A stretch of 64,000 nucleotides of DNA from Epinephelus fuscoguttatus. Its lineage: Eukaryota; Chordata; Actinopteri; Perciformes; Serranidae. Positions 1-64,000 of the stretch are shown here, in pieces. The stretch is from contig NC_064756.1 in assembly GCF_011397635.1 (NCBI RefSeq), positions 19,577,907 through 19,641,906 on the forward strand, written 5' to 3'. The notes beneath the pieces are model-generated. The model worked only from the letters and a program-made list of their open reading frames with translations, searched no databases and was not told the DNA's origin. Position 1 is the first letter of the stretch, and each line of letters begins with the position of its first letter. The position numbers and the translations under genes were made by a program.

Positions 1-220
1 AAAGAGTGAGGAGTGGGCTTTCTAAATATAGAAACATTGTCTCGACTTTGTACGCAGTTAGAAGAACCACTCAGTTTTGTCAGTTGTAGCCCGCTTATTC
101 CTCATTTGGGCCATAGCTGCCCCATGTGGGATCATTTAAAGATCTCTTGGGTCGTCCCATGATGGTTCACAGGAAAAGAGGGAGGGGTTGAAACTAACAT
201 TACACTCTACTTTCCCGCAG

Positions 221-1095
221 GTGGTGATGGCCCCACATGAACCACCAGTGGTGTTTGTTGACAACTACATCAAGCTCCTGGCTGATGGAAATCCTGAAAC
301 CTTCCAGAAGATTCTGGACATGAAGGTCAGTTGGATTTTATGTGTTATTTAAAGGAATAGTTTGGCGTTTTGGGGAAGAAGAAGACTATGTGTATCTTAA
401 ATATGGAGCTAGTTAGCTTAGCTTATTTGGGGGAAACAGCTAACCTGCATCTGTGTGAAGGTAACAAAATCTGCCCACCAGCACCTTTAAGGCTCCCTAA
501 TTAACATCTGCACATAACCCCTCGTCAAATCACAAGTTGTAGTGTTCCCTTTGGTTTCTGCGTAAATTTAACAAACAGAATATTTTGTGTTATTAGTGAG
601 CTATAGAGGTGCTGGTAAGTGGATTTTGTTACCTTTAAAGCTGATTGATTGCTGGCCCCAGTTTCAACATGAACACACAGGTTTGAGGCTGCTATTTATC
701 TCCTTGTTTGACTTTCGGCAGAGAAAGCAAATAAGCATTTTTCCCAAAATGTGAAACTGTTGCTTTCACATCATACTTTGCCGCTGAAATCTCATCTTTT
801 TCTGTTTTGCATATGTTGTCTAACCTGCTGCTGTGAACAAACACTCTCCTAGTTTTGCATTTTCTTCTTCAGTTTTTCTAACACTTTGAATTTCCTCCTG
901 TGTTTATGTGTACTTGTGTTTGTGAAGGGCCTGAAGCGCAGCGAACAGAGCAGCATGCTGGAGCTTTTCAGACAGAGGCTACCCACTCCACCCTCCGGGG
1001 CCGACGGCGGCCCCTCTCTCTTCAGCACCCCCACCCCCGAGCAGGAGTCCTCCCGCATCCGCAAACTAGAGAAGCTCATCAAGAAGAGACTCTGA
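221..1095 (+). CDS. vps53: vps53, 3' end (last two coding exons)
   Basis: C-terminal part of VPS53, a subunit of the GARP and EARP tethering complexes that act at the trans-Golgi and recycling endosomes in retrograde transport. Two coding exons are visible: 221-325, in phase after a TTTCCCGCAG acceptor and ending at AAG/gtcagt, and 928-1095, ending in TGA. The first encodes a segment with [13 protein letters not shown] and [10 protein letters not shown]. The second opens with [19 protein letters not shown] and ends with [13 protein letters not shown]. This tail is very strongly conserved in vertebrate VPS53, so the identification rests on near identity to the known C terminus. The gene enters from the left edge, so the N-terminal exons are outside the window. 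The region between KQRLP-like and TPEQESS segments is Pro/Ser rich and probably flexible. rflnb follows on the same strand, as in human 17p13.3. Confidence 0.95.
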
Positions 1096-2230
1096 ACAAA
1101 CACACTAAAATCTTGAAAATTAACAAAGCTGCTGGCCGGGGCGGGCATCACATCTCTCGCAGTAATTCTCAAAGACTTCATTTTGCTCCGTTCAGTTATC
1201 ATGGATAAGAGAGAGCAAAACGTAGACTGAATTTTCTGACTGACAGTGATGTGAACACAAGATGACGCTGGATAATGAAGAAACTTCCTCAAATGCTACT
1301 TGCTGTTGTTACATGTTTCATTTACCTCTGTAATTTCCCACCTTCCTTTTTTTATGACACCAACGTCTACGCTTTGTAACATTAGTATTGCACGGTGTAT
1401 ATGCACTCGGAAAAACAACTGTAGCGCTGTTAACTAAACTCTGCTCAGAGTGCCTCTGGCTGCCTCTCTGGGACATGTCTAATCAACAATGACTACACGC
1501 AGCCTGATCTTAATTAACCTGTTTTAATTTCAAGTGTGGGTTGAAATCTGTTTAAAGTGGACATGCGTCATAAGAGTGAGGACTGTTTTTGTGAATGGCG
1601 GCCTAAAATTTATTACTGTCCTCCTGATTTAAAGTCTGGGACAAAGAGAATCTTTGGATTTCCTGCATGTCCTGTCAGACATGAGGCCGTCTTTGTCTTG
1701 GCATTTAAAATCCCTCTAGGTCGACTTGGAAATTAGAACCAGCTAAGTGAAGTCTTTTAACTTGGGCCATTGCCTGGGGTGTATACTGTATACGTTGACA
1801 TACCAGTCAGTACACATGTGTGCGGTCAGTCTTATTTGTTTAACTGTCCAACAATTTTCCCTGGTAATTTAATCCTCTGTCATATTTGCATTGACATGAA
1901 ACAAGGGTTTGTTTTAGTGCATCCATCCCTCCATATCCACAACAGAACAGAACGGGCCTCTTTATAGACAGTCTATGGTCTCAATACTTTGCTCTACTAC
2001 TCTGAAGCTGCATGTGTGTACATCACAGTCTCCGGAGGAAAATCACTCATTTGAAGTCACTGGTTTGATGGCAGTGCCTCTCTGTTGTAGTAAATCAAGT
2101 AACTGTAGCTGCATAAGTGTACACATTCCTGCCTTCAGGTACAAAATGTTGCTTGTTTGTATTGTCTGAATTGTGTGCTACACATGCAGCTGTTGAACAC
2201 TATTAAAAACATTGCCACCACTTTTCCCTT
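1096..2230 (+). other. vps53: vps53 3' untranslated region (probable)
   Basis: About 1.1 kb after the vps53 stop without a credible reading frame. An ATTAAA hexamer near 2202 is the most plausible poly(A) signal before the next gene. The end is inferred. Confidence 0.5.
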
Positions 2231-2812
2231 GTGCTTCATCTAATGGCTGTTTCGTGCTTCTCTTTACACTTTATGCACAATACCAGGAAAACAGTATCAA
2301 CCTGAGTTTACCAGGAACCAGCTTTGAATGAGGGGCTGGAAAAGTTCCCATGACCAGTCTCTGGTTGCCACTTACGCTCCATCCAATCAGGAGCCTGCAC
2401 AGAGCTTCAAAAGGCGTTTCCTTTGGTGTGTTTGTGGATCTGAAGGCGACTGTGAGGGAGAAGTTTGAAGACGAGCCGCGGGCAGCAGGACCCCCTCACA
2501 CACCCTCTCTGTGCTCTTTACACACTCACAACAGAGCTGGGTAATGCTTTGATATTTCTGAATGTCAAAGTAAAGGACAGTTTTAAAGTTTTTTTTGTTT
2601 TGGAGGTCTCCCAGTTTGGACTGAACCACCGCCCGGTTGATGATATTTCCAGCGGGCAGCTGTGCATCCTGTCCGGGGAGAGGTGAGCAGAAACACCGTG
2701 GGACTTCGCAACAAATCAGAGGACGTAAAAAAATCAGGAACTGTTATCTGGACGTGTTTCTGTTTCGTAACCTGCGTTTCACTCGCTGGACTTTTGCAAC
2801 TTTTCTCTAGAA
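2231..2812 (+). promoter_or_regulatory. rflnb: rflnb upstream region and 5'UTR
   Basis: Sequence between the presumed end of vps53 and the rflnb start codon. A CCAAT motif at 2384-2388 lies in a GC-richer stretch about 430 bp upstream of the ATG. No TATA box was recognised. Transcription start is not determinable by eye. Confidence 0.35.
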
Positions 2813-4364
2813 ATGGTTGGCAGGTTGAACTTGCCAAATGTATGTGAAGGAGACCCGCTGGATATGAGCTGCAGGGCGGAGAGAGGACTTGACAGCCCGG
2901 ACTCCGGGTTACCCCCGAGCCCGAGCCCCAGCGCCTGGCTGCTGCCTGTGTGTGCGGATAAAGCCGGGGGCGTGAGCCCGGTGTCTGAGGACGAGGGACG
3001 GGGCTCCCTGGTAGGTCACACTGCTACCTGACCATATGCTGTCATTTAATCAACATATGAACTTTGTTTGGAGCTTTGCAAACCACCACAAATTGCAACT
3101 GAACATTTATTTTAAACGCCAGTATATTATATATGCCAGCTAGTTTCCACAAATGCACTGTGTAGTTTAATCCTACAAACTGCAGGTTTGCATTGCAATA
3201 TATGTTGCCACTGCACACAGGAAGTTAGCTCTGACATTGCCACACCATGCCCATTGATTCCTGACTCTCTGTGAGCCCATTTTTAGTTAAAAAAAACATT
3301 TTGTTGAAGCATCCCTGTGAGAACTTGCTGCATGTTCAGGCCAACTGGGGAAAGTGGGTCACTTCAGCACTGAACTGGACCTATGAGAACTTTGTGTTGT
3401 GAGGTTGTTTTTTTTGCACTGCAGGTTCCAGTTTTGCCCACCGGATCTTTCCAGCAGCTGCACCCGTTGTCCTTTGGGGAAGGCATAGCGCTTGATCCAT
3501 TGCCAGCGAAGGAAATAAGGTGGGTTGGCTTTAATGTGACTTGTTCTGTGCAGTGTTAGACCTGCTGGATGTGCACTAAAGTGGCACACCATAGGGGCAT
3601 GCAGGCTGTGGTAAGTTTATTTTGATAGGTACCTAGAATGCAAACAACTGCAGAGTGTGTGCATGAGCAAACAAGACAACAGTGGACTTGGACAGACCTT
3701 GCATTGATGCAGGTTATAGGCAGACTGGGGCTTCAGTTAACGAATATTTTCATTGTCTGTTAATGTGTCGATTATTTTCCTGATTGATAGATTGATCAGT
3801 TGTTTGGTCTATAAAATGTCAGAAAATGGTGAAAAATGTTGATCAGTATTTCCCAAAGCCATGGATGACGACCCCAAGTGTCTTGTTTTGTCCACAACCC
3901 GAAGATAATCAGCTTACTGTCACAGAGGGGCAAGGAACCTAGAAAATATCCGCATTTCCGAAGCTGGAATTGGAATTTCCGCTGCTGCTCTAATGGAGAC
4001 TAGTTTTGCACCAAATAAAACCCTTACACTGTCTCTCCTCCACAGATACACCTCATCTGTGCACTACGACTCGGACCGCCACTTCATCCAGGGCGTGGCC
4101 CTACAGCCCACGGGCCAGGGCCTTGAACACTGCATGCAGACCATCATGGCCGTACCCCACAGCACCTGGCGCCACTACAAGACACAGCTGGAGTTCCAGC
4201 CTCGCCATCGGCCGCAGCACTTCCACAGCACCACCATCGTCTACCCCAAGAAAACCAGCACCCTCTACACCACAGAGCTGAGCTACGACTGCCACCGACT
4301 ATCCAAACGTTTCCTCTCCAGCGTGGAGCTGGAGATGGTCGGCCGCAGGGAGCTACCTCAGTGA
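2813..4364 (+). CDS. rflnb: refilin B (FAM101B), complete, 3 exons
   Basis: Refilins are short-lived proteins that bind filamin A/B and convert it into an actin-bundling protein, notably in the perinuclear actin network. Coding exons are 2813-3010, 3425-3519 and 4046-4364 (203 codons plus TGA). All junctions are GT-AG and the phases agree. Diagnostic features: N-terminal MVGRL; LDSPDSGLPPSPSPS at residues 26-40; the core PLSFGEGIALDPLPAKEIRY; then HRPQHFHSTTIVYPKK and RFLSSVELE near the C terminus. The acidic/Pro-rich N-terminal third is low complexity as in other refilins, and the C-terminal two thirds form the conserved filamin-binding region. Position next to vps53 favours RFLNB over its paralogue RFLNA. 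A hAT-type MITE fragment sits in intron 2, ending roughly 60 bp before exon 3. Confidence 0.93.
3726..3985. mobile_element. hAT-type MITE fragment in rflnb intron 2
   Basis: Begins with a degenerate form of the GGCTGCAACTAACGATTATT end typical of fish hAT MITEs. It then carries an internal stretch with TCTATAAAATGTCAGAAAAT and CACAGAGG that I recognise from this family. A related, better preserved inverted end is present at 14185-14525 in this window. No second terminus is visible, so this is a truncated copy. Boundaries are approximate. Confidence 0.6.
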
Positions 4365-5390
4365 GGGCGGGGACAGGTGCTGGGGACACACAAGGGTGGT
4401 TATTCCAATGACGCCTATACTGTAGCTCCCCCAAGGCTGGCTGCCGCTGACCTGCTGTGTTGTCTTTTAACAGTTGTGTAGCCTGTTATCTTTTTAAGTA
4501 CCCCTCCTACGCTGTGGACAGGAAGCACCTGTGCTGTGATGTTGCAGATATCAGAGATGACAAGACATCGACAGAGTGGGTTAGATATCCATCCAGTACA
4601 TGTCTCTATGTTTATATTCCTGCCAGTGGATGATCCATCAGAGGGAATGGACGTTTCATTAAATGCTTCAACCTTGTAGCTTGTTGGTTTCCAAGGCATG
4701 CTCGTATCTGATTTGTTTTTACAGGCTGTAGGATCGACTCGTGGACTGGGATGAGGAGAATACGTCTCTGCCCTCAGCAGACTCTCCTCATGTCACATCA
4801 AGTTGGTCAAATAACAGAGTGAGGGAAGGAAAGGGAAAATTTAAATGTGGTGCTGGAGTTTGCATGCATGCTAAGAACTCACTAACTTATCCACACTGTT
4901 TGTTTCTTCACAGGGTATTGTGTGTTTCTGCACAACTTAGACACAAGCTAAGCTCTTCCCAAGCCTTCTCTCTGGCCACTGTTGCAAGTCACAATGTGTT
5001 ACGTAAATGTTGGTAGATTAAGGGAATGTATGTTTTCGTTGTGATGTGTGCACGTAGACAAACTGATTAAGCAGGTAGTATAGATGGATTATGAGTGTGG
5101 AGTTTACTGAGAAGTGGATTTTTTGATATCACTCACTGGCTTTCTAGTGACAATAACAAGCTGCATTCCACTGCCATCACTTTCTCTGGCTTGACTTGGA
5201 TTGAAATTGTATTTATTCTTTTAGTTTTAGGTTGAGATTTTATCAGCTGTTTAACGGGTCTCTCCACAGTCATGGCAAGGGATATTTTTGTGATGCCCCA
5301 TGTGCCTTATTGATGTATCTGTTGATGCTTTTTTTATATTAGTCACTTATTCAGTGCCAGTTTGAAATAAAGACTTCATCAGTTCAACGA
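4365..5390 (+). other. rflnb: rflnb 3' untranslated region
   Basis: Non-coding sequence after the rflnb stop, ending just past an AATAAA hexamer. No alternative gene is seen here. Splice-like motifs around 4795-4915 do not give a conserved frame. Confidence 0.6.
5366..5371 (+). terminator. rflnb: poly(A) signal AATAAA of rflnb
   Basis: Canonical hexamer about 1 kb after the stop codon and the last one before a repeat-filled intergenic region. This makes it the likely 3' end of the rflnb transcript. Confidence 0.6.
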
Positions 5391-5404
5391 TTTTGTATTT
5401 TATG

Positions 5405-5660
5405 AGGAGGTAGCGGTGTGGGTTTTCTCGAGGTGCTCCAGCTTCCTCCCAGTCCAAAGACATGCAGGTTAATTGATAACTCTAAATTGTCCGTAGGTGT
5501 GAATGTGAGTGTGAATGGTTGTCTGTCTCTATGTGTCAGCCCCGTGATAGTCTGGTGACCTGTCCAGGGTGTACCCTGCCTCTCGCCCAGTGTCAGCCCC
5601 CCCCCCCCCCCCCAAACTTCTAACAGGATAAGCAGTTACAGAAAATGATAGAGTGAGTGA
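5405..5660 (+). mobile_element. SINE 3' portion, copy A of a dispersed family
   Basis: 5'-truncated copy of the family present more fully at 29219-29606 (opposite strand). It contains CAGTCCAAAGACATGCAGG, TTAATTGATAACTCTAAATT, a GTGAATGTGAGTGTGAATGG block and GACCTGTCCAGGGTGTACCC, then a run of 17 C at 5597-5613 and a degenerate GTGA-type tail. The homology to the other copies in this window is directly visible. Confidence 0.8.
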
Positions 5661-7982
5661 AAGAATGAGGAGGTAGTCCTTGTCTGATTTAAAGATGACA
5701 GCAGACAGAGGTAATTATTCATTATTTTGGCCCACAAAGTGAACACACTAACAAACTTTCACCACAGGAATGTCGTGTCTAAAAAGAAGCTGCTGGAATG
5801 ATGTGTGTATGATTAAGTGATGCTAACTTTCCTCTTCAGAGGAGAAATAACTTTTTCTTCTTAAATGTTTTTGATGCTTTGAGCACCTCCACTTAATATA
5901 TTCAACCACAGTGAATTACACTACAACAGTCTGGGTAGATGGATGTGCTATTGATCTCATAAGGTATGATACATTGATTTTGGGTGAACTGTCCCTTTTT
6001 AAGGGAGGACGTCCCAGGTGAATAGGGAAACTTTTTTAACATATAAATATCACCATGAAACTTCCCTAGGTGATTACTTATATTAAGGCAATTTCTTTTT
6101 ATCTTAAAGGTTTTCTGAAGTTTAAATATGCACCAATTTGCATACATAAATCTGAACACTGGATAAAGCTAGTTTAAAATTTCTTGCTTTTTTTGATGAC
6201 ATATTAAGAGTCAGAGATTTTTTGCAAATATAGTTTTTGATATCTCTTTGTATTACTCTATAAATCAGAAAATATTGTAAACAGTAAAAAAAAAAAAAAA
6301 TCCATCATCCATCTATCACCCTATTTTTCGGAATAAAATGTTAAAAAAAATCAGGCTATAAATGATATATGAACAAGCCCCTCTGTGAAAACCTTTTGAA
6401 TATAGATGGGAATAAATCTGGGGATGTCTGGCTCAGAGTATGAGAAAAAACATTTTGAGAAAATTGCCCTTAAAGATGCGTTTTGTAAAATTACATATAT
6501 TTTTAAGATGCTACAGGTGAACAGAGTTAAACTATATCACCAACTTCATGTTTTTAATATGTTGCCTTAAACTTTATGTTTGAATATGGAAATGAAGCAT
6601 TATCAAGGCTAATTATATATGCACTTTTCCAATAAATTTCCAGAACTGAAATCTGAACTAAACAGCTAAATGTCTATTTTTATTTTCTTTCCACCAGTCT
6701 GAAAGAAGACATTTCATGGAATCAAAATAGCCCAAAATCTTAAAATTGATCAGTGCATGAAAAACCTGTGTTTTCCCCTGGGGTGTTGAGCATAGACTGT
6801 ATAAAAATAGGTATTGAGTCGGATCATGAGACTCAGCATGATGAGAAATGCTTTTAGGATGCTTTACTGGCCTCCTGTGGCCAGAGAGGGAAACTCCTAC
6901 AGGAGACATTCTGTCATTCCATAGTGAAGTGAATTCTGTGCTTCAAATCACATTTTCAACATTACAGATCATAAGTTGGGTTTTAGTGATGTTGTGTTGA
7001 CTTGGTGCTACACAGTGGAGACACTGACATAACTGGGATAAGCCAGATAACATGCAATTGACCTAGTATCAACATTATCAGTACAAAGTCCAATTTACTG
7101 CAATTGTCATATTACAACAGCCTCAGTCTTTATAAGAAGTGTTATTTGGGAAGATTGTTCTAGTGGTCACTGTAAATGATTACAGGGACACAGTGACATA
7201 GAAAACACACCAGAAAGCCCCTTTCTGATAGCAGTCACACGTTTGTAACTTTTAGCTTTTTACTTATTTCACAAAGAACAAATAACACAACATTTTCTAG
7301 TACATAGCATCTGTCTACCTTACAAGCACCAAGTCTGTTCAAATGCTTTGCTTTATGGTGTGTAAAAATTACCACAGCATTAGTGCTTATTCCTTTAGTT
7401 CAATGTTTTCTTAGCATTTCTGTGCCAGAGGGGTTTCCTCAGAAGAAGCCTCCACCAGGGGCAGTCCTGACCTGATGAGAGCTGAGGAACAGTAGGTATT
7501 GGGTAACCTCTTGCATCATCTCCTCAGTATATTTCACTTTCTGTTCTTTCACAGCACATCTCACCCAATGTTGCACTAATGGAGCTGCTTTTCACAACCA
7601 ACGGTAAGATAAGAAATTATGACCTGCCAAGTATTATGTATTATGTATTTTATTATTTTTTTAACAGGGACAGTGCAGAGCTACTTAGCTGCACCAGAGT
7701 TAGCAATAAGCGTATTTTCATCGAAGGTCCCTGGGCAGGAAACAGAGAATAATTTACCTGCTAAAAGACACTGTAATGTAAAAAAAAAAAAAAAATTGCA
7801 ATTGCAAAAAAAACAACAGCAAGACAAAATGAAGTTTTTTGTTGCAAAACAATTAAAGACAGAACGTTTTCTCCATCCTGTCTTGTATTTAAATGCTGCC
7901 TTTGTTTTTTAAATAATTATCTGTAGGATAAATGTTTGATGGTCAATGTCATTTGGGGCTCTAAAAAATAGATATGAGTAAC

Positions 7983-8014
<32 letters not shown>

Positions 8015-8380
8015 GGGGCTTAATATATTTATATATTATTTATATATTTGCTATATAGGAAGTTATTGGAATTGTTTGTATGTCCCTACTGTGTAAGCCC
8101 GTTTCAGCAAGTTATTCTAATTCCAAAATCTCAGTGCAGCATTTTAGTGATCTGTAAACTCGAGAGGTAACTTTTCCCACAGAACTTGAAGGCAGCATTG
8201 AATGGATCAGTATGACGTACCAATTCTAAGGTTGGTTTTTCGATAATATATTTTTTAACACAAAATGACACAGTATTTACAATACAAACTAGTTAAACTA
8301 GTAAATGGATGTTTAACATCTGAAAAATAAAATAAAACACATAAACACATATTGCTTTTGCATGACGTATGAGTTCAGAG
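5661..8380. other. intergenic region rflnb-dus4l
   Basis: AT-rich sequence with no gene I can support. It holds a 15-base A run near 6286-6300, a (TAA)n microsatellite at 7982-8014, and an exon-like open stretch on the minus strand around 7465-7595 described in the findings. Otherwise nothing recognised. Confidence 0.5.
7982..8014. repeat. (TAA)n microsatellite
   Basis: Eleven perfect trinucleotide units upstream of dus4l. Confidence 0.95.
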
Positions 8381-8641
8381 GTCGCAAAGACACGCCCACA
8401 TTTCTTCCCCTCATGGTGGACTGAAGCAGCGTTGTTTGTACCTCCCAAGTAAACCTAGCTATATCTGTGTTTCTGTTTGCGACTGTGTGGGGTTATATGG
8501 ACTATATGCACTTTGTTATCGACTTTGAAACGATGAAGTAAATGTCAGACGACAGAATTCAGCCTCAAACGAAACTTTACTCTTGAATATTGGAGTTGTT
8601 AGCTTGTTATGCTAGCTGGCTAACAGGGCTGCTTGTGTAAA

Positions 8642-10728
8642 ATGAAGACCTCAAACGGAAACAGCAGTATCATGGACATGTTTGAAAAGGGGAAAGTCCT
8701 GAAAATATGTGCTCCGATGGTACGATACTCAAAGTAAGTGGAGTCTGTTGTATTTCCATAATGGTAGCTACTCATTCCCTCATGTTTGCAGTAATAAATG
8801 TATGAAATTCAAGGTGCAAACACATTTTCCTCATGTGCTCTGTTCTCCTGTATTAGACATACAGGTACAGCTACCCTTTATTGAGTGTCTGTTGCAAACT
8901 ATGCTCAGCACAATTTTTTCTGTCTTTCCACAGACTTGCATTCAGGTCCTTGGTGAGGAAATACAACTGTGATATCTGCTTCACCCCGATGATAGTTGCT
9001 GCAGACTTCATGCGATCGATCAAAGCCAGAGATAGTGAATTCACTACCAATGAGAGTGAGTTGCAACATTGCATTATGAGCTGAATGTAATAGTGCACTA
9101 CCATAAGTCTTGCTGCTCCACCACTTCCCATAGATAGCATCCAAACACACAGATATCTTGTAACATGATGACTGTGTTGTTTAGTGTGGGTTTTGCACAA
9201 ACTGCCTTATTGCTGTAATCATGAGAAATTATAAGACGTTGTTGCTATCACCATTTATTCTTGTTCCTTTTCCTCTTCAGGTGACCGGCCCTTGATAGTG
9301 CAGTTTGCCGCCCATGATGCCCAGACTCTGGCTGATGCGGCCTGTGTGGTAGCACCTTTCTCAGATGGAGTTGACCTCAACTGTGGCTGTCCCCAGAGGT
9401 GCAGTGACTGGCTGTAGGCCCTGATACAATTTGGCCATCAGTCTCTTTTTCATTACTCTCATATGTCAGCATTTTGATTTTCCTAGAGGTTCAAAAGCTC
9501 ACAGTTTGCACAACAAAGGAATTAACCCCCCTGCACCCTGAACATTCTTGTAAATCTGTCAGAAATTTGGTTTTATCTAGCTCCTTGGATTAACTTTGTT
9601 GCTGTGTTTTCAGATGGGCGATGTCAGCTGGGTATGGTGCATGCCTCATCAACAAGCCTGAACTTGTGAAGGACATGGTCAGACATGTCAGGAACCAAGT
9701 GGACAATCCAAACTATACAGCATCCATCAAAATAAGGTAGGAAAAAAAAACTGAACCAGATTGACATTATTCTTAATTATACATGACACAGTTTGAGCAC
9801 TGGCGGCTTTCATTTTTAATGTTAAAATGTCCTGCACAGTATTCTTGCTTACAATAAAAAAAAAATTAAGGGATCTGGGCCAAGATTGGTTGTTAAATGT
9901 TGAAGAAATTACAATTAGACTTTATATTATAGCATTTTTAAACTTGAAAAATTTGAATGTCAGCACTTGGCTTAGTAATCCAGTATTAGTTGGACTGTAC
10001 ATTTGATTGTACGTGGTAAAAATACATTTTGCAAGTGTCAGAATACATGCAATTGAATTAATACGTAATTGTTACCTACTGTGTTATAATCAGATAATAT
10101 CAAGAATAAAGACCATTTCATTTCACCCACAGAATTCACAAGGACCTGAGGCGGACGGTGGATCTGTGCCAGAAAGCTGAATCAGCAGGTGTGTCATGGA
10201 TAACAGTTCATGGCCGTACAGCAGAAGAGCGCCACCAGCCAGTCCATTACGATGCCATAAAGACAATCAAAGACAGCGTGTCCATCCCCGTCATTGCCAA
10301 TGGGGACATAAAGTACCTCCGTGATGTGGAGTCCACTCACCAGCTTACTGGTGTCGATGGTAGGGTTTCTTTTACAAATCCACTCACAGCTCATGACAGA
10401 TGTGTAAATCTCAATATTCCTTTCTAATTTATTCATCTTGTGTGTTTGGATTGTCTCACCAGGTGTGATGGCTGCACGAGGGTTGCTTGCAAACCCTGCC
10501 ATGTTCACCGGCTATGAGGATACTCCTTTAGAGTGTATTTGGGACTGGGTGGACATCGCCATAGAGCAAGGCACTCCATTCACATGCTTCCACCATCATC
10601 TTATCTACATGCTGGAGAGAGTTAGCTCCCAGCCTGAGAGGAAAGTGTTCAATTCTCTGTCCAGTACCTCAGCTGTAATAGATTACCTCCAGAACACATA
10701 TGGGCCAGTGCATGATCTGGGAACATAA
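8642..10728 (+). CDS. dus4l: tRNA-dihydrouridine synthase 4-like (DUS4L), complete, 6 coding exons
   Basis: Flavoenzyme that reduces specific uridines of tRNA to dihydrouridine using NAD(P)H. Coding exons: 8642-8733, 8934-9055, 9281-9398, 9614-9736, 10133-10359 and 10463-10728. They give 315 codons plus TAA with consistent phases; human DUS4L is of very similar length. FMN-barrel motifs appear in order: APMVRYSK near residue 25, DICFTPMI, VDLNCGCPQ with Cys108 as the likely catalytic acid, SAGYGACLI, ITVHGRTAEERHQPVHYD, PVIANGDIK, and GVMAARGLLANPAMF (phosphate-binding). The C-terminal helical part includes WDWVDIA and FNSLSSTSAVIDYL. The ATG at 8642 is chosen because MKTSNGNSSIMDMFEKGKVL runs directly into the conserved APMV segment. 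It is immediately upstream of bcap29 on the same strand, as in human 7q22. The 3'UTR looks short, with ATTAAA at 10792. Confidence 0.96.
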
Positions 10729-10791
10729 GAGTATTGAGTTGTGATATTTTTTATTTTTATTTTAGCATTTTTTATTTTATTTTTATGACAA

Positions 10792-10797
10792 ATTAAA
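10792..10797 (+). terminator. dus4l: poly(A) signal ATTAAA of dus4l
   Basis: Common variant hexamer about 65 bp after the dus4l stop codon, giving a short 3'UTR. Inferred. Confidence 0.45.
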
Positions 10798-11139
10798 CTG
10801 CAAAGCCACATGTGTATCACTGATGTCGTCTTTATTGCTCTGTGTTCTCCAGTTAAGCCTCAACAGTAATCATGGAGCTAATGAAACAATAGCAAATTAT
10901 TGTTAATGCTTGTCTTAAACAGTGAGGAGTAGGAACATGCTACCGTAGCTGTGCACCCACAAAAGACTCAAGAATTTTCATCAATTATATCAATAATAAT
11001 GTTTCACACAGAACAATATTCTTTAAGTCATCAAATGTGTCAGTTGTTCTGCTCATGTGCATACCCAGCAATCAAAGTTGTAATCAGAAAAATTCTAATA
11101 CACATTTCATGACCGAAAAAGGAGAAGTGAGAGGAAATC

Positions 11140-11960
11140 AATCTCATTTTACCTGCCCCTCCCTCAAAACACAAATAATCATAACATAGATGGTCTGTCA
11201 GTTACAGTTAATAGCCAGTACTTACAGTAACTTCAGAAAGAAACATTATCAAGTAAACAGAAGACAAAGAAGCCATACACAATGTCACCCCCAACAGGGA
11301 ACCAGCTTCTACACAACAACTTCGAATAGTCCAACTGCTCTTTCTTTATACATTTTTTTAATCTGAAACATATTTACACAACCCTTTAAATCACTCTGTA
11401 GAGAATTCCACAGTTCCTGCCACTGAAATATACATTTATTTTAATGTAGTCCACACAAACTGGTGCTCAAAGAGAAATTTTCCTCTATACTCATCGTCCT
11501 CTGAAATAAAAACTAACAGCTTTTGTAAATGTTCTGGAAACACAGCATTTTGCTTTACACATATTTAACAGCGTCTGTAAATCAACTAGTCTTTAAGTTT
11601 AAATAGTCATGTGTTGTCTTGGATTTAGTTTATGAATAATTCTTACTGCCCTATTCTGTAATGTAACCAATGGCTTCGTGTTACTCACATACATGTAGCC
11701 CCACACCTCCACACAATAACTGAAATATGGCAAAATAGTGAACAGTGCAGAATTCTCATTGCCTTGCAATCTAACATATACATTGCTTTTGTTCAGCACA
11801 AAAATATTCTTAGACACCTTTGTCTTTACATGTTCTATATGAGATTTCCATGATGATTTCACTGAGTGACAAAAAACATTGTTAACAGTACATTTTCTCT
11901 TCTGAGCTCTAACTTTTTGGACAGAAATGTTATTTTTACTCTTTACTGACAATGATTACT
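11140..11960 (-). mobile_element. degenerate LINE, C-terminal reverse-transcriptase region
   Basis: Read on minus, the stretch at 11599-11850 encodes WKSHIEHVKTKVSK, then LFTILPYFSYCVEVWGYMY and TLQNRAVRIIHKLNPRQH, the conserved post-RT segment of fish jockey/L2-type LINEs. Downstream on minus (near 11380-11460) the frame resumes with LWNSLQSDLKGC and FQIKKMYKE, the usual C terminus. Several frame breaks make it a pseudogene. It fills most of the dus4l-bcap29 gap. Boundaries are estimated. Confidence 0.75.
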
Positions 11961-12344
11961 TATTTATGTGTGAGTATTTCAGTGGCAGAACTGAAATAAA
12001 CACTAAGTTAATAGACAGAAATTCTGCGATTGGTGCCCTTTAAGGAAAGACAAAATGTGTGTACTGAGTCCATGTGAAGAGAGGGCAGCAAAGAAGTCAG
12101 AACACAGTAAAATGCTTGAAAATCTTGAAAATCCTGATATGCCACTCCTGTCAGGTGGATGATTCATTTTGCTCAGTAACACAGATGATAACAAATTTGC
12201 AGCCAATTGAGAGAAACATATCTATGGAATGAATACGAAAGAAAAAGGATTAGATCTTTAAGTTAAAACTGTTAAAAAAAAAAAAAAAAAAGGTATCACA
12301 AACAAAAGTCTTGCGTTAAATTAGTTTTATTTTGGAAGAACACA
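11961..12344. other. sequence upstream of bcap29
   Basis: AT-rich, with an 18-base A run around 12274-12291. No gene recognised. Confidence 0.4.
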
Positions 12345-12470
12345 GACCGGAAGTAAGGTCGTTCGCGCGAGCTCTGGAGCAAATACAGGAAGAGGAAGCA
12401 GCAAGAGTTTTCTCTCAGGTTGAATTAAGAAGTTTGCCTTCTTTCAGTCCGTATCTTTGTCGATTTGCTG
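12345..12470 (+). promoter_or_regulatory. bcap29: bcap29 promoter and 5' non-coding exon (probable)
   Basis: CCGGAAGT at 12347-12354 is a consensus ETS/GABP site, adjacent to a CpG-containing stretch (TTCGCGCGAGCTC). It is followed by a purine-rich leader and a strong donor GTGAGT at 12471. An acceptor TTCATTAG at 13044-13051 precedes the exon with the start codon. This suggests a TATA-less housekeeping promoter and a first exon of roughly 120 bp. Inferred from motifs only. Confidence 0.55.
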
Positions 12471-13077
12471 GTGAGTTGAGTTTCTGTATGCCTGATTACC
12501 GACATAAACTTAGCTACTTAACCTCGTTATAGCCATTTTAAAATGTGTAGCTAGTGTAGCTAACGCTGACGCTGTTTCTGAATTGCCCAGAATAGTTTAA
12601 CGTTAGCGTTTTGTTAAGGTAACGTTAGCTTATATTAACGGAGCATTGAATGTTTCAGTTTGAAGATGGACAGAGGATGAAAGGTGTGAAAGCTTTTATA
12701 AAAGCGTACGCGTGTGTTAAGGATGTCATGCTCGCTGTGTGTGTGTTGTCACATATAACTTGTGAGGGGGGCGCTGTAGGGTACGCAGACTGTTAGCGTG
12801 GGTTTGACAGAGTGAAATGTGGCTTTGTGAGTTTATGTTAAGGTATGTGGACTGTGAACAGGTTGGATTAGCAGCTTAAGTTAGACTTTTTCTCAACTGA
12901 GGCTGCATTGTTGTCCAAGTGAGGTAAAAGCTACACGCTAGCTAGCTGACTCAGCTTTGTGGTCTCAGTAGTTTTTATTTATTTGTTTTTGTCAGAGAGG
13001 CTGCTCATGACCCAGTTTATACCTGTTAGATTTCATGTCTGTTTTCATTAGGGTATCTTTAGAGACCCTCACTAAAG

Positions 13078-13180
13078 ATGACGCTGCAATGGACTGCTGT
13101 GGCCATCTTTCTCTACGTGGAGATAGGCGTCCTTGTCATCCTCTGCATACCCTTCATCTCAGCCAGGAGGTAAGTCAGAA

Positions 13181-13229
<49 letters not shown>

Positions 13230-16208
13230 GTAACATGTTGCCAGTGTCTGTAATGATTGTGATTATGTGTCTGTGTGTGTGGTTGCAGGTGGCAGAGTAT
13301 ATTCCAGCTGAGGATCTGGAGCTGGATGGCCAGATTCTGGAACAAAGTGTTTCTCACAATGATCATAGTACTTATTGTTCTCTTCCTTGGTAAGTCATAT
13401 ATAAAGTGTGTCAGGTGTTTTCCTCTTGACGTTGTGGATACTGTAGGTAATAACTCAAGGTTAGACTTGAGATGACATGAACTGTTGAAACAGTGAGCAG
13501 GAGGGGATTTTTTTACATACTGTGCAATGCTGTGAAAACAAACAAAAAAAACTATGCGTCCAGTATGGGTCAGTTATGAAGGCCCCTGTCTTCTGAATGT
13601 TTGGTCATTTAAGTTAATCAAACCACAATCTCATAGTTTGTCATGTAGTTTAACATGTAGGAAAAAAATGTTCAAATGGAAAGGGGTGAGGTCAGAAAGT
13701 GATTGCTCTCTGACAGAAGAAAAAACTTTTTGTGATTGCTGATTGCTTACATCATTTTTTCTTTAGATGCAGTACGTGAGGTGAGGAAATATTCATCCAG
13801 AGAGCTTGGCACAGATGCCAAGGTGCAACCTAACATGTATGATCACCTGCACATGAAGCTGTTCAGAGCCCAGAGGAACCTCTACATCTCTGGCTTTGCC
13901 GTCTTCCTTTGGCTGTGAGTCTTTGCTCTCTTATACTAATGCACAAATGACAAATCAAATGTGTTTCTCAAACCTTTATTATGCCATTGTCGTGTTGCAG
14001 CGTCATGAAGCGAGTGGTCACCTTGATCAACCAACTGGCAGCAGTGTCCGGCACTACAGCTGCTCTTCAGGCGCAGGCTGACAATGCTAACAAGGCTGCC
14101 AAGAAATACATGGAGGACAATGAGCTGCTGAAACAGGTGGGGTCCACATTGGATGGGCAAATATACAAAGTTGTCATTGTGCTTTAGGGCTGCAATGATT
14201 AGTCGACTAATCAATGACTAATCGACTATTAAAATAATCGGTGGCTATTTTAGTTGTCAACTAATCAGGTTGAGTCATTTTTCATAGAAAAGTACTATAA
14301 AAGTACCCCATAATACAGCTTTACACACTCTCATGAAGGTGAACTAAAACCCTTTGGCGTGAGGACGAAACAAGACATTAGATGACATAATTTTGGGGTT
14401 TGGGAGAGACAGACCAACATTTTTCAACATTTTAACACATTTTTCAATAAAATGATTTGTCGACTAATCGAAGAAATAACCAACAGATTAGTCAACAATG
14501 AAAATAATCGTTAGTTGCAGCCCTACAGTGCTTAGATAAATCCATAACTGCAAAATCTACACCAGACAGTTAATAATGTTGACGGTACTGTTGAGTAATG
14601 AAATTGATTTACCTGTACCTGACATATGAAAGTTATCATTTTTGTGTCAGATTGTAGATGTTGTTTGTTTCATTTAATCTGTATTGGTTTGTCAGGATTC
14701 CATTTAGATATTTTTAGGCAGTTGAACACATCTTCAGTTATTTAAGGTGGGACCTCTGGGTGTTTTTTGTCACTTAACATCAAATCCCCATGTCCAGGTG
14801 AAAGGCCAATGTGGATCAGTTTTTTATGTCATGGGACTCCTGGGATGCCAACTGGAGTGTACACAAGGTGGAGTGCAAGTCTTCAGAGCACATTAAGAGG
14901 CAGACGTCACTTACCCTTAAGACACTTGTCTACCAAACCTTCACACTTGGTTTGATTCCCCTCAGTCACCACCTCCAGCTCAAAGTTATTATAGTTAACT
15001 GGGGCACCCACTAGCTCACCATGTATAGCAGGTACCCCATGTAAAAAGGCTGTGTCCTTGCTGCAGCGGCCACAGGTTTGATTCCAATCTAAGGCCCTTT
15101 GCTGCATATTATCTGCCCTCTCTCTCGCCCCTTCACACTATATCTGTCCTATCAAATAAGGGCAAAAGCCCCCCCAAATATCTAATAAAAAGTTATTAAC
15201 ATTAACTAAAACTGAAAAAAATGTCAACCAAAATAAAAACTAGACTTTAGGAAAACTGAGTTTTATTCTTTGTCAATTTGTGAGTAAAACAAGCAAAAGG
15301 AGGCTTTGGTGCATATGTTTATTGAGACTGTACTGTCTACATGACTGTGAGTCAGCTGCTTCACAATAAATACCCTCCACTTCATCAGAGTTACACGTGT
15401 CTGACAAAAAGCTGTATTTCATGTCCTTGTGACTCATGCCATTTGCTGTATTCCAGACCCTGATGGAGGGGAAGGGTGACAAGGCCACTGCAGAGGGCAT
15501 GGAGCTGCTGAGGAAAGAAGTGGAGAAACTGAAAGATGAACTGAAGACCTCAGGAGATGGTTAGTATCCATGCACATGCGCACATTATTTGCTTTTAGAC
15601 ATGTTAGTGTTGTTGTTATCTTCAGATTCCAGGGAAGTTGATAGAAGAACTGTGGACTGTAAAATTTGTCACATCTAAAGACACTGAGGATGCCCTGTAC
15701 TGATGCGTGCTTGTTTCCTCTCCAGCCTTGAAGAACTCCCAGTCAGAGGCAGATGTGATGAGGAAGCAGATGGACGGCCTCGCCAGGGAGTACGACAGAC
15801 TGCTGAAAGAACATCAGGAGCTCCAGGTAATGCTGAGCTGTAAACACAGCAGGATAATGACTTGTTGGGTCATTCACTACTTAGATATAACCACTTCAGA
15901 GAGCCACTGAGACTGATCAACAACAGGCAGGTGGGAGGCAAGGCTCCTCTGTAATTCACATTTTAACAAGCCTTTCTATTTCATGATTAACTTAAAGCCT
16001 ATTGAAGTAAGTGCTTGGGACTAAGAACCACACAATAGGTAGATTTACCACAGATAAGTGAAATAGAGTTTGAAAGTAAAGCTGTAGTAATAACCACAAT
16101 GCGTTATTGTGGACTAATATCGTCACACATAAACTGACATTTTCTTTTCCTTTCTTTTTCCTGTCTTTTCAGAATCTTCAAGATAGCGGGAACAAAAAGG
16201 AAGACTAG
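13078..16208 (+). CDS. bcap29: B-cell receptor-associated protein 29, complete, 7 coding exons
   Basis: BAP29/BAP31 family protein of the endoplasmic reticulum membrane that escorts membrane proteins for export or retention and links to apoptosis control. Coding exons: 13078-13169, 13289-13389, 13767-13914, 14001-14136, 15457-15559, 15726-15826 and 16173-16208, giving 238 codons plus TAG with coherent phases. The N-terminal half has three hydrophobic spans: near residues 5-27 (TAVAIFLYVEIGVLVILCIPF), 43-64 (VFLTMIIVLIVLFL), and 100-120 (LYISGFAVFLWLVMKRVV). The C-terminal half, from about residue 130, is a charged heptad-rich coiled coil (LLRKEVEKLKDELK, LAREYDRLLKEHQELQ). It ends in KKED, a dilysine ER-retrieval signal. 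Adjacency to dus4l points to BCAP29 rather than BCAP31. Intron 1 of the coding part is only 119 bp and contains a (GT)23 run; introns further on carry a hAT MITE and a SINE. Confidence 0.94.
13183..13228. repeat. (GT)n microsatellite in a bcap29 intron
   Basis: 23 GT units inside the 119-bp intron between the first two coding exons, ending about 60 bp before the acceptor. Confidence 0.97.
14185..14525. mobile_element. hAT-type MITE in bcap29 intron
   Basis: Inverted ends TAGGGCTGCAA...TTGCAGCCCTA of a roughly 340-bp non-coding element, with subterminal inverted ATTAGTCGACTAATC-like motifs. The flanks TTGTGCTT and CAGTGCTT match in 6 of 8 positions, compatible with the 8-bp target duplication of hAT elements. 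Confidence 0.8.
14982..15205 (+). mobile_element. tRNA-derived SINE in bcap29 intron
   Basis: A tRNA-like head with TAGCTCACCATGTATAGC (box A-like) and GGTTTGATTCC at 15075-15085 (box B), followed by a body with CCCTTTGCTGCAT, TCTCTCTCGCCCC and an AATAAAAAG tail. AAAGTTATTA occurs on both flanks as a probable target duplication. The same head-body order is familiar from widespread teleost SINEs. Not a functional tRNA gene: the anticodon stem cannot be formed reliably. Confidence 0.8.
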
Positions 16209-17505
16209 TTATTGGAAAGTCCGTCGAGGTTGAAGTGTTTACACAGCAGATTAGCCCAGCCACAGAGAGACACTGCAACACATGCTTTACCTTCATATAT
16301 CGCCGTGTGTCACAGTGCATATCACAAAACCAGGAGTGGCTACTCTGAGGTACATATTTTTTGCTGACGTCAGTGATGGTTTTAAAGCATGAAGGTGAAT
16401 TTTTGTTAGGGCTTCAGACTTGCTTAAATAGCACGAGTAATGAATGATTTCCTGTTTCTGCCTGGAGCAGTCTGACTTAAAGGATTGCTTTTTTTATGTG
16501 CACACTATATCAGGCAGATTAACTGTGTGAAGGAATTGGAGGAAATTTAGTGACCTTAATGGTAAAGAAATATGCAACAAGGATGGATGTTTTTACAGCT
16601 TGTGTCATTGGTTTTAGCGAGGTGTAGGGTGTAAGATCTTTGAAAAGCTAGAGCAGTGACAGCTATGAATGTATTTTGATACGGAGGGTTTGTGTCATTA
16701 TTTGTAGCGGGGACATCTGCTGCACCGACTTAGAGCTCCACAACAGTATGGAAATTCAGTTTGTGCTCACCTGGCTGTGTGAATATAATTTGCATGTACA
16801 CTTGCACTTAGGCAAATCGTCTACTCACTTTTTTTGGGTTGTATTCCATTTGATAATGTGTACTTTTATTTAACCTGAGTAGTTGTGGTGAATGATAATG
16901 GATAGAGATTTCTAATTTCCAGTTTTCATGTTTTTTCTTTTCTTTTCCTCTGTAATTTGAACTTGTAAATGTTCAAGACAATTTGACATAGTAGATCTAT
17001 GGATACAAGTAAAAGTAAATAATTGTAGGGGTAGAAAAATTGGATTAAACCTCTTAGGATCTTGTTTAAGCTTTAAAATATGATAGATTTAATCCTAGTC
17101 AAAGGTACAACAGTTACCACAGACAGCTCAAATTGTTGTATATTTTCTGCACTACGCGTTTCAAGCATTCATTTTTGGTAAAGTGTGAGAGTTGCACCGG
17201 GAATTGCACTATATGTGTCATGAAAGGAGGCTGTATGGTTTTTTATGCCCCCGATCCTGGGACCTGTCACTGTTAAAGAGGAGCTGAGACTGTAATCGCC
17301 AAATGCTTCAATGTCCCCCAGTTGTTTTACAATAAATAAGCAGGTTATTGGGTTCACCACAGTTTTTATTCAGGTCATAAAATTGCAAAGATGCCCTTAA
17401 GTTGTGCTCTGACATTTCTGTTGAAGACAGGAGTCAGATGAAAGTGCCTTGTCGGTGGATGTAGTACATTTTGTGAAATAAATACAGATACAATTCTTTT
17501 TGCCG
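16209..17505 (+). other. bcap29: bcap29 3' untranslated region
   Basis: About 1.3 kb of AT-rich sequence after the stop. Candidate poly(A) signals are AATAAA at 17331-17336 and 17477-17482. Confidence 0.6.
17477..17482 (+). terminator. bcap29: distal poly(A) signal AATAAA of bcap29
   Basis: Last + strand AATAAA before the convergent slco1c1 3' end. Confidence 0.55.
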
Positions 17506-17544
17506 TGCCTTGTTTTTAAATCAACAACACCAACACATTTCATT

Positions 17545-19409
17545 GGATATTAAAAGTTTTATTTTAGTGTAACATTTAAGATATTCTTTCAAATTTTACA
17601 AAAATAATCCAAGAAAATTATTTACATTCTGATTTCTTTAATGCAAGTAAATGCCTTACATTACTGAGATAATGACTTCCTTCCTCTACGCCTCTCGCTG
17701 CTCCTCTGAGTCTGCAGTTGTGGCCGCCTGTGCCTGAAACTAAACCTGAATTGCAAAGATGATTCAGTCACCACGTAGTGTAAGTTAGCAAAATGGTATG
17801 TGTCCATTTTGGAAATGAAGGCTTACAAAATGATAATATGCTATACATTTACAAACACAAAAGTAATACTCTTTTTAAAAACAAATTGCCTTGAGATACA
17901 GTAGCTAGTCGATTAATTTTATTTTAGAAATTATTCTTGACAGATTTCAAGGAAATGGGTTGTGATTATGGGATGGAGTGGTTTATGAGTATAGGAAAAA
18001 CCTGAGTTTAGACCATGATCTGTCTGTCTGTGGGTTTTGGCACAGGAGTTCTTGCACACGCAAAAATACACAAAGAAAAACCCCCCAATATAAACTAAAA
18101 AAAAAAAGTGAAACAATATGTAGAGCAACGGCTGCAGACGTGGAAGCGGAGCTTATACATATCAGTAACATTTCCTGTGGTGACATGTCACACACACAGT
18201 GGAATCATTTGCCTAAAGACTGGAACAGCACACAGTATCTTTTATCAGTGTTGCAGTAGTACTAAATCTGCCTTTTACAGGTGGCAGACACAAGAGCAAG
18301 CGTTCACCTCAGCCATCTGTTCCAACAAAATGACTGCTCAATACCACCTGCTGAGGCGAAGCCAGATATTCTGAACAAATTTAGTGTAATTGTATCAGTG
18401 TCATGACAAAGTTTAGTGTCGTGTACTCTTGATATGTATTTTTTTCTTCATTAATACCACATTTAAATGAATTAACTTGGGCTAGTGCTGGTTGAAAGTA
18501 TAAAACTATGAAGCAGCCTCCACTAGACAAACAGGTAAGCAAATCTCACTAAAATACAGTTTCCGCTTTTAGTGAGTACAAGTACCAAAGGAACAAGTTC
18601 ACGTCCAGAAAGCGCACAACGCAGACTTCAGTACAATCAAACCTGACTTTGGGCTTAAAGTAAAAGACAAAAGTGTTAGAGTCAGTCAGACATGAATCTT
18701 TTTTCTAAAGTGAGTGTAAAAGTCAAATAAAACAGTGTTTAGATATCTGCTCAAACTGTGAGATGCATGATTTAGAGGTAACCGTTGAGTGAATGAGGCA
18801 CATTTGTCAAATCGGCAACTGCCAACCCCTCTGAAAGTTACTGTTATCTTTTCTATTTAAAATTCTGAACAAAATAAACCATTATTTCCTGTCTGCTTGA
18901 AGGCCTAATCTTTAAACAGTTATTTTGTTTAAATTTAGTGCCATGCCTCTGGGTTATAAGGCCACTTCCTCTGTTCAGGAACAGTGATGTCAACAAGACA
19001 AAGAAAAATCCAAAGAGGCAGCTTTATAAGTGCTGGTTTTCAGAATGATACTGCTTTTGTAGTAGTAACATCTCGTCTTATCTCTTGTGCCTCCATTAAA
19101 ACCAGAAAAACATTGTTAAATTTTTCTTTTTAAGAAAAAAAAAAAAACAGCATATACATTCAAGAAATATTTCAGTTATATCAAATTTCCTGTCAAATTC
19201 ACAAAGTCTCCCAGGTCCAGTAGTACAAATATAGAATTTATGCTTTGTATGAGATGATCAGATACGTGATTCCCTGCAAATCTCATTTGAGTGTGTGCGT
19301 GTACAGTATCACTGTGTTCATACTGAGGGTGTATTTGTTCACCTGTGGTGTGTATGTGTGTGTGTGTGTGTGTGAAGGAGACAAGAGGGGGTCAGTTCTT
19401 GTGGGTCTG
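17545..19409 (-). other. slco1c1: slco1c1 3' untranslated region (probable)
   Basis: Sequence downstream of the slco1c1 stop on minus with no other gene. A minus-strand AATAAA at 17558-17563 is a plausible end. A GT-rich stretch lies at 19350-19375. The length (about 1.8 kb) is inferred from the hexamer position. Confidence 0.5.
17558..17563 (-). terminator. slco1c1: poly(A) signal AATAAA of slco1c1
   Basis: Reads AATAAA on minus, facing the bcap29 signal at 17477-17482 with only about 75 bp between the two hexamers. Confidence 0.5.
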
Positions 19410-22400
19410 TCACAGCCGTGTCTCCCTGTCTGTGCTGTTGTCTTGCGTTTGTTGTGATTGGTCAGAATTAGAAATCACAAACTCTTCCTTCCTGAGTGCC
19501 TCCAGCTCTGTGCCGCCGTTGGCCAGAGCTCCGTGGATGGCATTTCTTTCCTCCTTCCTCAGCTGTCGACCAAGCAGGATGAAGCCCGGGATGCAAATGA
19601 TAAACGAGATGGTCCGTAGGCTCAGTGTCAGACCCAGGTATGCTATCCTGAGACGTTAAGGTGTAAAACACAGCAAGTCAACAACTTTGATTTCAGTGAC
19701 ATAGCACACTATATTATAGCTTTTTAAAAACTTTTTTTATGACATACTGCACTATGACTTTTTGGACACACTATGCTATATCTTTTTTGTTAGGCTTTTC
19801 TACAGTATACTACGCTATACTATGACTTTTGTAGAACATTTTTGTATGACTTACGATTGTAAGTCTATGACTTTTTATAACTTTTTGGACATACTACACT
19901 ATGGCATTTATTTATTTTTGTTTGTACCATACAAAACTATGACTTTTTTTATGAAATTCCATACTATGACTTTTTTTAACATACTCTACTATGACTTTTA
20001 TGACACACTATATTATGACTTTTTTATGACATACTATACTATGACTTTATTTAGTAAAACATTTCGACATAGTATACTATATGGAAAATTGTTTTTGATG
20101 AAAAATTGATGACTTACTGTACTATGACGTGTTTGATTAAAAATTGAAGACATACAAAACTATGACATTTTTGATAAAAAATGTTTACATATTATACTAT
20201 GACTTTTTTATGACAAAAATCACGACAAACTATACTATGATGTTTTGATGAAAAATTGATGACTTCCTATACTATTACTTTTTTGATGAAAAAATCACGA
20301 CATACTATACTATGACTTTTTGGATCAAAAATTGACGACATACTATACTATGACGTTTTTGATGAAAAAGTGACGACATACTATACTATGACGTTTTTGA
20401 TGAAAAAGTGACAACATACTATACTATGACGTTTTTGATGAAAAAATGATGACATACTATACTATGACATTTTGGATCAAAAATTGACGACATACTATAC
20501 TATGACGTTTTTGATGAAAAAGTGACAACATACTACACTATGACGTTTTTGATGAAAAATTAACAACATACTATACTATGACGTTTTTGATGAAAACGTG
20601 ACAACATACTATAGTATGACTTTTTTATGAAAAAATCACAACATACTATACTATGACATTTTTGATGAAAAACTGACATACTATGACGTTTTTGATGAAA
20701 ACGTGACAACATACTATGACGTTTTTGATGAAAAAGTGTCAACATACTATAGTATGACTTTTTTATGAAAAAATCACAACATACTATACTATGACATTTT
20801 TTATGAAAAACTGACATACTATGACGTTTTTTATGAAAAAAAATCATGACATAATATACTATGACGTTTTTTATGAAAAAAAAATCACGGCATACTATAC
20901 TATGACATTTTTGACGAAAAACTGACGACATGCTATACTATGACGTTTTTAATGGAAAATTGACGATACACTATACTATGACGTTTTTGATGAAAAATTG
21001 ATGACATACTATGACGGTTCTAATGAAAAATGTATGACATACTATACTATGATGTTTTGATGAAAAAATGTTGACATACTATACTATGACGTTTTGATGA
21101 AAAAATCACGACATAATATACTATGACGTTTTTTATGGAAAATTGACAATACACTATACTATGACGTTTTTGATGAAAAATTGATGACATACTATGACGG
21201 TTCTAATGAAAAATGTATGACATACTATACTATGACGTTTTGATGAAAAAATCACGACATAATATACTATGACGTTTTTTATGGAAAATTGACGATACAC
21301 TATACTATGACGTTTTTGATGAAAAATTGATGACATACTATGACGGTTCTAATGAAAAATGTATGACATAAAAGTGAATTAATGCCAATACATCTAAATC
21401 ATAACAGTACCACGCTGAACTCTGTTCCCTTTAAAATCGCCACGGACAGGTTCACGTACCTAGGGGTGTCTGTCACCAGGAAACCTGGCCTGCTACTCGA
21501 GGAAAATTGGAATTTAAAGATGAAACAACTGAAGCAGAATATTGAATTCTGGAAGACCCTCCCACTATCACTGGTAGGGAGAATAAACGCCATTAAAATG
21601 GTAGTTCTCCCACGTTTCTTATATGTTTTTCAATCAATTCCATCCTTTATTCCACAAGCATACTTCAGGAGGCTGGACTCTATAGTGACTCCTTTTCTTT
21701 GGCAAAACAAAGTAGCACGTATAAACAAAAAACACCTCTGTAAATTAAAACAGGAGGGAGGCTTCGGCCTACCAAACTTCAAATGTTTCTATTGGGCAGC
21801 ACATCTGAATATTTTGGCTTTCTGGAGGAACTCGAACCTCACTGAGGATACAACCAGTCCACCCCCTGCCTGGCTTTCTTTAGAGAAAGCAGCATGTGAA
21901 GGGACTTCTCTCCTAGCCCTATTGAACAGCCCCATCAAAATTAACAAATCATTGTACAAAGGTAACTTTATAATACACAACTCGGTAAGAATTTGGAACC
22001 AGATTAAATCACATTTAAAGGCCCCAGACATGTACAGAGATACACCGATTTGTAACAACCACGCTTTCAAGCCCTCTGCTGGAGACCCAGTGTTTGCTCG
22101 ATGGAGGGAGAAGGGAGTGGGGTCCCTGAGCGATTTATATCAGAGGGGGCACCTGATGTCTTTTGAGCAACTGAAAGCTAAGTATAACCTGCCAGCCTCG
22201 CATTTCTTCCGCTATCTGCAGATCAGAAATTTTATAAAGGCCCATGTATCAACATTATCAGACATCCCACGACACCATGCACTTGAAAGAATAATTAAAA
22301 TCACGCCAGGTAAAAAAGGAGCAGTATCAGGTTTTTACCAGATACTCTTCAACCAGATTGAAACTAGCACAGAAAAGCAAAGGTCTGAGTGGGAATCGGA

Positions 22401-25400
22401 ACTGGGAATGCCTCTTTCCATAGAATACTGGGATACATGTCTTTCAAATATTCATCGATGCTCAATTAATGTTAGGCATAAACTAATTCAGTTTAAAATA
22501 ATACACAGATTACACTATTTAAAGATAAAAGTTAACAAGATGTATCCTAATGTATCAACCTTGTGTGACAAGTGCAAGAATCAGGTTGGAACACTCACTC
22601 ATCAGCTCTGGACGTGTCCCAGTCTCCACTCATTCTGGTCTTCAATATTTGATTTTTGCTCAAAGGCATTTAAAAGGCTGTGTGAACCCTGCCCCTTAGT
22701 GGCCATTCTGGGATCAGCGGGTGATTCAACTCATTATTTTAACAGTACAAAGTCTTTACAACAGTCTGTATGTTTTGGTGCCATTTTGGCTAAAAGACTT
22801 ATCTTAACCCATAAGAACCCAGACCAATTTCTCCTTAAAGGAAAATTATGGGGGACATAAAACAGACTAAATAGACCACATAGAACATATTTCTGACATT
22901 TTTTTCAAAATACCACCCCTCACTGTCAGAGATCTGTAATGTTACATATATGTCACATTGGGCGTTAAGAACCTGGATAATTTATCCATCAAGGGTAATT
23001 ATGGGGGATATAAAATAGACTAAATAGACCATATAGAACACATTTCTGACATTTTTCTCAAAATAACACTCATTAGTGTCAAAGATCTGTCAATGGGTGT
23101 TAATGGTAAATTCATTCCTCTTTTGAAAATTAATCAGCCTTAGTCTTTTTTGGTTTGATAACAAAGCTTTGTCTTTTTATTTGCGTTTCCACAATATCAT
23201 AACTTTACCTCTTGGGTTTAATAACAAAATCTTTAACAACAAAATTTTGATTTATTTCACAATACAAAACTTTGCAAATTGAATTCAAAAAAGACTGCCT
23301 CATCATATTGGAGGTCTTCTCAACAAGCCATTGTAGCTGTAAAAACTGAGCTACAGTCTTTTTCTGGTCATGTTTTTCTGTTTGGTAACAACGATTCTAA
23401 CTTTACCTCTTAGGTTTAACAACAACATTTTCTTTTCATATTTGTTTTACAACACACAAATGAATACATTTGCAAAAATTTGCAAATTGAATAAAAATAA
23501 AAACTACTACTGGGTAGTTGTATTTTGCTGTCCAGGGTTCATCTTTGGTTGAGGTACTTCATCTAAATCACCTGATTGACTGCAGTCTGAATCACTAGAC
23601 TCACTTGACTTGTCATTCTCCATGTCTTTGTTGCTGGGAGTGTAATCAGGGTCTTCAAGGTCGTCATCTGAGCTACTTTCACATCCCTCAAAGTCACTGT
23701 CGTCTCCCTGGATGAATGTCAGTGCATCCTGAACACTGTATCGCTTCTTATCCATAATGCAGATAAAATTAAATTACAATTTTCAATTATTCTTTTCAAT
23801 TTTTATTATTTATTTATTTTCATTACATTTTCAAATGATATAGGGTAGAACAAAGTGATATAGGGTCTGTTTTTTTATTCACTGATGGGTAAAAATGGTT
23901 TCCTTATATATTTTGTTAATAACTGGATTCATATGATGTGATTTTTTGTTTACATTTGTTTTAATATGCTTTGAATTGAACAATATAAAATGTATTAACT
24001 AAATATCATTGAAAAAGTTAAGTTAACTGAGCAGATCATAAAAAAATTTCTTATTGTGACATATATGTCACAATAGGTTTTCCATGACAATTTTAAGGTT
24101 AAAGGTCCGATGTGACATATATGTCACAACGATATTTACCTGACTTGTTTTATATCAATTTGTTCATGAAATGTGTTCATAACAGGTTAAATGTAATAAA
24201 GGACTTGTTATGTAAGCATTACAATTCTTAAATGGTTTGAATCTTACCTTTGGCAACCAAAAACAAGCTTTTTAAATTTAGCTAGCTCTGCCCCTAGTGG
24301 TAACCTGGCACACAGACATCTTGGAAATGTTGTTGTGGGAAGACCAAATCACATGACCTGTCACATGATCCACCAGGATGTTAAGTATGTGTCACTCTGG
24401 GACTTCATGAGTTAAAGTCAAGGAGAAAGCTGTTCATGGAATTTTCCAGAACATTTAAAGGATGTGTGGCACCTGTGTCACAGTGGGTTCTTATGGGTTA
24501 AGACACTGGAAATCAGATAATGTACCTTCAATTGAAATGTGGCTGAGGGAGCTCAGCGAGACCCTGTGCATGGAGAAACTTAGATTTAAAAATGCAGGCA
24601 GACGAGCAATTTTTGATAAAGTATGGGAACCTGTATTAAAGTACCTGAAGGACTCGAGTGTGGTCAATATTACACTATGAACGTCTTCTCAAGATAACTC
24701 TGTGATAACGCTGACTGTAAAAAGGTCCTTTTCCCTGTCAAATAGTATTGATCTCATTTGTTGTCAGACGCATAGTTTCTGCTTAGTTTCTGCTGCCATC
24801 GTTGTTTTATAAACTTCCAGCTCAGGCTTACACTTTTTTCTTGTTGTTTTGCCACAGAACCCAAGCTGTGTAGAAATCCGCCATATTGTCATATCCAATC
24901 TATGTATGTTTGATGTTGCTGCTGTGTTTTTTCTTTTTGCGTTTTTTTTTTTTTGTTTTTTTGTTTTTTTTTTGTATATTACAAAACATATAAAACTATG
25001 ATTGCTTTGTAAGAGACATGTATTCTATCCAATGTGCACTTGGCAATAAAAAGAATATTAAAAAAAAAAGAAAAATGTATGACATACTATACTATGATGT
25101 TTTGATGAAAAAATGTTGACATACTATACTATGACGTTTTGATGAAAAAATCACGACATAATATACTATGACGTTTTTAATGGAAAATTGACGATACACT
25201 ATACTATGACATTTTTGATGAAAAATTGATGACATACTATGACGGTTCTAATGAAAAATGTATGACATACTATACTATGACGTTTTGATGAAAAAATCAC
25301 GACATAATATACTATGACGTTTTTTATGAAAAAAAAAATCACGGCATACTATACTATGACATTTTTGACGAAAAACTGACGACATGCTATACTATGACGT

Positions 25401-28400
25401 TTTTAATGGAAAATTGACAATACACTATACTATGACGTTTTTGATGAAAAATTGATGACATACTATGACGGTTCTAATGAAAAATGTACGACATACTATA
25501 CTATGACGTTTTGATGAAAAAATGTCGACATACTATACTATGACGTTTTTGATGGAAAATTGACGACATACTATACTATGACATTTTGGATGAAAAATTG
25601 ACATACTATACTATGATGTTTTTTATGAATAAAATCACGACATAATATACTATGACGTTTTTGATGAAAAAAAAATCACAACATACTATACTATGACCTT
25701 TTTTGATGAAAAACTGACGACATACTATACTATGACGTTTTGGACGAAAAATTGACGACTTACTCTTCTATGACATTTTTGACGAAAAACTGACGAGATA
25801 CTATGACGGTTCTAATGAAAAATGTACGACATACTATACTATGACGTTTTTGATGAAAAAATGTCGACATACTATACTATGACGTTTTTGATGGAAAATT
25901 GACGACATACTGTACAATGACAGTTTTGGCGAAAATTTGATGACATACTATACTATGACGATTTGATGGAAAATGGACGACATGCTATACTATGATGTTT
26001 TTGATGAAAAAATTATGACATACTATACTATGACGTTTTTGATGAAAAAATTGATGACATACTATACTATGACTTTTTTGATGAAACAAATTACGACATA
26101 CTATACTATGACTTCTTTATGACATACTATACTACGACTTTTCTGGCATGCTATTCTATGACTTTTTCATTACTTTTGTTAAATGACATATTATACTATG
26201 ATTTTTTTTAGCACACTTTGTTATGAGTATTTCATTATATTTCTATAACATTCTATACTATGACTTTTTATAGCATATTCTAAATGACATGTTAAACTAA
26301 GACTTTTTTTTGACATACTATATTATGATATTTATAGCATACTACACTATAACTATTTATGGCATACTATATTATGACTTTTTAAATTGACATACTATAG
26401 TATGACTTTTTTATGACATACTACATTATGACTTTTTATGGCACACAATACTATGGCTTTTTAATGTAATAAAATAATAATACTGTGACTTTTTCTTTAC
26501 TAATTTTACTATGTAATGACTTTTTAATGACATTTTTGACATAGTATTGAGTTGACACTTTCTTTGAATGTTTTACTATATAATGATACTTTTAAATTAT
26601 GATTATGATTTTTCTATCATATAGTATACTAAGACTTGTTTATGAATTTTACAACATAGTATACTTTGACTTTTTTGGGACATAGTATATTTTAACTTTT
26701 TTATTACTGTTTCTTACTCACATACTATACTTTGATGTTTTTTCTAGACATACTATACTATGCTTTTTTTATTACTTTTTTGAATGACACACTATGCTAT
26801 GACTTTTTTGGATATAATATTCTAGATTTCTTTTATTGATTCTTTTAAGGCATACCATACAATGACTTTTGAATGACATTTTTCTGAAATACTATAGAAT
26901 TTCTTTTGATGATTTTTTTTGACATAGTGTACTATGACTTTTGTAATGGATTTTTATGGTATACTATTGCTGTTTTATGGCATACTGTACACATCAAGGG
27001 CAGCATGTAAACAGCATGACAATACAATATTACAGGAGTTTTTGAGGACTGACACTGGGCGCCCCCACTCAGACAAAATTGAGACACCTAAGTTCTACAG
27101 ATCCTACAATTTTGGGACAGTCTGAGACTGAGTCCATCGTGATGTTAATTGAATGTTACAGATACAAAAAATGAAAAAAATGTGAGTGCTACCTGTATGC
27201 AGTCGTGTTGTAGATTCTACAGGCTCCTATGCCTCCACACCTCTTCTGGCCCCATTTTAGACATGTGGTGTCAATGATTGCTCCAAAGTAGATGGGTGCT
27301 GGGATCCCGGCTGTAAGACCAAGGACATATTTTCACAACAACATCCCAAAGAACTGAAACATAACAGATTACACTGTTCAGAGCAGTCTGGATAAACATT
27401 AAAATTAGGCTGAAACACTAAAGTTTCGGCAAGTACTTCTACTACAAGAACATTTTGGAGTATATCTGGTAGGTCAGGTGACAGGTATGTTTGAAAGAAA
27501 GATGGCAAAAAGATATAAAACAAGGTTAATAAAATGACATCTTAACCCTGAGCCACCTGAAGATGTGCGATAGAGGATGTTTTGAAGGAAACTTACCAAG
27601 GGTACGTGTTGCTAGAGCATGGAAACCCAACGCCAGAGATTTCAGTTGTGGTTTGATGCACCTTCATGAAAAGAAATTGCAGACATTTTTCAAGCAATAT
27701 TATCAGAAACTGATTCACTCAAACCATTGTACACCAAGAATGTAAACAATGCACATTCCATAACATAAAAATAACTTTTTACTGAGGAAAGAATGTATTG
27801 ATTGTATTGTACTGAAAGTACAATAAGCTACAGAAACACAGCAAGCAACCTAATTTAATTCCAGCAAGAGACAGTGCATCTGCTGATATGGCAAGTGCAA
27901 GTGTGTTTGCATGTCATGTAGGTGGGAATTCTTCAATATCTGCTTAATGACGGTGGGGTTGTTGGTTGCTGTCCTGCTGTGGATCACTGCTGATGTTCAA
28001 AAGCGTCTGCAGAGCAGAGTCACTGCCCGTGTAAGGAGCAACCATGTGGTCATCTTGTTGAGTTCAGGATGTGTGGACAGTTGAATCACTCCACAACCAG
28101 AAACCATGGATCACCAGAGCCATCTGGCATCATGGACAATAATAAAGCGGCAGCCAACAATGTGAGAAGACGTAACATGGAACTAAATTACAGTGCACAA
28201 GTTGAAGGAGCTGATGGGATCACATTTCCCTCCAGTTGTACTTTGTCAAATTCCATGTGACAAATAAATGGCTGATTTATTGATTCATTGATTTGACTTA
28301 TTCTTTGTATAAAGATGTAGGAAGAATAAAGCTGAGGATACAAAAAAGTAGGATGTTCTATATTGTATTATAGAATGTCTCATTAGAAAGGGTGATCTAT

Positions 28401-31400
28401 GTTAGGTGGAGTACTGGCCAGCAGAGGTCGCTGTGGTGCTGAAAAATCGATCCTCTTGTCCAGGGGTTCTCAAAGTTTAGATAACTGAGTGGAAATTTAG
28501 GGAGCAAGCATATGATTAAAGCTCACAAAGCAGAAGTGCACACACAAAACAGAATAGCATATTTTTCTTTGTGATGGAATGATATTTTGTTTTGTTATCA
28601 TATATATTAAATTATATGACTATATTTTACAACACTTTTGATGACATACTGTACTATGACTTTTTAAATGGCCTTTTTGGTATGATATTTTTTATTGCAT
28701 TCTATACTATGACTTTTTATGGCGTACTATACTATATTTTTTTTTAAATTGCATACTTTACTATACTGGCATATTTAACGCATACTTTAATATGACTTTA
28801 ATGACTTGTATGACATACTCTTTTTTCTGACATTCTATATTATGACTTTTTAGCTATACCTTTTTTTAAATTATTTTTCATAGTATACTATAATTTGACA
28901 TTTCTATAACACTTTTTATGACATTCTATTCTATGATTTTTTCCAGTTTTCTTCTGGCATACTTTTTTAAAAATCATTTTTAATGGCATACTGTACTTTG
29001 ACTTTTCATGACTCACAATGACTGTTTTTTACCTATTTCTGACATACTATACAATGAATTTTTTGATGCTATTTTAATGGCATCCTATACAATAACTTCT
29101 TTCATGACATACTATGCATGACATTTTATAACATTTTTTAAATGATGTACTGCGCCTTTCTTATGGCATACTACATTATGACTTTTTTAAAGCAAGCCAT
29201 ATACTACACCAGTTTTTAATGATTTATTCATTCATTCATTCATCTTCTAACCGCTTCATCCTTTTGAGGGTCGCGGGGGGGCTGGAGCCTATCCCAGCTA
29301 CATCGGGCGAGAGGCAGGGTACACCCTGGACAGGTCGCCAGACTATCGCAGGGCTGACACATAGAGACAAACAACCATTCACACTCACATTCACACCTAC
29401 GGACAATTTAGAGTTATCAATTAACCTAGTCCCCAATCTGCATGTCTTTGGACTGTGGGAGGAAGCCGGAGTGCCCGGAGAGAACCCACGCTGACACGGG
29501 GAGAACATGCAAACTCCGCACAGAAGGGCTCCCAAGCCTGGGATTGAACCGGCAACCCTCTTGCTGTGAGGCGAGAGTGCTAACCACCACACCACCGTGC
29601 CGCCCCCTTTAATGATTTATTTTTGATTTTATTAATGATTTTATTTTTATATAACAGTTTTTATGAAACATTATACTAGGGGTCCTCAAAGTTATGATGA
29701 CTAAGAGTTCATTTTGGGAACCAGCATATATTGAGGGATGCACACAAAAAGTGCACACATAAAACAAAAAAACTCTCAATTCTTTTCCATCTCTCTCCCA
29801 CATTAAACTGCCGTGTTGTCCACCAAAATCTCAAATTTTATCTGAAAGCACTGATGACAGAACATAATGCCTGCAACACAAGTAGTGTATTATATGTGCG
29901 CTATTGAAAGTGGAAGTATTGAAATGGAATGCGGATGATTAAAATATGCTTGCATTTAATGTCACATTCAGGGCCCGCACACAATGTTTCTGGGGTCTTT
30001 TGATCATTTGGAACTTCATCCCATTATGTTAGCCTTGAGCTAATTGAGCTAATATGCCAAGAAGAATTGCTCCAAAGTATTAGTAACAGATTATTAAACT
30101 TGTATTTACTAATATTGAAGAAATTAATGTAATTTATTTACTTAGAATCACAGCAACACAGAACAGCCAGTCTCCTGTTCCTCCATATCACACATGCTGT
30201 CCACATAAAAGCCACATCACTGTCACACTAAAGTGGCAGTGTCTTTCACTTGATCCTTCACCTGTGCAATTGCAGGAGATCAACCAACTGATTCACAATC
30301 CCCTTGAGTAAACTTAATGGGAGAGTTACAGCACTGGTTGTAACGACTCATTTCTTCTGGGCCACTCAACATATTAAATTAATGAAGAGTGGTTTCATCG
30401 TTTTAATTCTGAGCATAATTTAGTCCCATTCATAACGAGATTCAAAACTCAGGAAATCACATGATTTGAATCGGACTATTTTTAAACAGTTTTGACAAAG
30501 CCACTGTTTATATGTGTGACACACTGATACAAAGACACACACAAACATGTAGCCATTGCCAATAACAACAAGTCAGCTATAAATGGCTCATATCATTGTC
30601 TGTGGAGGACTTGATCCCATGATTCCTGGTAATAAACAGATGTAAGGTCTGGAAAAACTGAGTAAATAAATGTAAGATTTTTTTTTTCCTTTCAAAGCAA
30701 CTGAATCAAAGCTGCAAATTAAAAATGTTATTGATTTTGCACAGGTCACTGAAGGACACTAATTCAATAACCAGCTACAAATGTGGGTCCGATGAAGTTG
30801 AATGCCAGTTAGCAACATTTGTTCGCTATAGATCAGCACTGAGTAACACAGATCCAAACTCGGGTTTAAAGGGGTTTAAATCATCTACACCCATATTGAC
30901 AATGCATCAGTATATAAGAAAGTCAAAAAGTGAAATAATATGACCCCTTGTAGTGGTTTGAATAAAGGCTATTTGGTTACTTCACAGTCATTTTCATTAC
31001 ATTTTTTTAAATTAAATCTAACCTGATTAGAAACATGTAGCCCGGTGTGCCCCCAAGGGAGATGATGAAGGAAGTGATGACCGAGAGAGCCAGGAAGTAC
31101 GGGAACATCCTGTCACAGTCGTCCTTGTGAGGGCACTGACCTGTACTGGCCGTAAAGTTACCAGCCACACCGACACAGCTACAATTAGAGAAGACCTGGA
31201 GAGACATTCATAGTCACACACATATTGACCATGTATAGCGGGACATAGATACATGTATTAACACAACACTCACATATGTGGCTGAAGATCTCTGAAATCA
31301 CTGCTATTACAGTAATCAAGTTAATCAATAAAAAGAGGCCAACCAGGCACAGTAGACAGCGTGGCTCCCTGCAATTACATAATCTATACTGATAAATTAT

Positions 31401-34400
31401 GGGGTCTAATTAATAAGAAAATTAAATAATTCATAAAGAAAATATTATGACGGGGTAAACGCCATTCAGTGGAGAATAAATAAGTAAACAATAGACTGAT
31501 ATGTGAATAACCTTCTCAGTTATACATTCTTTTTTAAATTTTAATTTATATACTTTATTAATCCCCCTGAGGGGAAATTCAATTTTTTCACTCTTTTTGT
31601 CATTAACACACAGGTCCGAAAGACACACACATGCCCAAACAGGACCTATAACATGCACAAAGCGGAGAGATGTCAGAGTTCGGTTGGGGGGTTCGGTGCC
31701 TTGCTCAAGGGCACCTTGGCAGTGCCCAGGGCGACCCTCCGGTTCCTAACCCAAGTCCCTATGGACTGAGCTACTGCCGCCCCAGTGTTTCATTTTATTT
31801 TTAATAGAGCAGAATACAGACTAATATTTGATGATAAATTTACACTCCCGGTTCCCACACAAAGGAAGTGTTTTTTTTGTTTATTAATTTCTTTTAGTTG
31901 TCTGAAATGAGGTTAAGACAAGCTTAAGAGACTTATACATTTTGTGCTACATCATAAAATATGTCAGTAAATACCCCACTTGTGAATTTTGAAGCCTTTA
32001 GGTGTCTTAAATAAGCGGTTGCTTACAAGTGGCTAAATGAGACTACTGAATGTCACAACACCAAACTCAGCTTTACAGCCTTGTTGTGGTGGTGACATCA
32101 GTCGTGCGACTGTGGTTTAGTTTGTTTATAGCCTAACGTAAGCTTTTTACTTCTAGCAATTGCATTTACGTTCAATTGTAAAGATTATATTGCTGAACAA
32201 AATGTGTAAGTATCATAAACTTTTGTTTTGCCACAGAACTAATTCAGAATCCAATGGAAAACTCCCACTGGCTTTTTCATGAGGGAACCAGGGCAAGGCT
32301 AACTTCCACATCAGCCTAGAAAAAAACATCATCCCTGCAGCACTCTATAGTATGGTATTTAATACCAGAAATAGATTTTCCATGTGTATTATTTCTTATA
32401 GTTTGAGTACCTTGTCAACTTACTGTGTTTTTCCCTGAGCCAGCAGAGCTGGTGCAGCCAGCGAGACAGGGAGAGACATATGTGATGCCATTCTCTCCAC
32501 AGACTGGATCCCAGTCACTCGCTGAACAAAAACAGTCTGAGTTGCAGGCTGTGAACACTGAGTGTTTATCATAAGATATCGTATCCATGCTGGGAGGAAG
32601 AGAGTGAGAAGAAAGTACACATCAGAGGCAATTATTGATTATGCCGTTACATACTGGCATATAATGAAATTTGTTATAGTTGAAGCAACATTATCAGAAG
32701 AAAAATAAGACAATGTATCTTTACAGAAAGTTATGTATTCTTTCATTTTCACTGTTGCTTTCATTTCTACATGTCAAATTAAAAAAGAGATTGTGTAGGC
32801 AAACTAGGATATGGGTGATGTGAGGTGAGGTGAGGTGAGGTGAGGTGAGGTGAGGTGAGGTGAGCATCCACGGGCTGCTTTTAGTCTGTTGTTATGTTTG
32901 TACTGTTGAACCTCAGTTAAGACTCAGCGGTGCATTGGGCAAACACACACTCGCAGGATTTTTGTTGCTCTGTTATTTTACTTCTGGCTGGATTTAAGCT
33001 TGTGGTCACCTGCTGGTTGCCTCAGTGTAACAGCAGTCTACATGTTACTGCTTGTTCTGTTTACAGTTCTCATGCTGTTCTTTCATGTGTGGCCCCCATG
33101 GAAACCTATGCCCATTTGTTGCCAATCCTGCCTAGATACTAGTCCACATTCTCACTCTTAGTTGAATATTACAGTTTTTCTCGATTGGTTTGGTTCATTT
33201 CTTGAAACAGAAATTACATTCTCAAAACAACATGGACAACCCTCCAAACCACTGGGCACTTCTTCACAACAGATTTCAAATTCTCATTCCTTTCAACAAA
33301 TTGCAAATGTCTTAGCACACTTTGCAAATGATTAAATACAATTGTCTACAGTTTGCACAAATTGCAAATGTCTAGCACATCTTTGCAAATGATTGATTAC
33401 AGTTGCCTACAGTTAGCACAATTACCAATTGTATATATCTTGCTGATCTAAACTAACTGTTGATTGTCAGTCAAATGGTTTTACTCTCCAAAACATGTCA
33501 GCATTATTTCATTGTGTCAGCCATCACATGCACAAGAGTTCATTCAATTGTCAAATTAGTCAGGAACATAATACCATGTATAACATGACATTACATGATA
33601 TGAATATCTTTTGCTGATTGATAAATTGACTCAGGTGAATCTAGAATTTGACTATTAAAGGGGGTGTGTAACACATCTCAGATGACCAATCAAATGATAT
33701 GTTTAGTTACCTGACAGATGCTATCCATGAGTATGATTTTTGCCAAACATACATATAGAGCTTGACCAGAATCAATACAATTTCTGAACATGGAGGCACC
33801 TGGCCAGGTAAACAATGACCAACTGCCTGCTCAAGGAAGAGGAAGAAGAAGAGGAAGAGGAGGAGGAGTAAGGGTGCGTGGTGGTGGAGTAGGTGGAAGA
33901 GGGCGAGGGGCACGAAGACACCATGCCGTTCCAGATGAAATTTGGGCTACACTTGTTGACCATGTGATCAATCATGGCCTCACAATGGCAGAGGCAGGTC
34001 GTCGAGTTCAGCCGAATGTGCCCAGATCTACAGTGTCTTCTATCATCCAAACCTTCCGCAGGGAAAACAGGTAGGCCTATGTACTCATTCAACAATGGAA
34101 TTACTGTATTGATAGTACAGTTTACGATAGTATTCCAATTACTGTACAGCAATGCATTACAGTAGAATTTCAGTACATTACATAACAGTAAAACAACAGT
34201 ACAATTGGTAACTCATTCTGTGAGAAATTCATAAGGCATACAGTAGGTCTACAGGACAGGACAGTGCACCACAATACAAATGGTAATATTGTCTATTTGT
34301 GAATTCTATGTCTAGGATTGGACGACAACCTCGTACTGGTGGCAGAAGAACACTACTCAGCCGAGAACAAGAACAGGAGATCTGCAATATAGTGATGGCA

Positions 34401-37400
34401 AATAATGCCATCACACTAAGAGAGATCCGTAATACCATAACACAGGACAATCTAATATTCCAGAACATCAACACTATCAGCATATCAACAATAGACAGGG
34501 TATTGAAGAAGCATGAGATGAGCATGAAACAGTTCTACAGGGTACCATTTGAGAGAAACTCTGATAGAGTGAAAGAGCTGCGGTTCCAGTATGTAAGTGT
34601 AAGTCAGTGGTGTGTTACTGGTTATCTATCATTATAACCTGTTTACAGTAAAGCACAGAGGCCACTATATTGAACTTTTGGTGGAGAGCACAAAACATTC
34701 CTATGTAATTTGCTGTTATGGTATGATTCTACCGTATAACTGATTTGATATTTTGTTGTACTGTATTGTAGAGAATAATGGCATCGGAGGGGAATGAGAC
34801 TCCTCACACCCTTGTTTTCGTGGATGAAGCCCGTTTCAACCTGGCCAAAGGAAGAAGACGTGGCCAGAATATTATTGGCCACCGGGCCACGGTGGATGTC
34901 CCAGGCCAGTGTGGAGGCAATATAACAATGTGTGCTGCCACTTCTGAAAATGGTGTGGCCACCCACATTCCCACACTTGGCCCATACAATACCCAAAAGC
35001 TCCTGTTCTTTTTGGATCACCTTTATTCAGATCTCATCCCAGAAAATGAGAGAGGTTTGGTAGGGCCTCACTTGTCAAAGTTTGTAGTTGTGTGGGACAA
35101 TGTCAGCTTCCACCGCAGCCCGCTCATCAGGGCCTGGTTCACTGCCCACCCAAGACTGCTAATGGTGCTCCTACCACCTTACTCCCCATTTCTCAATCAG
35201 TTGAGGAATTTTTCTCTGCTTGGAGGTGGGGGGTGTATGAGCATCGGGCTCAGAACCAGAGGTCCCTGCTTGAAGCAATGGATGCTTGCTGTGACAGTGT
35301 CACAGCAGATCAGTGCAGGGGATGGTTGCGGCATGCACGTAGATTCTTCCCCCGTTGCATCGCAAGGGAGAATATCAGGTGTGATGTGGATGAAAATCTG
35401 TGGCCAGACAGACAGCAGAGAGAGGACGACCATGAGAGTGAGGATGAGGAGGACGACCATTGATGTGGAGTTACTTGTGTGAACGATATTGCATAATTTT
35501 CTTTTTTATTGTGTTGATGTGTTAACAGTATATTTTGCTGTATACATTTTCTTTTTACTGTGATGTTTGGCAGTTACTTTATGTTTGTGCATAAAAATAC
35601 AGTAACAATTTCCATGACAGTGTAGGTCCATCATCTTTTTCAGTTTGATAGTTTGATTTCTGGTAGCTAGACAAAAGGCATCAATTACAGTAACCACTCA
35701 CTGTCAGTGAATGGTCTGGACCAAGATTGAAATGTGACATAAGTGATATTTCCATGGTCCACTGCCATAGTGACAAAACATCTAAACATTTTGACCAACA
35801 GTGCTTACACAATGCCAAAGAGACTTTGCATTTTGGGGCCATTGACTATTTATATGAGAAAATGGCTTAGTTTTGACACATGAATTAACTGTTTTGGGAG
35901 AGATATGACCTTTTGGAGGTGAGCCATGGTGTTGTGCTGAACCATCCAGGCTATTTTGGCAAATGCATGTAGAGCTTGGAGAAAGTCATTTCTGTTTCAA
36001 GAAATGAGCCAAAGCAATTGAGCAGGAAACTTGTGTTTGGGGGCCTTGGCTATTTATATGAGAAAGGGACTTAGTTTGAAGCATGAGTTAACTGTTTTGG
36101 GAGAGATATGACCTTTTGCAGGTGAGCCATAGTGTTGTGCTGAACCATTGGACTATTTTGCCAAATGCACTTAAAGCTTTGAGAATGTAATTTCTGTTTC
36201 AAGAAATGAGCCAAACCAATCGAGAAAAACTGTAACTCATCTTACATTGACCTCATTTATCTCTAGAGGCTATGATTCGTGATATTGGACATTAATGATT
36301 AAAACGTTGCCTTTTTTTTTTACACAGGCTCTGCCCTCTAATCAATTCTATTAGTACTCTCCTCTAATCACAAGCATGCATTCACCCACTGATATTTGTA
36401 TAAAAGTAACCAGCCAATCAGGACATGCCTACACAAATATCTGCCTACAGTATATAAGGTGGCGTAACACTGTCATTCATTCATTCATTCATTCATACAT
36501 TTTCCATAAATGCTTCTCCTATTAGGGGTTGCAGGGGGGCTGGAGCCTATCCCAACTGACACTGGGCGAGAGGCAGGAAACGCCCTGGACAGGTCACCAG
36601 GGCTGACACATAGAGACAGACAACCATTCACACTCACATTCACACCTATGGACAAATTAGAGTCACCAATTAACCTGCACGTCTTTGGACTGTTGGAGGA
36701 AGCCGGAGTACCGAAAGAAAACACACACTGACACAGGGAGAACATGCAAACTCTGCACAGAAGGGCTCCCCCACCCCAGGGTCCAAACCAGGAACCCTCT
36801 TTCTGTGAGGTAACAATGATAACCACTGTCAGCTATCCTTTTTTTTAATCCTTCTTCAGTGTGGGCAATTGAATTTGCTCTGCCCAGCTGGTGCATTGGC
36901 ATGTCATGTTGAATGCGCGGCCCCAATCAGATGCACTGAACTCCTGTTTGTGTGCTTTGGTCATGGTGTAAGGTCCTATCCAAGAAACCCCTTGTGAGAT
37001 GGCTTTGTGAGTACTTCTTTCAAGCCAACAGTGTCAGTGTCCATTAATACGATTCTTTCTCTTGGACATGTCGGGCTCCTTTTCAGGGTCTGTGCTCTCT
37101 GGAATGACACAGGACTGGTGAAAAGGGTTGGGTGTGTGTCAGATGTATTACACCTGACTCCACTCTGGGCATGATACACCTACATGTTTCCATGCCCCTT
37201 GATGACCCTGAAAATTTGGCACGCAGGGTATATATTGCCCATCTTTTGACCCCTGCAAGTTTGACCACGACTCTACCCAGTTCGGTTACATCACACCTGA
37301 GTTGGCTGGGGCCCCCTGATCCTCTGCTGCGGTGTGTGTGAGGTTATGAAGAAGTAGGTGGGCCATGGCAACTAAGCTTTAGCCGGTCAGGATCAGTGTG

Positions 37401-40400
37401 GCTGGGTTTATGTCGCACAAGGGCGTTCATTCATTGGGCTCCACCCACTGTACCCAAAGAGTCCAGTAGAGGGCGGAGCCTGTATGAGACAGAGCAAAGG
37501 TTACAATACTGTAACCCTAGCTCTATCAGTACAGGCAGAGCCCTCCACCTAGGGACCCTGTCGCTCCTAGGCCACTTGCTAAAGAGCGTACCATATGCCT
37601 GCTTTAAACTGTGGGCTCCACACTTGTTCAGTTAGGCATGTCCTGACTGGCCAGCTACATTTATACAAATTTCAGTGGGCAAATATGTGGTCGTGTTTGG
37701 AGGAGAGTAATATTCATAGAGTCTAGCTGAGGGCTATGGCTATGCTTATAGAACTAGGGTTATAATATCGTAAGCATCGTAACTTCCAACCAGATGTACT
37801 TGAATGTACCACTCCAGACAACAGAAAGATATGAGGTGCATTTAAGGTAAGGTTAGATAACTGTACTGTGGGGTACTGAGTTTGAAATAATAATATAATT
37901 TGATGACAGTATCCTGGACACACCATGTTCTTTTCTATGACTCACCTGTTGTATGACAGTGTCACACCAGCTACCCTGGCATTCTCACAGCTCATTGCAA
38001 AGAAGAACAGTGACAGGATGTAACCGATCAAAGATGTGCCGAAGGCAAACCGAGCTGCTCCCATGATGTTCAGCTTTAGCCTCTTCATCAGCAGACCTCC
38101 AGAAAACATCCCCAGCGCCACAGCTGGGATATTGATCACACCTAAGATTCAGAGAACGCAAGATCAATATTAAGTGAAATGAAATGTTGACTCAAGAGTT
38201 TAATCTGGATTTAAACAAAGACGGACAATATGATTTAATACGGTATCTATGCTTGCCCAACATCTCTCACACTTGTTCATACCCAGAAGGAGGAAATAAA
38301 AAAAAATCCAAGTTGCCTTGATCAAAAAAGATCCCTGCTTTTTTTTATGTTTTCAGTCTCTTCTCTTACACCTTCATTTAACATCAATGTGAAGACATGG
38401 TCTTTTATCTACACCCATGTCATTTGCTCTGGTCACTAATATTGCATTCTCTTTCATATGCAGCCAGTCTAGTCAGTGCAGGCATCTCCTTTGATGAGAC
38501 CACATGTACGTAGGGACTTTCATCTTATGTTATCAACTTCATTCGAAATTTCATTTCATATGCAAAGCACTTTTCATATCCACAAAGTCTCTGCAGCTGT
38601 GGCGGTTAGTAGGCTCTGCTGAATTAGAACCCCGACCCAGTTCTCCTTCCTTTAACAAAGATCTTTTTCTGCTTCATTCAGCAAATGCAAAGTACATCAA
38701 AGTAACTAGGAAAACAATGCTGACCTGTGGATACACTGAGATTAGTTATGGAATTATAAACAGGTTAAATGTGTAAACTTTAAAGTCTATGGTGACACTA
38801 GAATTAATTTCAGCTAACTAGGCACTTCAGAGAACTCTTTCTTTCATCTAGTGTGAACCGAGCTGAAAAGCCTTCACTAGGTCTGTATGTTTTCCCAGTT
38901 GAAATATACACTTTTTTTAAATTAAAGGTCTACTGTGTAGGATTTAGGGTCATGTATTGGCAAAAATGGTATATAATGTTCATAACTTTGTTTTTATTAG
39001 TGTATAATCACCTCAAACTAAGAATCGTTTTTCATTACCTTGGAAATGAGACATTTATATCTACATATGGAGCAGGTCCTCTCCCAAAGAATCCACCATT
39101 TTGTTTCTACAGTGGCCCAAAACGGACATATCAAACACTGTCTCTAGATTTGGCCATTCATGTTTTCTCATCGGCCACCGTAGTTCTCTTACATGCCTGG
39201 CACAAGGGAGAAGTTTCAGTTCTGCAACAGCACCACTAGATGCCACTAAGTTCTACACGCTGGACCTTTTAATTATGACTTTATTTGCCAGTGCAAGTGC
39301 CGTACCCATGAGAAAATTGGCCTTTGAGGCAGACTGTCTGAAGTGCTGCTCAATGTACTTGGGCTTGTAGGTGACCATGCCGATAAGAGAGTTCAGCTGG
39401 ATGATTGTCACACAGAGATAGATCAGATACACAGGGTGTCCCAGCAGAGTCCGCAGGGTTGGAATAAAGTCTGAAGAGAAGAAAAAAAAAATCTGAGTTG
39501 AAACACACCTGTCTGAAGATGTTGGGAAGTTTCTCTTTATGGTAATGGTACGTGAAAGAGTATTGCCTTGTGACAGAAGGATGTCATTTATAGACTTATA
39601 AAATATGCATTACATTAATATTTATGAACACAGAGACCATTGATGGAATCTAAATCTCCTCTATGATTCAAATGTTTTCTTCCAGATAGCCCTCCAGATA
39701 ACATCGTTTTCCAGCTCTGACAAGTGCAAACATTTAATCATTTTCTTAAATGACTACCTCTAAATTCATCCTTACCTTTGGCCATCTCTATGAAAGTCGT
39801 GTTTTCGTCTGCAGGATACTTGTGCTTCAGATGAGGAGGGTCTTTAATGAAACTTGTCTGCTCTGGTGTGCACTTTTCTGGGCCCTGGGGCCCGGATAAG
39901 GGCAGGGAGCGGGGCAGAAACCAGAAAGGGATGGCAGAGAGCAGGGTGATGACCCCAGCAATGAGGTAGCCAAGCCACCAAGCCCCCACCCAACGCGCAT
40001 CTGCTGGGGTGATGGTGATGGTCTCTGTGTTGGGGTTACAGATGATGAGATGTAGTAAATGCTCAGTGATATGGTTGAACACAGATCTTCTATGGTTTGG
40101 AGGTACATTTTCTTTAATGTGATATGCAGTTTTTAATACTTGGCTTTCGGAAGCCTCCCGAACTCCCTCTACTTGACTGGATGACCAAATACCTTACCTT
40201 TACCTTTTCATTGCTACAGTTTCTGAAATTAAAAATGTGACAAGGTGGTTTTTAACTGGTGCTCATCTGTTTCATTTGAATGTAGTGGCTTGGGTCTTGA
40301 TTTTTAATACAACTCTTACAGCAATCAGGAAACAGCTTTTGATTGGTTTATTGAGAGGTCGTCTAACCTCATGTTTTGTCCCCTGATGCTCTTTTCATTG

Positions 40401-43400
40401 CTACATACGTCCCCTTTTCCTCTGTTCCTCTTTTTCTCTCTCTCTCTACGGTTGTTTTCTTCTGCTACTTTTTTATTTTCCTGTCTTGGTTCTCCTTCTT
40501 CCTGTGCTGCACTCTATTTGATTGTAGTCGATCACAGGGCTTTGTCCTTCCTGTCCCTCAGCATGCTTTGTTCATTAGCTGATTGATGCTAATCCTGTAC
40601 ACCTGTTCTGAGTCTGTGAGCCATACATATACTGCTTGTGATATCTGATAATATCATGCCTCAGTTTTATGAATGAAAAGGCCTTTTTTTTTCAGGGCAG
40701 ACATTTTGATCTGTAATGGCAGGAAAAGTACGGCTTTACAAACAACATTACCGAAGGCTCAGTTCTATTCAAGTCATGACTGTGTAACAGTGAGCCAGCG
40801 TGCACGATACCAGCACCCTGAAAGCATATTCCGCCATCATCACGTCTGTTACTTACACCTGTACTTTTTGTGCCATGCCATCTTTTATGGAAAAGGCCTA
40901 CTTTGCATTTTTTTGCCATGATGACCCACTTTTAGATCAATAGAAAGTTTAGAGTTGCCAAGGGCAGCTATTGTCAGCTGTCCTGGCATGGGTTGCTATA
41001 CTGGTATACTAGAGTAGTGTATTCTAATAATTCATTATGACAGTATAAGAAAAGTTATTTTCTATTTGCTCATTCTTGTCACTAATATTACAGTGACTTT
41101 TAAAGGTAAATATGATACAGACTGACAACAAATCAAACCATTGCTTTATGAAACAAGAGTTAATAGGCTCTCTAAGATGGTCAAGCTTCAATATGATGTA
41201 TGATGTTAGTAAAAACAAACACTTTTTACAAATCTATTCACACAAGCTTTATGTGGAATCTAGGGTGTCTAGATCAGTGGTTCCCAACTGGTGGGTCACG
41301 GCCCAAAAGTGGGTCGTGGGTCCATTCTGAATGGACTGCAAGTGACTTTCCAGAGCTTTCAAGTACCATTTCCTGTTGTAGAGTTAGTGACTAACGGACA
41401 GATCCTTGACAGAGACAGCAAACTAACTCAACGGTATGGCCAAATACAAGTATGACAGTGAATGTATCAAACTATGTGGACCTTAAACTAATGATGAAGA
41501 AGAAGTCTGGACCCTGTGGCTGGACCAGTTGGGAACCACCAGTCAAGATGGTCTGCTAATTCACATAATTGTCTGGTCTTTAAATATAGACATGTACTTG
41601 TGTTTAAACTCACCCATTTTTACGAATCCAATGTCCACATATATTTTGGCACAGAGGGAGCCTAACAGGTAGCCAAACACAGGTCCTACTACTGAAATGG
41701 TCTGCACACAGCCTAGGATAATGTGACAAACACACCCAAAGAGACACAACACAGAAACATTTCACCACAAATTTTACATTCTTACTTACATTGCATATAG
41801 ATTTACAATATATCCATGTTATAATCATGCTTTAATACCACATTTGTTTGGGAGGGACTTGCTAAGTAAACGTGTTATTGCTCAGTAATACTCATCTGCT
41901 ATTGCAGAACTGAAATAGCATATCCGGGCAAAACAACACTGCACACAGCAGAGCTTTTAGCAGGATACTGTTATGTGCTCTGAGATGACTGTTTTTGCTG
42001 CTTCACATGAGGGCTACGGCCAAACTTATAACATCAAGCAAAGCCTTTTTTCCTCAATATAGAGCATATGTATCTTGGTTATTTCATAGATTATGGATGA
42101 CAGTAATAAATACTGACAATGTTGTACAGTCCAGAGTCAAATAAGTTGCAAGAAAATCATGTTCAACTGTAGGTGCGTCTATATAGAACCCTTGTGCACT
42201 GCTTATCTATGGTTGAAGTATAAACACATCCACACTTTAGGAATCCCTTTTTGCAGATCATGTACATCAGTCATAAAGTATGTTCTAAATTAAGTATATC
42301 TCTACCATTGGATGAACTTTTTCTTACCAACATATAGCGCTGCATTCTCCTCAGTAGCAAAATCATCTATATAAGAGATCCCAAGTGGCTGAACAGGCGT
42401 CTCTCCGATCCCTCGCAAGACATTTCCCAGGAGTACATAGATCCACATCGACAGGTTGGACTCGCCTTCACAACCTGGAGCAAAAGATGAGTGTAATCAG
42501 ACATCTTTACTTGTCTACACTGATGTGTATGTGTGTATAAGAGCTCACCTGTGGCTGGCACTTGAGGCATTTTACCATCTTGGGTCAGGTCTGCTGGTGA
42601 GCCCACTGGACAAGGAGAAGGGTTAAGTGTTGAGTTCACTACCCACCGCACCGACGTTTCAAATTCATAGCTGTACACAAAAACGCAAAGGGAACCATAA
42701 ATTAAAATACAGGGGACAAAGATGAAACACTCCCTTTACTTAGTTAAAGGATGCAATTTGTTAATCTTTCTGGAAGTAGATTTCATAAGTAACATGTCAG
42801 TAGGGAAAATGTGAAGCATTTATTGTGAAGGCTCATTGGAACAGCAACATGTTTGACCTGGTATAGGCTGACCCAATTACAGTGCTATACTAGGTACAGT
42901 AATATATCATGGAAAAATAATGGTGGCATTTGGTTATCTTATCTTAATTATATACGTTAGCAGGGAAAATGAAAAATAGCACAAAAGAAAGTTGTCCTGT
43001 TGTACTGATACAAATCTCCTGGAACTAATGTGCCCTCATCATATGTATGGGATGTTGTGTCAGTGAGACCCTAATTGGTTAGTAATACATTGCCATGTGT
43101 TATGTAGCTCCTGTGCAGCTGTAATCAATGTGTTGATGTGTAATCGATAGTAGCTGAGATTGAGTCTGTAGTTGTAGTTGTAGCCTATTGGGTCTTTTTG
43201 ACTCACCGTCCTATGATGAAGTGAGGCAGAGCGATGATGAAGGTGCCAATGGACATCAGTACACAACCCACTGCGATGATCTTTGGCCGATGGAGCTTGG
43301 CTCCAAAGTAACTGACGAAAGCTATCACCAACAGGTTACCTGGGGTGACATGAAAAAACATGGAATTAATATATATTGGGTTTTGCAGTGCACTGTGAGC

Positions 43401-46400
43401 TGTATACCTCACTATGTTTGAGGTATACAGCTTTTTTGTGACACTGTGGGTAATCCAGATGTGGCTCTGTATATGCTCTTGTGTCAAAATTCATTCATTT
43501 TCCATAACTGCACATCCTGTTGGGAGTCGCGGGGAAGCTGGAGCCTATCCCAGCTGACATTGGGCGAGGGGCAGAGTACACCCTGGACAGGTTGCCAGAC
43601 TATCACAGGGCTGACACATAGAGATAGACAACTATTCACACTCACCCCCACGGTCAATAGAGTGTGCCAGGGCTGACGTCAAAACCCGGAAGTTTAGCAT
43701 CGCGCTGGTTCCCGGAAGAGAAAGTGAATGTGATTTTTACATTGCGTTTTGGATTATGTCAGAAAATAAGCTCTGTGGCTAACACAAGTTTATGATACTT
43801 ACAGGTTGTGTTCAGCGAGATAATCTTCACATATGAACACCTTTCATACTGCATTTGAAGCTTAAATGCGATCGCCAGAAGTAAAACGCTAACTTTAGGC
43901 TTTAATGGACTACATGACTACTCCACAGTCGCATGACTCTTGACGCAACCGCCACTAAGCTTTCAACTGATTTCAGCCGCTTTATTTTAAAAACATTGTA
44001 TAATGGGGAAATCGGACTGTTTAAGCAAAATAAGAAGCTGTAATGACGTTTAATGTCCCCGACAGGGTTTGTAGTCGTATTGAGCAACTTGTTAGCAACC
44101 GCCTTTTTTACAACACGTAAAAGCTTCAAAATTCACAAGTATGGTATTTACTGACATGTTTCATGTCGTAGAACAAAACCTGAAACTCGCTTAAGCTTTT
44201 GTTAACCACAGACCTTATTTGAGGCATTTTACCAAAATCCCATTCAAAAAACGCATTGACTTTTAGACGAGAGAACCGGAAGTGCTAAAAGTGCTAACAG
44301 AGTTCCAGGTTTACTGGCACACTGTATTTAGAGTCACCAATTAACTTAGCCTGCTTTTCTTTGGACTGTGGGAGGAAGCCGGAGTACCCATAGAAAAACC
44401 CACGCTGACACGGCGAGAACATGCAAACTCCACACAGAGGGGCTGCCCCACCCTGCAAACTGTGTCTTGCTGTGAGGCGACAATGCTAACCCCTGCACCA
44501 CCGTGCCGTAGTGTGTCAAAATGTGATATTACTAAATGAGGGATGAGTGTGTAGGCTAAATGCTGAATAAACAGTATGTGTCTTCTTTTTACTTGCTTTC
44601 TTTAGCAAAATAACATAAGATAGCAAAGCCGGAAAAAAAAGAAGTCTGGAAAACAATCATCAAAACAGTTATTTCCCCTATAGTCCTTAGTCAGTATAAT
44701 AGTCATTACATACTGCAGATACATATCCTTATCATTGTATGTCTGAACATTTTGATGTGCCATGTAGGATGACTTCTGCATTCAGTTTTCTTGTGAAAAG
44801 TATCAGATGAAAACTGTCAGCTAGACTGTTGTGTACATCTGTAATTTTCAGGGCAGATGAGGTTGTGTTCTCACACGTTATCTTCACGCTCCAAGAGATT
44901 TTTATTATCTACAGCATGTAGCAGCAAACATCATTCAAAAAACAGCGGAATAAAAATTAAACAATGCTGGATGGAAACATGGCTATTTCCCTTCTATCGC
45001 CTTTTTAGTGCATCTTGTCTCCTATTGGTGACATGGAAACTTCATTGTGAAAACGAGGTGGAAAACTGACCGAGAAAGATAAGCTTAAGCCATGCTACCT
45101 GACCTTTTTCTATTGTAAAGGCTAATTTGAAGGAATGACGTCAAACCCTTCAATAATCCTTCAGCTGCTGTCGTGTGTGTTTGTGTGAGAGACAGCACCA
45201 TTCAAATATGTCACATAATTATGAGTAAATGGGCATGTGTAACCTCAGTGTGGCTATAAGAAATGTGTATCTGACACAGTAGTCTAATTACAGTGTTTAG
45301 TGACCACATGGAAGTGCGGTGGCTGTGTGTACTTTCATGGAGTGAAACAGGAAGTATCTGTTTTCTCTTCAACTTATTCATTGTGTTTTATATGTGATAG
45401 TTTTGTTATTTATTCTAACTTTTTGATTTTGGTGCATAGTGTTTGGAAGTGCATGCTAAGAATGATTCATGCGGCCTATGTACAAGGACTAATTTTACAT
45501 CAGCCAATCATCCATCATTCTCCACTCTCCTTTCTCTTCTCTATTATTCTTTATTTCCCTCTTCTCATCCTTTGTCTTCCATCTGCTCTGCTCTCCACTC
45601 TTGTTTCTTGCACTTTCCTCTCTTTCTCTTTCCTCTTCACGTTGCCCTGCTCTGCCTCCATGTTACCCTGGCAACGGTCCTATAGAAAAAGCTTGTTGCC
45701 TAGGCCACGCGAGAGGAGCAGCTTTCACAGGAGACAGAGCGATGGAGAGATATGGAGGGAGAGAGAGATCCGGGGTATTCAGCTCTGACCGCGTTGGAGG
45801 TGTTGTCCTCACCTTTGCGGTCTAGCAGATACACGCCACCTCCATCAGAGTAACAGCAGGTTGCACACTCAGCCATGATGTTATTGAAGAAAAATATTAA
45901 TGATTTTTTACTACTATCATGGGCCATAACCGCCTCCCCAACAGCAAGAGAACAGAATTAGAATGGCTGATAGTAGATGACGACTTATCTTATATGATTC
46001 ATGTCTCTTTGAGTTTCATCTCACTTTGCAAGCTATGCAGCCTATTGTAACAACTGGTGTGTGTGGGGTAAAAGGATAGGACCCAACTGCAGACAATGCA
46101 GACTGACTATTGTAAGTGTAATTATTTATAAGGACGTGGCTTTTCACCAAACAGGTGTTCAAAGGGGGAAACAGATCAGATGAGGGACAGGCGAGGAAAA
46201 ACAAAGTCCAAAAACATAGAGATTCAAAGAGGCAGGTAATGACTTTCAGAGGCCAGGTTACAGATAATAGACACTAGGACACACAGACAAGAAGCGCATG
46301 GCAATGAATACAATCTGGCAAAACGTGTAAAAAGGAACAGTGTAGGACAAATGAGGGAAGGTCGGCAGGGAAAGTCAGGGCCAAATTCCTTCTGACACTG

Positions 46401-49400
46401 ATGTGTACCATTTTGCTGAAGTTGAATGCCCAGTGATGCACAACAGGGCTCAACAGGCTTTGAGGTACGTTTTCTCTTGTTCAGTGGGTGTTCTGGTAGA
46501 TTGTTATTTATTGTACACATAATTTTTGTTTATTTCAAACTTGCTTTGGCAATGTAAACATATGTTTCCCATGCCAATAAAGCCCCTTTGAAGTGAACTG
46601 AATTAAGCCTCGTTGTATTAAAAGGTGTAACCCAATTTGTGTAACGCAACCTTAATGCAGCAGGGTGTTGAACACACCACCGTTTCTGTTCTAATGAACA
46701 TTTTGCTATGTTATGTCGGGGCTCTGGAGCCCTGCTAACTGCAGGACTGATAAGTAAATTGGCAACAGGTGTGTAGGTGGGCAGGGCTGTCAGGTGAGCA
46801 GGAATGGCAAGACAGTCTGATGACATCTGGAGGAGGGTTTGAGGATGGCAGCTCTGGGGAGTGAGAGGAGGGTATATGGCCTGGGGGAAGTCAGCATTGG
46901 CCGAAGTCAGGGACAGAGAGCCAGGCCAGACAAAACAACAAAGAGTCCTCGTGACATGTATAATTTATAGCCTACAAGAGACACTTAGGTTGAATGGATT
47001 AGCCTTACACAAGTGGCCTAGAAGCTGGTCAAGGGACAATCTGGGACCATACTTTGCTGAATGTCATCAAGAATTGTTCTGTGATAGGAGGACCCATAAG
47101 TTACATACAGTATGTACAGTAGTTGTGGTAGCCTATGTTTACAGCATGCTGCAAGCCAGATCTGTTCACTATCTGTACATTCAAAAATGAAATTGTGGCG
47201 GTCAAATAATTTTAATCCAACTTTAATGCTATGTGATATCACACAAATGAAGCTCTAGCGAAAGTTCAGCCAGGAAGACAATACTTTTCATGCTCAGGCT
47301 GTAATTTCTTTCTCACCCTGCCATTAACTCCTTGCAGGTATGCTCACTCACTCTCTCTAGCTGTCATTGTCTGGGGCTGTCAATTGAGTCATCAGCTGAT
47401 TCACAATCAACCACTAACACAGTGACGCACCTTCTCTGTCAGCCTATCATCTTACTGCTCCTCATTTAAAATATGGCTTTTTCTGCCATAGTTCTTTCTT
47501 GCTGCCATCGTGCGCACTCTCCACCTCCCCATCACCACCTAGTCTTTACGGATTCATCAGCCTCATACACCTTGGAAGTCAGCAGCAAAATATTCCTCTC
47601 TGGTGTCCAAGTGCCAAAGACTTCTGTTAAGTCTTAATCAATACAAATCATCTGTTAATCTATAAACTCATATTCTGTATTAAGTATTATCTTCACTTCA
47701 TTTTCTGTCTCTCCTGATCCAACTATAAGTCATAGTACAACCAACAGGACAAGTGGTACCTGAAAGCCAAAAATTAGCTTAAAACACATGAAAAGGAAAA
47801 ACTTATTCCACACATTTGTCTTCCTTGTCGAAACCTGTCACCTAAATTACCCACAATGCAACTAAACCACCAACAGTTCAACTGGATATTCAGGTGTGTT
47901 ATGCTAGTATAGTGAGTAAGTAGCCTTGAGCTGCTAGCCTCAAGCATAGATGAGGGGTGGGCTACAGAGGACTGGTAAGCTCACATCTTTCTAATCCTGC
48001 AATGCATTTTAATTGGAACTCAGGAAAAAACTACCTCAGACACCAAAAAGTACGATGGAGAGGTCATTCAAGGTAAAATTTCAAATGGGAAACATGGGCA
48101 AGATTCACCAAGCCGTAGTTTGCTGATGTAAACACACCTTAAGGCACAGCAACATAGCAGCAACATAGCGGCAACCACAGTTAACCAAGCAGAATTACCT
48201 TTCCATCTGTTTTTACTATCTGTAGTGTTTCACTGTAACACCAAAAACACATGTTCACGAATTCTACAACTTTATACTATTGGCTGTGGTTCAATCTATT
48301 TTGTTCTGCACCTGTTTACACCATTTTGAGCTGCTGCATGTTGCTTTAATGAAAAAAGATGAGTGAGACAGTCGACTTAGTTTACACGCTGTTTCTCTTT
48401 GGTAAATGAAGTTTTATAACTAAGTTGGGGAACAAAGACCATGCCTCAGTCTCATCCATTTCCACAATAAAACACTTTTCTTTGTTTTTCTTTTTGCTGT
48501 TATCTCTCCCTTTTCTCTCTCCACAGAACACAGGAATCACCAGGGGGCTCTATCCATAGTAGAGCAGGTGAAGAGATGACTCCCCCACTTCGCCTTAACT
48601 TCCCTGGTTCCGTTGAGCCCTCCTCCCTTCAGCCGACACCGGACCACCATCAGATTCCACTCTCCACCTGTCCCACCCTGATTCCTCCCATCATTCCCCC
48701 CACCTTCCTTCCTTCCCTGTCCCTACATCCCCTCATCCCTCCATCCCACGACCCTCATCCCTTCACCCAATATCCCTTGACCCTCATCCCAAATCCCTTG
48801 ACCCTCATCCCTTCAACACTCATCCCTCCATCCCATGACCCTCATTCCTTCAACTCCCAACCGTTCATCCCACATCCGTTCATCCCTCTACCCTCATCCC
48901 TTCATCCCACGACCCTCATCCCTTCTACCCTCATCCCTCCATCCCACGACCCTCATCCCTTCTACCCTGATCCCTCTATCCCATGACCCTCATCCCGAAT
49001 CCTTCAACCCTCATCCATTCGACCCACATCCCTCAATCCTTTTCCCTACTTCCCTCAACCCTCATTCCCATCATCCATTAAACATAATAAACTACTTGCA
49101 ATCTATAACTCTGTTGGCGTAGTCTTGTTACTGAATGGTGTTGTGGTAATTGATGTAGGTCCTCTGTAGATTCTTGTGAGGCTAAGAGACTTGACATACC
49201 AACATAAGATTGCAGCAGGCATCCACTGTTTTCCTGAAGAGATGCACTGGGACACATTTAAATCAAAAGTCAGGAATACCCAATCAGAATTATCAACTTC
49301 TGACTCGTAATAGATTTCAGGGTAACTCCACATTCCCCATTTTGTTTTCATTTTCAAGCTTGTAGCCTTCAGCTCCAACTGACACTGAGAACATGTATCA

Positions 49401-52400
49401 GACTTCATACAGCTCCCTCTGGAGCCACAAAAGACTTTATACAACCTTTTTAACATATGCAGTCTTACTCCCAAAGACCTGCAAACAGGCTTGATGTGTA
49501 AAATCTGTGCAGTTCCTCTTTAAAAGCAGCTGCTTCATGAATCAGACAATTTCCAGGTGGACTGGGATTGTTAGTGCCCTGAGACAGTGTTTCAGAATCA
49601 CATATCTTTGGCATTTCTGAACAGCAATTTCTTGTCACTAGTGAGCCAACATATGCATGGATACAGATATAGTATCTGGCTGATATTACTGGCAAGGAAA
49701 AATGCTTTTTATCCACTTTTTTGTGTGTTTTCTTTCTTTTTTTCAATCATCTCTCATTTTTTATTGAAACATAATGCATCCCTTAATAACTTAATCACCA
49801 GTGTGGAATAAAATCAGTTGGACGTGCTGTTAAAGAAAAGAAGGGTGAATGTGATGTTTTACCTTGTGTTGTGCTTACACAACAAATTATTTTATTACTG
49901 GCTGCAGGGTCCATATCCTAGCTAATTGCATGTCTAATAAAAGCTGGGAAATGCCATTTGATTTCCGTGTAAATTATGAATGGTAAGCTGAGAATAAAGT
50001 AGTAGTATAGAGAGGTTATTGCATAACAAAACTTTACAAATCCTAAAGTCCAGCTGTCCATAGCAAAAGGAGAGCTTGGAGCCTGTTATGTCCCTGCTCG
50101 ACACTATGACTCATTAGGCACACATGTACAAATACACACGCATACACACACACCCCTCTGTCCTCTTCTGGGAAGCCTGATGAATCCTTTATCTGCAGCT
50201 TGAATACCTCTGTGACCCATTCATATTTCCGGCCCAAAGCCAGAAAAAGAGAAGGGAGGGGAGTGCATGAAACAGAGGCTACGAACAGAACAACAAAATA
50301 ACAGCAGTGACAGGCAGGCCTACTCACCTATCTCGAAGCTTCCGTCAATGACACCTATTAGGTAACTGGGGATGTCAAAGCGCCTCTCCAGCTGAGTTAT
50401 TGTGCTCTTCATGTAGCTCCCTGACAGAGCCTTTGCAAAATAGGCAAAGGACAAAGCCACCAGAAACATCTGGGGGAAGAGAGTAAGATGAGAAAAGGAG
50501 ATAGAAGAAACAAAGAAAGAAAGAGACTTTAGATCAAAATGCAGCGGAGCATGAAAATACAATCAGACAAATGCAGTGTTTTAACCTGATTATTACTAAT
50601 AGTAACTTGATTGTGTGAGGTTCACACTTGTGCTTTGTCCACAGGGAATGAACAACAGAAGAAGCACTGTGATATCGCTACAGTTGCTATGATGCATGAA
50701 CTCCCCTCATTAGCCTACTTTTACCACTCTAACGTTCCCTAATTAACATGAGTGCCAGCATCACAAGAATAATGGGGTTTAGATGAGTTGAAGCTTGTCG
50801 AGTGGGAGGAGAGGGATGGAGATGAACACAAACTGTAGGTCAGATAGCATGAACTGCCAAGAACAAAGAGAGAATAACTGGCTTACATTTGAGTAAAGAC
50901 AGCCAGACAAACAAATGGATGAATTTATTGATAAAAGAAGGTGGGTAATCCATGCACAGATCTAGACGCCTGCATTTTTTCCGTTTGTCTGTGATAGGGC
51001 CCAAGCAAATCTGTGGTGGATCCCCACTGGGACCTTGCCTGGCCCTTGGCTGGGATGAGATTGTACGTGTTGATCGTGGACTCTAGACATGCCCTGTCAG
51101 GAAACCACTGGTTGGGAGCTGACTGCCAGCTGTCTGGCAGCCAATAGGCCTTTGGTTGGGAGGCAAAATTCTAGGTGGCTGCATCTCTAGGATGGACTTG
51201 CACAAGGCTCGATGTGCACCACATGATACATTTCAATGTTTACGTAGTGCAGCAATAGACTGTAAATTAGTAATACAGGGAGCATATTTCATATAATGTT
51301 AGATATGTTTAGGGATTTTCATGAGCAATAGTCAATGTATACTCACTACAAAAGTTTGAAATAATTATTGTTTCTACGACAACTTTCTCAGATTCTTTCA
51401 CACCTAACCTAATAAATCTTTAAAGGGTTATTCTTTTGTAAAGCAAACACAGACTTTTGTGAAATATGTCAGAAATAGACTAGTCTAATCTAATCTAGAG
51501 TCACATGTTTGTCTCTCCTTGCCCATAGCAGCAAGTAGCATAGATAATGTAAGGTATAGAGCATACATAATTTTCTGTGTCACACCAATGGCATAGAGAG
51601 CTCAGATCATCTTACTAATGATCTGTTTCAGTATTTATCTTTAAAACATGTTAGAAAAAGCAAAAGGTACATACACTAATTTGGATTAAAGATTTGTAAA
51701 AGTTGAAACTGAGGTCTTAATAACACATTTGCTAACATGCTTATTTACGCAACAAGTGCTCTGACAATACACACACACAAACAGACACAAACAGGAGCCA
51801 CCATAACAACCCTGGCATAACATGCAACGAATTGGGGCATGCCAATTGCAGTTACTCATTTATGTTAATCAGTGTAGGCAACCAAATGTTTCTTTTGCTG
51901 TCAGACTGTAGCTAGACATCAATAAGACACAAAGAGACCAATTAGATAATAGCTGGATGAATGTAGGCTAATACTGAATAAGCAAGGGGTTTTTACTAGA
52001 ATGAACATGTCCACATGCTTACAGATAGAGCCCATCTGAAAGTGTCCATCTTCTAAAGCAATGCTTAAGGGGAACCTACAAAATGTGATTTTGAAAAAGC
52101 ACTTCTTCTTCTCTTTTCCTTACACTTCTCTATTTCTTCTCTCCTCATTGACTCTCTACATCTACTTCAAATAAGTGCTCACTCCTTTCTTGCCAGTTTC
52201 CCCTGCCAGCAAAATGGCTGTGTTTCACACAGAGTTTAGACAGAAGGAGAATAAAACCTTTTTGTTGTCTATATAATAATGTAATCTCTTTCAGGCTCCC
52301 TGAGTGCTTGTAAATAAGTAACGGTTGTGGCCTCGGTCATGGTTCTTTTACTACATCCCGTCCTCTTACTGGCTATCAAGTGCTGACGTGAGAAAACCCA

Positions 52401-55400
52401 TGCACATGAGAGTCACATTACGTTAATGATCATGCAAAGACATACCATAGGAGATAAAACAATGGCTGGAAGTGTTATTCGCCTATAGGATATCCCAATA
52501 AAATTGCTCGTAAAGTGAAAATAATTAACATTGAGGATACAGTTTGACCTTTTAACCATAGGGTGGTGGTTGAATTGGAAGCAGCTGACTACTACCAGTG
52601 CTGGTAAAACCACATTTAAAAAGGTTACAGAGGGAAAGAGAAGGTCTGAGTCTATTCAGCAAGTATGAAAACAGTTCTAAGATAATCAGGAGCTTTACTG
52701 TAATTGTAATAATGTCTTATACATGCACCACCTCTCCTCGTTAAGTGCCCTTTACATGATATGATGGGATCAATGCAAACAGATGTCCATTAAGGTCATG
52801 CAGTGCTAGCTGTGGGGCATTAACAAAAGTAGCTCATCACATGTGCATTTCCTTGGGGATTAACATTACATGAAGGTCTGCATACACTTATGTTTCCCTC
52901 CAAAACAAAAAGCAAAAACTTTATGTGAAGCTAATAAACAATCTAAGTTATGAATTGTCAGAAAATCCAGTGGTTGTTTTCCTCCAACCCCCCTATAATT
53001 TTTATCAGTAGGAATTAAGTTAACATTGGCATCACATTTTACATTTTAAACTGTCTGAGTCTGTGCAATATGTCTTTGTTGATTCAAGCTTAGCACGAAG
53101 TATCTATTGGAATTTGTAACTTTAATACAATAACTTGAAAAATATTGATATCTGATAAAAATTTTGATACCATGGGGGCGGAACTGATATTGACCTTATC
53201 AAATTTAATCTAAAAAAAAAAAAAAAAAAAAGACGAGGCTATAACGTGACAACAACAACTTTTCTTTTCTTGGTTACTAGCAGAAAACAGCAGAACGACT
53301 GTAACATTAACAGTAAGAGAGAAAGTGTATATGGAAAAGATGAATCAATGCTGCAGAAAATGATTTGTAAACCGTTTAAATATTCGGAAATAACATGCAG
53401 GCTATCAGTTAATAGATATTTTTGACAACACTAGTGCCTGTTCAGTTATTTAACGCCCCACACTGACGTTGTTTACAGAGTCCTTTAGATACATATGATT
53501 GTAAAAATAATTATGAATAATGAAAGACACTTTTGAACCTCTGACATGGCTTTTCTTTGATTTGACTCATCCTCTGTAACCCTTTAATGTGCCATGACGG
53601 AAACAAAACTGCTTTCAAAGGAAATGAGAACTGAAAGCTAATTCAGAGGGCTGACATCACACATCCCTCTCACATTAGGGCTGTTTTTTGTTAATTATTT
53701 TTAGTGGAATTGTGCTCTTATTCAGTAGTTCCCATTAGAGTGCTGAAAAAAACCCAAGAAATAACGTGATAAAGATGGATTTTGTTACCTTTGGACAGAG
53801 CCGAGTTAGTTAGCCTTACATTTAATGGACAGCTCTTCTAAAATTCACTAATGATGTGTTCTCATCCTTTGATAAAGGCCAGGTTACAGGTGCCATTTTC
53901 ATTGATCTCTCCAAAGCTTTTGATATGGTGATCACTACCTCCCCCTTGACAAGCTCTATTCTATTGGGTCAACTCCTTTTTTTTTTTTTTTTTTTTTTTT
54001 TTAATTATTGACTTACCTCAAGTATGTTCAAACTGCCACACCAATTTGTATGCTGATGACACTGTTATTTACATGTCCAACTCAGATATATTACAAATCC
54101 AAGATTCTGTACAGCTCACTGTTAACTTGGACCAAAATTGGTTTCAACAACAAACAACCATTTCCATCCCCTTAATTTGCATATTCATTTTGATGATGAA
54201 CCTCTTGACAAAGCTGATTCTTGGACTTTGGATTGACCCTGAACTCTCCTTTTAGCCCACTATTGATTTTATTATTAGAAGAGTGTATGGTTGTCTGACT
54301 TCTCTTTATCGATCAATTAACTGTTTTATACTTCAGGTCAGAAAAAGACTAATTTTGTTGATATTACCTTTTATTGATTATGCTGACATTGTCTATCAAA
54401 ACACATCTGACACTCATCTTAGACCCGTTAATGTAGTGTATAAGTCTGTAGATTTGTTTTGAGGTGTCCATACAGAACTCACTACTGTTTCATGTATGAA
54501 TCACTGAACTGGCTGCAGCCAAACTCTAGAGGGCTATTTCACGGGATTGAATTCATTTTCAAATGTGTTCATTTCAACTGTCCCTCCTATTTGAAACAGG
54601 TTTTGACCCCATTAAATTTGTCATTTCCCCTTAGACATATGCAATATCCCTTTTGTCCCCAGGATTTTCAAAGAAGTTGGATGAAGGTCATTCCAGTAAA
54701 AAGCTCCTTTTGACTGGAATAATCTTCCTCTTTTCTTAAGGTCTGTGACCTCTTTCCACTGCTGAAGGACTTCTCCATATTGACATCTCAAAACAACTTT
54801 TCATGTTTTTAAAATGTTGTACTGAAAACTACTATGTACTATATACTATTATATACTACTATTCAAGGTCACCATATCCAGTTCTAGTTTCTCCTGTACA
54901 ACTGCTGAGGGCAGGGGGTGTGGGTGGGAGAGATGAGTGAGATGTCTGTAGCCGTCTATATGTAGTGTATGTTTGTTATGTAATGCAGTTTTTTCTGTAT
55001 GTTTTTGTTTTGTATTTGTTTCTTGAGGACACCCTTGAAAATGAGATGTTACATCTGAAGGGGCAATCATTTCATCAAATTCAAATTCAAGATATGACAG
55101 TGGTATCCATCTTCTCGTCTAACTCCAAGAAAAACAGCCAAATCATTCCTTTCCTTTACTAAATAAGTCATGATTAAAGAAAGTAATGGATCTTTTTTTA
55201 ATGTTGTTTTGCTCATATTGGAATTTGCAACAATAGAGTACAATATGCCTTTCTCTGTTATTTTAATTGGTTTTTGGGAAGTGCCAAATAAGCAGTGGCC
55301 TAATTGTAACTAAAGATCATTGAAAAGGGATTCACACTAAGACTGTTTGAAATTTAAACAAAGCCTCTTGACCTGCGACCTGCTATTGTTCTTAGCTCAT

Positions 55401-58400
55401 TGATGTCACCCACCTAATACGCTTAGACTAACACCAGGAGTCTGCCACACACAGACACACACACAAACACAGTTAGAAAGATGTCCAAGAAAAGAAAAAA
55501 AAGTCTCATAAAAAACGGTACATGATCAGAAAGTGTTTAGGGAGTTCTGAGATGATGTTTGAAGCAAGAAACAAATGAGATATTTAAAAAAAACAACACT
55601 GGGACATTGTAGCACCAAAAGCTGGAATTAACAAAAAAGCAGAGGATAACACTGAGCCCATAATTAGAGTTGAAACAGGCTGTGCCATGTCCCACCCAGC
55701 CGGTCAGGGAACCAAACAATTCTGAGAAGAAATACAAGTCTGTCCTGCCACTGCAGTCTGTATTATGATAAGCTGCTTGAACACCATTGTCTCACATCAC
55801 TTTCATGTGGGGAAAAAGCAACAAGAGTGTCTGATCTCATTCAGGGATTTACTAACTTTCATGTCGTTAGCAGAAGATATGCTTTCAGCCAACTGGACTT
55901 TTTTCTTTTTTGAAGGTTGTTTGAGGTGGGAGAAAGAAAAGAAAGAGACTGAGGTGGTCTATTAATAACAATATGAGATTCACATCATGTTCTGCCTCAT
56001 TTTCTAGGAAAGAAACATCAATAACAATTGTGACATTTTCACTATGGCAACAAGAGGACTCAACAGGAACAGTATTGTTAAAAAGCATGTAGTTGTTGAA
56101 GTAAAAAGCCATTAGCTTAGGTTTGCTTCATTCAAGGATCTCTATATCTAGATGACTTCTACTACACAATGAAATTTTAATTTTTTTGTACTAACTTGTT
56201 GAGAGATAAGTTAAATTAGCTGTGGTTTGGTTCTACCTGTTGAATCAATGATGTTAGGATGACAGACTGTGCTTTTTCTATATTACAAGGAGATTGGATA
56301 TAGCTTTTTAAATTGAAAAAGGTTTATCCTACATTTGCAGCAGGAATAAGATCCCAAATCAGGGAGAAATTAACAACAGCACATAAGCAACCAAGATTGC
56401 ATGTTTCCCTGATGCTGGCATGTAGCTACATGTTACAGTGTTCATAATGTCAACGCATTCTCACTCCGACCTCGTCACATATCGACATTTGGTCATGGAC
56501 TTTCCGTGTCCAGAGACAACGTGCAAGGTACCCTGGGTGTGTTGGTTGTTGACATTCTCAGACACCATGTCAAGTTCTGCCTCTTACATGCATTGTCTTC
56601 TGTCAAAATACACTGATGTTTTTACAGGAAATTTACTGTTTACATACAGTCTCTTTCAAAATAGATGCACTACGTCAGTACAACACTGCAAATTGACATT
56701 TTTTTTCCTTCAACAACAAATGCATGTGGTTGGGTTTAGGAAAAAAGAACAGGGTTTGGCTTAATAATTTTACGAGACACAAACACCGCTCTCCTAGGTA
56801 AAAGTCCATGTTTGTTGAACCCATCCACCACCCCTCCCACCTGCCCCACTTGGACTTTCTCCATCTTAACTTGCACTCTTGTCCCGCCACATTTCCCCCA
56901 ACGCTGCTGGATGCCATTAAACTATAATGGCAACCAGCTATGTCTCATGCCAACGTTAATGGACAGCTTTTTCATCAGTGTCCGATGCTGCAAGTCACTG
57001 CCCAAGCGCCATATTTTGACAGCTTAGGGTCATTCTTCAAATGGAAAAGTCACAGTAGGAGCCATATTGTTTTCTGCTATGTTCATGACAGTAGGCTGCA
57101 CAAAAGTTATATTTGATACTTACTCAGCACTTCCTGCACGTGCATCACATTACAGACAGACAGATAAATGACTGGAACCTTTGTTAGGACAAAATAGATT
57201 TTAACTTCAGCTTCTGGTGAAGATCATGTGGCGTGATCAACATCTCCAGAAGAGCTACTAAATGGACCTTGGTTTGTCAATTGCTGTTTACAGTCAAGAA
57301 TGCATTTTGAGACTCCTTTAAGTAAACATGAATGAAAAGTCCTCTATGTGCCGAGAACAACTGAGCAACCTCAATCTGCTGACTCCAATATATTTTGGCA
57401 TTTTTATGATATTTCCTATTTCTCTTAAGGCATTTCCTGACAATGTTGATAAGCCACACCATTTTATGAGATGAAATTTAATTTTATGCTCAAGAAAAAA
57501 AAAAAGTTGTTGCTAAAACAGGAAAATGACAGACAACCATAAACCCTTTTACTTCTAGTAAACAGTGTGATGTTTGGTGGGCGGGGCTTAGCTGGAGGGA
57601 AAACAATTCTCCACAGAAATTAGTCAGCATGAGCGAGCAAGCTCTGTTGGCTTGTTTTAGACAATGCGGGAAGATGGTGACTGAGTGCACTCTGGCACAA
57701 ACTGGAGCTTTTGTAAAATCAGAGCACTGTCATAATGTACCGTTCAGTTATCCAGAGCGCCGCACTCTCTGAGTGGCAGAGCGTACTCCCTGCAGTCTGT
57801 CTGTGGAGACAGAGCAGCAGAGCACCAAATGGAGTGAATGTGTGATGAAGTTAACCGTTCATTAAGGCTCCCTTTCTTCATTTAAGTGTAGAGCGTCAGA
57901 CTGAATTTACGAACACATCATGTCAGGTCACTTACTCTCCGGGACTGCGAGTGTTACTTGAAAAAGTAAACACTGACCAACGGGACCAGACTGGCCTACC
58001 CATAGGCTCTCACTCAGTGGATGGATGATTTGACAGGACTGACTCAAGGTGGGATAGTCGGTGTTCTGACAAATAGAGCTACCCGCTCAGAATGACCTAC
58101 CAGTAGCGAAATAATCTATCAGAATAGACCACAAGTTTTAGGTAAAAGTAGAGCAGCTCATTCTGTCAGGTAGAAATATTTATCACAATGTGGTTAAAAG
58201 TAGAGTAGGCCATTATATAGGGTAGGAATTATCCATCAGAATATGCTACTACCTCTATAAATGTGGTTAAAAGTATGGTTGTGTCGCCTGGTATGGTTTT
58301 GGTGGGTTTTTTTCCCGTCACTTAAATGCACCATGAATGTGCAGTTTGTGTTAGTAGGTCATTCTGAGTGGTAGCACTATTTGTCACAACACCGGCTTTG

Positions 58401-60904
58401 TGGTTGATTACTCTGCCGATCTTACAAAGGAGGACGACACTTGAATGGTTTCCTCCGGTTTGTTTTGCAATCAAAGCTAACGCTAGCTCACGCACTAAAA
58501 AGTTAGCCATTATGGAAAAATTCAATATTCCTGTTAATACTTCCCCAATTTCTGATTAGGTGGACATGATGACCCTTAATACACATAATGTTATTCATCC
58601 CTACAACAGTAAATATTTTTTCCTTAACTTGATATGAAGTGGTGCTGAAGGCTACATGTGTGCATTTTTAATAATCACATCCGCTCAGTCGTTTCATCTC
58701 GCATTTAACCATAGTATTTTTTGAAGGGCAGTGGCATCTGTTATGAGATCAAATGAAAGTTTTGAGCCATGACTCCTTCTATTCTGGCTCCCAGTAACAC
58801 AACAAGATGACATTTTAAGACTCCTATTTAGCCTACAGCCCTGTGGTGATGAGTCGTGTCTTGCCTGCAAATGATGTCATTGTGACATCGGCCCTAAAAT
58901 GGTCTATAGTAGAAGCTGTAGGTCATACATCATCCTCCATGCTTGCACAGGTGCACTGTCATGCATCACAGCAACAAAACCAACGTAAGCTAGCTGGTCA
59001 ACTTATGTTGTATTTTGGCTACATTGAAGAAATACCTGATGTGAACAATTCATTGAGCAGATGCACCACTGAATGTATCTTTTTACTGGCTACACCTGCA
59101 GCACATGTACGGTGTAGGTTTGTGTGAGTCACAGGCAAAAACAAGACAGTGAGCTTTCATTTTGGGAATGTCTAGAATAGTTTTTTTCAGTATTTGGACC
59201 AGCAAGGTGCTATGAAACTTCAGCTTTTTCACCGAGTTAGTGAAATATTGGTAAGTTATCATTTACATAACACAGTAGGCTATGTAAGGGACAAAGTTGC
59301 TAAGCAAACGCCAGCTGGTACTGGCAAAATAGATGCTGACAAGGTGATTAAGACCCCATAGTGAAAGCCCAGTTTGATACAAAGGAGGTGATATACAGTA
59401 TGGCTAACTTACTCATTAAAGATAATTATAAATTGTTGAGAAATATTGATTTAAAATGGGTTTTTTTTCATTAACTTGTTTGTGTTACAGAAACTAGCAA
59501 ACAATATAGTTGCCCACATCAACTGTCAGTTAAATAAAGCTAACCGGTCATCACTCAGATGGAACTGAATTCCTGCTGATATGAGAAGTTACCGCTAACG
59601 CTATCCACGCTAATATCCATGCTATCGCTTTGACACATATGATATAACAGCAATCTGTTTGCCATGGTAATAGATTACGTCAAACTATTAACCGCACCCT
59701 AATTCTTTGTCTGAGAGAGAACGTTAATGGAATAACAGGAAGTATCACTGGCTGGAGCAGGACTTTGATATTCTGTGATATAATCAAAAGATCCAGAACA
59801 GCAGCTACCTCTCACCTTGAAATGAGATTGTTTTGCCAACCGCTTTTCCAAGGTCAAAAGTGAACTTTAAAACTCTTTGACAAAGAACAATAAAAAGATG
59901 GGATCTATTAAATTTTGTTTTGTGAGCAAAAGGAAGGAAGGAAGCATCAGCAATGTACAGCCTCGCCTTCTGCCAAATGAGTTCTGTGAGAAGGCAAGGC
60001 TTGACATAAAAGTGCCAAGAAGATAAGTGCCAATAGACGGGTTTCCTGTTAACAAACAATCGCCCAGCAGGTGGGGGCTGGAAAACGTGATAGCTTACAC
60101 AGCATATGGATATTTTCAGTGTTTAGAAATAAAGCAACTGTTTAGAGGTGTGTGAGTGGCACACATCCTGGTATTTACAAAACATTTTTTTTTTAGCCCA
60201 TGATACACTTTGATAGACAAATGGTGGCTCTGACCAGCTACAATGACACATATCCCAGTGAGAAACAATAGGTGTGGTAGCAGCAATGATGCAAATCTTA
60301 GCACGTGATGAGAAATGACCAGTGTGTCCTAAACTATCAACACGTTACATGGTTATAGCACAGAAGCCACCTCACACAACTAACAATAGCATTAAAAAAC
60401 AACATTAGTATATATGTTAAGAGCACAGAAGGCCCCTCATTCTGCATATTACATTAGTAACATCAGCAAAACCTCTGAAATCTCAGACCTAGTGCTTGGT
60501 ATATTTGCCAGGTGCGTACCTGCCAGACAATCTCATATTAGACGCTACAGTGTGTTGATGAATAGAAGCATTCATTTCCTCTGCGTCCAATGAATGCCTG
60601 TATAATACAGAAAAACTACAGTATTCCTCGTGGACAAACACATCAATCTTGTGGAAATGATTTGTTGGACTGTAATTTTGTTTTATACACACACCACTGC
60701 ATGCAGGCATCATGCTACCAGACCACGTGACCTCTCCCCTACACACAGACAGCACATGACAAATAGATGTCTGGAGCTCCCTCATCCCAGACATGTTAGT
60801 TTGTGTACCTTCAGGCTGGTGCAGGGAGAGGGGCGCGGTTCTCTGGCCACGGCGTCACTGCGTCCGTTCCTCTGTGCACGTCCTTGCTCAGCTCCCACCT
60901 CCAT
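19410..60904 (-). CDS. slco1c1: organic anion transporting polypeptide, SLCO1C1-like, 14 coding exons
   Basis: Sodium-independent plasma-membrane transporter of thyroid hormones and amphipathic organic anions. Coding exons in transcript order: 60809-60904, 50328-50469, 43207-43339, 42549-42670, 42328-42474, 41614-41712, 39776-40024, 39306-39470, 37946-38141, 32424-32589, 31023-31195, 27597-27661, 27193-27310, 19410-19647. The lengths sum to 703 codons including TGA and all phases join; human SLCO1C1 is 712 residues. Features: first transmembrane segment [18 protein letters not shown]; the [14 protein letters not shown] loop; the OATP signature [13 protein letters not shown] at residues 255-267; a Kazal-like Cys-rich extracellular domain in exons 10-11 ([33 protein letters not shown]); and [20 protein letters not shown] in exon 13. 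NST and NFT sequons suggest glycosylation. SLCO1C1 is preferred over other SLCO1 paralogues by the N-terminal and loop sequence, but teleosts have additional SLCO1 members. The start Met at 60904 is the first in the exon that fits; the frame stays open upstream. Confidence 0.88.
19690..21370. repeat. tandem array block 1 (unit about 38 bp)
   Basis: Degenerate repeats built on GACATACTATACTATGAC followed by GTTTTTGATGAAAAAWT. At 19690-20100 the units are diverged and spaced by T-rich tracts; from about 20200 they are regular. Near 21000-21370 a longer higher-order unit (about 146-184 bp, marked by GACGGTTCTAATG) appears. The array lies in slco1c1 intron 13. Open frames across it are by-products of the repeat. 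Confidence 0.95.
22808..24497 (-). mobile_element. non-autonomous piggyBac element inserted in the LINE
   Basis: Perfect 14-bp inverted ends CCCATAAGAACCCA / TGGGTTCTTATGGG flanked by TTAA on both sides (22804-22807 and 24498-24501), the hallmark of piggyBac. Length 1690 bp. It retains only the start of a transposase on minus (23507-23755). The left half carries a direct duplication of about 125 bp (near 22845-22970 and 22990-23105) and a second, looser duplicated pair (near 23150-23290 and 23370-23500). The palindrome GTGACATATATGTCAC occurs at 24057 and 24112, with a variant near 22940. Confidence 0.95.
23507..23755 (-). pseudogene. piggyBac transposase N-terminal remnant
   Basis: 82-codon frame beginning [20 protein letters not shown] and continuing as an acidic Ser/Asp-rich segment, which is the usual N terminus of PGBD/piggyBac transposases. 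It ends at a stop after [10 protein letters not shown]; the catalytic DDD domain is missing, so the element has lost its centre and cannot mobilise itself. Oriented opposite to the host LINE. Confidence 0.8.
25070..27000. repeat. tandem array block 2 (continuation of block 1)
   Basis: The same 38-bp-type units resume immediately after the LINE insertion, with the GACGGTTCTAATG higher-order marker at about 25240, 25468 and 25806. Units decay after 26100 into looser GACATACTATACTATGACTTTTT motifs. It ends about 190 bp before exon 13 of slco1c1 (27193). Confidence 0.95.
27662..28599. other. slco1c1 intron 11, proximal part
   Basis: AT-rich unique-looking sequence following exon 12 on the + coordinate. 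A CAGGGGTTCTCAAAGT motif at about 28461 and a related AGGGGTCCTCAAAGT at 29678 resemble ends of fish hAT MITEs, but no paired terminus was established. No gene seen. Confidence 0.35.
28600..29215. repeat. tandem array block 3, degenerate
   Basis: Loose GACATACTRTACTATGACTTTTT motifs of the same family as blocks 1-2, here in slco1c1 intron 11, on the other side of exons 12 and 13. Strongly diverged from each other. Confidence 0.85.
29219..29606 (-). mobile_element. tRNA-derived SINE, copy B (fullest copy)
   Basis: On minus: GGCGGCACGGTGGTGTGG head with TTAGCACTCTC (box A-like) and GGTTCAATCCC at 29540-29550 (box B), a conserved body (CAGTCCAAAGACATGCAGA, GTCTCTATGTGTCAGCCCTG, GACCTGTCCAGGGTGTACCC) and a GAATGAATGAATGAAT tail (ATTC repeats at 29226-29245 on +). 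The tail structure suggests mobilisation by an RTE-type LINE. Three other copies occur in the window. Confidence 0.88.
29607..31022. other. slco1c1 intron 11, distal part
   Basis: AT-rich sequence with no recognised gene or complete mobile element. Confidence 0.4.
31540..31785 (-). repeat. interspersed retroelement-like repeat in slco1c1 intron 10
   Basis: TTTATTAATCCCCCTGAGGG at one end, then TTGCTCAAGGGCACCTTGGC and a CTGAGCTACTGCCGCCCC end. I recognise these blocks as a dispersed repeat of fish genomes, probably a LINE 3' end or SINE, but only one copy lies in the window so the class stays open. Confidence 0.55.
31800..32423. other. rest of slco1c1 intron 10
   Basis: AT-rich sequence between exons 10 and 11. 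Nothing recognised. Confidence 0.35.
32821..32864. repeat. (TGAGG)n microsatellite
   Basis: Nearly nine perfect pentanucleotide units in slco1c1 intron 9. Confidence 0.95.
33172..36232 (+). mobile_element. Tc1/mariner-superfamily transposon with 55-bp TIRs
   Basis: Starts CAGTTTTTCTCGATTGGTTT and ends with its inverse. The two ends match over 55 bp with one mismatch (position 23) and are flanked by TA on both sides (33170-33171, 36233-36234), the Tc1/mariner signature. It contains a split transposase gene on +. Subterminal direct duplications are present at both ends: about 60 bp near 33297-33420 and about 190 bp near 35830-36020 versus 36030-36232. It lies in intron 9 of slco1c1 in antisense orientation. 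Confidence 0.95.
33790..35463 (+). pseudogene. DDE transposase of the Tc1/mariner element, one frameshift
   Basis: Three exons with GT-AG junctions and matching phases: 33790-34070, 34316-34592, 34772-35463. Exon 1 has an Arg/Gly-rich N terminus ([19 protein letters not shown]) then a helix-turn-helix ([20 protein letters not shown]). Exon 2 has [14 protein letters not shown] and a second HTH-like part ([20 protein letters not shown]). Exon 3 is the catalytic domain: [17 protein letters not shown] (first Asp), [12 protein letters not shown] (second Asp), and, after a single-base loss near 35200 in the PPYSPFLN stretch, [17 protein letters not shown] with the catalytic Glu. Spacing between second Asp and Glu is about 35 residues. 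It ends with a conserved [23 protein letters not shown] and an acidic tail. The frameshift separates Asp from Glu, so this copy is probably inactive. Confidence 0.88.
36310..37775. mobile_element. candidate inverted-repeat DNA element with nested SINE
   Basis: About 75 bp at 36355-36432 (CTCTCCTCTAATCAC...AGGACATGCCTA) recurs inverted at about 37636-37710, and similarity continues outward (GCCCTCTAATCAATTCTATT against GCCCTCAGCTAGACTCTATG). A second inverted pair, ending TTACAATACTGTAACCCTAG at 37500 and its inverse near 37745-37775, lies inside the right part. No transposase or clear target duplication is seen, so the class is unknown. SINE copy C lies inside. Confidence 0.5.
36476..36830 (-). 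mobile_element. SINE, copy C of the dispersed family
   Basis: Same body as copy B (GGCTGGAGCCTATCCCA, ACACATAGAGACAGACAACC, AACATGCAAACTCTGCACAG on +) with an ATTC tail at 36476-36500. The head is partly degraded. Confidence 0.85.
38924..39270. mobile_element. MITE in slco1c1 intron 8
   Basis: Inverted ends AAAGGTCTACTGTGTAGGAT and, at the right, ACACGCTGGACCTTTT, around a 347-bp non-coding body. AATTA/TTAATT flanks are present. The end sequence is typical of an abundant fish MITE family. It ends 35 bp from the exon 8 splice donor (exon 39306-39470). Confidence 0.75.
40025..41274. other. slco1c1 intron 6, main part
   Basis: AT-rich with a pyrimidine-rich stretch at 40380-40510. Nothing recognised as gene or mobile element. 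Confidence 0.35.
41275..41540. mobile_element. hAT-like MITE in slco1c1 intron 6
   Basis: CAGTGGTTCCCAACTGGTGG at the left and the inverted CCAGTTGGGAACCACC at the right, with a GGGTCACGGCCCAAAAGTGGG subterminal block typical of fish hAT MITEs. The target duplication could not be confirmed. Confidence 0.7.
43488..44510 (-). mobile_element. SINE copy D, interrupted by a 663-bp insertion
   Basis: Left part 43488-43660 and right part 44324-44510 together correspond to one copy of the SINE family: GGAGCCTATCCCAGCTGACA on the left, CTTTGGACTGTGGGAGGAAG and AACATGCAAACTCCACACAG on the right. The break falls exactly where other copies read GGACAATTTAGAGT. Confidence 0.88.
43661..44323. mobile_element. 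TIR element (hAT-like) inserted into SINE copy D
   Basis: Ends AGTGTGCCAG and CTGGCACACT are perfect inverses, with further partial match inside (AAACCCGGAAG against AAACCTGGAAC). The flanking host sequence (GTCAATAG left, GTATTTAG right) resembles a diverged duplication of the SINE sequence ACAATTTAG, compatible with an 8-bp hAT target. No coding capacity. Confidence 0.75.
44511..46389. other. slco1c1 intron 2, first part
   Basis: No gene recognised. A long pyrimidine tract (TCTCC/TTTCC rich) at 45520-45660 explains the long but low-complexity open frames there. Confidence 0.4.
46390..46605 (+). mobile_element. LINE 3'-end fragment
   Basis: TTGCTTTGGCAATGTAAACA followed by CCATGCCAATAAAGCCCC is a 3' end I recognise from fish L1/Tx1-type LINEs, with its AATAAA. 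The upstream 5' limit is not clear. Confidence 0.55.
46606..48690. other. slco1c1 intron 2, middle part
   Basis: Unique-looking sequence. No gene or recognisable mobile element. Confidence 0.35.
48691..49065. repeat. CCCTCATCC-type minisatellite
   Basis: Tandem imperfect units around CATCCCTTCAACCCTC / CATCCCACGACCCTC (about 15-17 bp), strongly strand-asymmetric (C-rich on +). It generates Pro/Ser/His-rich open frames that are not genes. Confidence 0.93.
49066..50327. other. slco1c1 intron 2, last part
   Basis: No gene recognised between the minisatellite and exon 2. Confidence 0.35.
50470..53829. other. slco1c1 intron 1, exon-2-proximal part
   Basis: About 3.3 kb without a gene. It contains a 20-base A run at 53212-53231 and short AC-rich stretches near 51770. 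Nothing else recognised. Confidence 0.4.
53830..55100 (+). mobile_element. LINE fragment with deleted RT core
   Basis: Encodes [14 protein letters not shown] (RT motif with the first catalytic Asp), then a run of 26 T at 53977-54002 replaces the middle of the RT domain. The frame continues with [17 protein letters not shown] (the YADD catalytic box), [11 protein letters not shown]-like sequence, and the post-RT part [20 protein letters not shown] and [19 protein letters not shown]. The 3' end has GAAAATGAGATGTTACATCT followed by a CAAATTCAAATTC tail. Several frame breaks make this a dead jockey/CR1-L2-type copy. Confidence 0.8.
55101..56444. other. slco1c1 intron 1, middle part
   Basis: AT-rich, no gene or mobile element recognised. 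Confidence 0.35.
56445..57010. repeat. probable interspersed repeat
   Basis: Blocks CATTCTCACTCCGACCTCGT, CATATCGACATTTGGTCATG and GGTACCCTGGGTGTG, and further on TTGGGTTTAGGAAAAAAGAA, look like a dispersed fish repeat family I have seen, but no termini are visible and there is no second copy in the window. Confidence 0.4.
57011..58058. other. slco1c1 intron 1 sequence
   Basis: No gene. The GC-richer 57690-57960 stretch (AGCGCCGCACTCTCTGAGTG) may be part of an old hAT element but this is not established. Confidence 0.3.
58059..58394. mobile_element. MITE with about 40-bp inverted ends in slco1c1 intron 1
   Basis: Left CGGTGTTCTGACAAATAGAG through CAGAATGACCTAC recurs inverted at the right (GTAGGTCATTCTGAG through GTCACAACACCG) with few mismatches. 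The body carries about three diverged copies of a GGTTAAAAGTAGAG-containing unit of roughly 60 bp. No coding capacity; target duplication not identified. Confidence 0.82.
58395..60808. other. slco1c1 intron 1, exon-1-proximal part
   Basis: No gene or mobile element recognised. Confidence 0.35.
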
Positions 60905-61787
60905 CCTCCAGAAACGTCTCTGTGTCTCCTTAGCAGAAGTCTCCCACGTAATGCAATTTCTTGGCACTGATGCATGCAACCCTGCAAATGGATAATTCAA
61001 GCATGTGACCCACTTCTCATCCTCAGCACAAAAACAGAAACATGTCTGCAGCAGCATGCAGAGGGTAGACTGACACACAAACAGTACTGTCTGTGTGTGT
61101 TAAAGAGATCTTAAGACTTTAATCACAACTAAACATTGCAATGACACAGATGCACTTTTTCACGATAAAAGGTTTTCATATTTAGTTAACTGTTTTGAGC
61201 TGCAGCATCAAAATCTCTGAGCTAAACATTCCAATGTATCACAACTACATACTTTGTCGTATTGTTCAGCTGGTAACTGAGAGCATGTGACTAAGGGCTA
61301 TGAAGCGTAAACCCGGGTTTTGAAGTGTGGTAAGATCAAGATCTTAACCTAAAATCATAGAGAAACCACTTGAGAGGAAATTTGATTTGGTGATATGGTG
61401 AACTTCTGTTTGCTTTTGAAGCCAGAACATCTCATTCAGTGTGGAAAGGCTTTGTAAACAGGGTGAAAATATGTGTCAGATTATCACCAATACTGACAGT
61501 ACTGCTGCTCTGATATTTGCCCTCATGTTAACTCTGTTGTCAGTGATCTGCCCATTGATTACCCACGCCATGTGAGTTGGTGGAAGTAAAGTGGACATTT
61601 GTCTTAATTTACCTAGTAAGACTAACAGGTACAGGTCATTATTCCCTTTTTTCCAACATCTACTGATAAGACTGGAGGAATTAAAAATGTGGGATCACCA
61701 CTCATGTTCATCAAAAGCAGTTCAGTCAGGATCACTTAAGTCAAAGAAAATTTTATTTCCATTTGCAGTATTATATTTGGCAGTATG
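60905..61787 (-). promoter_or_regulatory. slco1c1: slco1c1 5'UTR and upstream region
   Basis: Upstream of the chosen start codon. The coding frame stays open on minus to at least 61078, so exon 1 may extend further or be preceded by an upstream exon; a CATTTGCAG acceptor-like motif lies near 60977-60985. No TATA box was recognised. Confidence 0.35.
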
Positions 61788-61925
61788 GCTCTGTTCCGGG
61801 GTCTCTCTGCATTTACTCGGGGAAAGCCTGAGGCAGAGAGAGCAAACCTCCCTGCCCTTCCATGCACCTACATGGAAAGCCTAAGGCAGGAAAAGCAGCA
61901 GCAAAGACCTCCGGGAACAGAACAG
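61788..61925. repeat. imperfect inverted repeat (hairpin candidate)
   Basis: GCTCTGTTCCGGGGTCTCTC at the left and the near-inverse GACCTCCGGGAACAGAACAG at the right, about 100 bp apart. Could be a fold-back element remnant. Confidence 0.45.
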
Positions 61926-62979
61926 AGCAGCAGCAATGACAAACAGAAATGACACTGATAAGTCAGACAACATGAAAAGGAGGAACCTGGTGGACGCAGG
62001 TTGCAAAGCGGCTTGCAGAGGAAGCAGCAACAGTAGGCAGGCCAGAGCAGTTTAAATAGGGCGCCCTGAATGAGATTCACTAATTGGTTGTATAGAAAAG
62101 AATCATGTGATCTATCAGCTGACTCCCCTCCATCAATCAGCTGCTACATCAGTTGATTGGGCTGTTTGAGATCAGCTAATGTAGCCAGGATGTGAGCTGA
62201 GCTTGACATCGTGTCCTGCCTGAACTAATGTTATGCTCAATTTTCTATGCAGAACCAACACTGTGCTATTTAATCGAAATTTTTTGCAAGCTCTGCAACC
62301 TTCTTGCAATTATTTTTGGCTGGCCAACAAGTGAGAGTGCCGTGTGGAATAAATTTTTTGGACTTGTGTATGTTACACATAAATGTTATGGTATAATGTA
62401 ATGACATATACACATTAAGAGACTGAGTTCCATTGTTCACCATATGGTTACACTGTAGGCAGTATTCAGGAAAACTGGAACAACTGATGGATGATGCACA
62501 TGTACCTTTAGTTTTCTGGGGGGGCCTCTCTCATCCACTTTAGCCAGCACAGTATTTATTTCCCACTTTAGGTGTGCCAATCTGGTCCATCATGCATTCG
62601 CAGTAGGAAATTCCTGAGTCAACCTATGCAGTATCCATGCAGTGCTTGTGAACAGAACCAAAGCATGATTGTGCCACCCTCGGCAGAGCTATATTGACAT
62701 CATGGTCAACAGAGTGGCTCAAACAAAGAAAAAAGGCATCACGGAAAACACTCACATATGCTAACCATTCAGTATAGCTTGTGTGTAGAGGAAGAGTTGC
62801 TGCTGTTTGAACTGAGTTAGATTTTTAGGTTCCTGTTCTTACAATCCAAAGAAGCTTCAGTGTTTTCTGATCCTATATTGCTACTGTATATCCCTTAATA
62901 ACAATAAATTTCAATACTCCCTTGCAAGGCATTTACTGCAGATGCAAAATCAACACTTCCTGGTGGCAGCTGCTTCACT
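61926..62979. other. intergenic sequence upstream of slco1c1
   Basis: Nothing recognised. Confidence 0.35.
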
Positions 62980-63815
62980 AAGTAAAATGTATTTATATAG
63001 CGTTTTTTGCAGACATAGGTCATGAAGTCCTTCACAGGGGCATTATATAACAAGAAAGAAATCATAGAGACAAAGTGACTACATGCGTCACATAGTAAAG
63101 AGTACACAACTAGCAAAACTATTTGTACACAAATGAAAAAAATAAGAATTCACACGACACAACAACAATACACAACATTTTGTATAATCATTTCCAGTTC
63201 AGCAGTTGAAACAACAGATCTCAGTTTACTTAAATTTCTCAGGTGCTTCATGTGGGAATCAAGTGACATTGATTGATCAAATATTACCGCTAAATTACAC
63301 AGGTTTGTGTGAGCAGCAGTGGAAAGAGGTCCGATACTTTGCATAATGAGGGGGACAACATTTTCAGGAGCAACAACCAGAACCTCCATCTTATCAGCAT
63401 TGAGCTGTAAAAAAAATTTCAGCATTCCTGACACTTATCTCACTAGGACAGTTTGAACGAGAAGCGGAGCTGGATATCATCTGCTTATAAATGATATGAG
63501 ATGTTCTATCTGTTTATTATTTGTCCTAATGGTAGAAAATATAGAGAAAATAACAAAGGCCCAAGAACCGAGCCCTGCGGGACACCACAGGACAGTGGAC
63601 AGGAATCAGATACGAAGTTCCTTATTGAGACAGAGAAACTTCTGTCAGAGAGGTATGAAGAAAACCATTCTAATGCGCAACCTGTCAATGAAGATTTTAT
63701 GGTCCACTGTGTCGAATGCAGAACTAGGAACACAGAACAATCAACAGCTGCTTCACTATAAAAGCCTTCCACTGGTGCTCCTGTACTTCCTATCTTTTGC
63801 CAGATGTGTAGATTA
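62980..63815 (-). mobile_element. L2-type LINE fragment, RT domain and 3' region, degenerate
   Basis: On minus: [14 protein letters not shown] (first catalytic Asp, near 63705-63725), then in a shifted frame [17 protein letters not shown] and [17 protein letters not shown]. At 63485-63487 the Tyr codon of the YADD box is a TAA stop followed by ADDIQLRFSF. Further down come LNADKMEVLVVAPENV, TNLCNLAVIFDQSMSLDSHM and LRNLSKLRSVVS. The 3' side (near 62985-63050) has the TTTATATAGCG / CTTCACAGGGGC block common at fish L2 ends. Frameshifts and stops make it inactive. Confidence 0.82.
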
Positions 63816-63970
63816 AGTTTTGTTTTGTTTTATTCACATCAATTTTTTGTGTCATTCATTAGAAATTTGATGAAAAGCAGCATTAACCACAGGAAAGGTT
63901 TTTACTGTGAAGCAGCTGCAGGGAGGTCTGAGTCACTCACTGAGGTTTGGATGTGTTCACCTCCTGGGCA

Positions 63971-64000
63971 CTATATATATATATATATACATATATATAT
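63971..64000. repeat. (TA)n microsatellite at window edge
   Basis: Alternating AT/AC-interrupted run reaching the right edge. Confidence 0.9.

Follow-up and report, generated by a model that had tools for sequence, protein, structure and literature searches.

Order and relative age of three nested repeat layers, a tandem array, an L1 remnant and a non-autonomous piggyBac element, in an slco1 intron of Epinephelus fuscoguttatus

The last intron of an slco1 gene of Epinephelus fuscoguttatus carries three repeats nested within one another: a non-autonomous piggyBac element lies within the ORF2 remnant of a 5'-truncated L1 retrotransposon, and the L1 lies within an array of 38-bp units. We analysed this nest in a window of 64,000 bases (contig NC_064756.1, G000:C5:19577907-19641906), and relatives of each layer were sought in the assembly of the same genome (1,046,998,120 bases in 26 contigs). 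We put the probability at about 95% that the nest was built by three successive ordinary events, in the order array, L1, piggyBac, and that both insertions are recent. The three layers of the original prediction were all recovered, by the TTAA and inverted ends of the innermost element, the open frame of the rejoined L1 and the array units on either side of it.

The host gene lies on the minus strand, with its last coding exon at 19468-19650 and its penultimate one at 27189-27299 (ends approximate). A further exon on the same strand, at 39738-40193, matches the OATP family (PF03137, 2.8e-16). When the two exons flanking the nest were compared with solved structures, as a query of 92 residues, OATP1C1 was the best match (1.9e-18) and OATP1B1 was close (2.3e-17). 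On these matches, assignment to the slco1 family is secure, while the narrower name slco1c1, under which the intron had been described, is likely. The array, with the elements inserted in it, almost fills the intron, which was placed by eye at about 19650-27193. Relative to slco1, the L1 runs antisense and the transposase remnant of the piggyBac element runs in the sense direction. Elsewhere in the window, another DNA transposon has left a DDE_3 remnant of its transposase at 34772-35224 (PF13358, 1.5e-16).

The outermost layer, the tandem array, extends over 19690-27000 (plus strand), as delimited by Tandem Repeats Finder and by unit spacing. Its core consists of 38-bp units, mostly 37-39 bp long, and was found on both sides of the L1 (about 20024-21341 and 25071-26112), as had been claimed; the edges outside the core are made of degenerate units, mostly of 24-26 bp. 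The array belongs to a dispersed family: with 40 of 825 candidates scored, the genome yielded at least 286 matches, and those listed come from at least 32 different places, the window among them, spread over 15 contigs. In its homogeneous core, degenerate edges, higher-order blocks and many sites it resembles known dispersed minisatellite and satellite arrays, from which it differs in its unit, CATACTATACTATGAC, which was not found in the literature searched. Degenerate units of the family also occur at about 28645-29200 of the window, in the next slco1 intron, which a coding exon separates from the nest. The idea that the arrays travelled in a common mobile container was considered and rejected: comparison of five of the 32 listed places (the window and L065-L068, one region being partly masked) revealed no common unique flank, except for a single 301-base match at 85% between L066 and the window and for array-like edge sequence. 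At L067, 26-bp units apparently flank the core in the opposite orientation.

The middle layer, the L1, occupies 21371-25069 (plus strand) and is 5'-truncated and interrupted by the piggyBac element. Its first part (21371-22803) corresponds to the C-terminal region of ORF2 and matches human L1 ORF2p at 1.3e-34; its last part (24502-25069) holds the end of ORF2, the 3' UTR, an AATAAA signal and a short A tail, the latter two identified by eye. The original prediction held that removal of the inner element leaves the LINE frame continuous. This was confirmed: without the insert and one TTAA, 537 codons can be read before the frame reaches its own stop (about 24678-24680), and the result is the same for either TTAA copy. 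In Pfam the longer L1 fragment gave no match and the short one gave two matches below the cut-off, and the 82-codon transposase remnant of the piggyBac element had no match either; these sequences could be named only through their relatives. No relative of the L1 fragment was found in viral_contigs, and 21371-25069 had no match in phages.

This L1 lineage is of very low copy number, and in this it differs from other L1-clade retrotransposons: at least five close copies are present in the 1.05-Gb genome, namely the window copy and four further ones at 99% to it, L045 (C19), L046 (C21), L047 (C11) and L048 (C12). The A tail, target duplication and 5' truncation of the window copy are, in contrast, features shared with the clade. 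The sister L046 retains what the truncated window copy lacks, the endonuclease and reverse transcriptase domains (PF03372, 6.4e-13, and PF00078, RVT_1, 8e-35), and its N-terminal ORF2 region matches human L1 ORF2p at 1.6e-49, so that the human protein is matched by L046 in the endonuclease part and by the window copy in the C-terminal part. As a possible ORF1 with the L1 RNA-binding domain, a frame of L047 matched PF02994 at 0.02, below the cut-off of that family, among several coiled-coil matches. All four sisters end in an A tail with a repeat of 14-18 bases (tail bases included) that recurs just before the 5' end. A preference of this L1 for arrays was unsupported, as the array motif, searched with up to two substitutions, was present at none of the four sister loci.

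At the borders of the L1 the same 17 bases are found at 21354-21370 and 25070-25086 (both plus strand), an exact match. Together with the A tail, this duplication had been read as the integration scar of the LINE. The exact repeat is indeed there, but it is no independent proof, since the 17-mer belongs natively to the array, where it has five exact copies (starting at 21025, 21208, 21354, 25070 and 25253). Pairs of breakpoints drawn at random in the array gave a perfect end duplication of at least 17 bp in 509 of 20,000 trials, and nearby pairs in 1,230 of 20,000. As the motif is native to the array, the 17-base repeat taken alone is weaker evidence here than a repeat of this kind between unique flanks, and for the same reason its perfection, which had been offered as a sign of recency, carries little weight.

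The order of array and L1 rests rather on the array blocks. Self-comparison revealed two array blocks with a shift of 329 over 20934-25328 (plus strand), the LINE lying in the second. With the LINE and one 17-base copy removed, direct comparison of the L1-bearing block with its neighbour gave 346 matching bases out of 350, with 4 mismatches, through the junction, and a stretch of 145 bases over the reconstructed empty L1 site is identical to 20971-21115. Because the array block runs on across the L1, we place the L1 insertion after the duplication of the 329-bp block. Among the other explanations, the one that survives best is that the array expanded around an L1 already present, which would leave the order of these two layers unfixed. 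The array family is dynamic, its blocks being 98-99% identical and many arrays existing elsewhere, which speaks for such an expansion; however, the blocks match in register across the L1 junction and the 64-kb window holds no other piece of this L1. We thus consider later expansion around the L1 very improbable, though some later exchange inside either flank may have taken place.

The innermost layer, the piggyBac element, occupies 22808-24497 (1,690 bases, transposase sense on the minus strand) and is flanked by TTAA at 22804-22807 and 24498-24501. Its 14-bp inverted ends, CCCATAAGAACCCA and TGGGTTCTTATGGG, are perfect, so that both parts of the scar described in the original prediction are present. 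The 18-base pattern of TTAA plus end occurs twice, both times exactly, while 0.06 occurrences with up to three mismatches were expected by chance and two were reached in one of 100 shuffles. A subterminal palindrome, TGTGACATATATGTCACA, lies at 22940 (with one mismatch), 24055 and 24111 (span 22940-24128), three matches against 0.05 expected by chance. The left subterminal region is duplicated (22826-22937 and 22979-23090, about 84-86% identity). Elements of the piggyBac superfamily characteristically excise without a footprint, and their inverted ends usually begin with CCC; the ends of the window copy are likewise short, inverted and start with CCC. The element contains an N-terminal transposase remnant of 82 codons (23510-23755, minus strand), which stops at an internal deletion junction; its start is shared with the two longer copies L020 and L021, whose frame continues into DDE_Tnp_1_7. 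Judged by its sequence, then, the window element is an internal-deletion derivative and a non-autonomous member of the piggyBac superfamily. With insect piggyBac (6x67), piggyBat (9c0f) and the fish element PiggyBac-1 of cichlids (PMC11753138) it shares the TTAA target and the CCC ends, together with DDE_Tnp_1_7 in the longer copies found here; it differs from the superfamily in retaining just the first 82 transposase codons. Neither a relative of the transposase remnant nor the exact 18-mer of the piggyBac end was found in viral_contigs, and the end sequence CCCATAAGAACCC was not found in the literature searched. The end for which the cichlid study searched, TTAACCCTT, is different from the window end, CCCATAAG.

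That the piggyBac element came after the L1 follows from empty sites. The TTAA target is uninterrupted, as CTTATCTTAAG, in all four close L1 sisters (L045-L048) and in both older L1 relatives fetched (L049 and L050); because the site is intact in all of them, we date the piggyBac insertion later than the L1. These empty sites and the continuity of the array block across the L1 bear out the predicted order of array, then LINE, then piggyBac. It might be argued that the nest was copied as a unit, with the L1 and the piggyBac element brought into the array together by segmental duplication, and the divergences of the two elements are indeed of like order. Against this, none of the six L1 relatives just named contains the piggyBac element, the window L1 ends in an A tail of its own and is accompanied by an in-phase array repeat, the flanks of the window piggyBac and of seven other copies have nothing in common, and no second L1-piggyBac junction is present among the matches listed. 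Copying as a unit is in our estimate more improbable still than later array expansion. Least probable is an error of assembly, with junctions created artificially at a repeat: nested repeats are hard to assemble and the nest is judged from the assembly alone, yet each junction bears an exact scar, with TTAA, perfect ends and a frame continuous to the base at the piggyBac element, and an A tail with an in-phase 17-base copy at the L1.

For the piggyBac element, the own-genome search gave at least 28 matches, of which 17 stretches were fetched and 12 aligned with the window, and a subfamily majority was derived from seven copies (the window and L009-L014). The window copy differs from this majority by 1 substitution in 1,690 positions and shares with L009 a gap of two bases in a run of A; the remaining copies differ by 2 (L009), 5 (L010), 1 (L011), 11 (L012), 14 (L013) and 15 (L014). 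Over 1,479-1,687 positions, the differences were 29 for L015, 73 for L017, 144 for L018, 6 for L019, 43 for L020 and 56 for L021. The last two have about 1.67 kb extra in the middle in comparison to the window copy, and here PF13843 was matched by L020 at 5.9e-63 and by L021 in two pieces (2.9e-27 and 7.8e-29); a longer copy also matched the solved piggyBac 6x67 at 1.1e-17. The frames of both transposase-bearing copies are broken, and each has one recognisable end, with ATAG (L020) or ATAT (L021) there instead of TTAA. Twelve other copies were examined for the deletion junction, CCCAG joined to TAGTAG; the search string was found in nine of them, and all nine have the junction. As L017 and L018, at 5-9% divergence, span the deletion region and L017 has the junction, the internal deletion looks older than the recent burst of the subfamily.

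Both ends were recognisable in 8 of the 17 fetched stretches, with TTAA on both sides in six, TTAG on both sides in L011 and TTAA with ATAA in L019. One end was recognisable in another 8, flanked by TTAA in five and by other bases in three (ATAT in L015 and the sites of L020 and L021 given above), and one stretch had no recognisable end. The young copy L011 (G000:C16:4233832-4235519) is the one with TTAG on both sides, a sequence which a figure legend of PMC3983033 lists among non-canonical piggyBac sites. Another young copy (L007 / L014, G000:C3:47038062-47039730) has one end without the terminal CCC and, rather than by a simple TTAA, is flanked by a perfect direct target duplication of about 150 bp (151 aligned bases). 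Its damaged end shows microhomology of about 3 bp, as judged by eye, and the copy looks like an aberrant, end-joined integration. L022 (G000:C2:4701345-4706471) is another copy of this piggyBac derivative and is itself split by a different LINE, which carries RVT_1. L019 (G000:C11:39389903-39391385) has undergone a further internal deletion of some 100 bp, which seems to have occurred between copies of TTTGCAAATT.

Comparison of each element with its own-genome copies, which had been proposed as a check, was also used to assess age. In an alignment of five L1 copies over 1,780 columns, the window L1 has 2 private substitutions and no private gap, and its sisters have 2 (L045), 7 (L046), 6 (L047) and 2 (L048) private substitutions; in two further columns the window and L047 are alike against the other copies. 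These values and the single piggyBac substitution sustain the claim that both insertions are recent. The perfect 14-bp ends, which had been cited for it, are no sign of recency, for L017 (73/1530) and L018 (144/1610) have them too; perfect inverted ends were rejected as a clock, being found in copies 5-9% diverged. With zero differences over 28 or 34 sites, the divergence is limited only to at most about 0.11 or 0.09 substitutions per site, and the open L1 frame is a loose clock, with 95% of copies broken at 0.010-0.023 substitutions per site under an assumed indel rate. For neutral change in fish, the yearly rate is about 3e-9 to 1e-8 per site. If this rate holds, 2/1,780 and 1/1,690 imply ages of no more than a few hundred thousand years, with an uncertainty of several-fold owing to the small counts, bearing in mind that the majorities are built on few copies, the window among them, and that gene conversion could lower divergence.

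The three events can be pictured as follows. A 38-bp array of the genome-dispersed family would have expanded in the last slco1 intron, and a 329-bp block of it would have been duplicated fairly recently. An L1 copy may then have entered the second block through target-primed reverse transcription: a T-rich site would have been nicked, and reverse transcription halting early would account for the 5' truncation, with the 17-base duplication and the A tail left at the borders. Finally, a piggyBac element already without most of its transposase would have been pasted into a TTAA of the L1 ORF2 remnant, its transposase presumably provided in trans. The enzymes and chemical steps assigned to these particular insertions are what we infer from such marks. 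Each event is of an ordinary, well-known kind; nothing here is novel in kind, and what is known of the three kinds of repeat is unchanged by this nest.

PMC11753138 discusses piggyBac elements that have been active recently in fish. Insertion polymorphism between individuals, raised in the original prediction, is plausible for the nest. A more specific reading, which we hold only tentatively, is that members of the piggyBac subfamily still transpose in the living species with the help of a transposase copy other than those found, so that the slco1 intron exists in alleles with and without the piggyBac element, perhaps also the L1; its odds are slightly reduced by the state of the two transposase-bearing copies, each of which also has just one recognisable end. 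The nest is a worked example of how three repeat layers can be put in order, and given relative ages, from sister copies in a single genome; it also draws attention to a young piggyBac subfamily, possibly still mobile in a fish.
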